Source: Methanomassiliicoccales archaeon | GTDB taxonomy: Archaea; Thermoplasmatota; Thermoplasmata; Methanomassiliicoccales; JAAEEP01 | NCBI GenBank assembly: GCA_013415695.1 | Contig: JAAEEP010000013.1 | Location: 1 to 60,728 of the forward strand | Direction of reading: 5' to 3' | DNA: 60,728 nt | Shown here: positions 1-60,728 of the stretch, one piece after another | Layout of the letters: each line of letters starts with the position of its first letter | Numbering within the stretch: the first letter of the stretch is position 1 | Translations under genes and position numbers: made by a program | The notes under the pieces: generated by a model | Database searches by the model: none | Seen by the model: only the letters and a program-made list of their open reading frames with translations | What the model was told of the DNA's origin: nothing

Positions 1-227
1 TCTTTGCCGCAGACGATCAAGAATCTTATCCTCGGGTTGCTAATGACATTCATCGCGATCTTCTCGATTCCCATGTTCTCTGTCTTGAACCGGCCTATGA
101 TGGAATAGAGGTCAGGTGGAACGTCAACCTCGCCTCTCCCCACTATGGCAACGGCACATGGGGATGATTCCTCTCCCAGAGAATAATCACCTTTTATTGG
201 AGGCCAACCCGATGATTTGTAATCCAA
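1..227 (-). CDS. mtrA: MtrA-like corrinoid protein, N-terminal part (runs off window)
   Basis: This reads leftward out of the window, so only about 75 N-terminal residues are visible. They contain GWPPIKGDYSLG, a CAVAIVGRG stretch and KTENMGIEKIAMNVISNP, the order of conserved blocks at the start of tetrahydromethanopterin S-methyltransferase subunit A. In methanogens MtrA carries the cobamide in the membrane Mtr complex that moves the methyl group from H4MPT to coenzyme M. The start is inferred as TTG at 225-227, because a GGTGA ribosome site lies a few bases upstream and a stop codon lies just beyond. The His ligand and the C-terminal membrane anchor are outside the window, so a free-standing MtrA homologue cannot be excluded. 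Confidence 0.72.
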   Translation of the reverse strand, partial: MDYKSSGWPPIKGDYSLGEESSPCAVAIVGRGEVDVPPDLYSIIGRFKTENMGIEKIAMNVISNPRIRFLIVCGK

Positions 228-394
228 TCTCGTTCACCAATTGCTTAGTTAGGGGGTCTGTATAGATAGATATTTCGATTTTTTTAGAAATTACACCACT
301 GATGCAATGTTCGGGATTTCATTTAAATTGCAATATATTATCATGTGCCTGGATGTTCATGTATTTCGTTTGTTGCAGGAAGGCCTTCGACATG

Positions 395-402
395 TATAAA
401 TA
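395..402 (+). promoter_or_regulatory. TATA box of the DUF169 gene
   Basis: TATAAATA lies about 31-38 bases upstream of the ATG at 433. The normal archaeal TATA-to-start distance would place transcription a few bases before the ATG, giving a very short leader. Confidence 0.5.
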
Positions 403-432
403 TCGAGCATCTGATTTTTTAACGGTGTTGGT

Positions 433-1140
433 ATGGTCGATTACGACGCGATATCAGATAGGATAGTTGAGATCCTCGGTCTCAAAAATCCTCCGGTGGC
501 CGTGACCCTGATCAAGGATGGCATGGAGGTGCCTTCTAAGTACAAGGTACCTGAGAAGAATATGAGCCATTGCCAGACCATCATGGCTGCGAGGAAGGGA
601 GAGTTCCTCTACATACCTGCGGACAAGCATGGATGCACGGTAGGTGCATCCAGTCTTGGATTGGTGGAGACCCCAGAAAAAGTCAAGTCCGGTGAGTTCC
701 ACCACAACATCAAGATGTTCGGCTCTTCCGATGCGGCGAAGAAGATGATCGACGATCGATACGAGTTCGAGAACGGTTCGAACATAGCAACTGTTGTATC
801 ACCACTGAAAGGAGCGATACTTGAGCCCGATGTGATCATATTGGTCGGATTGCCGGAACAGATATATTGGCTCATTCCAGCGTACACCTTCAACGAGGGG
901 GGAAGGGTCGACATTTCTACCGCCGCGTTCCAAGCCACATGTGTCGATTCCACGATCATACCCATCCTAACGGGAAAAATGAATCTCTCGCTTGGATGCT
1001 TTGGTTGCAGAAGGCGGACCGATATCGCTCCAGAAGAGATGCTAGCAGGGATACCAGCAGGAAAATTGGAGGAGGTCGTCGCAGCCCTGGAGATAGTGGG
1101 AGATGGCCCTATCCAAAAGGCAAGGAAACTGGATAAGTAG
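433..1140 (+). CDS. DUF169 family protein
   Basis: A 235-residue soluble protein recognised as DUF169, a family common in methanogens and other anaerobes and of unknown function. The C-terminal half has a Cys pair in a GCFGCRRR motif (about residue 195) and further Cys at about residues 47, 68 and 175, so metal or Fe-S binding is possible. No signal peptide or membrane segment is seen. It lies between the mtrA-like gene, which is divergent, and an Lrp-type regulator. No pathway can be assigned from sequence. Confidence 0.8.
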   Translation: MVDYDAISDRIVEILGLKNPPVAVTLIKDGMEVPSKYKVPEKNMSHCQTIMAARKGEFLYIPADKHGCTVGASSLGLVETPEKVKSGEFHHNIKMFGSSDAAKKMIDDRYEFENGSNIATVVSPLKGAILEPDVIILVGLPEQIYWLIPAYTFNEGGRVDISTAAFQATCVDSTIIPILTGKMNLSLGCFGCRRRTDIAPEEMLAGIPAGKLEEVVAALEIVGDGPIQKARKLDK

Positions 1141-1360
1141 TAGTCCGATCAACTCAAGGTTCCCCCCCTGGACTACCTATACTTCATTTTCTTGAAAATA
1201 CCGCATTCAGCTCTGCAATTCCACAATCTGTCATATCGTCCTAAGGTTATGGAGTCGGCATCTCACGGGGCTTCCATTTCTTTTTTCCGACAACGATTAA
1301 TACGTTTCATCCCAATGTATGCAACATAGGTCTCGAATATGCCCCTGAATGACCATCAAA

Positions 1361-1375
1361 TGAAACACTGTTTCA
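1361..1375. promoter_or_regulatory. palindromic operator candidate before Lrp gene
   Basis: TGAAACACTGTTTCA is a perfect 7-bp inverted repeat around one central base, ending 15 bases before the start codon of the Lrp-type gene and just before its ribosome site. Lrp/AsnC proteins bind such palindromes and often repress their own gene, so autoregulation is the simplest reading. Confidence 0.5.
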
Positions 1376-1390
1376 AAAAGGGGTGTTCAC

Positions 1391-1861
1391 TTGGATGAAA
1401 CAGATATTCAAATACTGAAGTTATTGAGACGTGATTCAAGGCAGAGCCTTGGTAAAATGGCCGAATCCATTGGCATTTCCAAGGCGACCATTAGCCGAAG
1501 AATTACTAGGATGGAAGAGAACGAGATAATCTCCGGCTATACGGTCATGACCAATGTCTCAAAAATGGGGGTCATGAGAGCTCTGTTATTCTTGAACGTT
1601 ACTGGAGCATCATTGACCAGGATAATCGATGATATGCGGAAGTTCAAGGAGGTGGAGTTCATCCACAAGCTCTTTGGGGACCACAGCCTGCTTTGCGAGG
1701 TCTATGTTGCGACGGTCGATGATCTCTATCAGCTCATCCAGGATCATATCCTGAAGATACCTGGAATCCAGAACGTCGAGGTGGACATACTCATCGATCG
1801 CATCGATATGAACCCTGATGCGGAGTTCTCTACGATCACCACCTCTAGTTCCATCTATTGA
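1391..1861 (+). CDS. Lrp/AsnC family transcriptional regulator
   Basis: 156 residues with the standard two-part layout. An N-terminal winged HTH (residues 1-60) begins DETDIQILKLLRRDSRQS, with a recognition helix in ISKATISRRITRME. A RAM ligand-binding domain follows at about 70-145. The start is a TTG at 1391 preceded by AGGGGTG; the nearby ATG is in another frame. It sits between DUF169 and the ycaO gene (66 bp gap), so it might sense an amino acid and control itself or ycaO. The effector is unknown. Confidence 0.9.
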   Translation: MDETDIQILKLLRRDSRQSLGKMAESIGISKATISRRITRMEENEIISGYTVMTNVSKMGVMRALLFLNVTGASLTRIIDDMRKFKEVEFIHKLFGDHSLLCEVYVATVDDLYQLIQDHILKIPGIQNVEVDILIDRIDMNPDAEFSTITTSSSIY

Positions 1862-1927
1862 TAGAATCTCATCATACTCAGAAGGATATGAGGAAAGTTA
1901 TTATCGAATTATTACTTTGGGGCGAAC

Positions 1928-3133
1928 ATGAAGCTCGGTCCGGCTCCAAAGACATACACCATAGATGGACACAGGACAGTTGCTCCCAAGGTCACCTTGG
2001 AAAGAGTGGAGCCTCTATGCGATGAGATGGGCGTGACTCAGATACTTGACATAACGGATCTGGATAGGATCGGAATACCGGTATTTGCCGTCTCTAGACC
2101 ATCAGCCGGATTGGGTGCAGTGACGGTATACAAGGGGAAGGGGGCTTCTAGAGATCAGGCTAAGGTATCTGCCCTGATGGAGACGCTTGAGAGGTACAGC
2201 GCCGAGATGAATAACCATCCGATGGAGATAGATTATCTGGAGAGATTCCTTGCCTCAGGCGATGCTGTCGATCCGAGGGATTTGGTGCTCCCTCAAATGA
2301 CGGCATTCCATATCATGCACCAGCCTATCGCCTGGACCAAAGGTTACGATCTGATGAGCGAGGAGGAGGTATGGGTACCAGCGAGTGCTGTGTTCCATCC
2401 CTATTTTCCGACGCGAGACATGCCTATATTCCGGTCTCATACAAACGGACTCGCATCTGGGAATGTGATGGAGGAAGCCATACTCCATGCCCTCTGTGAG
2501 GTCATTGAAAGAGATTCCTGGTCGATCTGTGATTTCCACAGGAGAGTAGGCGGGGATGTCGATATCCCTGATGGAACTGGTATTGTGAGTAAGCTCTTGG
2601 AAATGTGCGAGAAGAACGGTGTCCATATTCACCTCAAAGATCTGACAAGCGAAGTTGGGGTTCCCACCATCGGAGCAGCCTGCGATGACCTCGAGACCAA
2701 GGATCCCAATTTGCTTACTGTGGGTGTTGGAACACATCTGAATCCTGAGGTGGCCGCAATCAGGGCGGTCACCGAGGTAGCCCAGAGCAGGGCTACTTTC
2801 CTTCACATACAGCTTGATAGACCAGAAGTAGGGAATGCCAATCGTCAGATGGGTTACGACAAGATCAAGGCCCTTAACCGGATGTGGTTCCTCGATTCCG
2901 AAGAGAAGAGGGACATTGCGGACTTCCCCTACCTTGACACCGATGATATATACGAGGATTTACAGGTTGTGCTAGATGAATTGGAGCGAAGGGGGTTCCA
3001 AAGAGTGGTTGTAGTGGACCTCACTCGCCCGAATCTTGAAGTTCCCGTGGTTAGGGTAATTGTACCCGGGATGGAGGTTTACACCATGGACGAGGATCGG
3101 GTGGGACCCAGGCTCATAGGTAGAAGAACATGA
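1928..3133 (+). CDS. ycaO: YcaO family protein, methanogenesis marker 1
   Basis: A 401-residue YcaO-domain ATPase of the methanogenesis marker protein 1 type. YcaO proteins activate a peptide amide with ATP. In methanogens YcaO, usually with TfuA, is needed for the thioglycine in the McrA active site. Visible YcaO features are KGASRDQAKVSALMETLERYS near residue 80, ALCEVIERDSWS near 190 and AAIRAVTEVAQSR near 275, the blocks that build the ATP and Mg site. Its McrA target is encoded 3 kb downstream and has the expected Gly-containing motif. No tfuA is seen next to it. A GGGGCG ribosome site precedes the ATG. Confidence 0.9.
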   Translation: MKLGPAPKTYTIDGHRTVAPKVTLERVEPLCDEMGVTQILDITDLDRIGIPVFAVSRPSAGLGAVTVYKGKGASRDQAKVSALMETLERYSAEMNNHPMEIDYLERFLASGDAVDPRDLVLPQMTAFHIMHQPIAWTKGYDLMSEEEVWVPASAVFHPYFPTRDMPIFRSHTNGLASGNVMEEAILHALCEVIERDSWSICDFHRRVGGDVDIPDGTGIVSKLLEMCEKNGVHIHLKDLTSEVGVPTIGAACDDLETKDPNLLTVGVGTHLNPEVAAIRAVTEVAQSRATFLHIQLDRPEVGNANRQMGYDKIKALNRMWFLDSEEKRDIADFPYLDTDDIYEDLQVVLDELERRGFQRVVVVDLTRPNLEVPVVRVIVPGMEVYTMDEDRVGPRLIGRRT

Positions 3134-3221
3134 GCTACCGTGCGGTCATGGTAACTACACACTTGTGGCACCCCTGCCACAAGATGAGAACCTTCAACAA
3201 TGTTAGAGCATAACTAGTAAA

Positions 3222-3372
3222 TTTTATATATCTAAATCGTTGGATGGATGCATTAACTCCCTAAATCTAAAGGCAGTTTACACACCCTTATTTCACGATT
3301 GCTGAATACCCTTTTTTTCTCATCAATTGTTTATTAGTGGATGGACTATCCATCCACAATCAACCTTATAAA
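3222..3372 (+). promoter_or_regulatory. mcr promoter region with two TATA boxes
   Basis: Two good TATA boxes precede mcrB: TTTTATATATC at 3222-3232 and TTATAAA at 3366-3372. They would give leaders of roughly 215 and 70 bases, so transcription may start at two places. The 332-base gap between ycaO and mcrB holds no credible gene. A long T-run at about 3311-3318 could end ycaO transcription or the longer leader. Confidence 0.5.
3337..3357. promoter_or_regulatory. inverted repeat operator candidate in mcr promoter
   Basis: GTGGATGGA and TCCATCCAC form a perfect 9-bp inverted repeat with a 3-base spacer, ending 8 bases before the proximal TATA box. A related pair of GGATGGA arms lies at 10218-10240, at the start of the DUF4443 regulator gene. 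A single GGATGGAT half-site is also present near 3241. Confidence 0.55.
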
Positions 3373-3465
3373 CCCTCATCCTTTATGCAGTCCCCGCAAG
3401 GCGAACGATTACTCACTGATAAGGTTATCCTAAGTGTGAGTATCTTGCAAAAAAGGAGGTAATAG

Positions 3466-4785
3466 ATGGCGAAATACAAGGACAAAGTGGACTTGTATGA
3501 CGACAGGGGTAAGCTGCTAGAGTCTGACGTGCCACTGGAAGCCATTAGTCCTGTGAACAATGCTGCGATCATTAGGATCGTTTCCATGGCCAAGCGAACT
3601 GTGGCCGTGGACCTCGCTGGAATTGAGAAAGCTCTCAAGACCGGCAAGGTAGGTGGAGGCGCTATTAAGGGTAAGGAACTAGACCTTCCTATTGTAGCCA
3701 ACTCTAAAAAGATCGCTGGCATGGTTAAGGACATGGTTATGGTCTCCGATGGAGACGGCACTGAAGTCAAGCTGCTAGCCGACGGGAAGAAGATGATAGT
3801 CGTCGTCCCCGAGGCAAGGATGGCTGCCGGTGTTGAGTATACCACTGGTTTCACATCAACTGCTGCGGCCGTTACCCACGCCGTCATCGAGAACTTCGAC
3901 GTAGACATGTTCCTCGCGAACATGGTCAAGGGAGCTGTGTGGGGGCGTTATCCTCAGACTCTTGATTTCCTTGGAGCTAACATCAAGACGATCCTCGACG
4001 TTCCGCAGAAGAACGAGGGATCTGGCTACGCGCTCAGGAACATCATGGCCAACCACATTGTTGCTCTCACCGGAAAGAACGCCATGCAGACCGCTGCTCT
4101 CTCATCACTATTCGAGCAGACTGCAATGTTCGAGTTGGGTGACGCTATCGGGCCATTCGAGAGAATGCACCTGCTGGGCCTGGCCTACCAAGGACTTAAC
4201 GCCAACAACATGGTCTACGAGATGGTCAAAGAGAACGGTAAGGACGGCTGCGTCGGAACCGTTATCGAGTCTCTCATGGAGAGGGCCATTGAGAACAAGG
4301 TCGTAAAGGTGAAGGAGACTCTGCCTTCCGGATACAAGGTCTATATGACAGAGGACATCCCTATGTGGAATGCCTATGCTGCAGCCGGAATGCTCGCCGC
4401 TATCATGGTGAACATTGGTGCTGCTAGGGCTTCACAGGGCATACCGTCCACCTGTCTGTACTTCTGTGACCTTCTGGAGCACGAGACTGGTCTACCCGGT
4501 GTCGACTTCGGTCGTGCCATGGGTACCTGTGTGGGTATGTCATTCTTCTCCCACTCGATCTATGGTGGTGGCGGACCTGGTCTGTTCCATGGGAACCACA
4601 TCGTGACTAGGCACTCCAAGGGATTCCTTATCCCCGCGGTTGCTGCTGGTTGCGCACTGGATGCTGGTACGCAGATGTTCTCTCCCGAGATGACATCTGG
4701 CTTGATTAAGGACGTATTTGGTGAGATACGCGAGTTTAACTCACCGCTTCAGGTAGTCGCCGAGGAGGCTGCGAAGCTAAAGTGA
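3466..4785 (+). CDS. mcrB: methyl-coenzyme M reductase beta subunit
   Basis: The 439-residue beta chain of MCR, the enzyme that forms methane and the CoM-S-S-CoB heterodisulfide from methyl-CoM and CoB. The length is normal. The N-terminal domain begins [19 protein letters not shown] and the helical C-terminal domain includes [21 protein letters not shown] (residues about 365-385), which lines the F430/CoB channel in known structures. A strong GGAGG ribosome site lies 8 bases before the ATG. It is the first gene of mcrBDGA; mcrD follows after 9 bases. Confidence 0.98.
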
Positions 4786-4794
4786 GGGTGGCTA

Positions 4795-5214
4795 ATGTCG
4801 GATATCTCTACAGAAGCTGTACCACTTCCTGAAATCATGATCTTCCCCAAGCGTCTGCTCAATGCTGACACTACGGAGAAGTTGCTGAACAGGATACACG
4901 GATTGAAACATGTACGACAGATCAACCTACACGGAGAGAGCCTTCCCGTTGTCGTCAATTATGGTCCCGGAAAGGGACACAAGGTGGACCATCCCCAGAG
5001 GAGGGTCATTGAGGTCAAAGGGGAGAAGATGGAACTCCGGGTTCAGGTTGGAAGGATATTTGTCGAGGTCGACGATATTGACAACGTACAGGAAGTGAGT
5101 GATGAAATCGAGCGGATATGTGATGAAATCCTGCCGTTTGATTTCTATCTTGAAGTTGGAAGATATTCGAAATTTAAGCCGACTCTTACCGACTATTTGA
5201 GAGGATTGAGGTGA
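4795..5214 (+). CDS. mcrD: methyl-coenzyme M reductase operon protein D
   Basis: A 139-residue McrD, encoded inside mcr operons but not part of purified mature MCR. Reports from other methanogens tie McrD to handling of inactive MCR or F430 delivery; that role comes from the family and is not visible here. Recognisable stretches are PEIMIFPKRLLNADTTEKLL at the start and a PVVVNYGPGKG segment. It is spaced 9 bases after mcrB and 5 bases before mcrG. Confidence 0.93.
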   Translation: MSDISTEAVPLPEIMIFPKRLLNADTTEKLLNRIHGLKHVRQINLHGESLPVVVNYGPGKGHKVDHPQRRVIEVKGEKMELRVQVGRIFVEVDDIDNVQEVSDEIERICDEILPFDFYLEVGRYSKFKPTLTDYLRGLR

Positions 5215-5219
5215 TTTAG

Positions 5220-5990
5220 ATGGCGTATAAGAGACAATTCTACCCGGGTGCTTCCCTGCCTGCCAAGAACAGGCGACGCTTCATGGACCCCACTCAGGAG
5301 ATGAAGAAGCTCCGAGAGGTCGCAATGGAGGATGTCGTAAAGATTCTCGGCCACAGGGTCCCAGGTTCAGAGTATAAGAGCATTCACCCGCCCCTTGAGG
5401 AGGGAACCGAGCCAGACTGCCCCATCAGGCAGATGGTCAAGCCCCTTGAGGGAGCCAAGGCTGGCGACAGGGTCAGGTATGTTCAGTTCACCGATTCTGT
5501 CTACTTCGCCCCCATCGCCCCATATGTGAGGGCATGGATGTACCTGTCCAGATGGAGGGGTATCGATACTGGTACTCTTTCCGGAAGGCAGATCATCGAG
5601 ATGAGGGAGAGGGACCTTGAGAAGCTCGCTAAGGACTTGATCGAGAACGAGACCTTCGACCCTGCCAAGACTGGTATAAGGGGTGCGACCGTGCATGGTC
5701 ACGCCTGCCGTCTTGACGAGAACGGTCTCATGTTCGACGCCTGGCAGAGGTACGAGTGGAATGCCGATAAGGGGGAGGTCGAGTACACCAAGGACCAGGT
5801 AGGTATTCCCCTGGACGTTCGCGTTTCCGTGGGAAAGCCCGCTACCGATGCAGACCTTAGGTCCCGGACTACGATCTTCCGTGCCGATGGCGTGGACATG
5901 AACGACGATGAAGAGGTTACCAACGTTAACCTCAGAATCCACAAGCTCAGAACCCTGAGTGGATTCCAGCCATGGAAGGTTAAGGAGTGA
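5220..5990 (+). CDS. mcrG: methyl-coenzyme M reductase gamma subunit
   Basis: The 256-residue gamma chain of MCR, normal length, opening [17 protein letters not shown]. The segment [18 protein letters not shown] and the later [20 protein letters not shown] (about residue 155) are typical of McrG and lie near F430 in the known structures. A GAGGTGAT ribosome site overlaps the end of mcrD. The stop codon falls inside the ribosome site of mcrA, which suggests coupled translation of gamma and alpha. Confidence 0.98.
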
Positions 5991-5995
5991 TCAAG

Positions 5996-7597
5996 ATGGC
6001 AGTAGAGAAGGAGAAGCTTTTCATAAAAGCCTGCAAGAAGAAGTTCCCCGAGGAACCCACAGAGGTCAACACCCACTTCTACACCTTCGGCGGATGGAGA
6101 CAGATGATGAATCAGGATATCGGTGTGCCCCTTGGTCAGAGATCCTGGATGCCTTATCAGCTCTCCCACACGGACCTGTTCGTGGAGCCCGATGACCTGC
6201 ATGTCATAAACAACGCTGCTATGCAGCAGTGCTGGGATGACATCAGGAGGACCGTCATTGTCGGTCTGGACATCGCCCACCAGGTGCTGGAGAGGAGGCT
6301 TGGTGTTGAGGTTACTCCCGAGACGATCAACCACTACTTGGAGACTGTGAACCACACAATGCCTGGTGGCGCGGTCGTTCAGGAGCACATGGCTGAGATT
6401 TCACCCGCCCTGGCCTGGGACTGCTATGTCAAGGTGTTCAGCGGAGACGACGAGCTGATGGATCAGATCGACAAGTCATACCGCATAGACATCAACAAGG
6501 AGTTCCCTGAGGACCAGGCAGAACAGCTGAAGGCTGCCGTGGGCAAGGGCCTGTACCAGTGCGTTAGGGTCCCGACCATCGTCGGAAGGGCCATGGATGG
6601 AGGCACCGTCTCCAGGTGGTCCGGTATGCAGATCTCGATGGCTTTCATCTCCGCCTACAAGCTGGCGGCTGGTGAGGCAGCTATCGCTGACTTTGCGTAC
6701 GCGTCCAAGCACGCCGCTGTGCTGCAGATGTCAACCATGATGCCTGCCAGGAGAGCCCGTGCTGCTAACGAGCCTGGTGGTCTGCCGTTTGGTTTCCTCG
6801 CTGACATGACCCAGTCATTCGCGAAGTACCCCGACGACCCAGTCAGGGCTGCTTTGGAAGCCGTAGCAGTTGGTGCGGTCATTTACGACCAGATGTACCT
6901 CGGAGGATACATGTCCGGAGGTGTCGGTTTCACTCAGTATGCGACCGCCGCCTACACTGACAACATCCTGGAGGACTACTGCTACTGGGCCGGAGACCTG
7001 ATCAAGGACAAGTACGGTGGCTTCGTCGGAATGAAGCCCCAGATCGACAAGCTCATGAAGCTTGCGACAGATGTCAACACCTACTCTCTTGAGATGTACG
7101 AGAGGTACCCCGCCGCTATGGAAGCCCACTTCGGTGGATCCCAGAGGGCGAATGTTGCGGCTGCTGCTTCCGGTATCGCTGGTGCGATGGCAACCGGTAA
7201 CGCAGACGCTGGTCTCAACTGCTGGTACCTGTCAATGATCCAGCACAAGGAGAGGACCGGTAGACTGGGCTTCTACGGCTACGACCTGCAGGACCAGTGC
7301 GGTGCGACCAACTCGCTCTCCTACAGGAGCGACGAGGGTCTGCCCATGGAGATCCGTGGAGCGAACTACCCCAACTATGCAATGAACGTGGGTCACCAGA
7401 GCGGTTACACCGGTATCCCCAACGCCGCACACGTGGCGAGGGGAGATGCCTATGTCTGCAGCCCACTCATCAAGGTCGCTTTCAGCGATCCCAGCCTGCC
7501 CTTTGACTGGGCAAACATCACGAGGGAGTTCGGCCGCGGCGGTCTGAGGGAGTTCAGGCCTGCTGGTGAGAGAACCGCTGTAATACCACCGGAGTGA
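5996..7597 (+). CDS. mcrA: methyl-coenzyme M reductase alpha subunit
   Basis: The catalytic alpha chain of MCR. The ATG at 5996 (533 residues) is preferred over a GTG at 5987, because GGAGTGAT sits just before it. Residues modified in characterised MCRs are conserved: the His in ASKHA, the Arg in [13 protein letters not shown], the Gln in [10 protein letters not shown], and the thioglycine and Cys in [12 protein letters not shown] (about 425-436). These fit a working methanogenic MCR and the nearby YcaO. The protein is somewhat shorter than the roughly 550 residues of Methanobacteriales McrA. Confidence 0.98.
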
Positions 7598-7601
7598 TCC
7601 T

Positions 7602-7877
7602 TTGGAAGTTGGTGACTACGCTAGGTACGTGAACACCGGGACCGTCGGTATCATCCAGGACATCAAGGATGATAGAGACGTGACTTGGGCATTGCTCGAT
7701 GTCACCGATCTATACTATGATGTCGAAAAGCTGGAGAAGGCGTCCCCGGATGAGTACAAGCGTGTCACCGATAAGGAGAAGACTCTGGATGAGAGACTGC
7801 AGGAGCTCCGCGACATGCGAGAAAGCATGGTGGAATTCCTGACGGACTACGGCGATATCTCACCCGACGGAACTTAA
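7602..7877 (+). CDS. DUF2098 family protein
   Basis: A 91-residue protein of the DUF2098 type, a small family largely confined to methanogens and often near methanogenesis genes. The front half (VGDYARYVNTGTVGIIQDI) looks like a small beta-barrel; the back half is a charged helix. The start is a TTG at 7602 whose ribosome site, GGAGTGAT, overlaps the mcrA stop, so it is probably translated with the mcr operon. Function unknown. Confidence 0.78.
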   Translation: MEVGDYARYVNTGTVGIIQDIKDDRDVTWALLDVTDLYYDVEKLEKASPDEYKRVTDKEKTLDERLQELRDMRESMVEFLTDYGDISPDGT

Positions 7878-7894
7878 AACCATTTCCCCATTCT

Positions 7895-7915
7895 TTCATT
7901 TTTTAATTGGATGTT
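7895..7915 (+). terminator. T-rich terminator of the mcr operon (candidate)
   Basis: A pyrimidine-rich stretch with a run of six T follows the last mcr operon gene and precedes a convergent gene. Archaeal transcripts commonly end in such T-runs without a hairpin. Confidence 0.35.
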
Positions 7916-7987
7916 TTAGCCGTTGCTCTATTAGGCTTTAAATTGAAAAAGAGATAACAAGTCTTCCGTCCAAGGCAATTCAGATTC

Positions 7988-8533
7988 TCAGACTTTCATG
8001 TCAAATCCTACGAGTATGCTTGCTAGCTGGGAATCGTCGTTCATCCCTTGTGATTTCCTGAGGGCGAAATCACCTAGGGGGGACGGACTGCATGAAACAA
8101 CGTTGCATATCCCTTCCAATGCCTCTACCTCGGGGAAGCTTACCGGAGGCATGAGGAAGTATTCTCTCTCCTTCGGCTTGAGGTCTTTGTATATGATGAA
8201 GTCCTCGGAGAGGAAAATCACACTATCATCATCATGGTAGTTGGTGTCATCAGAGGGTATGATCTCCTTACCCATTATGATGCCATCATCTCCGACCAGT
8301 AACACCGTCGGCTCTGGAGGTGGTCTAAATCGTTTATCCTTAATGATGCATATCACATGCTGGCGGTTCAAACATTCTTCGATCCCAGTATTCTTGACGT
8401 CAAGGTCCAGCGTGGCTTTGATCTTTGACTCGATCTCGTTCAGTTTCTCCATGATCTCCCCGTCCACGGGGAATGTCTCGATGACTCCCTCCATCGATCG
8501 AAGGAGTCCAACAACATCCTCTAGTACATTCAT
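7988..8533 (-). CDS. uncharacterised protein, paralogue of the 12708-13271 protein
   Basis: 181 residues, family not recognised. It has a helical N-terminus, a middle part with CIIKDKRF and a GIIMGKEI turn, and a C-terminal block VIFLSEDFIIYKDL ... ILVGFDMKV. The same architecture and end motif occur in the gene beside mcrC (VHFLSEDFVIYTHL ... LVGFDLE), so the two are paralogues placed next to the mcr operon and next to its activation genes. No signal peptide or membrane helix. It is divergent from the gene at 8589, and an AT-rich element at about 8560-8570 could serve as TATA box in both directions. Confidence 0.7.
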   Translation of the reverse strand: MNVLEDVVGLLRSMEGVIETFPVDGEIMEKLNEIESKIKATLDLDVKNTGIEECLNRQHVICIIKDKRFRPPPEPTVLLVGDDGIIMGKEIIPSDDTNYHDDDSVIFLSEDFIIYKDLKPKEREYFLMPPVSFPEVEALEGICNVVSCSPSPLGDFALRKSQGMNDDSQLASILVGFDMKV

Positions 8534-8560
8534 ACCAACAAGGGAAACACCTGAGGTATT

Positions 8561-8570
8561 TTATATATAG
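8561..8570. promoter_or_regulatory. shared, two-way TATA element
   Basis: TTTATATATA is about 20-28 bases before the ATG at 8589 on the plus strand, and about 30 bases before the start at 8533 on the minus strand. Both genes could be leaderless or nearly so and compete for one TATA element. Confidence 0.4.
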
Positions 8571-8588
8571 CGTTTCCATGCAAGAGCC

Positions 8589-8897
8589 ATGAGCCTGGCA
8601 CTACTGGCAAAGCAGAGACCACCCGTCGCTAGGGCCCTGTACAAGTTAAAGAACGAGGTTTTTAAATCCGGAGCACTCACTGTGAAGGAGAAAGAACTGA
8701 TTGCGGTAGCTCTTTCATGCTTCATCAGATGCGAAACCTGCCTTCAGTTCCATGCCGACCGTGCAAAGGAAGCCGGTGCCACCAAGGATGATCTCAGGGA
8801 GGCGATGGACGTCGCGTTGTATCTCGGCGGTCCCAGTGTTCTAATCTGGTCACCGATCATAGACGAGATCGTATCCGATGATGAATCAGAGGAATAG
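8589..8897 (+). CDS. carboxymuconolactone decarboxylase / AhpD-like protein
   Basis: 102 residues with the AhpD-like signature IRCETCLQFHADRAKEAGAT (about residues 45-65). The Cys-x-x-Cys and following His are the redox or catalytic residues in this fold. Related proteins are peroxidase partners or decarboxylases; no specific substrate can be read off. It is divergent from the paralogue gene and convergent with the gene ending at 8900, two bases away. Confidence 0.85.
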   Translation: MSLALLAKQRPPVARALYKLKNEVFKSGALTVKEKELIAVALSCFIRCETCLQFHADRAKEAGATKDDLREAMDVALYLGGPSVLIWSPIIDEIVSDDESEE

Positions 8898-8899
8898 AC

Positions 8900-9241
8900 T
8901 CAAAGACTGAACTCTATTAGAACGTTCCTCGCAAGAGCCAGACCAGAAGCCACCTCAACGCATTTTATCACAGCTATAGGGAGAGGGCAAGTTGCATGTG
9001 ACAGGATCTCCCCCGCAATTTCAAAGACCTTGTTCTCGCAGTAAGGCATCTTGAGGGCTGAGAAGGGTTCTACATCCCCCAGAGCATCATTGAATTTCTT
9101 CACGTTAGGACACTCACTATCTATTTCGAATCTGACCTTTCCATCAATTAAGTAGGCCGATATGTAGCATCCAAAGCGACAAACACCTGAGTCAACATGA
9201 GCCTTTACCAAAGGCACCCTAAGTTCATCTGAAGCGTTCAA
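8900..9241 (-). CDS. uncharacterised Cys-containing protein
   Basis: 113 residues with five Cys, including VCRFGCYISAYL near residue 20, SECPNVKKF near 45 and HATCPLP near 88. The spacing suggests a metal or Fe-S site but no known motif is certain. It starts at a TTG (9241) with GAGTGAT just upstream, 4 bases after the DUF4443 regulator gene, so the two form an operon. It may be a sensor or redox partner of that regulator; this is a guess from position. Confidence 0.7.
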   Translation of the reverse strand: MNASDELRVPLVKAHVDSGVCRFGCYISAYLIDGKVRFEIDSECPNVKKFNDALGDVEPFSALKMPYCENKVFEIAGEILSHATCPLPIAVIKCVEVASGLALARNVLIEFSL

Positions 9242-9245
9242 ATAA

Positions 9246-10214
9246 TCACTCTTCCCGATCTCTCTTTATTCGGTGCAGTATCTCGAAAACAGGTCCTTTT
9301 GTTATATCCACCACGCTAATGACAGCAACGGCTTCCCTGTTCTTCATTATGGGAACCGCGACCACAGGGACGCCGGCATATGCTCCGCTTGGAGCAGTCT
9401 TCCTGACTATACAGTTCCTTCTTAGAGCTTCTTCCATTACTGGGCCGGTGTAATCCGTATCGATTATACCGCCTCCCTCGCACCTTACGCCATACTGATT
9501 TCTGCTTCTCATGGATAGGGGGAGTCTTCCTACAAGCTCGTGAACTGCAAGTGCCAGACATTTCAACTCCTCTGCACCAGTGTCACGGGAGATGATCTGG
9601 GATCCTTCTTGCCAGCATTGAGCAGAATCTGATCCTAATGCGAGAGAGGCCGAAACAGCTCCTCTTTCAGCGACGTCGTAGGAGAGGCCAGAACCTACAA
9701 TGATCACATCGTTCTCCTCAATTTCGAATGCTTCAACAAGAGGTCTCAATTGCTCTTTAGGGGGATGTTGAGAATCTCCCGGAAAGGAGAGCTCGCCGTC
9801 TCTAAACACCAATGTGGTAGCTCCTGCCGCCCCTGCTCTCACGGCTTCATCCCGCTGATCGCAGCCCAGGGCGATCAAGTGAGCCATTCCCTTGATGAGA
9901 ACCGCGCAGTCAAACGCGCTCAGGGTCAACTCCCCCATGTCAACCCTTTTTGCCTGGATATCGAAGGAAATGAACTTCCTTATACCGCTCTCGGTTAAGA
10001 TTGCCCCCCGTCTAGTGTTCTCTACGCTCCCTTCCTTCACCAACTTTTCAAGAACGGTCCTCGTACTTCCCTCACCAACCCCCAACTCCTTGGAGAGAGC
10101 CTTTCTTCCTATTGGTCCCTTATTGTTGATGATCTCGTAGGCCTTCCAAATATGATAACCAGAGAACTTGGGAGTAGGGCCGCCCCCCGCGTAGGAGTTC
10201 AACCTCAGAGCCAT
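9246..10214 (-). CDS. DUF4443-type HTH regulator with C-terminal sensor domain
   Basis: 322 residues from the ATG at 10214 (a TTG one codon upstream is less likely). The N-terminus has a winged HTH (residues about 20-75: RKALSKELGVGEGSTRTVLE). The middle is DUF4443-like (GATTLVFRDGELSFPG). The C-terminal part (GAYAGVPVVAVPIMKN, then AVISVVDIT) resembles the DUF2111 domain of methanogens, which looks like a small-molecule sensor. An inverted GGATGGAT repeat overlaps its start region, and similar arms lie in the mcr promoter. A regulator of mcr and of itself is therefore plausible but unproven. Confidence 0.72.
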   Translation of the reverse strand: MALRLNSYAGGGPTPKFSGYHIWKAYEIINNKGPIGRKALSKELGVGEGSTRTVLEKLVKEGSVENTRRGAILTESGIRKFISFDIQAKRVDMGELTLSAFDCAVLIKGMAHLIALGCDQRDEAVRAGAAGATTLVFRDGELSFPGDSQHPPKEQLRPLVEAFEIEENDVIIVGSGLSYDVAERGAVSASLALGSDSAQCWQEGSQIISRDTGAEELKCLALAVHELVGRLPLSMRSRNQYGVRCEGGGIIDTDYTGPVMEEALRRNCIVRKTAPSGAYAGVPVVAVPIMKNREAVAVISVVDITKGPVFEILHRIKRDREE

Positions 10215-10217
10215 CAA

Positions 10218-10240
10218 AGGATGGATAATACATCCATCCT
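10218..10240. promoter_or_regulatory. inverted repeat at the DUF4443 regulator start
   Basis: AGGATGGAT and ATCCATCCT are perfect 9-bp arms with a 5-base spacer. They end 4 bases before the regulator's ATG, and a TATA-like AT stretch lies immediately upstream. This position would block transcription, as in autorepression. The arms resemble those at 3337-3357. Confidence 0.55.
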
Positions 10241-10385
10241 AATAAATCATATGCAGAATTCCTTCAATATAATAGTTTCTTAGAGTAAATCATCGTTGTT
10301 AAGACCGATATCTGGAATTAGTCTCTAATCACCGTTAACTTTTTTTAGAAACCTTTATTATCATTATAAGCTTACGCTCTTTTGT

Positions 10386-12083
10386 ATGCCAGACAACTCC
10401 GATCCCTTCATAATAATCGAGGATGTGACTAAGAGGTTCGATGGCACTCCAGTTCTCAGGAACATTAGTGCTGAGATACGCCCAGGAGAGGTACTTGGGC
10501 TTATCGGACGCAGCGGTTCTGGAAAATCAGTTCTCATTCACATGCTCCGGGGAAGTCCGGATTACAGGCCTGATTCTGGCAGAGTGCTATATAGAATAAG
10601 TCATTGCGATTCATGCGGCTGGATAGACATCCCCAATGGTAAGAATTGCACCATGTGCGGTTCTTCCACAAGTAAAATGGATATCGATTTTTGGGAACTC
10701 GATGATCGTAATCCTCTGAAACTTGCCATGAAACAGAGGATAGCTATCATGCTGCAGAGGACATTTGCACTCTACGGCGAGATGACCGTTATCGAGAACA
10801 TCTTCGAGGCCATGGGAGAAGGGGTTGAAGAGAAGAATAAAGTGAACAGGGCAATTCAACTACTGAAACTTGTGGACCTGACTCACCGTACCATGCACAT
10901 CGCCAGAGACCTCTCAGGGGGGGAGAAGCAGAGATGTGTTCTCGCAAGACAATTGGCCAGAGACCCAATACTCTTCCTGGCAGATGAGCCAACGGGCACG
11001 CTAGATCCCCAAACCGCCGAAATCGTGCACAAGACACTCATCGATGCGGTGAAGGATACTGGTATGACCATGGTTGTTACATCTCACTGGCCAGAAGCGA
11101 TCAAGCTCCTTTCCGATAAGGCAATTTGGCTCGAGGAGGGCGAGATAAAGGACCAGGGTGATCCGATCAAGGTCACCAATAAGTTCATGGAAGGGTATGA
11201 ACTCACAACCGATCATGAGGTCGAGATGGGTAACCCCATCATCCGGGTGGAACATGCCAAGAAGTACTTCTACTCCATCCAGAGGGGAGTAATAAAAGCC
11301 GTTGATGACGTCACTTTTAATGTCGCCGAGAAAGAAATTTTCGGTCTTGTGGGTCTTAGCGGTGCTGGAAAGACTACTCTCTCGAAGATGATTGCTGGCA
11401 TTCTCGATCAAAAGTTGGTAGCAGGAAGGATCGAGAAGGACCTCAGTATCACTGTTGGTGCCACGGAGACCAGTTCTGACACATACATCCAACCCGGGGC
11501 GCATGTAAGAATCGGAGATATTTGGGTCAACATGTCCGAGTACGGACCAACTGGAAGAGGAAGGGCGACGCCTTACATCGGGCACCTCCACCAGGAATAT
11601 TCCCTATATCCATTTGACACGATACTGCAGAATCTAACGGTATGTATAGGAATGAAGATGCCCGCAGAGCTGGCAAAGATTAAGGCCATCCAGGTTCTGA
11701 AGGGTGTGGGCTTCACAGATAGAGAGGTAGAGCGCATACTATATGCATACCCAGATACGCTGTCGGTAGGCGAGAAGCAGAGGGTGGCACTAGCCCAAGT
11801 GTTGATCAGGGAACCCCGGATCACCATCCTTGATGAGCCGACAGGAACAATGGACCCCATAACCAAGATGGCGGTCGTTGACTCGATTCTTTCCGCCAGG
11901 AAGGAGCTCGGTGAGACCTTCTTGATTGTGAGCCATGACATGGACTTCGTTCTCAATGTATGCGACAGGGCAGCTCTCATGAAGGACGGAAAGATCGTCG
12001 CATTGGGTGACCCTGAGGAGATCATCCCCCACCTCACCGAGAAAGAAACCAAGATCATGTTCGGTGGCGGTGTTGAGGCTTGA
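10386..12083 (+). CDS. atwA: MCR activation component A2 (AtwA), twin ABC ATPase
   Basis: 565 residues forming two fused ABC ATPase domains with no membrane part. Domain 1 has Walker [11 protein letters not shown] (about residue 38) and signature LSGGEKQR (about 178). Domain 2 has [10 protein letters not shown] (about 324) and LSVGEKQR (about 460). AtwA is the ATP-dependent factor that reductively activates MCR by bringing nickel in F430 to Ni(I). A four-Cys insert (CDSCGW ... CTMCGS, about residues 76-97) lies in domain 1. The stop codon overlaps the mcrC start, so the two are coupled. Confidence 0.95.
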
Positions 12084-12697
12084 AGTCGCGGATCGGCCGA
12101 CATCTGAGTTTTGTCGAATGCAGGGAGACCAGGGGACTGGGTGTAGGCGGGGGTCTTGCCCAGAGGGCAACCATCTCGGAGAGCGGTAGGGACGTTGTGG
12201 CAGTGGCAATGGGCCCCGGAAAAAGACATATTACCAAGCCCGTCTGTGAGATAACATATGCATTGAGAGAGGAGGGCATAGATACTTCGGTCATCGTGAT
12301 AAATGCCGGGTCAGGAGTACCGGCGGATGCACCTGATGTCAGTACAGGATCCCTTTTTGGATTGGATCCTATCGAGGTTGCTCGAATACAGCAATTCAAC
12401 CTTGCACTCATACATCTGGGTAATGTCAAGAATCACATCATCTATAAGGCCAGGCTCATCCTCAGAAATGTGGATATTCCAGCCGTGATCGTCTGTCAAG
12501 CGCCAGTGGACTTCGAGGACTTTGCCAATATCGGCGTCAAGACGCGGTATGTCATGCCCAAACCTGAACATACTGGAACAAAAGGAAAGATCATGGATAT
12601 CGTTACCGGTGTGGTTCGAGGGGTCACCTGCCCCCAGAACAAGCTGGACGAGATCGTTTCCAAAATCAATAGGAATCTCGAAGCGACAAAGAAATAG
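12080..12697 (+). CDS. mcrC: methyl-coenzyme M reductase operon protein C
   Basis: 205 residues. It matches McrC along its length, with [20 protein letters not shown] near the start, [20 protein letters not shown] at about residue 50, and [19 protein letters not shown]. McrC belongs to the MCR activation complex together with AtwA and marker proteins. The start is a TTG that overlaps the atwA stop (12080-12083). In many methanogens mcrC lies between mcrD and mcrG; here it is with atwA. Confidence 0.95.
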
Positions 12698-12707
12698 TCG
12701 ATTTCGA

Positions 12708-13271
12708 TCATTCAAGGTCGAATCCAACAAGATGCGTCCAGTGCTTGGTATTCTCGTAATCCATCAGGCATCGGATGTGGTGATCGCTGAGAGTGGATAT
12801 GCTTCCTGATGCCACTCTTGCGACGCCATCGATATCTTCGATATACTTGAATTCCAGGTTTGGCATCACAAATATGGGATCCCCCTCTACCTCCAAATGC
12901 GTGTAGATAACGAAATCTTCGGATAGGAAATGGACATCCTCCTTTCCCATCAATTGGCTCCTCTTCTCTTCATTCACGAACTCGCCAATGATGTTGCCCT
13001 TCTCATCCACCATGATCAAGGGCTGGGAATCTCCCAGGACAATGGTGTCCGACTCGAATACTATGACTATGGAGATATCCCTGCTCAATGATTCCCAGAC
13101 TCCTAGATTCCTGAATGGCATCAGCCCGCCCGCAGCGCCATTGGTCTCAGCTTCCCTCTCCAGTTGAACGATTTTCTCCTTAAGTTGAGGGTCAAGAAAG
13201 ATCATATCGATTACCCCCGGTAGTTGTCTAATTCTAGCTTCGACTTGGGTAAGGATGTCTTCCCTGTCCAT
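12708..13271 (-). CDS. uncharacterised protein, paralogue of the 7988-8533 protein
   Basis: 187 residues from the ATG at 13271, chosen because GAGGCG and a TATA-like CTTTATTAAT lie upstream and because the N-terminus then aligns with the paralogue. Shared blocks are a helical start ending GVID/GVIE, a GNIIGE/GIIMGKE turn, FLSEDFVIYTHL and the terminal LVGFDLE. It sits on the opposite strand between mcrC and MMP3. Family and function are not recognised; the position suggests a link with MCR or its activation. Confidence 0.7.
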   Translation of the reverse strand: MDREDILTQVEARIRQLPGVIDMIFLDPQLKEKIVQLEREAETNGAAGGLMPFRNLGVWESLSRDISIVIVFESDTIVLGDSQPLIMVDEKGNIIGEFVNEEKRSQLMGKEDVHFLSEDFVIYTHLEVEGDPIFVMPNLEFKYIEDIDGVARVASGSISTLSDHHIRCLMDYENTKHWTHLVGFDLE

Positions 13272-13563
13272 CGCCTCTGGAAGATACTGCCGATTAATAA
13301 AGATATCATCGGATAGATAATGTATCATTCGTCCAATAAAATAACAGAAAGAGATGAACACGACAATTGCCTCATTGAAATACTCAAAATTACGAATTCG
13401 TCTTTGCTCGAATACAACGAGGACAGGTTCTATTGCGAAAGTTTGAGGTCCTAGTGAGAAACCTCTTTCTTACTTATTCCAACCTCGAAAATCATGATTT
13501 CCCATCCAGCAAATATGTGGAGGGAAAACATATTTAGTTCCGCTCGCAATGCTGGATGTGCAT

Positions 13564-15102
13564 ATGATCATCACTGTCAATGGAAAGGTCATCGAGGCGG
13601 ATGATAATGCTGTTCTAGGTGAAGTGATTAAAGATCAAATCCATCATCCTGGCTCGAAGATCGCTATCGTTAGATCTGCGGACCTTGTTAAGAAAGAGAC
13701 GACCGATTTCGAGCTAGTTACTTCCAAGGGATCCATGATACTCAGGTTAAATGATTCCCGTTTTGCCCACATTGTAGAGGATCTGATCCCACAAATCGTT
13801 GGTCTGGCCATAAGGTGGCGAACCTCCAAACTGCTGGCAATAGGGTCCTTTGGTACCGATATAGAAGTGACCAGAGGGTCATTCAGGTTCAAGCGATACG
13901 ATTGTTTCTTCTCCCTGGGGGGATTCGACAGCACCACATCGTACTTCATGGTCGCCAAGGTCGATCACCAAGGTCAATACGGTGTCGATGGAGGGGTGTT
14001 TGGAAGGATCACCAGGGGAAGACACCTTCTGAAGGAACTTGATGAGGGCGATAAGATCCTGGAAATCAAACCTATTGTATTGGAGATGAAAGAGAAGGAC
14101 GCCTTCGTGACCGATGATCTCGGAATCAAGCTTGAGGATGGCATGTCCATAGAGACACATGTTTCGGTGTCCCTCTCTCCCCAGTCCCCGGTGAGTTCTG
14201 AGCACTTCCTGGTGCTTTCAAGGAATGGACATATTCCTATCACCGAGACAACCTCTACATACAATGCATGCTCAAAGAACCTGGATGTCTCATTGATGGC
14301 CGAGAAGGTAATGGTCAGGGACGCGAACATCGTTACCGTGAGGCACGATGGTGCGGGCGAGGGAAGAGTCTACTTTTACAAGGTGAGGAGGCAGCTCAAC
14401 CCCTCTCATTCTCTGGTAGGGGAAGTCGTGAATGGGAGGGAACTGATCCGATTGGTAGGGATGGGGTCCGATGTTACCGTTACCACCGACCCTCCCCGAA
14501 TAATGACCATAGGGATGACCCAGAGTCAAGGTCAAACTTTCCTTGAGAACATGGGGTATACACAGGTAAGGACTGGTCTGGAGAACGACGATTCTATCAT
14601 CGTTGAACAGGAGCCAGAACTTACAATGGACGTTATCGGAGGGAAGGAGGTCGAGACCTTCGGCGTACCCGCGGACGCAATCAACGAGTGGGAGTTCTCG
14701 GAGGATATCTCGCCCAGGGCCGTCCACTATATCAGAAAGATCACTGGTCTGAACCATAAGCCAGTGGGAACATTGAAGGTGCATTTCACCTACCCAGGAA
14801 TGCCCCTTATTACTTTCGAGGGCAACCAGAAGGAAGGGTTGAATCTGATTCCCGAGAAGAGTTTTGGCCAGGTCTGCAGAAAGGGCGAGATAGGAGTCAC
14901 AAACCAGTCTCGGCCACAGAAAGGTTTGATAGGGATGAGGCTTGACGATAGTGATGAGTTCGGTCCCACGGGAGAGGAGAGATATGGCACCAACATCGTG
15001 GGAAGCATAGTCAGCCCCCTCGAGAGAATGATGAAGAATATCAAGGACGGTGACGTAATATACGTCAGGGAGGTTCCTGCTGAAGGAGAGGAGGAAGGAT
15101 GA
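13564..15102 (+). CDS. methanogenesis marker protein 3
   Basis: 512 residues from the second ATG (MIITVNGKVIEADD). The upstream ATG at 13549 lies only about 15 bases after the TATA box (TATTTAG at 13531), too close to be transcribed. The N-terminal ubiquitin-like segment is followed by a cyclophilin-like part (SLGGFDSTTSYFMVAKVDHQ ... GGVFGRITRGRHLLKEL) and a later repeat-like half. MMP3 is a conserved methanogen protein reported with the MCR activation machinery. It is the first gene of the overlapping set MMP3-6-5-15-17-7. Confidence 0.9.
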   Translation: MIITVNGKVIEADDNAVLGEVIKDQIHHPGSKIAIVRSADLVKKETTDFELVTSKGSMILRLNDSRFAHIVEDLIPQIVGLAIRWRTSKLLAIGSFGTDIEVTRGSFRFKRYDCFFSLGGFDSTTSYFMVAKVDHQGQYGVDGGVFGRITRGRHLLKELDEGDKILEIKPIVLEMKEKDAFVTDDLGIKLEDGMSIETHVSVSLSPQSPVSSEHFLVLSRNGHIPITETTSTYNACSKNLDVSLMAEKVMVRDANIVTVRHDGAGEGRVYFYKVRRQLNPSHSLVGEVVNGRELIRLVGMGSDVTVTTDPPRIMTIGMTQSQGQTFLENMGYTQVRTGLENDDSIIVEQEPELTMDVIGGKEVETFGVPADAINEWEFSEDISPRAVHYIRKITGLNHKPVGTLKVHFTYPGMPLITFEGNQKEGLNLIPEKSFGQVCRKGEIGVTNQSRPQKGLIGMRLDDSDEFGPTGEERYGTNIVGSIVSPLERMMKNIKDGDVIYVREVPAEGEEEG

Positions 15103-15524
15103 GCGAGGAGACCGAGACAAGGTTGATCGTGGTCGCTCCCGATTCAGAGATCACCCCAGACCATGTTACGCGGTTCATACACGCGCTGGAACTCCCCATC
15201 ACCGTTAAGGAGACCTGCTACGGCGCCATCATAGAGGGCAAGAGGGAACTGGTCAGGAAGGCGCTGCAGGAGGTGAGAAAACTGGATCCAAATCGTATCT
15301 GCTCAAAGATCAGGGGGTTTCCCATGGGAGACATGAGGAGGTGTCGTGCTCACCATGGATCCCGTCCAGGCTTTCCTCAGCTGGAAAAGGAATGGGAGCT
15401 CCTACCGCTCATCGCAGAAGGACTCAGGTCGGCGGAGCGGGGTGAGAAGATCGAGGAACCGGAGCGCAAGGTAAAGCTGCCTGTGAAGGAACTCAAGAAG
15501 ATCGTTGAAGAGGTTTCACAATGA
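15099..15524 (+). CDS. methanogenesis marker protein 6
   Basis: 141 residues, MMP6 type, overlapping MMP3 by 4 bases (ATGA). It begins with a ferredoxin-like fold segment (TRLIVVAPDSEITPDHVTRF). Near residue 65 it has RICSKIRGFPMGDMRRCRAH, whose two Cys and His could bind metal. Found almost only in methanogens and relatives with MCR. Exact role unknown; the gene order places it with MCR activation or F430-related work. Confidence 0.88.
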   Translation: MSEETETRLIVVAPDSEITPDHVTRFIHALELPITVKETCYGAIIEGKRELVRKALQEVRKLDPNRICSKIRGFPMGDMRRCRAHHGSRPGFPQLEKEWELLPLIAEGLRSAERGEKIEEPERKVKLPVKELKKIVEEVSQ

Positions 15525-15955
15525 AGATATTCATAGACCCTCCAAATAGCCTGATACTCTATGATCTGGTGGAGAGATTTGGGCACGAACCGCTCAGTAC
15601 AATGGGTGCACTGAGGGAGAAGGTCAACACCCTGGAGATGGATTCACCACCATTGAACATCACTCACGAGGATGTCCAGAAAGGCTTAAAATATGCAGGC
15701 ATCGAAGTACCCTCTGGGATTCGTGGGAGGCTGGCGGTCTTTGGACCGTTGGTGGACGAGGCCGAGGCCGCCATAATAATGGAGGATCCGCCCTATGCCT
15801 TTGGTTGCGTGGGCTGCCACCGGACCACTTTGATGCTGAAGTACCTGATAAGGAAGAGGAACATTCCCTTGCTGGAAGTCAAATATCCGACCAGTGAGGA
15901 CGAGGCAAGGACCATGGTAGGGAAGATAAAAGAATTCTTGGAGGGCCTATCATGA
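15521..15955 (+). CDS. methanogenesis marker protein 5
   Basis: 144 residues, MMP5 type, overlapping MMP6 by 4 bases. The mid-C-terminal block [16 protein letters not shown] (about residues 87-102) has a Cys-x-x-Cys pair followed by His. No membrane segment. It overlaps MMP15 by 4 bases, so translation of the series is coupled. Function unknown apart from the association with MCR. Confidence 0.88.
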
Positions 15956-17181
15956 TCAAAATCGCGCAGCTATCTTGTGGTGCGGAGTATAGTGGTGTGC
16001 AGTCGGAGATAGAGAAAGCGGCCAACAGCGTCGGGGCGAAGATGGTGTACCCAGACATCGACTATGAAGAGATTGACCGCGCGGTGGAGGAGTTTGGATT
16101 CGATCCCGCCTCACCCACTCTCCGCATGATGATCGCCAGAGCCATGCATCTGGTAGAGGGAAGATACGATGCGGATGCGGTGTTCATAGCTACCTGCTTC
16201 CGATGTGCCGAGGGTGCCCTCATAAGGAACGAAGTAAGGCGATTCGTGCAGGAAAACTCCCGGTTACCCGTTGTCACCTATTCTTTCACTGAGAGAACCA
16301 AAGCCGGTCAGCTGCTGACCAGGATGGAGGCCCTGGTCACCATTGTGGAGAGGAAGGAACTCCTGGCCAGGGAGCGTCAGGTGGGCTTGACCGCTGGTAT
16401 CGATTCCGGATCTACCACCACCAAGGTATGCATCCTCCGGGACAATGAGATCATCGGGAAATATTGGCTTCCGACAGGTGAGGTCTTGAACTCAGCCGAT
16501 ACCAGTTATGAGAAGGCGCTTGAGATGGCCGGAGTAAAAGCCAGGGATATTGAGGCGATAGGTGTCACTGGCTACGGCCGTTTCATCATTGGAAAGAAGA
16601 TGAAGGCCAAGCTTATCCAAGAAGAGCTAACGGTCAACTCAAAGGGAGCAGTATGGCTTGCTGACCGTCAGGAGGGAGAGGCCACCATCATCGATATCGG
16701 GGGAATGGACAATAAGGCCATCACGGTCAGGGACGGCATACCAGACAATTTCACAATGGGCGGAATATGCGCCGGTGCCTCTGGTCGTTTCCTGGAGATC
16801 GTGGCCAAACGCCTTAGAGTAGAGATTGATGAGTTAGGCGCTCTCGCAGACAGGGGCGATTGGAGGAAGGTGAACATGAACTCCTACTGCTCGATCTTTG
16901 GAATACAGGACCTGGTCACCTCCCTGGCCGAGGGAGTTTCCATCGAGGATGTGGCAGCGGCTGCCTGCCACTCCGTAGCGGAGCAGGTGTATGAGCAACA
17001 ATTGCAGGAGATCGATGTCAGGCAGCCAGTGATCCAGGTGGGAGGTACCTCGTTGATATCGGGCATGGTGACTGCGATAAAGGACATGCTAGGTCAGCAA
17101 CCCATAGTTCCCAAAGACTCCCAATTCATAGGCGCAGCAGGAGCGGCACTTCTTTCTTCGGGGTTCCTTGAGGGTCAATGA
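15952..17181 (+). CDS. methanogenesis marker protein 15, BadF/BadG-type ATPase
   Basis: 409 residues. An N-terminal marker-15 domain (1-140) contains [11 protein letters not shown]. An ASKHA ATPase of the BadF/BadG/HgdC activator family follows: phosphate loop [14 protein letters not shown] (about 148), [12 protein letters not shown] (about 245) and [14 protein letters not shown] (about 270) with a conserved Cys. Related activators use ATP and a bridging [4Fe-4S] cluster to push electrons to very low potential, which suits the reductive activation of MCR. It overlaps both neighbours by 4 bases. Confidence 0.92.
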
Positions 17182-17750
17182 TGAAGGTAACTGTCGAGGG
17201 CCATGAGGATTGGGGGAATCAGAGCTACGATGAGCTCTTCCGGAGAATACTCTTGGACCTGGGCATAACCAGAATGGTCGATGAGGTCCACATGATCATC
17301 GAACCCGAGAACTCATTCTTCCTTATCTCCCTGAGGGTTCGCACCGCCACCGGTGCTAAGAGCGTATCTGAGGTAGCAAAGGTGGAGCAAAAACCAGAAG
17401 GGGCCATGCTGACAATTACTAACGAGCTGTACGCCCCCAGGTTACTGGCAATGCTCTGGCGAGACTATGGGAGGCAGAGGGTCGACCAACTCTCAAGGTT
17501 CGAGCTTATGGTCAGAGGGGTAAAAGCAGAAGAGCTGGGTGAGAAGATGCTAGACCCCGGAGAGGAGCTCAAACAGAAAGTGCTGGATGCCGTATGGAGG
17601 CTTCTTCCAGAAGGCCTGAAGGTAAGGCACAACATCTATTCTGAGGGCGTATTGACCATTGCGGCCACTGAGCATACTATGAAACAGGATTGGAAGGATT
17701 TGGCCGAGAAGATACATGCCGAGTTGGAACTCGGAAGGGAGGCGGTCTGA
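17178..17750 (+). CDS. methanogenesis marker protein 17
   Basis: 190 residues, MMP17 type. The N-terminal half ([18 protein letters not shown]) is mixed alpha/beta; the C-terminal part is helical. No Cys-rich motif is evident. Start at the ATG overlapping the MMP15 stop (a second ATG follows directly). It is placed between MMP15 and MMP7, both parts of the activation set. MMP17 has been reported in the MCR activation complex of a methanogen; that is literature knowledge, not seen here. Confidence 0.88.
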
Positions 17751-18679
17751 TGTACGAGGTCATGATGTTCGACGGCGGCGTCTACCGAATCAAAGAGTTC
17801 TACGAACTCGTGGAGGACGTGGGGGGTTTCATAATCCAAAAGAGCCAAGCCCAGCAGACCATCACAGTCACCCTCGCAATCCCTGAAGAAGAGAAAGTGG
17901 TCATCGAAAAGAAATCCGAGGAGCTGGGTGGAAGGCTGATAAACGTTCCCCTTGCAGGCACGGAGATCGCCGTGGTGGCCCCGACCTTGGGAAGGCACCA
18001 TATGCCACACCCGGTCTGCGATATCGCCGAGCATCTTCGTCGCTACGGGGCCATAACCGTGGTGATGGGACTGGCAAGGGGAAAGGGCCGGAAGACGGCA
18101 CAGATAACCGCCGACGAGAAGAGGATCATCGAGGAGTACGACGCAGCTGTTTTCGTACTTGGCAACTTCAAGGACTGCATTGTTGAAGAGAAGGTGCGCT
18201 TGTTCGAGGAGATCGAGATCCCAGTTGCTGTGGTTTGTGGTCCTGAACTGGAAGAACTTCCTTCTTGCGAGGCCCTGGTTTGCGGCATAGGTCGCAAGGC
18301 AGAGAGGATGCGACGCGCTGAAGAAATCGAGAAACTTGAGGAAACCGCTCAGGCTGTGGAGAGGATCGTTCGGAATCGTCGTAAGGAGTTGGATGAGGAT
18401 CCCCTTTTCGTCCATCCAGCTGAGATAAAACAGGCCATCGAGGATCTGGAACCCGTTCAGGACAACCTCAGACCGGCCCCCATCGTGCTGCACTTGAATG
18501 GCCTCCGGGTGAAGATACCCTACGCGGAATGGAGAGATACCCTTTATGAAGTCGAGATCTACGGCAGGAAACTGGGTGAGATCGCCAATATCCGGGATGC
18601 CAGCTTGACGGGCTCGACACTCATAGAGATTCTCACGAAATGCGAGGTAGAGGATAGAGACCGCAAGATGTCCAGCTGA
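17750..18679 (+). CDS. methanogenesis marker protein 7
   Basis: 309 residues from the ATG at 17750, which overlaps the MMP17 stop by one base; an in-frame GTG at 17690 is rejected. The middle repeats a McrC-like pattern: EIAVVAPTLGRHHMPHPVCDIAEHLR is close to the ITKPVCEI block of McrC, followed by VFVLGNFKDCIVEEKVRLF, like the Mcr[16 protein letters not shown] block. MMP7 is thus a McrC relative. It is the last gene of the overlapping module. Confidence 0.9.
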   Translation: MYEVMMFDGGVYRIKEFYELVEDVGGFIIQKSQAQQTITVTLAIPEEEKVVIEKKSEELGGRLINVPLAGTEIAVVAPTLGRHHMPHPVCDIAEHLRRYGAITVVMGLARGKGRKTAQITADEKRIIEEYDAAVFVLGNFKDCIVEEKVRLFEEIEIPVAVVCGPELEELPSCEALVCGIGRKAERMRRAEEIEKLEETAQAVERIVRNRRKELDEDPLFVHPAEIKQAIEDLEPVQDNLRPAPIVLHLNGLRVKIPYAEWRDTLYEVEIYGRKLGEIANIRDASLTGSTLIEILTKCEVEDRDRKMSS

Positions 18680-18730
18680 CTCCACAGAAATTCTTAAGTC
18701 CTTTCCAACAGCTGAGGTTATGGGGGTTAA

Positions 18731-19288
18731 ATGAAAGTCCTGGGAATCTCTGGAAGTCCGCGAAAGGAAGGAAACACAGAAATCCTTGTCAAGAAAGCCT
18801 TGGATGCAGCAAAGGCCAATGGTGCCGAAGTGGAGTTCATTGGTCTGGCTGGTAAAGATATCAAGGGGTGTATCGCCTGCCCCGACTGTGGCAAGAACGG
18901 TAAGTGCGTGATTGAAGACGACATTCAAACCATATACCCAAGGATGGAGAAGGCGGACGTCATCATACTGGGAACCCCAATCTACTTTGGCCAGATGACG
19001 GCTCAGACCAAGACTCTGATGGACCGGACATACTTCCTCCATAAAAGTGGAGGGAAACTTAGAGGCAAGGTGGGTGGGGTAATAACCGTCGGAGGAAGGG
19101 CTGGGCACGACTTCACCGCAGTAGCCCTCATGGAATGGTTCACGATACTGGGCATGTTGCTTCCGGGGAACTCCTTTGCGGAGTCCATGTCCCGAGAGAA
19201 GGGAGCAGCGGCAAATGATGAGAATGCGGTCAAGGCGGTTGAATCTCTGGCCATTAGGATGATGAATCTAAGAGAAAAGCTCGAATGA
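18731..19288 (+). CDS. iron-sulfur flavoprotein / NAD(P)H-dependent FMN reductase family
   Basis: 185 residues with a flavodoxin-like fold. The N-terminal FMN phosphate loop is GISGSPRKEGNTE. GCIACPDCGKNGKCVIEDD (residues about 47-65) is the compact Cys motif that binds [4Fe-4S] in archaeal iron-sulfur flavoproteins. Then comes GTPIYFGQMTAQTKTLMDR. It likely passes electrons to or from ferredoxin in the cytoplasm; the partner is unknown. It has its own start 51 bases after MMP7. Confidence 0.88.
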   Translation: MKVLGISGSPRKEGNTEILVKKALDAAKANGAEVEFIGLAGKDIKGCIACPDCGKNGKCVIEDDIQTIYPRMEKADVIILGTPIYFGQMTAQTKTLMDRTYFLHKSGGKLRGKVGGVITVGGRAGHDFTAVALMEWFTILGMLLPGNSFAESMSREKGAAANDENAVKAVESLAIRMMNLREKLE

Positions 19289-19340
19289 TCGATGCCAGTC
19301 GTGTGAATTGCATCGACGAAATCGAGGAGGCTGCTCGTCA

Positions 19341-19772
19341 GTGACGATCGGATCGTATATATTAATACTGCAGCTGGAGCGAGAATATTCCATGATCGTG
19401 GGCTCACTGGGAATGGTCCCATTCCCCAAGGGCAGGTATGCCTATGTGGGCTCGGCCATGGGAGGTTTGGAAGCAAGGCTGCGGAGACACTTCTCCACCA
19501 GTAAAAAGAGGAGATGGCACATAGATTACCTACTTGAAAAGGGAAATGCTGTCCAGGCTTTCTATATCCCTTCTGAACATAAGTTGGAGTGCTTCCTGAA
19601 CAAGTTGGTATCGATCCTTCCTGGGTCACTGCCTATTAAGGGATTCGGGGCCTCCGACTGCACCTGTCGAACCCATCTTCATCAAATCTCAGAAGAAGGA
19701 TACCGAGATCTTATCACCATGTTCGGGAAGGATCTCACCTGGTTCGCCTGGGACCTTCTTGACGAGGGTTAG
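19341..19772 (+). CDS. DUF123 (GIY-YIG-like) protein
   Basis: 143 residues from a GTG at 19341 with GAGGAG upstream; the first in-frame ATG (19308) would add an atypical 11-residue tail. DUF123 proteins are GIY-YIG-nuclease-like and are sometimes fused to endonuclease III. GSYILILQLEREYSMIVGSL and GRYAYVGSAMGGLEARLRRH are typical, as is FGASDCTCRTHLH near the C-terminus. A DNA repair role is expected from the family only. Confidence 0.85.
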   Translation: MTIGSYILILQLEREYSMIVGSLGMVPFPKGRYAYVGSAMGGLEARLRRHFSTSKKRRWHIDYLLEKGNAVQAFYIPSEHKLECFLNKLVSILPGSLPIKGFGASDCTCRTHLHQISEEGYRDLITMFGKDLTWFAWDLLDEG

Positions 19773-19811
19773 GAAAACCTATTTCGGGAGGGGATTCGGT
19801 ATACTTTCCTA

Positions 19812-20516
19812 ATGTTGCTTGGAGTCGCAGGATTCTCGAACCAGGGGAAGACCGAGCTGGTCATCAGGATCGCATCAGAGCTTTCCGCCAATGGATACGA
19901 GGTTGTCACCATCAAACATGCCCATGAGGGAGATCTACTTCCTGCCGGAAAGGACACCACCAGGCATCTTGCAGCAGGTGCCAAGATTTCCATCGCGGTA
20001 TCACCAGATGGATCCGCCCTTTACTTACAAGAGGGATCCCTTGAATCCTCGCTAGAACTTGCCAAGAAAGTATCCTCACCCGATATTATTCTTGTAGAGG
20101 GTTTCAAGGGTAGCTCAATTCCAAAGATAGTCCTGGGAAACGCAGACGCACAGGGCAAGATCATTGCAAGAGGGAAAAGTCCCGATGATGTCTTCGATTC
20201 TGCTATGGCCTATATTGAACGAGGCATTAGCATCGAAAGGACATTGAACAAACTTCCAGGTTTGGATTGCGGGGGCTGCGGATTCGAGAACTGTCGTGGT
20301 TTGGCCGAGGCATTGGTCGATGGAAAGGCCGATGTCAATGATTGCACGAAACAGCATACGGGAAGAACACTCATCAAGGTTGACGGGAAGATATTGCCCC
20401 TGGGGCCGTTCGTGGACGAGATAGTGACCAACACCATTCTTGGTATGGTTTCCTCCCTCAAGGGTGGGGAGAGTGCGGGAAGCGTGATCATTGAGATTGA
20501 TACCTCGATGGAATAG
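19812..20516 (+). CDS. mobB: MobB-like P-loop protein with C-terminal Fe-S domain
   Basis: 234 residues. The N-terminal P-loop variant GVAGFSNQGKTELVIRI, then TIKHAHEGDLLPAGKDTTRH and ILVEGFKGSSIPKIV, match MobB, the GTP-binding partner in molybdopterin guanine dinucleotide synthesis. From about residue 150 an added LPGLDCGGCGFENCRGLAEAL motif with a later Cys forms a four-Cys [4Fe-4S]-type domain, as in some methanogen MobB-like proteins. It could serve the Mo or W formylmethanofuran dehydrogenase cofactor. Confidence 0.85.
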   Translation: MLLGVAGFSNQGKTELVIRIASELSANGYEVVTIKHAHEGDLLPAGKDTTRHLAAGAKISIAVSPDGSALYLQEGSLESSLELAKKVSSPDIILVEGFKGSSIPKIVLGNADAQGKIIARGKSPDDVFDSAMAYIERGISIERTLNKLPGLDCGGCGFENCRGLAEALVDGKADVNDCTKQHTGRTLIKVDGKILPLGPFVDEIVTNTILGMVSSLKGGESAGSVIIEIDTSME

Positions 20517-20810
20517 GGGTTCAGCGACACCCATTGATGATCTCTAATCCCTGAAGAGAACATTCCAAAGGATATTCTTGATTCCAGACTTCCTTTGACC
20601 ACAATTCAGTGAATCCTATGAGTTCTGGAGATCTTTTCAATACCGTAAATGCTTAAATTCACTCATATTACCTCGAAATCAAAATAACCGGTAGAAAATC
20701 CCATTTCTAAGTAAAAGATGGGGTTTACAATGATGATGGGACTCCCTTAATAGGCTTCTTCCTTTCCATTACCCAAGGTATTTATACAAAGCTTCACGTA
20801 ATAACATTGC

Positions 20811-21095
20811 CCGTGGCGGAAAGCGTCTGGCAAAGTAGGAAAGGACCTGCTGAGATTAACATTGAAGCAACCTTATCCGAACATCATCAGAGGCCTGGAA
20901 ACCTCGATCCGAACCGGATATCCATCGTGCTCCGATGGACAGGGTAAGGACTCATCTGAGCACCCGATCACCCGAAAGGGTTGAAACGGGCCGCGGATGG
21001 AGATGAGCGGTAGACAATGAACCGAAAGTCATTTTGTGGAATGACCAAGGTCATGTCGCTGATTGACCATTCGCCCGCTAACTCGGGCTATTTTC
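20811..21095 (+). ncRNA. structured non-coding RNA candidate, unidentified
   Basis: The 798-base gap between mobB and the FAD oxidase has no credible ORF but holds a TATA box (TATTTATAC, 20780-20788) and, about 25 bases later, a GC-rich stretch full of hairpins. These include CCATCG/CGATGG (20922-20938), ACCC-GAAA-GGGT (20970-20981), a CTCATCT/AGATGAG pairing that encloses about 43 bases (20951-21006), GTCATT/AATGAC and ATGACC/GGTCAT. GCCCG near the 5' end can pair with CGGGC near the 3' end (about 21084). A short stem followed by T-rich DNA closes it. Known archaeal RNA types could not be matched with confidence. Confidence 0.5.
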
Positions 21096-21314
21096 TTAGT
21101 ATTACTTTATTATTCGAACTCATTTCTCATCGCTCTATAATATTCGAAAAAGCATTCCGAATATCATAATAGTCTTAGGTATATTGCCATCTCGATAAAA
21201 TAAATCTCAAACAACGTTTTAATCGCTTCCAGTCAACCTCGTTTTCGGGAGATTTAAAATAGGATAAACAGTATGGGCTGATGTTCTTATAGTCACCCTA
21301 TAGGAGGGTCTCGG

Positions 21315-22886
21315 ATGGTAGCAGTTGAGGACTCGATTCAGAAGGTTCCGGCCTCCGTGGTGAAGAAGTTAGAGGCCGCCATTGGTAAGGAAAATGTCAA
21401 GATCAGCAAGTTCGAGAGATTACTCTACAGTCACGACCTCGCCCCGCTGCCCAAGGAGGTACAGCTGGGCTTCAAGAATGTTCCGGATATCGTGGTGAAG
21501 CCATGTTCGACGGAACATGTACAGAAAATCGTGAAGATCGCCGCTGATGCGGGCATGCCGGTCACTCCCAGGGGAAGTGCGACCTGGGGACTTGGTGGGG
21601 CAATGCCTGCTTTTGGCGGGATACTCATCGATCTCTCTGGCTCCCTGAACAAGATCATCAAGATCGACAAGGATAACCTCTGTGTCACTGCCCAGGCTGG
21701 AGCAACCTGGAAGGAGGTGTATGAGGCCTGTCTCGAGCAGGGACTTCTGCTGGGTGCCTACCCAAGCAGCTTCCCCAGCGCTACATTGGCAGGATGGATA
21801 TCGACTGCTGGCATTGGTATTGGTGGATACAAGTACGGGTCGGCGGGTCATGAGATCCGCAACATGAAGGTTGTCATGCCAGATGCCACAATCATCGAGA
21901 CCGGTTTCGACAAGGTCTGCGACAACGGATCTGGTTACAACCTCAACTGGCTGATGGTTGGTGCAGAGGGGACATTGGGCGTTATCACAGAGGTCACTTT
22001 CAAGCTAGAGCCAGGTCCAGAGGTCATGAGGGCGCTGGCTTATGAGCTACCTTCGGTGGAGGCCATGGGGGCACCCCTCATGGAGTTGTGCCGTTCAAGG
22101 ATCGTCCCGCTCCACATTCAGTTCTATGATGGTGCGCACTTCGAGATGCTTCGAAAGGCTGGAAAGCACGCACCGGAGGTCACATCCCTACTCACTCTTG
22201 AGCTAGAGGGAGACGAGGCCATGGTGAATCATGAAGAGGCAGCCATTGATGCTTTGCTGGTGGAGAAATACGGGGCAAAGAAATTGAGCCCCGAGTATGC
22301 CGAGCATGAGTGGGAGGAGCGCTGCTATGAGTTCCGGGCCAGGGAGATGGGGCTAGGTCACATCCCGGGTGAGGTTGTGGTGCCCTTGATTGACTTCTCA
22401 GAGTTCACCCGGAAGACCCTCGACCTGATGGATGAGTTCAAAATGCAGGGCGGTATGACTGGAATGGTTGCGGATCGCAACACCGTCATGTTCATGCCCT
22501 ATTACTTCTTTGATCCATCTGATCCATTATCGATGACTTCATTCGCCTTCAACAAGAAGTTCGCTGACCTATCCATGAAGTATGGAGGTCGCTCACTTGG
22601 CTTTGGTATGTTCTTTGCTTCCACACTCAAGCCCATTAGGGGAGAGGGTGCCAAGTACATGAAACGGATCAAGGATGCCGTCGATCCGAAGGACATAATG
22701 AACCCAGGAACCCTTCTTGCCACCGTCACCAGGCAGAACATCACCATCCCAACCCAGCTATTCAACATGGGAATGCTTATGATGGCCACCGCCAAGAAGA
22801 TGATCCCCCGGGATGATGTGGTCGGAGAGAAGGCTAGGCAATACGAGACGGAGAGGGCTAAGAAAGAAGCCCATGAGAGGCGCTGA
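21315..22886 (+). CDS. FAD-binding oxidoreductase, GlcD / D-lactate dehydrogenase type
   Basis: 523 residues. The FAD (PCMH-type) domain is seen in VTPRGSATWGLGGAMPAFGG (about residue 75), LAGWISTAGIGIGGYKYGS (about 160) and LMVGAEGTLGVITEVTFKLE (about 215). A C-terminal FAD-oxidase cap ends with KRIKDAVDPKDIMNPGT. The family oxidises 2-hydroxyacids such as glycolate or D-lactate, passing electrons to an Fe-S partner or quinone-like acceptor. No GlcF-type Fe-S gene is adjacent. A TAGGAGGG ribosome site precedes the ATG. Confidence 0.9.
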   Translation: MVAVEDSIQKVPASVVKKLEAAIGKENVKISKFERLLYSHDLAPLPKEVQLGFKNVPDIVVKPCSTEHVQKIVKIAADAGMPVTPRGSATWGLGGAMPAFGGILIDLSGSLNKIIKIDKDNLCVTAQAGATWKEVYEACLEQGLLLGAYPSSFPSATLAGWISTAGIGIGGYKYGSAGHEIRNMKVVMPDATIIETGFDKVCDNGSGYNLNWLMVGAEGTLGVITEVTFKLEPGPEVMRALAYELPSVEAMGAPLMELCRSRIVPLHIQFYDGAHFEMLRKAGKHAPEVTSLLTLELEGDEAMVNHEEAAIDALLVEKYGAKKLSPEYAEHEWEERCYEFRAREMGLGHIPGEVVVPLIDFSEFTRKTLDLMDEFKMQGGMTGMVADRNTVMFMPYYFFDPSDPLSMTSFAFNKKFADLSMKYGGRSLGFGMFFASTLKPIRGEGAKYMKRIKDAVDPKDIMNPGTLLATVTRQNITIPTQLFNMGMLMMATAKKMIPRDDVVGEKARQYETERAKKEAHERR

Positions 22887-22915
22887 AGCCTCTCCACATC
22901 TCCTTTATTTCGTAC

Positions 22916-25561
22916 CTATTTGAGATACTTCTCTGGATCCTCGTCAAACTTGACCTTGCACCCGTGGGCACAGAAGTAGTAGGTCTTATCCTTGTACTTC
23001 GACTTCCACTGGGCCGAGTCTTCGTCAACATCCATCTTACATACAGGGTCTACAGCCATTTTCTTGCTCCTCCTTTTACCTTTTATCTCTGGAGTGTACC
23101 TTCGAAGAAGTGCAGCGTTGGAGACTACAGATACTGATGACATTGCCATTGCGGCGGCGGCTATTATTGGGCTAAGCAGAATTTGAAAGAATGGGTACAG
23201 AACACCGGCAGCAATGGGAATGCCAGCACTGTTGTAAGCGAAAGCCCAGAATAGGTTCTGCCTGATCTTCGTCATGGTCCTCTTTGAGAGCTGAATCGCC
23301 GCTACAACATCCCTCAGGTCGTCCTTTATGAGGACAATGTCTCCTGTCTCGACGGCCACGTCCGTTCCGCTCCCTATCGCTATACCAATATCGGCCTGGG
23401 CAAGAGCTGGTGCATCGTTTATCCCATCCCCGACCATGGCCACGACGTGACCCTTCTCCTGGAGCTTCAGGATCTCTCCAGCCTTGTCCTGGGGATAAAC
23501 CTCTGCCAACACATCATCGATGCCCACCGAGTCAGCGATTGTCCTGGCAGTCCTCCAGTTATCACCCGTGAGCATGATGACCTTGATCCCCATGCTCTTC
23601 AGCTCGTTGACGGCCTCCATTGAACCCTCTTTCACCACATCTGCCACACCAAGGACGCCTTTTGGTCTCCCAGCTTCTGAGATGATCATGACGGTTCTGC
23701 CGTTCTCTTCAAGCCTTAGAACCTCATTCTCCATCGGTCCCAGTGGGATTCCATATTCTTCCATCAACCGTCGGTTTCCCAGCAATACCTCTGAATCTCC
23801 CACCTTGGCTTTCACACCCCTCCCTGGTAGATTGGTGAAGTCGAAAGCATCGGGCACCTCGATGCCCATCTCGGCCGATTTTCGAAGAACAGCCTCTCCA
23901 AGCACATGGCCGGAACCCTTCTCCACAGCGCTGGCGAGTTCAATCAATTCTCTGTCTCTGATATCGTTTGGGATGATGTCTGTGACGACGGGCTCTCCCT
24001 TGGTGATCGTTCCAGTCTTGTCGAAGATCAAAGTGTCGATACGACCTGCCAATTCCAGAGCCTCTCCACTCTTGATCAAGATTCCATTCTCGGCACCCTT
24101 TCCGGTTCCCACCATTATAGCCGTGGGGGTCGCCAAACCCAAGGCACATGGACAGGCTATCACCAGTACTGTTATGAATATGGTGAGGGAGAAGACGAAC
24201 CTGGGAGTCTCTATGAAGAAGAAGTCGTAGCCGGCCAAGTACCATACCAAGAAGGAGACAATCGCAATGAGGATGACCACCGGAACGAAGTAAGCCGCAA
24301 CCCTATCAGCAACTCTCTGAATGGGAGCTTTCGTGCTCTGTGCATCCTCCACAAGCTTGATTATCTGGGCGAGGGCCGTGTCCTTTCCCACTCGGGTTGT
24401 TCGGACCTTCAGAACACCGTTCTGGTTGATCGTGGCTCCCACGACATCGTCTTCGACTCCCTTCTCCACCGGTATGCTCTCCCCAGTGATCATGCTTTCA
24501 TCCACGGATGAGTGTCCTTCGATCACCTGACCGTCGGCGGGAACCTTCTCTCCAGGCCTGACCATGAAAACGTCACCGACTTCTAGGTCTTCGACTGGAA
24601 CTTCCATCTCCTCACCGTCCCTGAGCACGGTGGCGGTCTTCGCCTGAAGACCTATGAGTTTCCTGATGGCCTCCGATGTGCTCCCCTTCGCCCTGGCTTC
24701 CAGGTACTTTCCCAGGAGTATCAACGATATGATGAGGGCAGAGGTGTCATAGTATACATTTGGAAAGGCCACTGCTCCGGGGAAGAACGTCACGGCCACA
24801 CTATAGATGTAAGCGGCTGATGTACCGGTCGCGATCAAGGTATCCATGTTGGCGGTCTTGTTTTTGAGGGCCTTCCAAGTTCCAATGTAGAACTGATATC
24901 CAGCGACGAATTGGACAGGTGTGGCCAGCAGGAATAGGACCACATTTCCAAATTCTCCTATGAAGTGGGCATCTCCCAGAGCTGTGAACTCGAAAAGCAT
25001 TGAGAAGACGAAAGTCGGAATGCTGAATACCAAGCTGAAGATCAGCATGTTCTTCTGGCGGATCATGATCCGCTTTCTTTCCATCCTCTCACTGTCAACA
25101 GTCTCAGTCTCAATGACCTCGTATCCAGCAGCTTTAATGGCTCTCTTCATCTCCGCAATGGTCACGGTTCCCGGATCATAATTGACCCGCACCTTCTCCG
25201 TTGCAAGGTTGACGACGGCTTCGTTCACCCCTTCAAGCGAGAGCAGGGCCTTTTCCACGGTCTGGGTGCAAGAAGCGCATGTCATTCCACCCACGGAGAT
25301 GGTGACTTGATCCTCGGTGACGCCGTATCCTGCCTCGACTATGGATTCTTTCAGTTGTCTTGCGGAAACCAGGTCCGGGTCGTACACCACCGACGCCTTC
25401 TCTGTGGCGAGGTTGACAGAGGCATTATCCACGCCTTTGAGGTCCACTAGCGATCGCTGGACTGTGTCCACACAGGAAGCGCAGGTCATTCCGGTTATAC
25501 CGAAAGAAGCCTTTTTCTTCTCTTTTTCTTTCTTTCCCTCGCTGTTCAAGGCCTCTGTCAT
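22916..25561 (-). CDS. copA: copper-exporting P1B-type ATPase with C-terminal YHS domain
   Basis: 881 residues. Two HMA metal-binding domains ([11 protein letters not shown] at about 23, [11 protein letters not shown] at about 92) are followed by membrane helices. The CPC metal site in [13 protein letters not shown] is at about 470, phosphorylation DKTGTIT at about 513, then MLTGDN and [12 protein letters not shown]. The last 45 residues form a YHS/TRASH-like tail with VDPVCKMDV and YFCAHGC, an extra metal site. The protein should export Cu(I) (or Ag) from the cytoplasm. It is divergent from a regulator that also ends in a TRASH-type metal domain. Confidence 0.95.
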
Positions 25562-25709
25562 CCTGAAAGATTCAGATTAAGACCTAATTGAAACTTTTCA
25601 TGAACGTTGTCTCTTTGGTAATTATGCGTCAATCAGAAGATATTGGAGGCTAGGAATGTTAAACCTTGTAATCTGTTCGGGGAAAAAAGTTAGCATACAG
25701 TGGAAAAAT

Positions 25710-25718
25710 CTATATTTA
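25710..25718 (+). promoter_or_regulatory. TATA box of the Lrp-TRASH regulator
   Basis: TATATTTAT centred about 26 bases before the ATG at 25740. It makes the transcript leaderless and rules out the in-frame start at 25656, which lies upstream of the promoter. Confidence 0.5.
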
Positions 25719-25739
25719 TCGGGGTTCAATGTTCCCTCC

Positions 25740-26339
25740 ATGAATTTGGACGGCACGGACGTCAACATTTTGAAGGTTCTTCAGACCAACGGTAGGCTGT
25801 CCTTCCGTCAGATATCTGAAAGGGTCAAGGTGAGCGTTCCAACAGTGAGTAACAAGATCTCTAATATGGAAAATCTTGGTGTAATCAAGGGTTACCAGGC
25901 GGATCTTGATACCGAAAGGTTGGGGGAAATCAGTGTCATACTGACCATTAAGGCCAAGCCGTCCGAACTTAGGCAGGTGGCTGAATATTTCAATGAGGAC
26001 GAAAGAGTAAGGAAGATCTTCGTTCTCAGCAGTGGCCGACTTCTGATGGTATGTACATTCACCGAGTCACACAGAATCAACGAATTTGTCAGTCAGCTCG
26101 GTAACTTCTCCGAGATCATGGAGTATGATATAGCCAACATTGTGAGCGTGGTTAAGGAGAACCATAGAGCCTTGGTAGAGATGGGTGCATCGGTCATCCT
26201 CCAATGCGCCCAATGCAAGAAGGATATCTGGGAGGAAGCGATAAAGATCAAGATCGATGGGAAGGACCATTATCTCTGTGGTAATGAATGCGCCAAGTCA
26301 TTCCAGGAGAAGCAGGAAAGAGGACGAGCCAAGGCTTGA
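25740..26339 (+). CDS. Lrp/AsnC regulator with C-terminal TRASH metal domain
   Basis: 199 residues from the ATG at 25740. The N-terminal winged HTH has DVNILKVLQTNGRLSFRQIS and VSVPTVSNKISNME. A RAM-like centre follows. The C-terminal TRASH-type motif is CAQCKKDIWEE ... YLCGNECAKSF (about residues 160-190), a Cys cluster that binds metal in archaeal copper regulators. It lies 178 bp from the divergent copA, so copper-responsive control of copA is the likely job. Its stop is 2 bases from the convergent ridA stop. Confidence 0.9.
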   Translation: MNLDGTDVNILKVLQTNGRLSFRQISERVKVSVPTVSNKISNMENLGVIKGYQADLDTERLGEISVILTIKAKPSELRQVAEYFNEDERVRKIFVLSSGRLLMVCTFTESHRINEFVSQLGNFSEIMEYDIANIVSVVKENHRALVEMGASVILQCAQCKKDIWEEAIKIKIDGKDHYLCGNECAKSFQEKQERGRAKA

Positions 26340-26341
26340 AC

Positions 26342-26731
26342 TCAATCCAAGAGGGCAATGGCCTCGATCTCGATAGATGCACCCAGTGGTAGCGAGGCAA
26401 CTCCCACAGTAACTCTGGCCGGAGCGTTCGACACATGAAAAAATCTTGAGTAAGCCTCGTTGACATCCTTGAATCTTGAGATGTCGGTGATGTAAAGGGT
26501 GCACCGGATCACTCGCTGGATCGAAGTTCCCGCTTCCTTCAAAACGGCCTCCAGGTTTTTCAAACAGCGTTCTGTCTGTGCTTCAACGCCTGATTCAAGC
26601 CCTCCGGTGGAGGGCTCAATTCCTATCTGTCCTGAGGTGAAGACCATATTATCGACAACGATGGCTTGGGAATAGGGTCCCACTGGTTCTGGGGCATCTC
26701 GGGTATGAACGGTTCGAATATCCGATCTCAT
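26342..26731 (-). CDS. ridA: RidA family deaminase
   Basis: 129 residues from the ATG at 26731 (MRSDIRTV); the longer frame adds a 22-residue tail unlike the family. RidA/YjgF proteins hydrolyse reactive enamine/imine intermediates from PLP enzymes. PVGPYSQAIVVDNMVFTSGQ, the Arg in VIRCTLYITDISRF and the terminal PLGASIEIEAIAL are classic, with Arg binding the substrate carboxylate. Confidence 0.92.
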   Translation of the reverse strand: MRSDIRTVHTRDAPEPVGPYSQAIVVDNMVFTSGQIGIEPSTGGLESGVEAQTERCLKNLEAVLKEAGTSIQRVIRCTLYITDISRFKDVNEAYSRFFHVSNAPARVTVGVASLPLGASIEIEAIALLD

Positions 26732-26784
26732 TCCATCAACCCATGAAGTTATGTTCCAGCCGGTGAAAAACATTCCGTCAAGCT

Positions 26785-27522
26785 TCATGGTCCACAAGTT
26801 CTTTCGATATAATCTGGAAGGAAGGCTATAGAATCAATTATGCTCTCAAGGCCTTCTTTGATCCAACCACTCTCATCGCAGGACCCAGTAAGCACGCCAA
26901 CGAACTTCGTTCCCGTGGATCTTGCGCATTCTAGGTCCATGCAATGATCACCTACTAGAAGCGTCTCACTTGGATCGACACCCAGTTCCTGCACCAATCT
27001 TCTAAGGGCTAATCCATTGGGTTTGGCCTCCCACCAAGGGAAATCATCCCGACATATCATGCACTGAATGAAGGATTCCAATGATGTCTTCTTGAGAACC
27101 TTGGACGCATATCTCCTGGAACCCCTTGTAAGCACTCCGATGGCTAGCCCTTTCTCTTTGATCCAGATGAGTGTCTTTCTTGCTTCCTTCACTTCTTCAA
27201 CATCAGGTAATGCTTCCATTTCGATACTGGACAGTCCTCTCTCGATCTCTTCTTCGATCTCGAGGAGAACTCTTTCCTGCCCCTTCTGTAGAAGATACAT
27301 TCTGGCCGATTCCATATTGCTGGAGACTGTCATGTCATTTGATAGTAAGGTTTCCGGTACTCCAGCTTCCTTGAATTGCCTTATGATCTCCAACTTCATC
27401 CTTGGAAAATCGATTGCACTATGGACTAGAGTGCCATCCAAATCAAATATGACTGCCTTGGGACATTTAGACAAGAGTTCGCCTCCGAGAAACAAATCAT
27501 CGTCGTAACCAAAGTTGGTCAC
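26785..27522 (-). CDS. HAD superfamily hydrolase
   Basis: 245 residues of the HAD phosphatase type (phosphoglycolate phosphatase-like). Motif I is AVIFDLDGTLVH (about residue 24), with a helical cap after it. Motif II is GVLTRGSRR (about 130), motif III uses KPNGLALRR (about 168) and motif IV LLVGDHCMDLECA (about 188). Substrate unknown. The first roughly 18 residues are unusual and the true start may be further in. It sits 53 bases upstream of ridA on the same strand. Confidence 0.87.
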   Translation of the reverse strand: MTNFGYDDDLFLGGELLSKCPKAVIFDLDGTLVHSAIDFPRMKLEIIRQFKEAGVPETLLSNDMTVSSNMESARMYLLQKGQERVLLEIEEEIERGLSSIEMEALPDVEEVKEARKTLIWIKEKGLAIGVLTRGSRRYASKVLKKTSLESFIQCMICRDDFPWWEAKPNGLALRRLVQELGVDPSETLLVGDHCMDLECARSTGTKFVGVLTGSCDESGWIKEGLESIIDSIAFLPDYIERTCGP

Positions 27523-27532
27523 TTTAAATGCA

Positions 27533-27778
27533 TTACTTTGCGAAATCCTTTGTCCTAAGAGCCCTCATCCTGATGATTCCATCCAGGTGAGAAATGCTTT
27601 CGATGATCTTCTCACCCATCAGTTCATCCTGGCCCCATTCAAGTTTTGCTAGAAGATCACAGCCATTGAGAAGAGTATATGTCTCGACCACTCCGTTCAC
27701 AAGCTTCAAGCTCTTGCAGAGCTCCAAGGTCTTGTTTGGTGCTGAGTGGATGAGCAGATAGGCAAGCGGCATCTTCAA
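27533..27778 (-). CDS. stand-alone Lrp/AsnC ligand-binding (RAM) domain protein
   Basis: 81 residues with only the RAM fold: AYLLIHSAPNKTLELCKSLK ... VVETYTLLNGCDLLAKLEW. There is no DNA-binding part. Such proteins can bind amino acids or form mixed oligomers with full Lrp proteins, two of which are encoded in this window (1391 and 25740). It is 10 bases upstream of the HAD gene, so co-transcription is likely. Confidence 0.82.
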   Translation of the reverse strand: MKMPLAYLLIHSAPNKTLELCKSLKLVNGVVETYTLLNGCDLLAKLEWGQDELMGEKIIESISHLDGIIRMRALRTKDFAK

Positions 27779-27869
27779 TACCCTCCCCCTAACGAAGTCA
27801 ATGGACCTTTCGAATCGGGAATTAAGATATTTCCATGATTAATATAAAAGGATACGTACCCTCGATGGA

Positions 27870-28100
27870 TCAACCATCGATGGATCTGAACCCCCGGGCG
27901 GTCTCCCTTAAACCATCCTCAATTGAGGTGGCGAGATCGAAGTCCAGCAACTTCTTGGAATCACTGGCATCCGTGGTATGGTCGATACCGTATGGCTAGA
28001 CCACGAGTCAGTAGATCAGGGTTTCATTATCTTCTCGTTTCAGTGCCTGGACTACATGCTCTCCAAGAAACCCAGACACCCCCATGATAAATGCCCTCAA
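27870..28100 (-). pseudogene. remnant of an NAD-dependent epimerase/dehydratase
   Basis: Reading the minus strand in one frame gives an N-terminal Rossmann motif (MGVSGFLGEHVVQAL) and, after two in-frame stops, a typical C-terminal end of SDR sugar epimerases (DSKKLLDFDLATSIEDGLRE). The roughly 200-residue middle is missing. The simplest history is an internal deletion followed by point mutations. It fills most of the gap between the RAM gene and the octapeptide gene. Confidence 0.65.
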
Positions 28101-28241
28101 TCATTACTCCAGAGGTCCGCTATAATTCGTCAACGATAGATTAGAAAAAGGATTATTCTATAAAATCAAAGTGGATGCACAATATTTAGATGATGGCGGG
28201 AGCCAGATAATTTCTCTATTTGATAATATTTAAAATTAACT

Positions 28242-28254
28242 GTAGCATGCTCAA
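28242..28254 (+). promoter_or_regulatory. shared upstream element GTAGCATGCTCAA, copy 1
   Basis: GTAGCATGCTCAA, with an AGCATGCT palindrome inside, starts 21 bases before the TATA sequence TTTATAT (28263-28269) of the octapeptide gene. The same 13 bases occur at 31404-31416, 19 bases before the TATA box of a DUF835 gene. The position matches an archaeal activator site just upstream of BRE/TATA. Confidence 0.6.
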
Positions 28255-28312
28255 ACACCTTTTTTATATCTACATTGCGAAAACTGGAATAAAGAGACTT
28301 AAAGTGATTGCG

Positions 28313-28618
28313 ATGAAGAAGACAACAGCCGCTGTGATTGCCACCTTCGCGCTTTTCCTTGCGGCCTCGGGACTTATTGTCTCGGGGTCCCTTGCTTTCG
28401 GTTTTCCGGGAGCAACGGATGCCACAATGGACGACACTCAGGTTATACCCGGAAACTCTCCCCATGTCATACCTGGTAATTCTCCACACGTAATACCCGG
28501 CAATTCGCCTCATTCCATTGTGGATGTGACTTCCCTAGTAATCCCTGGGAACAGCCCCCATGGATGGACTTGGACGGACTGCCTTTCATATGTGATTCCT
28601 GGCAACTCTCCTCATTAA
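28313..28618 (+). CDS. secreted small protein with five VIPGNSPH octapeptide repeats
   Basis: 101 residues from the ATG at 28313; the upstream in-frame start at 28220 lies before the promoter. An N-terminal signal peptide (MKKTTAAV plus a hydrophobic stretch to about residue 33) predicts export. The rest is mainly exact repeats of VIPGNSPH at residues 44-51, 52-59, 60-67, 76-83 and 94-101, the last ending at the stop codon. Spacers are 8 and 10 residues. The repeats differ in codons at every residue yet are identical in protein, so the octapeptide itself is under selection. It could be a peptide precursor, a surface anchor or a metal binder; no family is recognised. Confidence 0.75.
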   Translation: MKKTTAAVIATFALFLAASGLIVSGSLAFGFPGATDATMDDTQVIPGNSPHVIPGNSPHVIPGNSPHSIVDVTSLVIPGNSPHGWTWTDCLSYVIPGNSPH

Positions 28619-28619
28619 G

Positions 28620-28667
28620 GAGATCCTGAAACCACTTACTTTTCTATTCATTTCTTTCTTAAAATAT
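28620..28667 (+). terminator. T-rich terminator candidate after the octapeptide gene
   Basis: The 48 bases between the octapeptide stop and the convergent regulator stop are pyrimidine-rich with several short T-runs, fitting an archaeal U-tract terminator. Confidence 0.3.
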
Positions 28668-31358
28668 TCAGGGTGCTATGATCTCTAATGTTTGCACGAG
28701 ATCCCTTGTCAGATTTTCATGCTTCATTTTGGTGGCTATGTCCAAAGCTTCCTCGAAGAGCATGATGGCCTCCTTCTCATCGTTGTTCTCCAGGTAAACC
28801 TGACCTATCTCATATAACCAGTAACTCAGTTTGATAGGGACACCCAGCTTCCTAAGGATGGTGAGGCTTGTCTGAAACTCGTCCTTTGCCCATTCCCAAT
28901 CGTTCTTCTTTGAATAGAGGTAGCCCCGGTACAGATGCATCGTGGATACCATTATTCTGTCATCTAGCTTTGAGAAGATATCTGAAGCCCTGTCGATCAA
29001 TTCCTCGCTCTCGCCAAGAACTCCCATCTCCAGGTAGGAAGCGGCTGCATTGGAAAAGGCATAACCAAGTGTAATAAGGTCCCCTACGGACTGGGCGAGG
29101 TTTATTGCTTTTTCCTGGTACTTCAGGGAGTTGTCCATGTCTCCCAATGCTCTAAGATCGTTACCTAGGCTGGTACTCACCTTGGCAATCTCATTGGCAT
29201 CACCGATTTTCTCTAAAACTAACAAAGCTTCCTTCTTGAACTTGATGGCCGTTTCATAATCGAGAAGATTCTCGTAGACCCTGCCAATTCCATATAAGGC
29301 CTTTCCTTCTCCCATCTCCTCACCGATAGAATGGGCTAATTCTCTTGATCTGTTGAAAAATTCAATGGCCAGGTCATTCTCCCCGATGCGTTCATGAAGC
29401 CCACCCATATCATAGAAGATATCCACAAGGGTGTGAACGTCATCACCCTCTTCAGCCAGCCTTCGCCCCTCTTGGAGGTACGTACTAGCCTGGGCGAATT
29501 CCCCTCTTCGGAGCATTATGGACCCCACCCTCCTATTGACATCTGCAATTATCCTTCTGTCTCGTTCTGCTGAGGCCAGTTTCAGGATCTCCTGGAAGTG
29601 ATGAACGGCCTCATCCCAGTCCCCCTGTATGTCCCGAATCTGCCCCCTCAGGGTCAGAAGTTCCATTCGATCATCAGGTGATACATCATGGCAGGTCTCG
29701 AGCACCTGCCCGACAAGAGGGGCGAATGGTGCTGCGTAGCCCTTGGCTATTATCATCCTGCCGTGGGCGGCAGCTATGCGTATGGCCTTCTCTTCATCCC
29801 CAGCACTCAGGCTGTGATAGAGAGCCTCAACGTAGGCAGGTACTGATGAGTCCTCAAGGTAGAAGCTGGACGCGGCTCGGTGAAGTGCGATTCGTTGCTT
29901 CGGCCTCAGTCGAGAGTAGAAGAACTCACGGACGAGGTCGTGCATTCCGATCAGCCTTCCTATCGCCTCCTGGAGCAGCGATTTGGACAGTAGCCCATCT
30001 AAGGTATCGTAATCCACCATGTAGTCCTCATAGCTCATGTCCTGAGTCCGTCTGCCACCATCCTTCTCCAGCTCTTCTTCCATGATGAAGAAGGCATCCA
30101 CAAGGACGGGATAACGGAACACACTAGCTATCTCCAGGATCCTCCTTTCAGTGAGATCAAGCTTGGAGTAGACCTCATGCTCAATGAACATTCGAACGTC
30201 TTTCCCAAGGTAACTTTGCGGATCATCGATGAGCTGGAGGAAGAGCGGGTGTCCGTTGGTGGCATTGTATATGGCCTCAATGGCCTTCTCGTGTATCGAT
30301 CTCCCTGAGAGCATCTTGCCCGCGCTATCCCTGTCTAGGCCATGCAGGTTCATCTCCTCTATGATTCCTGTGACCACCTCGCTTCTATTGTAGAAGGTAG
30401 GGATTTCACGACTGGCTACTATAATTCTCACTCTCTCTAGAGGGGTCAATACTGCAATGAGGGCGCTAAGGAATTCAAGGACGGGAGGCTCGGATTTCTG
30501 GATATCGTCCACGATTAAGAGGATCTCCGATTCAGCAAGATCGCTCTCGAGTATTGCACAGACCTCCCCCACCTTTGGAATCTCAGTCTGAGCGAGATAT
30601 CTCTCCAATCCCTTTCTACCCAGGTGTGAGAGGAACTCTGCTAAGGGTCCCAGGAGTATCTTGAGGGTTATCCACTCGTGGACCTTATACCAGAATAGGT
30701 TGGTGGAATCCCTGATCTCCTGTGCGAATTTGGCTAGGAGGGTGGTCTTTCCGATCCCTGCGATTCCATGGACCACAAGCAGTCTCTCAGTCTCCGAATT
30801 CATGAATTCTTGGAGCCTCTTGATTTCTTGAGTCCTTCCAAAGAATGTTCTGACGGCTGGTTTGCGATCTGAATAATCGACGTACCTTCTCTCTTCCTTA
30901 ATCTTTCCTTCATGGAACGCAGAACAGTTGAAGACTCCCCTTTCTACTCCTGAAGCCAGTTCTACAAGTGAGTAGCTCCTGGGAAGGTAAAGGTTAAGGC
31001 GGCCAACATCCTCCTCCCTTTCCACCCCATCGAAATCGATAATCCTGACGCGGATCGATTCGATATCCTCTTTGAGGGCCAAGCCCTCCTGAAATCCCAG
31101 GTGACTCAGGAAGTAGACATTGCGTACCCTTTGCAGACCTTTGATGTGCTTCACCTGAACCTCGATGAGGTCGTCCTTGACGAGTTCATTGAGGAATCTC
31201 GAAACATTGTTCCTACCTACCCCGACAGCTTCGGCTACCCCATCCTGAGTCACAGCCTCTGGGGATGCCGAATCCTGAAGATATCTATGGTGGCTCAGGA
31301 GATGAAGAATGATCTTCTCCTTGGATGTGAGAAGATTCTTCCTGGTCCGCCGGGTCAC
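28668..31358 (-). CDS. wHTH-STAND ATPase-TPR regulator
   Basis: 896 residues. The N-terminal winged HTH (about 10-75: DGVAEAVGVGRNNVSRFLNE) is MarR/IclR-like. A linker leads to a STAND/NB-ARC ATPase with Walker A HGIAGIGKTTLL (198-209) and Walker B EILLIVDDIQ (about 272). From about residue 560 to the end there are TPR repeats, for example ALYGIGRVYENLLDYETAI. STAND-TPR proteins are switches that oligomerise after the TPR part binds a ligand or partner. It starts with GTG at 31358 and is divergent from a DUF835 gene whose promoter carries the element shared with the octapeptide gene. Ligand unknown. Confidence 0.88.
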   Translation of the reverse strand: MTRRTRKNLLTSKEKIILHLLSHHRYLQDSASPEAVTQDGVAEAVGVGRNNVSRFLNELVKDDLIEVQVKHIKGLQRVRNVYFLSHLGFQEGLALKEDIESIRVRIIDFDGVEREEDVGRLNLYLPRSYSLVELASGVERGVFNCSAFHEGKIKEERRYVDYSDRKPAVRTFFGRTQEIKRLQEFMNSETERLLVVHGIAGIGKTTLLAKFAQEIRDSTNLFWYKVHEWITLKILLGPLAEFLSHLGRKGLERYLAQTEIPKVGEVCAILESDLAESEILLIVDDIQKSEPPVLEFLSALIAVLTPLERVRIIVASREIPTFYNRSEVVTGIIEEMNLHGLDRDSAGKMLSGRSIHEKAIEAIYNATNGHPLFLQLIDDPQSYLGKDVRMFIEHEVYSKLDLTERRILEIASVFRYPVLVDAFFIMEEELEKDGGRRTQDMSYEDYMVDYDTLDGLLSKSLLQEAIGRLIGMHDLVREFFYSRLRPKQRIALHRAASSFYLEDSSVPAYVEALYHSLSAGDEEKAIRIAAAHGRMIIAKGYAAPFAPLVGQVLETCHDVSPDDRMELLTLRGQIRDIQGDWDEAVHHFQEILKLASAERDRRIIADVNRRVGSIMLRRGEFAQASTYLQEGRRLAEEGDDVHTLVDIFYDMGGLHERIGENDLAIEFFNRSRELAHSIGEEMGEGKALYGIGRVYENLLDYETAIKFKKEALLVLEKIGDANEIAKVSTSLGNDLRALGDMDNSLKYQEKAINLAQSVGDLITLGYAFSNAAASYLEMGVLGESEELIDRASDIFSKLDDRIMVSTMHLYRGYLYSKKNDWEWAKDEFQTSLTILRKLGVPIKLSYWLYEIGQVYLENNDEKEAIMLFEEALDIATKMKHENLTRDLVQTLEIIAP

Positions 31359-31403
31359 GCGACTTTATCATCGTTCATAGAAAAAAAGATTGCTGAATCA
31401 AAA

Positions 31404-31416
31404 GTAGCATGCTCAA
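31404..31416 (+). promoter_or_regulatory. shared upstream element GTAGCATGCTCAA, copy 2
   Basis: Exact 13-base match to 28242-28254, here 19 bases upstream of TTTATATA (31423-31430). It lies in the divergent gap between the STAND-TPR regulator and the DUF835 gene, the usual place for a regulator's own binding site. Confidence 0.6.
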
Positions 31417-31471
31417 CACGGTTTTATATACCGTTAAAGCGGAATTGAGTCCTAAGACGGAGGAATTTGGA

Positions 31472-32056
31472 ATGGTTTCAGAAGGTATCACCTCTAAGAT
31501 ATCCCTGCTTACCGAAAGCTACCCCAGATATGGATTTGATGCTCTTTCGATGCTCATCAATACCGGATGGGATGCACTCTGCATCACTCGTCTGCATCCG
31601 GATTATATCACCAAGAAGTTCGGACTCAACAACATAAAATGTCAATGGTTGAGTACTCGCAAAGGAAAGGATATAATCTCACCAAAGTCCATGGGACAGC
31701 TGGTCAAGGCAGTAAAGGCTTCCTTGAAGAAGAGTGATTGCACCATCATTTTCCTAGATGGACTGGAGTACCTGCTGATGTGGAATGACATGAGCAAGGT
31801 GATCTCCACTTTAAGGGAGATAGACTCGGTACTAAGAAACAAGACCGCTGAGATGCTAATATGCATAGATCCTTTGACCCTGGAACAGAGGGATCTTGAC
31901 AGATTGTTCTCGGAGTTCCCCCAGCACTCTGCTACCGAGGTGGTGGAAATTCTCACTACCGAACTACCTCAGCAAATCGACGAAGCCTTGCCAGGGACCG
32001 CTGATCGAACGATCGGGGATCTACTGAGATTAGGAGAATTGCATGCAATTCCATGA
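31472..32056 (+). CDS. DUF835 family protein 1
   Basis: 194 residues from the ATG at 31472 (ACGGAGG ahead); the longer frame from 31409 begins inside the promoter element. The DUF835 core is seen in ALCITRLHPDYITKKFG, KCQWLST and TIIFLDGLEYLLMWND (about residues 90-105), a layout like a degenerate P-loop or RecA-type fold. DUF835 proteins are common in Thermoplasmatota and often accompany regulators or sensors. It is divergent from the STAND-TPR gene. Its last 101 bases overlap the tail of another DUF835 gene on the other strand. Confidence 0.85.
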   Translation: MVSEGITSKISLLTESYPRYGFDALSMLINTGWDALCITRLHPDYITKKFGLNNIKCQWLSTRKGKDIISPKSMGQLVKAVKASLKKSDCTIIFLDGLEYLLMWNDMSKVISTLREIDSVLRNKTAEMLICIDPLTLEQRDLDRLFSEFPQHSATEVVEILTTELPQQIDEALPGTADRTIGDLLRLGELHAIP

Positions 32057-32501
32057 CCAGGTCGTTCAGTTCCTCTACGAACCTGAGAAGCTTAGAGAAG
32101 TCATTGAAGAGTGAGAGGTATTCAATACCGTCAAGCATCACCACGCCGTTTCCTCCGTCACTGAGGAACGATGCTATTTTGCTTCTCAAGCGGGAAAGTT
32201 GGTGCGCCGGGATATTGCTCTCTCCGTGTCGCTCGCTGAGCCAGACCGACTTGAAGTCCCCAGTAACCCACATTCCCTGAACGATCTCAGGATGGTATCG
32301 GGATATACACAACATTTTACGACCCGTTGAGACGAAGTCACGGGCTATCGAAAAAGCTCTATCTGATCTTGGATTGAGAATGAGATAGATTCGGCCTAGG
32401 TCGAATGCATAGACGTCATTGTTTACACTGACATTGATGGATTCAACTCTTTGACATTCGGTCCTAGCGGCCATTGTCATTTTTGTATCACCACCATCCA
32501 T
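31956..32501 (-). CDS. DUF835 family protein 2
   Basis: 181 residues from the ATG at 32501; ATGs at 32480 and 32474, which have GGTGGTGAT ahead, are also possible. A TATA-like CTTTAATAG lies about 45-55 bases upstream. The core mirrors its neighbour: MLCISRYHPEIVQGMW, SVWLSERHG, GVVMLDGIEYLSLFNDFSK and LLISVDPRSFDQRSL. The two genes converge with a 101-base overlap of coding sequence. Function unknown. Confidence 0.83.
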   Translation of the reverse strand: MDGGDTKMTMAARTECQRVESINVSVNNDVYAFDLGRIYLILNPRSDRAFSIARDFVSTGRKMLCISRYHPEIVQGMWVTGDFKSVWLSERHGESNIPAHQLSRLRSKIASFLSDGGNGVVMLDGIEYLSLFNDFSKLLRFVEELNDLVMELHAILLISVDPRSFDQRSLARLRRFAEVVR

Positions 32502-32656
32502 GTCTTTTTTGGTATCCAAGACGCTGGGCTGGCTACGATATGAATCTATTAAAGCTTTTCCAAACAATCATTTACGCATGTCTTTAAGTGGATATGCCCA
32601 AAAATATCCAGACTGAGAATCTCTCTGCATAATGATAATGTCAATCCGATGAATCT

Positions 32657-33577
32657 TCAAGAGAGCGTTTTCTCGCTCATTATCACCTTTGTCTCTCCCT
32701 TTCTTGAGAAGGCGAGAGCCATATAGGGGGTGTTGTGAGAATAACCAATGTTGCCGTCTTTATCGATGGCAATCACACCACCTAGGCCGTCAACTCTTCT
32801 CTCCAAGTACTCGACCGCGGCGCCTGTGGCCTCCAAAGCATTGTAACCCCTCTCAACCAGGTCACAGACTCTCCTGGCAAGGGTCACCTTCATGATGGAC
32901 TCTCCCCAACCAGTGGCCGATGCTCCTGCGGTAAAATCATCGGCGTAGGTCCCGCATCCGACCAAGGGCGAGTCGCCTATCCTTCCCGGAAGCTTATTTG
33001 GCGTTCCACCAGTGGATGTCGCGGCGGCTATCCTTCCTTTGTCGTCAATGGCTACTGCCCCCACGGTTCCCATTGTCGGACCTTCTTTCTCGAATATCAT
33101 TCGACTAGTGAACGTCTTGTCAAGCTGTATCTTCTTCCATCGCTCCAATTCCCTGTCCATAAGTAGTTCCCTAGTGGAGACCGTTTCCATCCCTATTCGC
33201 CTGGCGAATAGTAGTGCACCTTTGCCAACAAGCATTGAATGTCTTCCATCTTCCAAGACTTCCCTTGCCAGTGACACGGGATGACGGATACACTGTACAC
33301 TCCCAACCGCCCCCATTCTGAGATCAGTACCGTCCATGATCATGGCGTCCATCTCCACCTCACCGTTGGCGTTCAGGAAGGAACCGTGACCAGCATCGAA
33401 AGCGGGATAGTCCTCAAGCAGGCATGCCGTTCTCTCCACAGTGTCCAGGGCGGACATACCTTGCGAAAGGAGTTCTGTGCCTAGCTTGACCGCCCTCCGG
33501 CATCCATCTAGATGAGATCGATGTTTCTCCCTAGGGATATTCCATGCGCCACCGTGAACGATGATCGAGGGATCCAT
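32657..33577 (-). CDS. isoaspartyl peptidase / plant-type L-asparaginase
   Basis: 306 residues of the Ntn-hydrolase family. It opens DPSIIVHGGAWNIPREKHRS and contains AFDAGHGSFLNANGEVEMDA. Self-cleavage should occur before the Thr in TMGTVGAVAIDDKGRIA (about residue 168), exposing the catalytic threonine of the beta chain; TSTGGTPNKLPGRIGDSPLV follows. It releases L-Asp from isoaspartyl dipeptides or hydrolyses asparagine. Single gene, no clear operon partner. Confidence 0.92.
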   Translation of the reverse strand: MDPSIIVHGGAWNIPREKHRSHLDGCRRAVKLGTELLSQGMSALDTVERTACLLEDYPAFDAGHGSFLNANGEVEMDAMIMDGTDLRMGAVGSVQCIRHPVSLAREVLEDGRHSMLVGKGALLFARRIGMETVSTRELLMDRELERWKKIQLDKTFTSRMIFEKEGPTMGTVGAVAIDDKGRIAAATSTGGTPNKLPGRIGDSPLVGCGTYADDFTAGASATGWGESIMKVTLARRVCDLVERGYNALEATGAAVEYLERRVDGLGGVIAIDKDGNIGYSHNTPYMALAFSRKGETKVIMSEKTLS

Positions 33578-33640
33578 GTGTTGACCTAATAGTCATATAT
33601 CGATAAATAAGGAAAGGAGTTTGGAAAAGGAGTTTGATCT

Positions 33641-34963
33641 CTAGCTGTTGCCGTTCAACTTGCCGTTCAGGTACTTATCGTACCCTGTAAGGTCAAGTAG
33701 GCCGTGTCCAGAAAGGTTGAAGACGATTACTTTCTCCTCGTTGTTCTTCTTGGCTTCAATGGCCTTGTCGATGGCTGCCTTGATAGCGTGATTGGTCTCT
33801 GGAGCAGGGATGATCCCCTCAGTCCTAGCGAACAGTACACCTGCATCGAAGGTTTCCATCTGGTCATAGGTTACTGGATTCACTACTCCCGTTTTTGTCA
33901 ACAGACTTACCGTAGGAGCCATTCCGTGATATCTCAGGCCCCCGGCATGGATCGAGGGTGGAACGAAATTATGACCCAGAGTGTACATCATGAGCAGAGG
34001 CGTATAGCCTGCCGTATCACCATAATCGTATTCGAACCTGCCAGCGGATAATGAGGGTACAGACACGGGCTCCACCGCGATGATCTCAGTGTCCACCTCT
34101 CCCTTTAGCTTCTTTCCTATCATAGGGAACGTGAAGCCTGCGAAGTTGCTTCCTCCACCAGTGCAGCCTATCATGTAATCCGGTGTGATATCCAATAGCT
34201 CCAGCTGTTTGATGACCTCCTCACCGATGACCGTCTGATGCAGCATCACGTGATTGAGAACGCTTCCCAGGGAATAGTTGGTCTTGTCATCCTTGACGGC
34301 CATCTCTACCGCTTCGCTGATGGCCATCCCCAACGAACCAGGGGTGTTTGGATCCTTTTCTAGTATCTTTCTTCCAGCCTCGGTTCTGGTGCTTGGGGAA
34401 GGATAGACCGTCGCTCCGTAGGTCTCCATCACGTTTCGCCGGTAGGGTTTCTGATCAAAGGAGATCCGGACCATGTAGACCTCGCATTTCAGGTCGAACA
34501 AGTTGCAGGCCAAGGATAGGGCGGAACCCCATTGTCCAGCTCCGGTCTCGGTAGTCAAACGCTCTATCCCCTCCTTCATGTTGTAGTAAGCCTGAGGCAC
34601 TGCTGTGTTGGTCTTGTGACTTCCAGTAGGGCTTAGATCCTCGCGCTTGAAGTATATCTTAGCAGGGGTATTGAGTGCCTTCTCCAGATTGTATGCTCTC
34701 TGAAGAGGGCTAGGTCGATTGAGAAGAATGTACTTCTCTCTCACCTCCTCTGGAATGTCGATGTATCTCTCCGTGGACATCTCCTGCTCAAGGAGTGCTT
34801 TTGGGAATATCACGGCCAGTTCCTCGGGTTTCATGGGTTCGTTTGTCTGGCCGTTCAATGGGGGCGCCAATGGCTCAGGAAGATCTGGAAGGATGTTATA
34901 CCATCGCCTGGGTATGTCCTCGATTCCCAGTACGACTCTCTTATCGTCAACAAGTGGTGTCAT
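33641..34963 (-). CDS. trpB2: tryptophan synthase beta chain, TrpB2 type
   Basis: 440 residues, longer than standard TrpB (about 400), with the N-terminal extension of TrpB2 ([20 protein letters not shown]). The PLP lysine is in [18 protein letters not shown] (about residue 115). [15 protein letters not shown] follows, and the PLP phosphate site is [12 protein letters not shown]. TrpB2 makes tryptophan from indole (or phosphoserine in some archaea) and serine without a TrpA partner; no trpA is adjacent. Confidence 0.93.
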
Positions 34964-35032
34964 GCTGGGGGAAAAGCCTCTGAAATATATAACACTTATG
35001 AACTTTAATGTATAATAATATGCAATGATTAT

Positions 35033-36811
35033 TCAGAGAATATGGCCGCACGATCTGCAGGTGAAACCTCCCTCCTCGCCTTTGATGGGACTACCGCATA
35101 TTGGACATAATGCATGCTCCTCCACGGTAAGCACCTGTCCTGGCTTGGAACCTTCACGATAAACGGTGATGCCTTTACATCTCAAGTTGTGAGCGAGGTG
35201 GAATATCTCCGATATCTCGTCCTCGGTGACAGACGATGGAAGATTTATGGTCTTGGACACCGCATTGTCGACCACCTCTTGAAAGGCTGCTTGTATCCTC
35301 ACTTGTGCCTCCGGAGATATGTCCTGAGCAGTAACGAATAGTTCCCTAATGTCTTCAGGTATCTCCCTCATTCCTTGGATGGAGTGCCTCTTGGACACCT
35401 TTCTAATTAGTTCTTCAGAGAATATTCCCCTCTCTTTGCAGAACTCCATGAATAATGGGTTCACCTCCCTGAGATGCTCTCCCTCTAGAACATGCTTGGT
35501 GTAGGAAATGGCATACAGTGGTTCGATTCCGCTGGAGCATCCACCGATCATGCTTATCGTCCCCGTTGGTGCTATGCTTAGCAGGGTAAGGTTTCTCTGG
35601 GGGGCAGAAACCTTAGACATGTGTATATTGGGAAAGCTCCCCTTTTCCTCGGCGATGGATGCACTCTCCTTCTGGGCAGAGCTTGCGATATTGCCAATCA
35701 CCCTCTTAGCCATCTCCTGCGATTCTCTTGATCCGTAGACCAAACCCATCCTTATCAGGCAATCTGCGAATCCCATAACCCCCAACCCGATCTTCCTGTT
35801 CCCCTTCACCACCTCCTCAGTTTGGATCAAGGGAAACCTGCTTGCGTCTATCGCCCCGTCCAGGAATCTCACCCCGGTTCTGGTGATCTCGTCAAGTCTC
35901 TCCCAGTCCATTTCCCCTTGTTCCGTCATTCGGTTGAGGTTTATGGAACCCAAAACGCATGCTTCGAAAGGGAGCAGAGGTACTTCCCCGCATGGGTTCG
36001 TCGCCTTGATATGGCCCAAGAGAGGTGCGGGATTCCGCCTGTTCACCTCGTCGATAAAGATCAGACCTGGATCTCCAGTTCTCCAGGCGGATTCGGAAAT
36101 CTCTTCAAGCACATCCGCTGCATTCTTGGTCCCAGTGATCTCGTCGGTCCTAGGGTTCACCAGTTCGTACTCATCTTCTTTAATGGCTTTTTCCATGAAC
36201 TCGTCAGTGACCGCCACAGAGATATTGAAATTTGAGAGGGACTTGATATCATCCTTTGCCCGAATGAACTCGGATATATCCGGGTGGTCAACCCTAAGTA
36301 TCCCCATGGAGGCACCCCTCCTTCTTCCACCCTGTTTGATGGCCTCAGTCGCCGCATCAAAGACCTTCATGAAGGAGACTGGACCAGATGCGATTCCTCC
36401 TGTGGATCGAACCGTGTCTCCAGATGGTCTCAGGTCTGAGAAAGAGAAACCAGTTCCCCCTCCGCTTTGGTGGATGATCGCAGACCACTTGACTGCGTCA
36501 TAAATGCTCTCGATGGAATCCCCCACCGGGAGCACGAAGCAGGCACTGAGCTGCTGGAGTTCCGTTCCAGCGTTCATCAACGTAGGGGAATTGGGGATGA
36601 ACTCGAGGCTTCTCATGGCCTTGAAGAATCGATCTTCGACACTCTCCACAACCGAAGTTCTTTCTATGGTCCCGTCGCAGGTGGCTATGTTTCGAGCGAC
36701 TCTCCTGAACAGTTCATCTGGTGTCTCTGCCAGTATTCCCTCTCTATCCCTGAGAAGGTACCTGTTCTCCAATATCTTCCTGGAGTTATTGGATAGTGGA
36801 GGGAATTTCAT
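35033..36811 (-). CDS. nrdJ: adenosylcobalamin-dependent (class II) ribonucleotide reductase
   Basis: 592 residues. IPNSPTLMNAGTELQQLSAC (about 75), HQSGGGTGFSFSDLRPSGD and NPCGEVPLLPFEACVLGSIN (about 285) are class II RNR blocks with the active-site Cys residues. SIAPTGTISMIGGCSSGIEP follows. The end carries a Zn ribbon (CPICGSPIKGEEGGFTCRSC). It reduces ribonucleotides using B12 and needs no oxygen, suiting a strict anaerobe. The length is shorter than that of many 700+ residue NrdJ. No activator gene is needed for this class. Confidence 0.93.
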   Translation of the reverse strand: MKFPPLSNNSRKILENRYLLRDREGILAETPDELFRRVARNIATCDGTIERTSVVESVEDRFFKAMRSLEFIPNSPTLMNAGTELQQLSACFVLPVGDSIESIYDAVKWSAIIHQSGGGTGFSFSDLRPSGDTVRSTGGIASGPVSFMKVFDAATEAIKQGGRRRGASMGILRVDHPDISEFIRAKDDIKSLSNFNISVAVTDEFMEKAIKEDEYELVNPRTDEITGTKNAADVLEEISESAWRTGDPGLIFIDEVNRRNPAPLLGHIKATNPCGEVPLLPFEACVLGSINLNRMTEQGEMDWERLDEITRTGVRFLDGAIDASRFPLIQTEEVVKGNRKIGLGVMGFADCLIRMGLVYGSRESQEMAKRVIGNIASSAQKESASIAEEKGSFPNIHMSKVSAPQRNLTLLSIAPTGTISMIGGCSSGIEPLYAISYTKHVLEGEHLREVNPLFMEFCKERGIFSEELIRKVSKRHSIQGMREIPEDIRELFVTAQDISPEAQVRIQAAFQEVVDNAVSKTINLPSSVTEDEISEIFHLAHNLRCKGITVYREGSKPGQVLTVEEHALCPICGSPIKGEEGGFTCRSCGHIL

Positions 36812-36930
36812 GAATCCTATCTAGGCATCGAACAACTCATAATTCTATCCCTTTGAAAAGATATCAAGGCATTTATTAAGAGACTTGAATTCAATGGACC
36901 TCTGATGCCGCCGGCATTGGAGGCCGATAG

Positions 36931-37149
36931 ATGGTGATCAAGAAATGGAGCAGTGAAGGGCTGGGAATCGAGATAGAAGTAGACTATGAAAAGTGCGTTG
37001 GCATCGGTGAGTGCGTGGATTCCTGCCCCACAGATGTTTACAAGCTTGAGAATGGTAAAGCAGTAGTGCTGGATATCGATGAGTGCGTGGAGTGTTGCGC
37101 CTGCGTGGACGCGTGCCCAGAAGGAGCGATAAAGCATAACAGCTGCTAG
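36931..37149 (+). CDS. small ferredoxin, first cluster missing one Cys
   Basis: 72 residues. The second motif, CVECCACVDACPEGA, is a full CxxCxxCxxxCP. The first, CVGIGECVDSCPTDV, has Ile where the second Cys should be, so that site may hold [3Fe-4S] or no stable cluster. An N-terminal strand (SEGLGIEIEVDYEKC) precedes. It is a cytoplasmic electron carrier, partner unknown. It is divergent from nrdJ and upstream of two genes on the same strand. Confidence 0.88.
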   Translation: MVIKKWSSEGLGIEIEVDYEKCVGIGECVDSCPTDVYKLENGKAVVLDIDECVECCACVDACPEGAIKHNSC

Positions 37150-37257
37150 TCTGGAAACCGTGAAGATTCTCACTTAGAACATCGGCGCTGGCCATTACTG
37201 GGAGCATAGGGTATAAGTATACTGCTCCCGATTATTCTCCTCAGCGGAGGCGGAAGA

Positions 37258-37494
37258 ATGAGGTATGGGGTGAGCACGCATCTGGCACCAGAGAAGGTAA
37301 TCGAGAAGGCGGTCGAATACTTTGAGAAACTGGGTCTGGAGGTCACCCAGCGAGACGGAGCTTCTGTGTGCATGGAAGGCGGTGGAGGGCATGTCACCCT
37401 TTCTGTCTGTGGGGAGGATCAGACTGATGTGGACATCCTCACCGAGGAATGGGACCAGAAGGTCAAGGAGTTCATCCAGAGGATTGGCGATTGA
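37258..37494 (+). CDS. uncharacterised small protein
   Basis: 78 residues, family not recognised. A helix-rich start (HLAPEKVIEKAVEYFEKLGL) is followed by a strand-rich part with GGGGHVTLSVCGEDQTDVDI and a closing helix. The pattern suggests a small alpha/beta single-domain protein. No membrane segment. It lies between a ferredoxin and a UxaA-family gene on the same strand. Confidence 0.72.
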   Translation: MRYGVSTHLAPEKVIEKAVEYFEKLGLEVTQRDGASVCMEGGGGHVTLSVCGEDQTDVDILTEEWDQKVKEFIQRIGD

Positions 37495-37587
37495 TAATCC
37501 AAGGATTGTACTGCTTCTCAATCCGCTTGAATATCCTATGGGTAATTCCGTGATAGAGACGATCTTCTCATTTCGGGGGCAGCGGGC

Positions 37588-38760
37588 TTGATTGATCGGA
37601 CATTCATGGGGTACCCTAGAGAGAATGGATCAGTAGGGATAAGGAATCACATAGGGGTGATTTCTGCAGTCGCATGCGGAAATGAGGTTGCCAGATGGGC
37701 ATCTCGGGATTTGAATGGAGTTAAGGTATTCACCCATGGTCAGGGCTGTGCCCAGACGCTTCCAGATCTTGAGAGGGTTTCACAGACACTGATTTCCCTT
37801 GGAGGACACCCCAACCTCGCTGGAGTGGTGGTAGTGGGACTTGGATGCGAGAGCGTCGATGCTGATAGCATCGCTGACGCCATCTCATCTTCTTCAGGGA
37901 AGTGGGTCGAGACCTTCATTACCCAGGATTTGGGGGGCGCAGAGAAGGCGCGTGAGGCGATCAGATCCAAACTTGAGGAAATGAAATCGACTCTACTCCC
38001 TGGCAAGCGGGAAGAGGCGGATATCTCCTCCTTACTTCTCGGAATTAAGTGCGGCGGTTCTGACACCACCTCGGGTATCGCGTCCAACCCAGCTCTCGGA
38101 AGGGCGGTAGACCTCTTTCTGGACATGGGAGGAAGCGTTGCCTTCGGAGAGACAACTGAACTCATTGGCGCGGAGAATTGGATCGTTTCTAGAGGGAGAA
38201 GTGATGCGGTCAAGGAGCAACTCTTGAACACCATCTTGGAAATGGAGCAGAGAGCCAAGCGCATGGGGGTGGACATGAGGGGGGGCCAGCCCACAGGAGG
38301 GAACATCGAAGGAGGTTTGTCCACTATCGAAGAGAAATCTCTCGGCGCGGCCATAAAGACCGGTACTCATCCCATAGACGGCGTGGTAGATTATGGCAGC
38401 AAGATCGAAGCAAGCGGCCTTTACATGATAGATTCTCCTGGCAGGGAACCCGAGTTCCTCACCGGGATAGCAGCATCTGGCGCCCATATGATGGCTTTTA
38501 CGACGGGCAAGGGAGCACCTCATGACTTTCCTTTCATGCCCGTTGTAAAGATCACCGGAAACCCCCGAACCGCCAGTGGTCTACGTTCACACATCGACGT
38601 TGACGTAAGCACGATTCTAAAAGGCTCGATGACCGTTCAATCAGCTGGAGAAATGATACTGGATGAGATGATGAAAGTGGCCTCTGGTAAGGTGACAAAA
38701 GCTGAAGGCATGGGTTATGATGAATCTATGAACATATACACGACTGGACCGGTGATTTGA
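37588..38760 (+). CDS. UxaA family hydro-lyase, large subunit
   Basis: 390 residues of the altronate dehydratase / sulfolactate sulfo-lyase large-subunit type. It begins FMGYPRENGSVGIRNHIGVI. THGQGCAQTLPDLE and LLGIKCGGSDTTSGIASNPA contain the conserved Cys residues of the family; GVVDYGSKIEASGLYMID and AFTTGKGAPHDFPFMPV follow. The start is a TTG with GGGGGC ahead; an ATG at 37606 is possible. No SAF-domain small subunit was found next to it. The substrate cannot be decided from sequence. Confidence 0.87.
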   Translation: MIDRTFMGYPRENGSVGIRNHIGVISAVACGNEVARWASRDLNGVKVFTHGQGCAQTLPDLERVSQTLISLGGHPNLAGVVVVGLGCESVDADSIADAISSSSGKWVETFITQDLGGAEKAREAIRSKLEEMKSTLLPGKREEADISSLLLGIKCGGSDTTSGIASNPALGRAVDLFLDMGGSVAFGETTELIGAENWIVSRGRSDAVKEQLLNTILEMEQRAKRMGVDMRGGQPTGGNIEGGLSTIEEKSLGAAIKTGTHPIDGVVDYGSKIEASGLYMIDSPGREPEFLTGIAASGAHMMAFTTGKGAPHDFPFMPVVKITGNPRTASGLRSHIDVDVSTILKGSMTVQSAGEMILDEMMKVASGKVTKAEGMGYDESMNIYTTGPVI

Positions 38761-39474
38761 TCAGGTGGCCCTGAACTCGCTGGCGAAGCCTTCTCCCTTT
38801 ATGATGACCAAAGGCACATATTTTATCAGCTGTCTTCCCAAGTCGACCATCTCGGCCTCGGAAGGGCCCGGTTCCTCGATTCCCTTGAAACTCATTTCAT
38901 TTTGGGGGTTGCTTAGAAATTGCAGTAGCCAAGCCTCCGTGGCCACACCTTCAATCTTCTGACCGATCCTGTCCATTTTTTCCTCATCAAGGAATCCCGG
39001 TATCACTCGAATCCAGATTCGGGTGTTCCTTCCCCTCAATATATCGAAGGTACGAGCCAGATTTTCCACATATCTCTTGCTCTTATCTGGTGATAGACCA
39101 GTCATCTCCGAATTGCACTCAAGATCGTCAAGTGGACATTTAACTTCCACCACGAATTGGTAGACGAGGTCAACAGCTTCCTCGATCACATCGGGGTAGA
39201 ATCCAGTGGTCTTAAGGATCGTCTTTTTTTTCATCTTCTTTATCCTCTGGAGCAGCTCAATCAGTTCCTCCTTTTGAAGGGCGGGTTCTGCCCCTCCAAG
39301 GTAAACCATGCCGATCTCTGGGTCTGCCAGGAACTCAAGAACCTCCATCAGCTCGTACTCCCGCTTCTCCTGTCGAATGTGGGTGCAATACTCGCATCTC
39401 AGGGGGCAGCCAAAGAAATCGATTCTTGCCTGACTTCCACCCTTTTCCATCCCAATAAGACGCATCAATATCAA
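38761..39474 (-). CDS. radical SAM protein, activating-enzyme type
   Basis: 237 residues. The radical SAM motif is CPLRCEYCTH (CxxxCxxC, about residues 22-31), followed by VYLGGAEPALQKEELIELLQ and a short barrel ending in RIWIRVIPGFLDEEKMDRIG. Its size and layout resemble activases of glycyl-radical enzymes, for example NrdG-like proteins; other roles are possible. The only RNR seen here is class II and needs no activase. It converges directly with the UxaA-family gene, whose stop abuts its own. Confidence 0.88.
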   Translation of the reverse strand: MILMRLIGMEKGGSQARIDFFGCPLRCEYCTHIRQEKREYELMEVLEFLADPEIGMVYLGGAEPALQKEELIELLQRIKKMKKKTILKTTGFYPDVIEEAVDLVYQFVVEVKCPLDDLECNSEMTGLSPDKSKRYVENLARTFDILRGRNTRIWIRVIPGFLDEEKMDRIGQKIEGVATEAWLLQFLSNPQNEMSFKGIEEPGPSEAEMVDLGRQLIKYVPLVIIKGEGFASEFRAT

Positions 39475-39511
39475 CTGAAAAATGGTGTATGAAGAATAAT
39501 TAGTTTACGCA

Positions 39512-40378
39512 TCATGGAAGCCTGGTCCACCTTCCTGATATTTCCATGTGATCCATCCTGTTGCGGATCTCACTGGATGTCAGGATTCCTCGATCCGTGA
39601 TCATTCCAGTGAACATGTCCAATGGGGTCTGTTCGAAGACCTGTTCTCTCATTGAGAGGTTTCTTCCCACGGTCATCTGGGTCTCCACCGGATCTAGCAT
39701 TGCAACGGGAGATACCTTCATCCAATCGCATAATCCATATGCTGAAACACCAAAGTGATTTGCCGCAGCCACCATAGAAAAGGTTCCCACCTTGTTCACC
39801 AATCCTGCGGGCGTGATTGCGTCCGCGCCAACGATTGAGCAGTCCATCTCTTCCATGAGCGAGAAAATCATCGAGTCCTGTATTATCTCCACACTTACTC
39901 CCCGGTCTGAAAGCGCCTTTGCCATCTGCCTTCCCTCTCCCATAGGGAGTGATACGGGGACGGTGACCTCAATCTCACCTCTCCCATATAAGGAACTTAG
40001 ACATGCAAGCACCGTGCTTGAGTACGATATGGTCATTATTCTCCCCCCGCTCAGGATGTCGTTTAACAACCCTGTTATCCTCGCAGTGGAGCTGTCCATG
40101 TCATTATGAATGGTCAGGAGTTTATCATGAATATCGGTATCCCAATCTTCCAGTTCCAGCGAAAGAAGGATAGTATTTGCCAGGTTGAACATTGGCGCCA
40201 TGGATCTCTTAGCCAGATGCAGTTGCAGGGAGAACTCCTCCATGTCCTGCTTGGTAACTGGCTTGGGAGCCTGCAATATCTTATTAAGTGCATCCAATAC
40301 CCTTCGGAAGATATCTGCGGCACCGGAACCCTGGTCATTCCGTACCTCATCAACGATCATTTGAAGGATAGGATCCAT
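39512..40378 (-). CDS. eIF2B alpha/beta/delta-like protein
   Basis: 288 residues of the eIF2B-alpha / MtnA / ribose-1,5-bisphosphate isomerase superfamily. The C-terminal catalytic-type half has SYSSTVLACL, CSIVGADAITPAGLVNKVGT (about 195) and FGVSAYGLCDWMKVSP. The archaeal members include R15P isomerase of AMP degradation and translation-related homologues. Which one this is cannot be set by eye; the active-site Cys usual in R15P isomerase is not evident. Confidence 0.83.
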   Translation of the reverse strand: MDPILQMIVDEVRNDQGSGAADIFRRVLDALNKILQAPKPVTKQDMEEFSLQLHLAKRSMAPMFNLANTILLSLELEDWDTDIHDKLLTIHNDMDSSTARITGLLNDILSGGRIMTISYSSTVLACLSSLYGRGEIEVTVPVSLPMGEGRQMAKALSDRGVSVEIIQDSMIFSLMEEMDCSIVGADAITPAGLVNKVGTFSMVAAANHFGVSAYGLCDWMKVSPVAMLDPVETQMTVGRNLSMREQVFEQTPLDMFTGMITDRGILTSSEIRNRMDHMEISGRWTRLP

Positions 40379-40435
40379 GGCCCTGAGTAAGACTGCTAAG
40401 GATATTACTTCTTCGCTCCAGGTCTCCGATAGGTC

Positions 40436-40909
40436 TTATGTACAGCTAGATACTACCTCGTCGGAAAGGGTCTCGAGCTTCTTGAGTTTCAATGAGAAGT
40501 GACTCTTTGGATCGAGACTTATGATGATATTGCCCCCGCTGTCCTCAAGTGCCTCGTCTGTTCGCCTCAGGACATCAAGAACCGGTCTCCAACCATTCCA
40601 CTTCTCCAGCACATCCAATCCGTTCAGGACTACGATACCGTCTTTGTTCTCGATGAAGAATTGCTTTATCTCCCTTTCAAAAATCTCCAAGTTCATTGGC
40701 GGGATACAACTGTCCTCAGTTCTTGTAGACAACCATCTGGTCTTCAATCGACTCATATCGAAGTCAAGCTGAGATCTAAGTAATTCCGGAGCGTTCTTGC
40801 TGATGTAAAGCGCTTTTCTCCCATCAGTGAGTTCCTTTCGGACTACTTGGTGAGTCCGTAATGGAACCCTTTCCTCAAAGAGATAAAACCTGCCTTTTGA
40901 TACTTTCAT
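40436..40909 (-). CDS. DUF835 family protein 3
   Basis: 157 residues from the ATG at 40909, where GGGGGTT precedes; a TTG at 40930 is a poorer choice. The DUF835 blocks KALYISKNAPELLRSQLDFD, TRWLSTR, GIVVLNGLDVLEKWN and IIISLDPKSHFSLK match the two proteins at 31472 and 31956-32501. It lies 57 bases upstream of the eIF2B-like gene on the same strand. Function unknown. Confidence 0.82.
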   Translation of the reverse strand: MKVSKGRFYLFEERVPLRTHQVVRKELTDGRKALYISKNAPELLRSQLDFDMSRLKTRWLSTRTEDSCIPPMNLEIFEREIKQFFIENKDGIVVLNGLDVLEKWNGWRPVLDVLRRTDEALEDSGGNIIISLDPKSHFSLKLKKLETLSDEVVSSCT

Positions 40910-41178
40910 TAAACCCCCCAGTTTACTCAATTGGAAAAAAGCGCAGTAAAGTATTAACCAATTGCCCGTTGATTAATTATCAATTAAGTCAATACTCCGT
41001 GGAAGAAGCGGGTATTTTTAACACAGTATGAAACAAATCCATACTGGCTCTAATATCGGGAATCGATGATGGTCTCTATCGTTTTCGTCACTTGATTGCT
41101 AGGCAGCCAGAGACTTTCGGTTCTTCTTGTGGCTCTGATACCAGTTAAAAATGAAATACAAGCAATATGTGATTCCAG

Positions 41179-41607
41179 TTAACCCCTGAAGTACCGTTTA
41201 ACACCGGGACGGGTCAGGTAGAAAATCAGCAGGACTGCGATCAGTATGCTTATGATAGTGCTGCTCAGGTTGGAGATGTCCCAGTACAGCAACAGGTTGA
41301 TCACGCTGGAGATGATTGACAGTACTCCCAATATGATTCCAAGAGTCCAAGCCCAGGGTCTTCCCTTGAAGAAACCGTATGAAAGCAGAAAGCTAACAAT
41401 TGCTAGAATGAGGAACAACACTCCCAACGAGGTGAATATGATTCCAGCATTATCCGCTATAAACTCAGGAACCCGACCGATCCCCTGCCATTCCTCCAGG
41501 GGAAGCACAGCCACCAAAAAGGAACCAGCAGCCATAAGCAGATATATTAGTCCCATGAGAAAGGCCAGAATGGCCAGTATGGTGACACCAATAGGTCTTG
41601 CTCTCAT
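41179..41607 (-). CDS. small integral membrane protein, four helices
   Basis: 142 residues with about four hydrophobic helices (about 8-32, 50-72, 83-105, 112-132) and a short RPWAWTLGIILGVL signature that occurs in DUF2127-like and similar four-helix proteins. The C-terminus ends RPGVKRYFRG. No active site; function unknown. It is 84 bases downstream of the RNase P RNA gene on the same strand. Confidence 0.78.
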   Translation of the reverse strand: MRARPIGVTILAILAFLMGLIYLLMAAGSFLVAVLPLEEWQGIGRVPEFIADNAGIIFTSLGVLFLILAIVSFLLSYGFFKGRPWAWTLGIILGVLSIISSVINLLLYWDISNLSSTIISILIAVLLIFYLTRPGVKRYFRG

Positions 41608-41690
41608 TTCGATCTCCCCTCCAGCGCGTGCAATGCCAATAAACGCTAAAAAAACCTATTAAGAAAATACCATGATTGAAAATATGCTGA

Positions 41691-41996
41691 TTGCCAGGTG
41701 AGGGTAGTAGGCCCCCTTCTGTTTCAGGCAGCATTCAACTTAGCACCCTACCCGCCGGTCCCGAGTGGTCACCCCGGCTGTTTGGGCTTGCTCCGGTGGG
41801 GAGTCGCCGTTTCACCAGATCCCCGGACAACGTCACCGACAAACGGATCATACTAGACCGGGGCTGTGTCGTTTCTGCGCCCTTGCCTGGGCTCTCGCCC
41901 AACCACTTCTGTGGTCCACCTTCTCTCGGAGGGGGGACCTTCCTCAGCTGGGTTTAAAAAACCCTACCGTCAGCTGCCCTCCCTCTCCTGGCAAAT
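41691..41996 (-). ncRNA. rnpB: RNase P RNA
   Basis: The minus strand shows the universal RNase P RNA landmarks in order. First is GAGGAAGGTCCCCC (conserved region I), then GGTGAAACGGCGA and GGAGCAAGCCCAAACAG in the middle, then TGAAACAGAAGGGGGCCTAC (region V) near the 3' end. Region I and region V pair to form P4 (CCCCC with GGGGG). The ends pair as helix P1 (TTGCCAGG with CCTGGCAA), which sets the boundaries. The RNA cleaves tRNA 5' leaders. Archaeal type A fits best. Confidence 0.93.
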
Positions 41997-42016
41997 GAGC
42001 CTCAGGTGGCATGAGC

Positions 42017-42028
42017 TATTTAAATATA
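42017..42028 (-). promoter_or_regulatory. TATA box of RNase P RNA
   Basis: TATATTTAAATA on the minus strand lies about 25-30 bases before the P1 helix start, the proper distance for an archaeal promoter. Confidence 0.55.
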
Positions 42029-42048
42029 TGTTTATTCAAGTTGAAGGA

Positions 42049-42486
42049 TCAATCCGATGTGAGCTCCCCTTCCTCCAACAATCTGATTCCCTTGGAGAGG
42101 AGTTGTCTGATCGCCCCTTCTACCCGGTCAACTCGGAGAATCAGGACAGCGACTTTCCGGCCTGAGAATGCGTATGAATAATCGATGTTGATGTTCTCGT
42201 CTCCGAGTATCGATGCGACTTCGAAAAGGCCTCCAGGCTCATCTCTCATCTGAACAGCGATGACTTCCGTGAACGACACAGTGAATCCCATATCCGCCAG
42301 TTTGCTATGCGCCCTATCGGGGTCATCTACCAGCGCCCTGATCACTCCGAACCCGTCAGCCTCTGCGATGCTGAATGCCAGTATATTGATTCCCTCTTCC
42401 TCAAGCGCCTTTGAAATCCTTGCCAGCCTCCCTGGCTTGTTCTCTAAGAAGACAGATAGCTGCTTGATCATATGTTTCCTGACCAT
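42049..42486 (-). CDS. tandem ACT domain protein
   Basis: 145 residues with two ACT domains: KQLSVFLENKPGRLARISKA (about 8-75) and AVQMRDEPGGLFEVASILGD (about 78-140). ACT domains bind amino acids and control enzymes. It starts inside the paaK stop (TGATG overlap), so the two are translationally coupled. This pairing, paaK then ACT, is common in archaea and suggests feedback control of aryl-CoA ligase by an amino acid. Confidence 0.92.
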   Translation of the reverse strand: MVRKHMIKQLSVFLENKPGRLARISKALEEEGINILAFSIAEADGFGVIRALVDDPDRAHSKLADMGFTVSFTEVIAVQMRDEPGGLFEVASILGDENINIDYSYAFSGRKVAVLILRVDRVEGAIRQLLSKGIRLLEEGELTSD

Positions 42487-43796
42487 CAGAGTCCCCTCCT
42501 GTCGACAACCCTCTTCGCTTTCCCTTCGAATCTGGGAAGTGAACCTGGGTCCGCTAGCTCCACACCCACGCTGATGTTCAGGGCACTTCGTAGGCGGTGG
42601 GCGACCATCCGCTTGATCTCCATGAGATCGTTGATCTTATCGCTGAAAGCCTCCTTGCTAAGCTCTACTCTCACCAATAGCTCGTCTAGAGCTCCTTTTC
42701 TGTCAACCACGATCTGGAATTGGCTTCCCAGCTGTGGAATGGATAGCAAGGTGTGTTCGATTTGAGACGGGAATACATTGATGCCCCTTATGATCAGCAT
42801 ATCGTCTACCCTGCCCTCTATTCGACCGATCCGGGGGTGAGTCCTGCCGCATCCGCATTCCTCTTCCCTGAGGTGGGTCACGTCTCCCACCCGGTACCTA
42901 ACGATGGGTAAGGCTTCCTTTCTGAGCATGGTAATAGTCAGTTCTCCCCTCTCTCCAGGGGCGACCTGCTCCCCGGTTTCTGGATCTATTATCTCGACAA
43001 ATGTCATGTCAGCCCAGACGTGAATTCCATTCTGCTCCTCGCATTCGGTGAACAAAGGACCAGAAAGCTCGCTCGTACCATAGATATCGTATGCTTTGAT
43101 CCCCAGCCATTCCTCGAGGCGGAGACGCATTTCGTCAGACCAGGGCTCTGCACCAAGTATTGCTACACCGAGTTGAGTGTCTTCCTTGATGTTGATGCCC
43201 ATCTTCTCAGCGGCCTCACCTATGTGGATGAGATATGAAGGAGTACAGGCGATTGCGGTGACTTCCATGTCCTGCATGAGCTCGATCTGACGCTCTGTGT
43301 TCCCCACTGATGTGGGCAGAACGGCTGCACCTATCCTTTCGGCACCGTAGTGCAGGCCCAAGCCTCCGGTGAAAAGGCCATAACCATATGAAACCTGGAT
43401 CACGTCTCCCCTTCCCAAGCCACAAGAGGTAAGTCCCCTTGCCAAGGATAATGTCCAGTAATCAAGATCTTGCTGGGTATACCCAACCACTGTCGGTTTC
43501 CCGGTGGTGCCTGATGATGCATGATATCTCACGACTTCGTCCCTTGGCGACACAAATAACTTGTCAGGGTAGTTGTCCCTCAGATCACTCTTGACCATAA
43601 ATGGAAGCTTGTTGATATCTTCCAGGGCTCGGATATCGTCAGGATGAACATCCGCTTCCCTCATCCTCTTTCGATAAAATTCTGAGAAGCTGTACAGCCT
43701 GTACACGAGCGTCTTTAACGATTTGTATTGCATCTCCTTGAGTTCCTTCAAAGGCATCATTTCTATCCTTGGGTCCCAGCTCCTCATGTCGCACAC
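42486..43796 (-). CDS. paaK: phenylacetate-CoA ligase family protein
   Basis: 436 residues of the adenylate-forming PaaK family. The P-loop is ASSGTTGKPTVVGYT (about residue 90); YGLFTGGLGLHYGAERIGA and DIYGTSELSGPLFTECEEQ follow; the C-terminal lid has RVDDMLIIRGINVFPSQIEH. It activates arylacetates such as phenylacetate or indoleacetate with ATP and CoA. In archaea this can recover aromatic amino acids from aryl acids together with ketoacid:ferredoxin oxidoreductases, which are not in the window. Confidence 0.92.
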   Translation of the reverse strand: MCDMRSWDPRIEMMPLKELKEMQYKSLKTLVYRLYSFSEFYRKRMREADVHPDDIRALEDINKLPFMVKSDLRDNYPDKLFVSPRDEVVRYHASSGTTGKPTVVGYTQQDLDYWTLSLARGLTSCGLGRGDVIQVSYGYGLFTGGLGLHYGAERIGAAVLPTSVGNTERQIELMQDMEVTAIACTPSYLIHIGEAAEKMGINIKEDTQLGVAILGAEPWSDEMRLRLEEWLGIKAYDIYGTSELSGPLFTECEEQNGIHVWADMTFVEIIDPETGEQVAPGERGELTITMLRKEALPIVRYRVGDVTHLREEECGCGRTHPRIGRIEGRVDDMLIIRGINVFPSQIEHTLLSIPQLGSQFQIVVDRKGALDELLVRVELSKEAFSDKINDLMEIKRMVAHRLRSALNISVGVELADPGSLPRFEGKAKRVVDRRGL

Positions 43797-44031
43797 CTCT
43801 AGGGGAAGACATATTTCCTATCCGTTATCTTTCTCAATCAATCCATTATGTGCGTAAATCGTACAGATTATCATGAAATATGTAGTTCACGCTCGCTAGA
43901 TCATTAACGAATATGCGGTATCACCTGAAAGCTTATTCGTTTAAATAACATTGCGCTGTCTTGTCATGGTGAACCTTGTCCCAGCGAGGTTGAATCCAAA
44001 TAATATGAGTGATAAATAGAGTGATTGGAAC

Positions 44032-45042
44032 ATGAGAAGCTCCGAGATGAGAAGAGACTGGATGACTGGCGATTGGGTCATCATTTCCCCCCTGAGATCA
44101 CAGAGACCCCTTCCCAGGATGGCTAAGTTGAGCGAGTCCCAGAATCCAAAAGAAGATTGTCCCTTCTGCCCAGGCCATGAAGACTTGACGCCTCCTGAGG
44201 TATGGTCAAACCGTGATAGTGGAGAACCCAACACCCCTGGGTGGAAGGTCAGATCGTTCCCGAACATGTATCCAGCGCTCTCAGGAGGAGGTTGTGATGG
44301 AAGCAAAGGTGACTGCATCCAAACCATAATGAGGGGATGTGGCGTCCACGAGGTCATCGTCGACTGTCCCGAGCACAATCTTCAACCAGCGACCATGTCT
44401 GAGGAGCAGTTGGAACTCGTACTTCTTTCCTACCGGGAGAGATACTTAGAGAATTCAAAGCGAGATAGAATCAGCTATGTGCAGATATTCAGGAACCATG
44501 GTCGAGAGGCCGGGCGTTCAATCGTTCATCCCCATTCACAGCTTGTGGGAACCCCAATCATTCCCACCGCTGTGATGGAAGAAATCCGCCTAGCAAGAAG
44601 ATTCTTCGAGGAGACTGGAGACTGTCTTTTTGACCGAGCTCTTGAGAGAGAGGTCGATGAGGGAATAAGGGTGGTCATCGATTCAGAGAACATGGCGGTT
44701 GTCTGTCCTTTCGCTTCAAGGTCCCCATATGAGATGTACCTTCTTCAGAAACTTCATTCATCCGCGTACGAATCTTCCTCCAGAGAAACAATCCATGAAT
44801 TGGCCATCGTACTGAAAGAGGTGCTCGTGTTGTTGTTCGAGCTGCTGGAAGATCCTCCTTATAACATCTTCATACACAGCGCACCTTGCGATGGTGGTGA
44901 TTACAGCTGCTTCCGGTGGCATATACATATAATTCCGAGGCTCATGGGGCAAGGAGGATTTGAGATGGGAACTGGGATGTGCATCAATCCAGTACCTCCA
45001 GAAAGAGCTGCTCAGATGCTCAGGAAGAAACGTTCTACCTGA
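44032..45042 (+). CDS. galT: galactose-1-phosphate uridylyltransferase family
   Basis: 336 residues. Zinc motif CPFCPGHE (about 45). HNLQPATMSEEQLELVLLSY sits mid-protein. The active-site motif is SIVHPHSQLVGTPI (HPH, about 165), where His attacks the nucleotide. GDYSCFRWHIHIIPRLMGQG gives the second HxH. It moves UMP between hexose-1-phosphate and UDP-sugar. Its stop directly touches the stop of the convergent regulator gene. Confidence 0.92.
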   Translation: MRSSEMRRDWMTGDWVIISPLRSQRPLPRMAKLSESQNPKEDCPFCPGHEDLTPPEVWSNRDSGEPNTPGWKVRSFPNMYPALSGGGCDGSKGDCIQTIMRGCGVHEVIVDCPEHNLQPATMSEEQLELVLLSYRERYLENSKRDRISYVQIFRNHGREAGRSIVHPHSQLVGTPIIPTAVMEEIRLARRFFEETGDCLFDRALEREVDEGIRVVIDSENMAVVCPFASRSPYEMYLLQKLHSSAYESSSRETIHELAIVLKEVLVLLFELLEDPPYNIFIHSAPCDGGDYSCFRWHIHIIPRLMGQGGFEMGTGMCINPVPPERAAQMLRKKRST

Positions 45043-46212
45043 TTATTCGGAGAAATATATCAGGGCGGCTCTCTTTGTCAGGCTCTTTGTGAGATACATT
45101 ATCTCCCTGACTCGAATCGATATCAGCACTACTGAGAGAAAAGATTCCTCCGTGACATCGCTCGATGTAGAGAACTCGCCCATACTGTCAGCCAGCTCCG
45201 CTTCCATTGCCCGTACCTGTTCTCTTAGCTCATCCTTGTATTCGAAGGCACCCTTCCCATCCCCGGAGATAATCGCCTCCTTTGCCTTTGAAAGCATAAC
45301 AGCCCCCTCCCTGAGATCAATTACCAGTTGCATCCTTAACTTATCGGCGCCGCCGATAACGGGGGTGCGGTTCTCAATCTTCCTCTCCAGGTATTCCGCT
45401 GGGTATCTGAGTTCATCAGGGGCAATTCCATATGATTGGCATACGACCTGAACTACGCCATAAATGCCGTCCCCAATGATCTCCAGCATATTCGCCGAGC
45501 TCCATTTGAAATTGATATCGATGAAATCCCTTGCAGGAGACCTGCATCTAGACAGGTTCCGGAAGATCTGAAGGGAAAGCCTATTGACGTCCTCTTTCTC
45601 GATGGCGTACAACATTCGCATCAGATGTATGCAACGGGAAGGGTTCGTGTCACAATCATTCACTAGGTCAGCAGCCAAGTTCTCTGCTTCAATGATCTTG
45701 TCGAAAAGAAGAGGTATCAATGGTCCGGGATCGTAGGTTGAAACGGGGCGGTTCTCGTACGATATAGTATTCTTCTCAGTATGAACCATCAGGTTCTCAT
45801 CAAGGAATCTTAGAATATTCCTCATCCCACTGATATCGACGTCGGTAAGTCCATTTTGGATCATGGAGAAGTCATCTACGCCTCTTATGTAAGCTGAAAG
45901 CATGTGATAGATCATTTCTTCTTGAGATGCACCCTCAATTCTCTTGGTCAGGGTCTTTCTGCTCTGCTTGGGGCTGACGATTAGCTGGTCGCCAACCTCA
46001 AACATTTCGATCTCCTTCTCTTTCTTCTGAGCCTCGCTCCACTTGTTTATCCATCTTTTTGGAAGGTAAAGGGAGTAGCCTCCTGAACCAGCTCGGGAGA
46101 TTTTCTTTACAGATCTGATCCCGTCATCCTCTGCTATGCAATACCCCCTAGGACTTCTCACAGAAGTAGAACATCGCAATCTCTTTGGCGAGTTCCTCAA
46201 TGACCTCTCCAA
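45043..46212 (-). CDS. AbrB-PhoU type regulator, copy 2
   Basis: Up to 389 residues. An N-terminal SpoVT/AbrB-like DNA-binding part (AGSGGYSLYLPKRWINKW, about 42-60) is followed by a long PhoU-like helical region (ENLAADLVNDCD near 175, ADLVN/LRMLYAIEKEDVNR). Such proteins are archaeal phosphate-uptake type regulators. The first 20-30 residues overlap the upstream gene by 65 bases and lack homology to the copy-1 start; an in-frame GTG at 46161 may be the true start. It is a paralogue of the gene at 46148-47251. Confidence 0.83.
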   Translation of the reverse strand: MERSLRNSPKRLRCSTSVRSPRGYCIAEDDGIRSVKKISRAGSGGYSLYLPKRWINKWSEAQKKEKEIEMFEVGDQLIVSPKQSRKTLTKRIEGASQEEMIYHMLSAYIRGVDDFSMIQNGLTDVDISGMRNILRFLDENLMVHTEKNTISYENRPVSTYDPGPLIPLLFDKIIEAENLAADLVNDCDTNPSRCIHLMRMLYAIEKEDVNRLSLQIFRNLSRCRSPARDFIDINFKWSSANMLEIIGDGIYGVVQVVCQSYGIAPDELRYPAEYLERKIENRTPVIGGADKLRMQLVIDLREGAVMLSKAKEAIISGDGKGAFEYKDELREQVRAMEAELADSMGEFSTSSDVTEESFLSVVLISIRVREIMYLTKSLTKRAALIYFSE

Positions 46213-47251
46213 TTGCTATTATATAATGACGGACCTCCATCATCTGGAGAAGGGCTATCCTTATTTTCTTTTCCGATGATATGAATGCGTCTTGTGCTGC
46301 GACATTCAATCTGTCTATCAGAGATTTGTTGAATTTTGTCAATTCATTCATTATCTGGTAGGATTCGATCCCCCTCATCTCTAGAGTGTAATCCATGATG
46401 TTTCTGAGCCTAATCTCGCACTCCTCCAGCAGGGAAATGAAGAGACCTCTCATGTCCTCGAATGCGTTGTTTGTTGAAAAATTCTCTACAATCACATCTT
46501 TCTCGATGACTTCCAATGGAAAAAGTAATCTCTCTTCATCCATTCCGTAGAAGCGGCAGACAGTGCGGGCGATGCCAAATATGCTATCGCCTAATTTCTC
46601 CAGCATATCTGTGGTGAGGACCACGAAGAAGAGGTCAGCAAAGGAGTCGAACCTCAGTTCCATCCTCGAAGCCCGGCGGAATATCTGCATTGACATTCGA
46701 TCTACGTCCTCTTCTTCCAATGTGCGCATCATCTTGAGGAGGTGAATTGCCCTTGTCGGGTTCACATCGAAGTGCTCTAGAAGCTCCCTGGCAAGCCTCA
46801 AAGATTCCTGGATTTTCTCGAAAAGAAGCCGTTGCATCTGAGATATCGTCGGCGATTCTAGACTCACTTTGAAACTCCTTCCATAGGCGATTCGGTCCTC
46901 AGAGATATCCAGTATCATCTTTTCGTCCAGGAGTCTCATGAAACTCCTTGCTGCGGACATCTGTTCATCCGCAAACTTCTCACTCTTCAGGTCAGCTGAT
47001 TCATATCCCCTAACATAAGTGCAAAGCAAGAACTGACGTATTTCGTCATCCGTCCCTCCGTTGAGGCATAATGACTTGCTGCTGTTCTTTCTCACAGGCG
47101 ATATTATCAGGTGATCATCCAGTTCTAGTAGGTCCACTTTCCTATCTTTATGCTGGTCCTCACTCCAGTTATCCACCCACTTCTTGGGTAGATATAGGGA
47201 AAATGCTCCCTTACCTGAACGAGTGACTCGCTTCCTGCTTTTTATAGGCAT
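46148..47251 (-). CDS. AbrB-PhoU type regulator, copy 1
   Basis: 367 residues with the same architecture as the downstream gene: AbrB-like start (RSGKGAFSLYLPKKWVDNW), then PhoU-like helices (ESLRLARELLEHFDVNPT, MLEKLGDSIFGIARTV). Tandem duplication is evident from the shared LYLPK-W motif and HLLKMMR/HLMRMLY block. It is the first gene of the pair. No phosphate transport gene is in the window, so the target is unknown. Confidence 0.85.
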   Translation of the reverse strand: MPIKSRKRVTRSGKGAFSLYLPKKWVDNWSEDQHKDRKVDLLELDDHLIISPVRKNSSKSLCLNGGTDDEIRQFLLCTYVRGYESADLKSEKFADEQMSAARSFMRLLDEKMILDISEDRIAYGRSFKVSLESPTISQMQRLLFEKIQESLRLARELLEHFDVNPTRAIHLLKMMRTLEEEDVDRMSMQIFRRASRMELRFDSFADLFFVVLTTDMLEKLGDSIFGIARTVCRFYGMDEERLLFPLEVIEKDVIVENFSTNNAFEDMRGLFISLLEECEIRLRNIMDYTLEMRGIESYQIMNELTKFNKSLIDRLNVAAQDAFISSEKKIRIALLQMMEVRHYIIAIGEVIEELAKEIAMFYFCEKS

Positions 47252-47485
47252 ATTGACCTGGCTTCCCTGAAAGTGCTAGAATAAGGTAAGATATCTCATT
47301 CTTCGGTAATCTACTTATAAATTGCGTTCTTTACTTGCCAGATTTCATGGGGTTTCTATCAGAAAATGGAGTGTCCAAAGGGATCTCAACAATTGAGAAC
47401 ATCATCAACCTGATCTAAAAGGGAGCATAAGAATGAAAAAGTTAATAACCGAACCCGGTATTCAGAACCGCATCCAATGGGACAT

Positions 47486-47570
47486 GCAGGGGTAGCCAAG
47501 CCTGGTCAACGGCGCAAGGTTGAGGGCCTTGTCTCGCAGGAGTCCGAGGGTTCAAATCCCTTCCCCTGCA
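47486..47570 (+). tRNA. tRNA-Leu (GAG)
   Basis: The acceptor GCAGGGG (47486-47492) pairs with CCCCTGC (47563-47569). The anticodon stem CAAGG/CCTTG surrounds a loop with GAG at 47522-47524. A long variable arm and T-arm (GAGGG-TTCAAAT-CCCTT) follow. The long variable arm and anticodon give leucine, reading CUC/CUU. The encoded DNA ends at discriminator A, so CCA is added later. A partial copy lies at 48090-48134. Confidence 0.93.
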
Positions 47571-47711
47571 CTTTATTTCTCAAATGAGTGTCAATCTGAT
47601 TAGATAACATTCCCGATCGAATATTAATGAGGTTATCTTAGAAATGTCTATATGAGATTTTAAATACAAACAACTGAGATAATAACTTGCCTAGAAAGGC
47701 AAGTGGTTGGA

Positions 47712-47975
47712 ATGGCGGAAAAGGCATTCAAAGTTCTGGTTTTAGAAACTGTCGCAGCTCTGATGACAGCTGCCTTCGGCTTGATCGCAGCCCTAGCTTG
47801 GAACGAAGCCATAAAGGCACTTATCGCAGAGTATTTATCTGCTGGAAGTGAGCTAATAGGACTGTTTATTTATGCCATCATAGTGACTGTCATTGCCGTG
47901 ATTGCGATTTTGATAATCGCTAGATCGATTGGTAAACTGAAGACAGAGCTGGAAAAAGAAAAGAAGTCCGAATAG
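47712..47975 (+). CDS. DUF5654-type small membrane protein
   Basis: 87 residues from the ATG at 47712 (an in-frame GTG 9 bases upstream is weaker). Two membrane helices: VLETVAALMTAAFGLIAALA (about 10-30) and FIYAIIVTVIAVIAILIIA (about 50-70), with a charged C-terminal tail. ALAWNEAI between them is characteristic of DUF5654. Function unknown. It is the only gene between the tRNA and its displaced 3' copy. Confidence 0.82.
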   Translation: MAEKAFKVLVLETVAALMTAAFGLIAALAWNEAIKALIAEYLSAGSELIGLFIYAIIVTVIAVIAILIIARSIGKLKTELEKEKKSE

Positions 47976-48089
47976 GAAATCTTCTCAATCTTCTCTTTTT
48001 TATTCATATTATTTTTATAGAGTGAATAAAAATAAATCTCGGTAGATACATCTATTTGCGATATCTAGCAATGGTAATACCCTAGTTCA

Positions 48090-48134
48090 GGGCCTTGTCT
48101 CGCAGGAGTCCAAGGGTTCAAACCACCCCCTGTA
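48090..48134 (+). repeat. displaced 3' fragment of tRNA-Leu
   Basis: The first 22 bases are identical to the tRNA at 47524-47545 and the rest is a degenerate T-arm and acceptor ending TGTA. The 5' half does not match. A tRNA 3' half repeated some 566 bases away is the usual mark of site-specific integration, or of a decayed tRNA duplicate. No integrase gene lies between. Confidence 0.65.
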
Positions 48135-48362
48135 TTTTCTGGTTTCTATATACGAAGAATTCCAGCCTATCAGGTTATGGTCAACAAGTTAGCCTCATCA
48201 TTCAAATTGATGGAGCGAGATTCATTGGGTCAGCGAATCCCCTCATCATTCGTTCCATAGAACCCTATTGATCATCCATTCAGGAATGAAGGGCATCGGA
48301 ACTTATGTTTGGCAAATCAAAACCAATATATCATCATACCTGCTCATGATTATGGGGAAATA

Positions 48363-49124
48363 ATGCTGGATAACTGTCCAAGAACAATCACATTTATACT
48401 GATCTTTACTATTTTGTTATCGTTAGTTCTAGTCTTACCAACAGAAGCAAGGGCTGAGACCGTTTCTGGGACAAGTCCCTCATTATCTCCTGGCGAGACA
48501 TTCGAAGTTGTGATTGATGACGTGGATGAGGGGACAATCCTTTGGTGGGGTTGGTTTTCGGACGAGGATGTTGTATTTTGGGTCGAGGCTCCAAATGGAG
48601 ATAATATCTCTTCAGTCTCAGATTACGATGGTATTCTCACCCAGCAGTCAGGGACTTACAAGCTGATCTGGAGAAATGATAACACGCAGGCCAGCCTTCA
48701 GGTGACATACTCCTATGAATACTTCGTACCAGAATCATGTATTTCAGATCCTGCCCCAGGAACTACTATTAGCAATCTGACACCGACAATATATGGTAAC
48801 TGTGGTCCCAAGGTCATTAAAGTGAGAGTCAGTACAGACGATGTCACCTTCCATGATGCCGTAATGAATAATTTAACTTGGAGCTGGAATGCTACACTCT
48901 CGCCGGGCCAGAATGCAGTATATGTCGAATCCACATACTGGAATGGCTATTTTGAATACAGGCATACCCAATCTTACGAATTGAATGTTGATACACTTTG
49001 GCTGTATGAGGAAAATGGCAATTCCAAGATTGGGCTTGGGATCATCGGAATCGCCCTTGCAATGGTCCTCATAGTCTTTCTGGTCATATTATATATCAGG
49101 AAGGGTAAAAAGAGTAAGAAGTAG
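48363..49124 (+). CDS. predicted surface protein with signal peptide and C-terminal anchor
   Basis: 253 residues from the ATG at 48363. The signal peptide is about residues 1-30, ending PTEARAETV. The middle is strand-rich with an Ig-like feel (ISDPAPGTTISNLTPTIYGN, and a sequence with repeated Trp and Asn typical of extracellular beta domains). It closes with one membrane helix (GIIGIALAMVLIVFLVILYI) and a basic tail. It is likely anchored in the cell membrane facing out. Family unknown. Confidence 0.8.
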   Translation: MLDNCPRTITFILIFTILLSLVLVLPTEARAETVSGTSPSLSPGETFEVVIDDVDEGTILWWGWFSDEDVVFWVEAPNGDNISSVSDYDGILTQQSGTYKLIWRNDNTQASLQVTYSYEYFVPESCISDPAPGTTISNLTPTIYGNCGPKVIKVRVSTDDVTFHDAVMNNLTWSWNATLSPGQNAVYVESTYWNGYFEYRHTQSYELNVDTLWLYEENGNSKIGLGIIGIALAMVLIVFLVILYIRKGKKSKK

Positions 49125-49177
49125 GCTGAGTGTGATCTCCTTGGGTTTTTTTAAACCGCACCCAAGTGGATATCATC

Positions 49178-51109
49178 TCAATGTCGGGGCCTGGTCAGAA
49201 TAAGATCTCTTATTGCCTTGGAGTTAGCAAGTCCTGTAACGTCACCAATATCCTCAAGATCCCCATTGGCTATCTTTCTTAGAACTGGGCGTATTATCTT
49301 CCCATTCTTGGATTTAGGTAGCTCGTTGCAGAAATGTACGCACTCCGGTGTCACTATTGGCCCCATTTTTGCCCGGAGATGTCTTGCAAGCTCACCTTCA
49401 AGTTCCTCCGAGCCCTCATAGCCGTTCCTAAGGGTCACGAAGCAATAGATGCCCTCTCCCTTTATCTGATGTGGAATGGGCACTACTGCAGCATCGGCAA
49501 TCATATTGTGGCCCGTGAGTACATGCTCCACTTCCACTGACCCGATTCGGTTGCCTGAGATCTTGATAACATCATCGACTCTTCCCATGATCCAGATATC
49601 ACCATCTTCATCGATCATAGCACTATCGCCTGTGAAGAAGAGTCCTTGAAACTCGGAGAAGTATGTCCCCTTATACCACTCATGATCCCCATGGGTGGTT
49701 GAGAATAGGCCAGGCCATCTTCCCTTAAGAGTTAGCAGACCGCTTTCACCTCTTCTCGCCTCAGTGCCATCCTCAAGCAGCACCATCGGTTCGATTCCAA
49801 AGAACGGCTTTCCCACGGAACATGGCTTGCTACCAGGAGCTTTAGGAAAGGTTGCGATGCATGCACCGCCGGTCTCTGTCTGCCACCAGGAATTGACCAC
49901 GGGACATTTGCCACCTCCAATGATATCTCGATACCATCGAAGTGCCTGGGGATTGATAGCCTCACCAACGCAACCAAGCACCCTTAAGGACGAAAGGTCG
50001 CGACCCTTCACGGGGGCGTCACCATCCTTCATGAATGCCCTGATGATAGTGGGCGTGGTGTAGAGACTGTTCACCCCGAATTTCTCCACAATCTCCCAAT
50101 ACCTGTCCACTCGCGGGTATTTGGGTGCCCCCTCGTACATAAGTGTGGTTGAACCATTACAAAGGGGGCCGTATATGGCGTAGGAATGTCCGGTAATCCA
50201 CCCGATGTCCCCAGTGCACCAGTGGATATCTTCTTCTCGGGGCTCGAACATCCATCTGTGGGAGAGTGCGGTGAATAGCAAATATCCCGCAGTTGAGTGA
50301 GTTACGCCCTTAGGGGTGCTGGTAAAACCACTGGTATAGAGTATGAACAGGGGATCTGAGGCGCTCATATCCGCTGGTTCACATTTTGATGAGACCTCCG
50401 ACATTCGCTCATGCCACCAGAGATCTCTTCCATCTATCATCTCAACTGGCATACCTGTTCGCCTGACGACGAGGACATTATCCACTTGCAATCCATTACT
50501 CAAAGCGATGTCCACATTGAACTTCAGGGGAATGAGGTCTCCTCCCCGGTACGCCCCATCTGAAGTGATGATTAGTTTACTCTCGCTATCTTCTATCCGG
50601 GTCTTCAGTGCTTCAGCGCTGAATCCCGCCAGAATCACGTTATGAATGGCCCCGATCCTTGCACAGGCAAGCATAGCTATCGGTAGCTCTGGAATCATGG
50701 GGAGATAGACGGACACCCTGTCTCCTTTTCCAATATTCAGTTTTTTCAGGACATTCGCGAAGCGACCGACCTCATACAGCAACTGCTTGTAGGTGAAGAT
50801 TCTTGACTCCTCCCTGGACTCACCTTGCCAGATGAGTGCCGCCTTAACCCGCCGCTCTCCCATGGCATGCCTGTCCAAGCAATTGTAAGAGGCGTTCAAC
50901 TTACCATTCTTAAACCAGGTCTGGTTGAACTCCTCCTCGTCGATCTCTAGGACGCAGTTCCAGGGTGCGAACCAGTCCAGTGATTTCGTGGCCATGGAAC
51001 CCCAGAATTCCTCGGGGTTCTCAATGGACCACTTGTAGAGGTCTTGATAACTGCCTTCTATCATTGGGTCTCTGTCATCGCTTCCTTTCAAATCCCAGTT
51101 CACCGCCAT
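49178..51109 (-). CDS. acs: acetyl-CoA synthetase (AMP-forming)
   Basis: 643 residues, usual Acs length. Family blocks are [20 protein letters not shown], the ATP loop [17 protein letters not shown] (about 255-272), [15 protein letters not shown] (about 410) and the lid [20 protein letters not shown] (about 525). The acetylatable Lys is in [15 protein letters not shown] near the C-terminus. It converts acetate, ATP and CoA to acetyl-CoA. The ATP loop differs from the usual TSGTTGKPKG form. A 17-bp palindrome lies upstream. Confidence 0.93.
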
Positions 51110-51191
51110 TTTCTAGGATATGGGTCACTTCGATGAAAATGAAGTCACCCATGGATTTTAGGGGAGAATGTAAGGTTACTATAATAAATTA

Positions 51192-51208
51192 TCGAACTAT
51201 TAGTTCGA
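51192..51208. promoter_or_regulatory. palindrome upstream of acs
   Basis: TCGAACTATTAGTTCGA, perfect 8-bp arms around one base, sits 83 bases upstream of the acs start and immediately before a TATA-like AATTTATTA on the minus strand. The position suggests control of acs. The rest of the 464-base gap to the next gene (start at 51574) holds no convincing gene. Confidence 0.45.
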
Positions 51209-51573
51209 CAATTGTAGAAGTATTTATGGGAATTCTTTAAAAGCAATGATGTTTTACTCTAAGAAACTATTGTATAGCCAGAATATGAAGAAACGAATCT
51301 CAATTGTTGGGCATGGAAATTCGAAATAATGTTCATATCAATCGTATCATATTTCTAAGAAAAGGCTTTTCTTTGACGTTGAAAAACAGGAAATTGGGAA
51401 ATAATAATTTCATTACTTAATGGTATGAAATGAAATTCGAAGGAAAGATCATCGTCGTCAATGGACTCATCCGGTAATCATTGATAAAGGTCCGCGAGAT
51501 TCAATTGTGGACTAGCATATAGCCCAAGGAAACCACTGTACTTGTATGGATGAAGATACAGGGGCTGAGCCTC

Positions 51574-51804
51574 ATGATCAATATCAGATGTGCCAAATGC
51601 AGGGGAAAGGTCTTCAGATATGTGAAGATCGGCAAAGGAAAGGTCCTGCACTGCTGGAAGGATAGAATCGAGAGAGATTACAGCGTGAGAGTGGGCAATG
51701 AGGTGAGATGCGAATGCGGAAACCTTATAGGAGTAGACGAGGGAAAGTGTATCAGGATGTTCCAGGGGTCCTTTATCTACTCAGGATCGGTAACAGCGAA
51801 ATGA
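51574..51804 (+). CDS. zinc ribbon-like small protein
   Basis: 76 residues from the ATG at 51574 (MINIRCAKCRGK); an in-frame ATG at 51550 adds 8 residues. CAKC near the start, a lone Cys in KVLHCWKDRI, then CECGN make Cys pairs suited to one zinc ribbon. VFRYVKIGKGKVLHCWKDRI is a pattern I associate with a conserved small archaeal family of unknown role. No neighbours in an operon. Confidence 0.72.
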   Translation: MINIRCAKCRGKVFRYVKIGKGKVLHCWKDRIERDYSVRVGNEVRCECGNLIGVDEGKCIRMFQGSFIYSGSVTAK

Positions 51805-51960
51805 GGAAGCATTGATCATGAACGAAGGATTCATGATCTCTCCTCGAGGGTTTCTATTTAGCGTTATATAACTTGAAATGAACATTAGAATTCTAATTTT
51901 GCTCTCGCCTCAACCAATACAAACAATGAAGGTGCACCAAGCGTTCCGCACTTCGTCAAC

Positions 51961-52599
51961 ATGGTACTCAAAGAAATGATTGGGCGAGAATGTAGGAAGC
52001 CCACTGGTGCATTTGGAAGGTTGGTAGCTAGGAAGATGAATAGAAGCCATAAGGCGGTCACCAGATGGGGGCTGGATTTCTTAGATGCCGGTGACGGCCG
52101 TATGCTCCTAGACTTAGGCTGCGGAGGCGGTCACAACTTGAAAAACCTGGCCCAACTATCTCCTTCAGCGAAGGTGTTCGGAGCTGATTACTCCCATGAT
52201 ATGGTCTCACTTTCTAGGAGGCTCAACCGAACCCTGATCAAGAAAGGCAGGTTGGAGGTGTTGGAAGCATCAGTATCCTGGCTCCCCTTCAGGGATGACA
52301 TCTTTGATGCCGTCACCGCGGTGGAAACTCATTTTTTCTGGCCAGATATCGTCAACGATCTCAAAGAGATAAGAAGGGTGATGAAACCAGGCACCATGTT
52401 ACTGATTATTACTGAAGGCTATCGTCATCCTGCTTTCGAGGAGAGGAACAGTGAATGGGAGAACCTGTCCGGTTTCACAATGGACACTCCGGATGAGCTC
52501 CGTAGGTACTTGAAGGACGCCGGGTTTGAGCCAGTAGAGAGCACGGAGTTAGAGAAACGGAATTGGTTAGTTGCATGGGGTAGAAAGCCTATGAAATGA
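51961..52599 (+). CDS. class I SAM-dependent methyltransferase
   Basis: 212 residues. SAM loop LLDLGCGGGHNLKNLA (about 44), acidic residue in VFGADYSHDMV (about 73), then VSWLPFRDDIFDAVTAVETH (about 105). Methyltransf_11 type. The substrate cannot be inferred. The N-terminal 30 residues are basic. It precedes the 2-hydroxyacid dehydrogenase gene by 60 bases. Confidence 0.88.
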   Translation: MVLKEMIGRECRKPTGAFGRLVARKMNRSHKAVTRWGLDFLDAGDGRMLLDLGCGGGHNLKNLAQLSPSAKVFGADYSHDMVSLSRRLNRTLIKKGRLEVLEASVSWLPFRDDIFDAVTAVETHFFWPDIVNDLKEIRRVMKPGTMLLIITEGYRHPAFEERNSEWENLSGFTMDTPDELRRYLKDAGFEPVESTELEKRNWLVAWGRKPMK

Positions 52600-52659
52600 G
52601 GTACAGCACCACTGGGCCATTGAGAAACATTTTATTCTAGGGGAAACAATGAATACTCC

Positions 52660-53634
52660 ATGACCTTCAAGATCGTGTATTCCGACCATCTTTTCGACAA
52701 CCTCGACTACGAAAGAGGACTTTTTGAGGAGATCGATGCGATCGTCGTGGATGGTGAGGCCACAGAAGCGCCCTTGGAGGAAATAGTGGTCGATGCTGAC
52801 GCCCTGGTCGTAATGTATCGCCCAGTTAATGCAGCACTTATGGATCGCATGCCCAATTGCAAGATCATCAACAGGAGCGGCATCGGATTCGATATCGTCG
52901 ATCTAGATGCGGCTACAGAGCGGGGTATCTACGTCACCAATATTCCAGATTACTGCATCCAGGAGGTCTCAGATCACGCCATGGCCATGATACTGGCGCT
53001 GCAAAGGAAGATTGCCTTTTATAATACTATGATGAAGGCAGGAGAATGGGATCTCAATAAGGGGTGGATGATGCACAGAATCGAGAATCAGACATTGGGT
53101 CTTGTAGCCTTCGGGAACATTGCCCGTGCCGTCTGCAAGAAAGCCTTAGTTTTCGGAATGAATGTCATCGCCTACGATCCTTATCTAACGGACGAACAGA
53201 TTATCGAGGGAGGGGCCGAGCCAATAAAGGATTTAGATTCGTTGCTCATGAACTCTGATGTCATCTCCGTTCACACCCCTCTGACTCCAGAGACTCGTGG
53301 ACTTATCGGAGAGAGGGAGATTTCTCTGATGAAAGAGAATGCTATCATCATTAATGTCGCAAGGGGAGGAATTGTCGACGAGGACGCGCTTCTTATTGCT
53401 CTTGAGGAGAAGAGGATACTTGGAGCGGGTCTGGACGTATTCGCAAAGGAACCTGTCGATCTATTTGGACCGCTTATCCAGCAGGAGAGATTGATATGCA
53501 CGCCACACGCTGCGTGGAATTCCGTCGAGAGCGAAATGGAGAGACGACAGAAGTCTGCAGAGGATGTGATTAGAGCGCTCCAGGGAACAGTTCCAAAATA
53601 TCTAGTCAATAGGAAAGTGCTCGATAGAAAGTGA
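52660..53634 (+). CDS. D-isomer specific 2-hydroxyacid dehydrogenase
   Basis: 324 residues, CtBP/SerA-like without an ACT tail. The NAD loop is LGLVAFGNIARAVCKKALVF (about 145). NVARGGIVDEDALLIALEEK (about 230) and CTPHAAWNS (about 285) follow, carrying the catalytic Arg-Glu-His set. It likely reduces a 2-oxoacid or oxidises its D-hydroxyacid; the exact substrate is open. Confidence 0.9.
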   Translation: MTFKIVYSDHLFDNLDYERGLFEEIDAIVVDGEATEAPLEEIVVDADALVVMYRPVNAALMDRMPNCKIINRSGIGFDIVDLDAATERGIYVTNIPDYCIQEVSDHAMAMILALQRKIAFYNTMMKAGEWDLNKGWMMHRIENQTLGLVAFGNIARAVCKKALVFGMNVIAYDPYLTDEQIIEGGAEPIKDLDSLLMNSDVISVHTPLTPETRGLIGEREISLMKENAIIINVARGGIVDEDALLIALEEKRILGAGLDVFAKEPVDLFGPLIQQERLICTPHAAWNSVESEMERRQKSAEDVIRALQGTVPKYLVNRKVLDRK

Positions 53635-53701
53635 TGTTATTCCTATCACCCCCAAGTTGAATGTAGAATAAGTATTGAATGTCGATATTGGAGTGATCGA
53701 T

Positions 53702-54166
53702 GTGGAAGGAAGAAAGAAAGGCATGAAGGTGCAAGATTTCACACTATTGGATCAGAATAAGGAGGAGTTCACGCTATCCAAGTTCGTTGGTAGAAAGGTG
53801 CTACTTTCCTTTCATCCATTGGCTTGGACAGCGATCTGCTCGGAGCAAATGTTGTCCATTGAAGAACACTGGAGTGATTTTATGGCCCTGGATACTATCG
53901 CCGTTGGGGTGAGTGTGGACACAGTACCCTCAAAAAAAGCCTGGGCTAGCAATCTGGGTATTGAGAGGACAAGGTTGCTATCGGACTTCTGGCCACATGG
54001 CGAGGTGTCCAATATGCTAGGGGTCTTCAGGGAGAAAGAGGGTTTCTCGGAAAGGGCGAACCTTATCGTTGATGAAGAAGGAAAACTGATCTTCTCAAAA
54101 ATATATCCCATCAAGGAGCTTCCCGATATCAGGGAGATTTTGGAAGTGCTTCAAGGATTTCTCTAA
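53702..54166 (+). CDS. peroxiredoxin, thiol-specific type
   Basis: About 154 residues from the GTG at 53702; ATGs at 53675 and 53723 are alternatives. PxxxTxxC appears as PLAWTAICSEQM (about 40), giving the peroxidatic Cys. DFTLLDQNKEEFTLSKF starts the thioredoxin fold; VSVDTVPSKKAWASNLGI and a C-terminal LIVDEEGKLIFSKIYP follow. No second resolving Cys is clear, so it may be 1-Cys or use a partner. It detoxifies peroxides in the cytoplasm. Confidence 0.88.
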   Translation: MEGRKKGMKVQDFTLLDQNKEEFTLSKFVGRKVLLSFHPLAWTAICSEQMLSIEEHWSDFMALDTIAVGVSVDTVPSKKAWASNLGIERTRLLSDFWPHGEVSNMLGVFREKEGFSERANLIVDEEGKLIFSKIYPIKELPDIREILEVLQGFL

Positions 54167-54171
54167 GTTCA

Positions 54172-54345
54172 TTATTCTTCAGAGAACCTGCTCAGTGTCT
54201 CAGAAGTTTTCATGACCAGCTTACGGCCGCCGTTCCTAACATGGGTGATGCCATAAACTAGAGTGTGGTGGACCCTCTTGTCCATGACCAAAAGGGCATC
54301 GAGCTCCCTGCTGGTAAACCTGCAAACACTCTTGATGATGCTCAT
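54172..54345 (-). CDS. hypothetical small protein, 57 residues
   Basis: An open frame of 57 residues (MSIIKSVCRFTSRELDALL at the start) with GGGG 4 bases before the ATG. It fills the gap between the peroxiredoxin and the aldehyde dehydrogenase genes. It is basic with no membrane segment and no known family. Codon choice looks normal for this genome, but the small size keeps the call tentative. Confidence 0.45.
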   Translation of the reverse strand: MSIIKSVCRFTSRELDALLVMDKRVHHTLVYGITHVRNGGRKLVMKTSETLSRFSEE

Positions 54346-54469
54346 CGCCCCTTGATTGGGTTCCCACTACTTGAGAATATGCTAGGAAGGACATTGATGG
54401 GGAGTGGACTGAATAGATGACGATGCCTTTATCACTCTGTTGCATCAATGATTTCAATCGGTGACACAG

Positions 54470-56053
54470 ATGCCATTCAAGAATGAGAATACCCACTACC
54501 TAGCCGCAATCAAAGGAGAGGAGGAGGAGTTCCATGAGCGTTACGAGGCCGCCTACAAATCTCTTCTAGAGCGGACCGGTGATTCGGCTCTGGACTATCC
54601 TAACATCGTGGGTGGTGAGGAGGTGATCTCCGAGAAGCAATACGAAGATATCTGCCCCTACAATACCTCTCTAGTAATAGGTCGATTTCAACGGGCATCC
54701 GAAGAGGAAGTCGCTCAGGGGGTAGAAGTTGCTAAATCAGCTTTTGATTCGTGGAGTCACAAAGGGTTTCCTCTGAGAATTGAGATTATGGAGAGAGCCG
54801 CTGAGCTCATTCGTGAGGAGAAATTTGAGCTGGCTGCCGCCGTGACCCTGGACAATGGAAAGAACCGATACGAGGCGATTGCAGATGTAGACGAGGCAAT
54901 CGATTTCCTAGTCTTCTATTCGGATGAGATGAGGCGGAACCACGGTTTTTGTCAAGAAACCACCGCCCCTTTCCCAGAGGAGTACACTAAAAGCGTCATG
55001 CGGCCTTTTGGAGTGTGGGCAGCGATATGTCCTTTCAACTTTCCAGTTGCCATCACGACCGGAATGATTGTCGGAGCATTGATCACCGGGAACACTGTAG
55101 TGCTTAAACCCTCTTCGCCTGTTCCCCTTCCTGTTTACATGGTTGCCAGGCTGCTTCACAGGGCTGGTGTCCAGGAAGACGCGTTGAACTTCATTTCCGC
55201 CTCGGGGTCGGTCGTAGGAAATGCCCTAATAACGAATCCAGATGTCTCAGGAATCGTTTTCACCGGTTCTAAAGCCGTGGGATATGATATACTTAGAAAT
55301 TCCGTGGTCAACCACCCCCGGCCAGTAATCGCGGAGATGGGAGGAAAGAACCCCATAATCGTGACATCAAAGGCCAATCTAGATTGGGCTCTGGAGGGTG
55401 CTGTAAGATCCGCATTCGGATTCGGAGGACAGAAATGCAGCGCCTCTTCGAGATTGTATGTGCAAGACGACATCTACGATGAGTTCGTGGAGAAGTTGGC
55501 GGAAAGGGTTCGGTCCTTGAAGATAGGCGACCCCTCTCAAAAGGAGAATTACCTAGGGCCAGTCATACACCAGGAGGCCTACGAGGATTTCAAGAGGTAC
55601 GCGGAGATGGCCGAGCGAGATGGCGATGTGCTGGCAGGAGGGCAAGTACTGACCGATGATGGTCTCGATGGGGGATATTTCGTCCAGCCGACGGTTGTCG
55701 CCGGACTACCGGAGGATCATTATCTGATCAAGAATGAGCTGTTCCTCCCCCTCGTATGCGTGCAGAGGTTTGAGACCCTAGCGGAGGCTCTTGAAAAGGC
55801 CAATGATGTCGAGTATGGGTTGACGGCGGGTATATTCTCTGACAGCGATGAGGAAATCGAGTATTTCTTCAGGCACATCCAGGCGGGAGTTGTCTACTCG
55901 AACCGGATTCGTGGAGGATCCACTGGTGCAATGGTGGGAGGACAGCCCTTTGGAGGCTGGAAAAGCAGCGGCTCCACAGGCAAAGGAGCCGGTGGCACCC
56001 ACTACCTCACACAGTTCCTGAGGGAGCAGAGCAGGACTATCTGCGATAACTGA
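54470..56053 (+). CDS. aldehyde dehydrogenase, P5C dehydrogenase-like
   Basis: 527 residues from the ATG at 54470 (GGTGAC ahead; a GTG 9 bases earlier is in frame). Catalytic Glu lies in AEMGGKNPIIVTS (about 285) and Cys in GFGGQKCSASSRLYV (about 320). GAGGTHYLTQFLREQSRT near the end is typical of the L-glutamate gamma-semialdehyde dehydrogenase (RocA) group. It oxidises an aldehyde with NAD(P). Whether proline degradation occurs in this cell is unknown; no proline dehydrogenase is near. Confidence 0.9.
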   Translation: MPFKNENTHYLAAIKGEEEEFHERYEAAYKSLLERTGDSALDYPNIVGGEEVISEKQYEDICPYNTSLVIGRFQRASEEEVAQGVEVAKSAFDSWSHKGFPLRIEIMERAAELIREEKFELAAAVTLDNGKNRYEAIADVDEAIDFLVFYSDEMRRNHGFCQETTAPFPEEYTKSVMRPFGVWAAICPFNFPVAITTGMIVGALITGNTVVLKPSSPVPLPVYMVARLLHRAGVQEDALNFISASGSVVGNALITNPDVSGIVFTGSKAVGYDILRNSVVNHPRPVIAEMGGKNPIIVTSKANLDWALEGAVRSAFGFGGQKCSASSRLYVQDDIYDEFVEKLAERVRSLKIGDPSQKENYLGPVIHQEAYEDFKRYAEMAERDGDVLAGGQVLTDDGLDGGYFVQPTVVAGLPEDHYLIKNELFLPLVCVQRFETLAEALEKANDVEYGLTAGIFSDSDEEIEYFFRHIQAGVVYSNRIRGGSTGAMVGGQPFGGWKSSGSTGKGAGGTHYLTQFLREQSRTICDN

Positions 56054-56161
56054 TCATGCATCAGATGATTGGAAGCATAGCGATCACGATCTCCCGTTTC
56101 TTTCATTCAACTTCACGACCTCCAAAACCTCGGAAGAGATGCCGATCCAGAGAACCTTCAA

Positions 56162-57148
56162 TCATCTCTCGGACTGCCAGTAATCCCGGATTCTGCAGGA
56201 GTCAGTCAGTTCCGCATCAAGAAGCCTTGGGGGGAATGGGCGGAAATAAGTCTGCTTCTCTAGCCACTCGTCATCGAACCGAGCGATCCATGATTTAATT
56301 ACGCCGATGCTCACGCTAAGGGGTATCCTTCCCTCCCGATAATCCATCAAGGAGTCAAGGAAGTAGCCCTTCTCCTTGGCGGTGAGCTTATCGGAGTAGT
56401 GTCCCATTGCGTGCATGAGGACGTTGATATTGGATGAACACCTTGGCCCCTTGGCCGTTGCTCTTTCAATGTGTTTCTCGTATTCTAGGAATGCCTCCCT
56501 CTCATTCATTGCCTTCCGGTTGGCCACTATCCTGCCCATCTCGCGCATCTCGCCCTGATGGTAGGACATAAGTAGCAACTTGTTACGGGCGTGGAAGTCC
56601 ACTAGCGAGTCCCACCCCCTGGCTTTAGTATCCCTGAACGATGCGAGTAGGAAGAGCTTGGTGAGAAAATGCTCCGCGATCTTGAAATTAGCCAATCTGC
56701 TCTCGTCCTCGACCGCCTTGCCAGAGAATCGTCGAAGAACCGCCCCGCCGAGGAATCCCTCCCCCTTTCCTATGGGTGAGGACCTTTCCTTGATGGGGTA
56801 GATCTTTGTATCCCGGATTCCGCAGGATGGGGAACCGCTCTTCAGGAGGAACCCGTCAATCTCATCCAGGGAGTCCAAGAATTCCGCCGTGAACGCCCTT
56901 GCTTCGGAGGTAATATCTCTACCAGTAGCAGGCTGAATGAGCTGCCTTTCACCCTTATGCTGGACAACTCTAATCGGATCTCTTGGTACGCCGAGACCGA
57001 TCTCCACCTCCGCGCACACAGGTATGAAGTCGACCTCCTCTCTCATCCTCTTCACGATGTCGCTCGCGATCATATGCCCGTTCCAGCGGCAGTGGTCGAA
57101 CTCAAGGCATTTGCTAACCACCACTCTTGGCCTGATGAATCCTATCAC
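56162..57148 (-). CDS. DUF523-DUF1722 fusion protein
   Basis: 328 residues. The N-terminal DUF523 has SKCLEFDHCRWNGHM (about 12), VCAEVEIGLGVPRDPIRVV and LLKSGSPSCGIRDTKIYP (about 105), three Cys-bearing motifs. The C-terminal DUF1722 has LLLMSYHQGEMREMGRIVAN and HAMGHYSDKLTAKEKGYFLD. The fusion is widespread in bacteria and archaea with unknown function. The start is a GTG at 57148, the only start codon after an upstream stop in this frame. Confidence 0.88.
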   Translation of the reverse strand: MIGFIRPRVVVSKCLEFDHCRWNGHMIASDIVKRMREEVDFIPVCAEVEIGLGVPRDPIRVVQHKGERQLIQPATGRDITSEARAFTAEFLDSLDEIDGFLLKSGSPSCGIRDTKIYPIKERSSPIGKGEGFLGGAVLRRFSGKAVEDESRLANFKIAEHFLTKLFLLASFRDTKARGWDSLVDFHARNKLLLMSYHQGEMREMGRIVANRKAMNEREAFLEYEKHIERATAKGPRCSSNINVLMHAMGHYSDKLTAKEKGYFLDSLMDYREGRIPLSVSIGVIKSWIARFDDEWLEKQTYFRPFPPRLLDAELTDSCRIRDYWQSER

Positions 57149-57291
57149 GGGTATGCCCCAGATGTCAAATTCATTGGAACCATGGGGTATTAATTCCTAT
57201 TGGATTTTGAAATCGGATTCCTTTCGGAGTTCGTCTCATCTCGGAGAAAGGTATTACCTATGATGAGCGGGATGCGGATGGAAGTGATAGA

Positions 57292-58143
57292 ATGAAGGCC
57301 GCGGACCTACTCGATCTTCCAGATATCAAATTCATAGAGCCCAACTTCGAGAGCCTGGTGGACAATTCCTATACCAGCGAGCTCCTCAGGATAGATGCCG
57401 AGGAGAGCATATTACTGGTGGACGAGAATGAGTGGCCATTGGCCTTCGGCGTTTTTGACGGTCAGAAGTGGATCTTTGCCAACTTCCTGCTAAGGCAACC
57501 CCCAAGGGGGATACTTGATGCATTCGAACAGATCGGGGGGCGCATCTTCCAGGAGGATTGGGAGGTCTGGAATTCAGCGGTGATGGAATACTATTCACTG
57601 ATGCTTCTGAGAGATACGACCCCCGCCATCGAGGACTTCTCAGTTGATAGGATGAATCAGATAGTTACACTTATCAAGGAAGTCTGGGGAATTGCTGATG
57701 GTACAAAATGCCTGGACGTCGGGTGCGGTTCCGGCATGGGATCGGTGGCATTGAGACGGCTTGGATACTCTCCATTGGCCTACGACAATGATCCCTCCCA
57801 GTTGGCACTGGGAATGATATCTGGTAGGCTCGATCCATCGGAGACCCTGTGCATCGATGGGACCATCGCTTCCCGCTACATCAGCCCCACGCCGAAGGGG
57901 CTCTGCCTGATGGCGGGGACCATCGATCACACGGCCTCCTGGTTCTGGAAGGAGATAATCGACCAGATGCTGGTGATTGCCGACGAGGTTCTTGTGACTG
58001 TGGGAATGGAGAAAGAATCCGACTTCGTATCCGAATGGGCGAACGACAGGGGAAGGACCGTCGAGGTTTTCGAGAACCAACGAGATCCTTTCTATGACAG
58101 ATGGGTGTGCGTGATCGGAAAGAGGGAAGGACCGGATCAGTGA
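57292..58143 (+). CDS. SAM-dependent methyltransferase-like protein
   Basis: 283 residues. The N-terminal 130 residues are unusual and unrecognised. The C-terminal Rossmann part has CLDVGCGSGMGSVALRRLGY (about 140) and YDNDPSQLALGMISGRLDPS, fitting SAM binding. MAGTIDHTASWFWKEIIDQM follows. Its last 7 bases overlap the end of the convergent dehydrogenase gene. Substrate unknown. Confidence 0.82.
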   Translation: MKAADLLDLPDIKFIEPNFESLVDNSYTSELLRIDAEESILLVDENEWPLAFGVFDGQKWIFANFLLRQPPRGILDAFEQIGGRIFQEDWEVWNSAVMEYYSLMLLRDTTPAIEDFSVDRMNQIVTLIKEVWGIADGTKCLDVGCGSGMGSVALRRLGYSPLAYDNDPSQLALGMISGRLDPSETLCIDGTIASRYISPTPKGLCLMAGTIDHTASWFWKEIIDQMLVIADEVLVTVGMEKESDFVSEWANDRGRTVEVFENQRDPFYDRWVCVIGKREGPDQ

Positions 58144-59126
58144 GTCATTCTCCGGATGATCTCATCGGTGAACTCATCAGTTGTTAGATTCCCGCCTATG
58201 TCCGGCGTCCTTCTTCCCGCCCTCACAGCGTTTGAAAGGGAGCATTCCATCAGCTCCGCCTCCTTGTGCATCCCAAGATAGCGCAGCATCATCACCGCCG
58301 AGAGTATGGACGCCACCGGATTGGCTATGCCCTTTCCTGCGATGTCCGGTGCGGAGCCATGGACCGGTTCGAAGATGGCCAGATCCTCTCCGATGTTAGC
58401 AGAGGGTGCAAGTCCCAATCCTCCGACCAGGGCGGCTCCCTCGTCCGAGAGTATGTCGCCGTAGAGGTTGAGGGTCACGATGCAATCGAGCTTCTCTGGA
58501 TGAGATATCATCGCCGCCGCACATGCATCTACCAGCATCTCCCTCGCCTCAAGAGGCGACGATCTCATCTCCTGGAGAAAGATATCTCTGAAGAGGCCGT
58601 CGGACCTTCGTATCACATTCGCCTTGTGAACGCAGGTCATGCTCCTCCTTCCCTCCAAGAGGGCGTATTCGTTGGAGAACCGGATGAGCCTTCTGACAGC
58701 ACCTTCACTCACCCTTCGCCTGAGTATTATCGAATCGCCCTCATCGACCTCATCCCCAGTGTACATGCCCTCAGTATTCTCTCGAAAGATAATAGTATCC
58801 AAATCTACCATGCCCAGATCGGGAGATATCCTTTTCAGGGGACGGACATTGGCGAAAAGCTCGAACTCCTTTCTAAGCTGAAGAAGCGGCGATCGATATT
58901 CGGGATCGTTGGAGCTGGTAATCGCGCCGAACAGACAGGCGTCAGCCTCACTCAGTGATTCGACTGTCTCTTTAGGAAGGTATGACCCATTCTTTCGATT
59001 GCAGTCCAGGCCCATCTCGGCCTCGAACAATTCAATGCGTGCTCCCGTTGCCTCAAGCACCCTCACCGTCGAACGGATCACTTCTGGACCTATGCCGTCC
59101 CCCTCGATAACAGCGATCTTCTTCAA
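58137..59126 (-). CDS. isopropylmalate/isocitrate dehydrogenase family
   Basis: 329 residues. It begins MKKIAVIEGDGIGPEV. IIFRENTEGMYTGDEVDEGD (about 112), MTCVHKANVIRRSDGLF (about 160), LNLYGDILSDEGAALVGGLG and EPVHGSAPDIAGKGIANP complete the family set, with NAD-binding residues near the last. It decarboxylates a 3-substituted malate. In methanogens it could be LeuB of leucine synthesis or AksF of coenzyme B synthesis; the sequence alone does not settle this. It overlaps the DHS gene by 4 bases. Confidence 0.9.
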   Translation of the reverse strand: MKKIAVIEGDGIGPEVIRSTVRVLEATGARIELFEAEMGLDCNRKNGSYLPKETVESLSEADACLFGAITSSNDPEYRSPLLQLRKEFELFANVRPLKRISPDLGMVDLDTIIFRENTEGMYTGDEVDEGDSIILRRRVSEGAVRRLIRFSNEYALLEGRRSMTCVHKANVIRRSDGLFRDIFLQEMRSSPLEAREMLVDACAAAMISHPEKLDCIVTLNLYGDILSDEGAALVGGLGLAPSANIGEDLAIFEPVHGSAPDIAGKGIANPVASILSAVMMLRYLGMHKEAELMECSLSNAVRAGRRTPDIGGNLTTDEFTDEIIRRMTH

Positions 59127-60073
59127 TCCTCTCCCTCTAGTCTCTCGATCACCGAAGCGGCGATCAACGGCAGCGTGATCGTGGCATCCCCTTCGACCGT
59201 GAGCTGGTCAGCTGTCTCCTTGACCTTTCCCCAAGAGACCGCCTCTCGCACCCTAGCTCCCGATAGTGAACCATCGTACTCCGGCGCAGTCGTGAGATAC
59301 ACGGCATAATCTAAACCTCCGCGGAACTGGTTCCACCATATTACGTGATGCTTGGAGATGCCACCACCGATGATCAGGGCTCCCGTTTCATCGGCCTCGA
59401 ACGCTATATCGGAAAGCTCCTGCTCATCCCTGAAAAGGTCCAACTTGAGATTCCTGTGTGTTTGCCAGTACATCCAAAGCTGGCTCCCGAAGGATCCATC
59501 CGTGATTCCAGGTACGTAGACCCTGACCCCCTTCCTGGCGCACCAGTGCAGAAGGGACCCCTCGTCCCCTATTCGCTTCCCCACCTCCTCGATGAGCTCC
59601 CTTGTCGATATGGAGTCCCTTCCTTCAAGGATCTCTCTAAACAGTGGGACCAATCTCTCCTCAAGAACGATGCCATAGCTGTCATCTGGAACTAGAACAT
59701 TACCCAAGCGGTTGACCTCCTGGTGCCTCAACTCCGCATCATCCATGAAGAAGTCACCGTGGTAATAGTCTCTCCACACTCTTGCTAGATCATGGTCAAG
59801 GGTGCCGCAGGTGGTTATTATGACGTCGACAAGGCTGCGTTTGATCATCTCGACGATCACTCCCCGAGTGCCTGTGGCCATTATGCATGCTGGGAAGGAG
59901 AGGAATACCACGCAATTGTCCCTCTTGAACATATTCTCCAGAATATCTACTGCTTCGGCGACCTTCCTTCCCGTGAATCCGCCAGAACGCCCCATCTCCC
60001 GGACAAGGGCGTCTACGCTCATTCCGTTGATGATCTTGATGTCCTCTACAGGTTTCCAATCCTTCATCTTCAT
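59123..60073 (-). CDS. dys: deoxyhypusine synthase
   Basis: 316 residues from the ATG at 60073, where a TATA box (about 60105-60115) makes the start leaderless; the longer frame begins too close to it. CIMATGTRGVIVEMIKRSL (about 70), TTCGTLDHDLARVWRDYYHG (about 88) and ALIIGGGISKHHVIWWNQFR (about 232) are DHS blocks. The catalytic Lys is in VSWGKVKETADQL near the C-terminus. It builds deoxyhypusine on initiation factor aIF5A from spermidine. Confidence 0.94.
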   Translation of the reverse strand: MKMKDWKPVEDIKIINGMSVDALVREMGRSGGFTGRKVAEAVDILENMFKRDNCVVFLSFPACIMATGTRGVIVEMIKRSLVDVIITTCGTLDHDLARVWRDYYHGDFFMDDAELRHQEVNRLGNVLVPDDSYGIVLEERLVPLFREILEGRDSISTRELIEEVGKRIGDEGSLLHWCARKGVRVYVPGITDGSFGSQLWMYWQTHRNLKLDLFRDEQELSDIAFEADETGALIIGGGISKHHVIWWNQFRGGLDYAVYLTTAPEYDGSLSGARVREAVSWGKVKETADQLTVEGDATITLPLIAASVIERLEGED

Positions 60074-60320
60074 CCCACTCGCTTCTACCGCAAAGTAAGT
60101 AAGCATGATATAGAAATATATCCCCTTCCCAAGACTGGCCTAACCTCAAAGTGCCTTTTTAAGGTAGAATTGATCTCTAGCCAGTCATTATCTCAAGTTC
60201 TGATTCCATTCGTCCCCTTAGACCCATTAAAAACTCTGGGGCATTAGACAACTTATCCATAATAGTCAGAACTTTACAAAATAAAAATTAGTGAAGGGGT
60301 TTGGTCATATCTCGCCAGTC

Positions 60321-60728
60321 CTACAGGGACGCCAGCTCATTGAGGACAGCATTGAGCTGGTTCTGAGCCGCTTCAAGCATGTTGTCGAACAGCTTCATAT
60401 TGCCCTTGAGCAATGCCGCCTCGGCCCTATCGATAGACCCCAACGCCGCATCGATGCTGTCCAGCAGTCCTTCTCCCTTCTCCGTCGGGATGAGGCCGTT
60501 GTCCATGGCATCCTGGATGAGGTCCCTCAGGTCGAGCAACGCCTCCCTTACCTCGTCAATATCCTCAGGAGTCGGATCAGGATCGTCCTGCAGCTCCTCG
60601 ATGGGGGTGATGATGTCCTCCACACTCTCCTCGGCCGCATCCTGAGCGCTGATCACCACTACCTCGAAGGTGTCCGAGCTCCATCCACCGTCATCATCGG
60701 TGACCGTCAGGGTCACGATGTAGGTCCC
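60321..60728 (-). CDS. PKD-domain surface protein, C-terminal part (runs off window)
   Basis: About 135 C-terminal residues are visible. They begin with the end of a PKD-like beta domain (TLTVTDDDGGWSSDTFEVVV) followed by an acidic, helix-rich tail (EELQDDPDPTPEDIDEVREA, then alternating Ala/Leu-rich helices that may form a coiled coil). Such proteins are normally exported cell-surface proteins. No membrane anchor lies in the visible end. The beginning is outside the window. Confidence 0.72.
   Translation of the reverse strand, partial: GTYIVTLTVTDDDGGWSSDTFEVVVISAQDAAEESVEDIITPIEELQDDPDPTPEDIDEVREALLDLRDLIQDAMDNGLIPTEKGEGLLDSIDAALGSIDRAEAALLKGNMKLFDNMLEAAQNQLNAVLNELASL

Follow-up and report, generated by a model that had tools for sequence, protein, structure and literature searches.

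A short gene with repeated octapeptide units beside a STAND-TPR regulator in Methanomassiliicoccales: a candidate peptide signalling module

Introduction

Why does a short archaeal gene encode the octapeptide VIPGNSPH five times over in different codons, and what is the function of the large gene that converges on it? The gene, here called PEP, lies in a stretch of 60,728 nucleotides of a Methanomassiliicoccales genome (the window). The source genome is mcrA-positive, and mcrA itself lies inside the window. The convergent gene is called REG.

Peptide quorum sensing of the RRNPP(A) type (Rap/Phr, NprR, PlcR, PrgX, Rgg, AimR/AimP, AloR) is described in Gram-positive bacteria and phages; mature peptides of 5-10 aa are imported by the oligopeptide permease and act in species- or strain-specific pairs (PMC7425212, PMC12700828). 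Signals proposed for Archaea include the carboxyl-AHLs of FilI from Methanosaeta harundinacea, AI-2, LuxR solos and diketopiperazine-like compounds (PMC3991700, PMC10223598). The archaeal signals in the literature searched are thus small molecules, and peptide signalling through TPR receptors is described for Gram-positives and phages. The original prediction knew of no described archaeal family like PEP, and no published counterpart was found in the open-access literature searched, where no such archaeal system is described; this does not by itself establish novelty.

Results and discussion

The PEP gene and selection on its unit

The features of the locus are listed in Table 1. The translation of PEP reads MKKTTAAVIATFALFLAASGLIVSGSLAFGFPGATDATMDDTQ(VIPGNSPH)x3 SIVDVTSL(VIPGNSPH)GWTWTDCLSY(VIPGNSPH)-stop, with unit-to-unit spacings of 8, 8, 16 and 18 residues, and matched no family in Pfam, NCBIfam or PADLOC. 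Signal peptides were called by inspection of the sequence only, so that secretion is a sequence-based judgement here and throughout; signal-peptide character is kept across the PEP orthologues, with the exception of G033.

Table 1. Features of the PEP-REG locus and its neighbours (window positions)
Feature	Position	Strand	Basis or remark
CopA, syntenic neighbour	22916-25561		Pfam and synteny
Lrp-TRASH, syntenic neighbour	25656-26339		Pfam and synteny
Element GTAGCATGCTC of the PEP promoter, palindromic core AGCATGCT	28242..28252	+	Genome scan; orthologue upstream regions
TATA-like TTTTTTATAT, 7 bp past the element	28260..28269	+	Sequence; similar spacing in orthologues
PEP, putative secreted multicopy peptide precursor, 101 aa	28313..28618	+	Translation; 34 genomes of the order have an orthologue at the equivalent place
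PEP N-terminal signal peptide or hydrophobic segment (predicted)	28313..28402	+	Sequence: basic n-region and about 20 hydrophobic residues; cleavage site undetermined
PEP unit 1, VIPGNSPH	28442..28465	+	Codon comparison
PEP unit 2, VIPGNSPH	28466..28489	+	Codon comparison
PEP unit 3, VIPGNSPH	28490..28513	+	Codon comparison
PEP unit 4, VIPGNSPH	28538..28561	+	Codon comparison
PEP unit 5, VIPGNSPH, the C-terminal end	28592..28615	+	Codon comparison
REG, 896 aa, convergent to PEP (49-bp gap)	28668..31358	-	Pfam, AlphaFold, Foldseek, PDB profile search, co-occurrence
Second copy of GTAGCATGCTC, divergent REG/DUF835a intergenic region	31404..31414	+	Genome scan
TATA-like TTTTATAT past the second element, directed at DUF835a	31422..31429	+	Sequence
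DUF835a (ORF open from 31409)	31472..32056	+	Pfam; orthologues in exactly the 31 genomes of REG
DUF835b, 101-bp tail-to-tail overlap with DUF835a	31956..32567	-	Pfam; block member in most genomes

The five DNA copies of the unit are all distinct, with at least two codons at each of the eight residues (Ser is encoded by TCT, TCG or AGC) and no residue change. At least 17 changes separate the copies, and all are synonymous, for about 6.2 synonymous and 17.8 non-synonymous sites (P ~1e-10 under neutrality). The eight genes with at least four units, window PEP included, together hold at least 99 inter-copy changes, again all synonymous. Copies for this test were gathered as exact units and the result is conditional on that, but window PEP has no further copies. 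Departures from the exact unit were found elsewhere: position 1 is variable in G008, G024 and G030, one core change (IPGDDPH) occurs in G004, and G020 has degenerate copies. Some arrays were recently expanded (G028, G003 and G009, the last with 12 copies in two alternating DNA forms); others are old, with synonymous sites near saturation (G000, G036, G046, G054). Purifying selection maintains the octapeptide in window PEP and in many orthologues. Since the spacers are free in length (8, 8, 16 and 18 aa here; 16, 26 and 19 in family f5) and the copy number ranges from 1 to 12, it is the unit that is conserved and not a regular fold.

PEP orthologues in the order

Short, secreted-looking ORFs with related units were found in related genomes by a search of 61. 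Each carries 1-12 copies, and the unit is species-specific: IIPGIDPH x4-12, GIPGNDPH x4, YIPMSDPH x4, IPVNDPH x4, IIPGLEPH x5, TIPLIDPH x6, AIPGVDPH, NIPGIDPI x5, IIPGTDPH x7, SIPFLDPH x1 or x2, AIPFIDPH x5-6, SIPLLDPH x4, IPMLDPH x2 and GLPGMTPH (period 11; G003). The core is nearly always uniform inside one gene, and changes between species fall mostly at the two residues following the first Pro. The NIPGIDPI units (G054, L021) have no His in any copy; a lone unit occurs as well (L098; G019, a 45-aa protein). The record of RumEn M1 carries IIPGLEPH.

A search of genome contigs with the single PEP protein gave no match, and a degenerate tandem DNA pattern for IPxx[DE]PH was used instead. Scanned over 84,980 species genomes, it gave 18 matches, 17 of them in Methanomassiliicoccales or 'Euryarchaeota' MAGs (several belonging to the order); the remaining one, in Streptosporangium, is probably due to chance. 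The repeat itself goes well past anything that chance would produce. The single match in a scan of viral genomes, a biased-composition ORF without the family features, also appears to be a chance hit, and the P0001 matches at G001 and other weak spots were set aside as chance alignments. The G008 row of one DNA alignment, drawn from incorrect coordinates, was excluded.

The original prediction, made without database searches, held on each point that these data address. It had described a signal peptide (still supported by sequence only) followed by five exact VIPGNSPH copies, the last at the C-terminus, with differing codons and no differing amino acid, and had taken selection on the octapeptide as the natural reading. 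The search that it proposed with VIPGNSPH-type patterns found orthologues, and PEP is not an orphan. Absence of any orthologue together with broken frames in close relatives would have refuted it, and this was not the case; a single frameshift was seen. This one-base frameshift lies in the fourth IIPGTDPH copy of G015 (L003/L096), a single-contig genome, and may be an assembly error, decay or phase variation. At the PEP position of G033 (L092), a PLPGVGPV x7 gene was observed, with the promoter element described below but no obvious signal peptide and a unit unlike IPxxDPH.

Synteny and joint loss of the locus

The block PEP - REG - DUF835a - DUF835b is flanked by HAD/RidA/CopA and by asparaginase/TrpB throughout the order, and PEP adjoins REG in all genomes of the order with continuous contigs. 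A single-copy REG orthologue is present in 31 of the 61 genomes (32 of 147 across the whole order), and DUF835a has orthologues in the identical 31. In six genomes (G005, G021, G042, G051, G045, G060) the block is cleanly missing and HAD lies directly next to TrpB or asparaginase; HAD is retained in most block-less genomes, CopA is also retained without the module, and DUF835b is the only block gene left in G017. Species with and without REG stand side by side in genus g13 and in families f3 and f6, which requires several separate losses (or gains). PEP, REG and DUF835 have been lost jointly in several lineages. The genomes are related, and Fisher values therefore overstate their independence.

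Two further features of the locus were noted. The tail-to-tail overlap of DUF835a and DUF835b (window 31956-32056) is exactly 101 bp in several species (L076, L077 and others). What appears to be a relic of an NAD-dependent epimerase gene (MxxxTGASGFLG type) was read by eye on the reverse strand at window 27860-28110; family f5 (L076, L077, L078) has an intact epimerase gene in the interval from HAD to PEP.

A shared promoter element

The sequence upstream of PEP reads TAGCATGCTCAA..AC...TTTTATAT. The element, summarised as TAGCATGCTC followed by a TATA-like box, is palindromic, almost unique in the genome and common to the PEP promoter and the REG/DUF835 intergenic region. The source genome, of 1.99 Mb, has only three copies of GTAGCATGCTC: one precedes PEP, one lies between REG and DUF835a, and one precedes an adenylate-kinase-like gene. 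Across the order, AGCATGCTC precedes every PEP for which upstream sequence is available, and lies in the REG/DUF835a intergenic region of 32 of 32 loci.

The extended pattern AGCATGCTC-n5-12-TTTTAW was found in 31 of the 61 genomes, its reversed control never. The table of REG against this motif reads 29/2/2/28; among the four mismatches, the motif is at a contig end in G003 and G056, REG is at a contig start in G058, and G027 has a TATA variant. The last does have AGCATGCTC before its peptide gene, and it was the TATA part of the pattern that missed it. Among 400 genomes of the class, the extended pattern occurred in 22 of 98 within the order vs 1 of 302 outside.

The third copy (G000:C5:87181; L042, L110) precedes the adenylate-kinase-like gene, and orthologues of this gene bear the element in four other genomes (L108, L109, L111, L112); these four loci were located by the motif, and the sample is therefore ascertained. 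In two species of one genus (G040:C4, G037:C4; L113, L114) a AGCATGCTC element was also seen before a gene starting MVEEFKPVLSPIVN.

Architecture of REG and co-variation with the unit

REG consists of a winged helix-turn-helix (wHTH, residues ~1-100), a STAND/AAA ATPase (~171-374) and a TPR array (~556-896, window 28671-29693), with Pfam matches to AAA_16 (PF13191), ATPase_2 (PF01637) and TPR_12, and TPR_MalT slightly under its cut-off. No strong transmembrane segment was found. The AlphaFold model has a mean pLDDT of 79 (about 90 in the TPRs). The nearest solved structure, best in both Foldseek and the PDB profile search, was the STAND-TPR protein PH0952 (6mfv). It was followed by peptide-bound LGN and by Rap with its pheromone, which matched the REG TPRs (TM ~0.7 on target for Rap-peptide); this likeness to Rap and LGN is largely generic TPR similarity. 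REG did not meet the cut-offs of the curated MalT model (PRK04841; 38.1 of 537 bits) or of AfsR (50.9 of 1430 bits). An anti-phage STAND system of the Avs type was also considered and rejected: the matches are partial (ATPase/TPR), the N-terminus is a winged helix, and there is no nuclease or protease.

In partial Mantel tests, unit distance tracked TPR distance given the ATPase, wHTH, arm, HAD, DUF835a or DUF835b (r 0.32-0.52, p=0.0005). The reverse partials given the TPRs were small (-0.06 to 0.11; for HAD, DUF835a and DUF835b, which were tested, p 0.23-0.36). HAD is as diverged as the TPR domain (0.573 vs 0.578), so that speed of divergence alone does not explain the correlation. The unit thus co-varies with the TPR domain of REG, with the reservation that Mantel tests correct for shared ancestry only partly.

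A proposed signalling module

Secreted-looking multicopy genes with lineage-specific units, an adjacent single-copy REG and a shared element are conserved. The reading that we favour, with moderate confidence, is that PEP yields a secreted peptide signal in multiple copies and that REG, as a STAND-TPR regulator, senses it; processing, import, binding and autoinduction are all inferred. PEP would be exported via its predicted signal peptide and its identical units (here VIPGNSPH) freed as short peptides by proteolysis, with true termini that are undetermined. The peptide would re-enter cells, probably by an oligopeptide ABC transporter. REG, a cytosolic STAND ATPase whose N-terminus forms a winged helix, would bind the peptide through its TPR sensor, although there are no binding data. 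By analogy with MalT, peptide-bound REG would multimerise, and it may then act at the palindromic TAGCATGCTC before PEP, REG/DUF835a and the adenylate-kinase-like gene; binding of REG to this DNA is inferred. The outcome would be an autoregulated, density- or self-dependent switch; its regulatory sign and the part that DUF835 plays in it are likewise inferred.

PF00496, a family of oligopeptide-binding proteins, occurs in 29 of 31 genomes with REG vs 6 of 30 without. The two REG-bearing genomes that lack it are 67% and 79% complete, and one of the six REG-less genomes that have it is G003, where the peptide gene is at a contig end. No linked protease was found at the locus, and the units have no classical (dibasic) flanking cleavage sites. 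The repeat gene of G033, having no obvious signal peptide, counts against the module reading.

The original prediction had offered three options: a precursor of many copies of one peptide, a repetitive surface ligand and a metal-binding repeat. The multicopy precursor fits best because of the copy number of 1-12, variable spacers, species-specific unit, synteny, co-loss, shared promoter element and co-variation with the TPR regulator. The surface ligand is not excluded; the metal-binding repeat is disfavoured by the His-less NIPGIDPI orthologue (L021) and the single unit of L098.

The alternative that remains possible makes PEP the target of REG and not its ligand: an unprocessed, anchored or secreted surface protein with repeats that bind a partner (an adhesin, or a mineral or polymer binder), while REG may sense another inducer and control PEP and DUF835a via the shared element. 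This accounts for the shared element and the joint loss and needs neither processing nor import; small-molecule sensing is known in STAND-TPR proteins, MalT among them (PMC6468293), and the hydrophobic N-terminus of PEP might remain as an anchor. Against it, divergence of the unit tracks the TPR sensor and not the DNA-binding, ATPase or neighbour proteins, a single unit suffices in the small G019 protein, and outside the order (see below) the REG-adjacent protein is quite different in sequence yet the arrangement persists. It is unlikely that the units are a species-specific, archaeocin-like antimicrobial for which REG/DUF835 provide regulation or immunity. A short, secreted, multicopy and fast-diversifying peptide beside a regulator would suit such a role; however, the 8-mers are Pro-rich and non-amphipathic, the block has no transporter or immunity-type membrane gene, the gene is a single core-locus gene over distant families and not a patchy strain-level trait, and the element also precedes the adenylate-kinase-like gene.

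Copper handling or other metal binding by the repeats would draw on the one His per VIPGNSPH unit and on the syntenic CopA and Lrp-TRASH, but is very improbable: the NIPGIDPI units of G054 have no His, Asp is replaced by Ser in the window unit, the G003 unit is GLPGMTPH, CopA is retained in module-less genomes, and the promoter element is common to REG/DUF835a and the kinase gene. Two further readings can be all but ruled out: a structural repeat, e.g. an octapeptide beta-helix like that of gp5, and neutral expansion of the repeats. The former has in its favour a weak match to octapeptide repeats of the T4 gp5 type (phmmer, E=0.35) and the latter the recent expansion of some arrays (G009, G028); yet spacings of 18, 19 and 26 aa are not multiples of 8, one or two units are enough, and all-synonymous divergence rejects neutrality. 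On unit spacing and the synonymous pattern, both were rejected for the window gene.

The peptide signalling module, as we prefer to read the locus, resembles RRNPP(A) systems in that a small precursor of the Sec type (secretion again being judged from sequence) adjoins a cytosolic TPR receptor or regulator. It differs in the receptor, since REG has ~900 aa and a STAND/AAA ATPase between the wHTH and the TPRs, whereas RRNPP(A) receptors have 5 or 9 TPRs, an optional N-terminal HTH and no NTPase, a definition that REG does not meet. It also differs in its multicopy precursor, its convergent gene order with a shared palindromic element, and its host, a methanogenic (mcrA-bearing) archaeon and not a Gram-positive or a phage. 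We regard it as an analogue of RRNPP quorum sensing and not a member, an analogy in which permease import and TPR binding are indirectly inferred. REG shares the AAA/STAND core and TPR sensor of MalT and PH0952 and so belongs with them by architecture, PH0952 (6mfv, PMC6468293) being its best match. The winged helix of REG is N-terminal, whereas MalT has a C-terminal LuxR-type HTH; MalT, moreover, responds to maltotriose. PMC6468293 mentions no peptide partner for PH0952. Fungal Kex2-processed repeat proteins and the yeast alpha-factor precursor are likewise secreted precursors that contain one peptide several times over (PMC7329392), but PEP has no dibasic sites of the Kex2 type and the fungal route is the eukaryotic secretory one. 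The alpha-factor receptor is a GPCR. The quorum sensing described in Archaea has proposed cell-cell signals in common with the module, but these are small molecules and not ribosomal peptides, and no parts are homologous to PEP or REG.

If the module reading is true, peptide communication in Archaea would be opened to direct test with synthetic octapeptides, an inducer would be at hand for a protein of the STAND-TPR class, to which MalT and structural relatives of NLRs belong, and there would be handles for perturbing methylotrophic methanogens, e.g. RumEn M1 (IIPGLEPH).

REG homologues outside the order

Homologues of REG (24-33% identity over most of the length) were found in 80 of 302 other genomes of the class at E<=1e-50. 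The 79 REG-type genes with enough 3' sequence were compared with 156 controls, other genes taken from these loci. A convergent ORF that encodes an N-terminal hydrophobic segment and lies ~60 bp or less from the REG stop was present in 20/79 vs 14/156 (p=0.0014); the scan detected none at the other 59 of the 79. Internal repeats within the convergent ORF were found in 8/79 vs 0/156 (p=1e-4), and GAGCATGCTC upstream of it in 8/79 vs 0/156 (p=1e-4).

Eight genomes of family f18 have C-terminal repeats unlike IPxxDPH (GPHPxD..W), such as DDPPLDYDYA x2, TGPKPPLDGWDW, GPHPADNYAW x2 and DGPHPTDPD[AI]W x2, and in seven of the eight the perfect palindrome GAGCATGCTC lies upstream. It precedes both genes in L134, and in L129 both promoters share ACACATGTGT in its place. 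The f18 palindromes and the promoters of L134 and L129 indicate that element and arrangement persist, or shift jointly, despite a complete change of peptide. The evidence leans, if not strongly, toward a bolder reading: an archaeal form of ribosomal peptide signalling, independent of RRNPP, with fast-changing multicopy peptide/STAND-TPR pairs across the class, in convergent order and under a GAGCATGCTC-type operator.

At five loci outside the order (L129, L136, L137, L138, L154), the convergent, secreted-looking ORF was seen to carry a DxDGDGLPDxWE (calcium-binding-like) motif and a Pro-rich tail, without tandem units. In f18 loci L147, L156, L172, L174, L205 and L206, the palindrome separates the peptide gene from a divergent response-regulator-like start (MxVLVVDDS-like), as read by eye.
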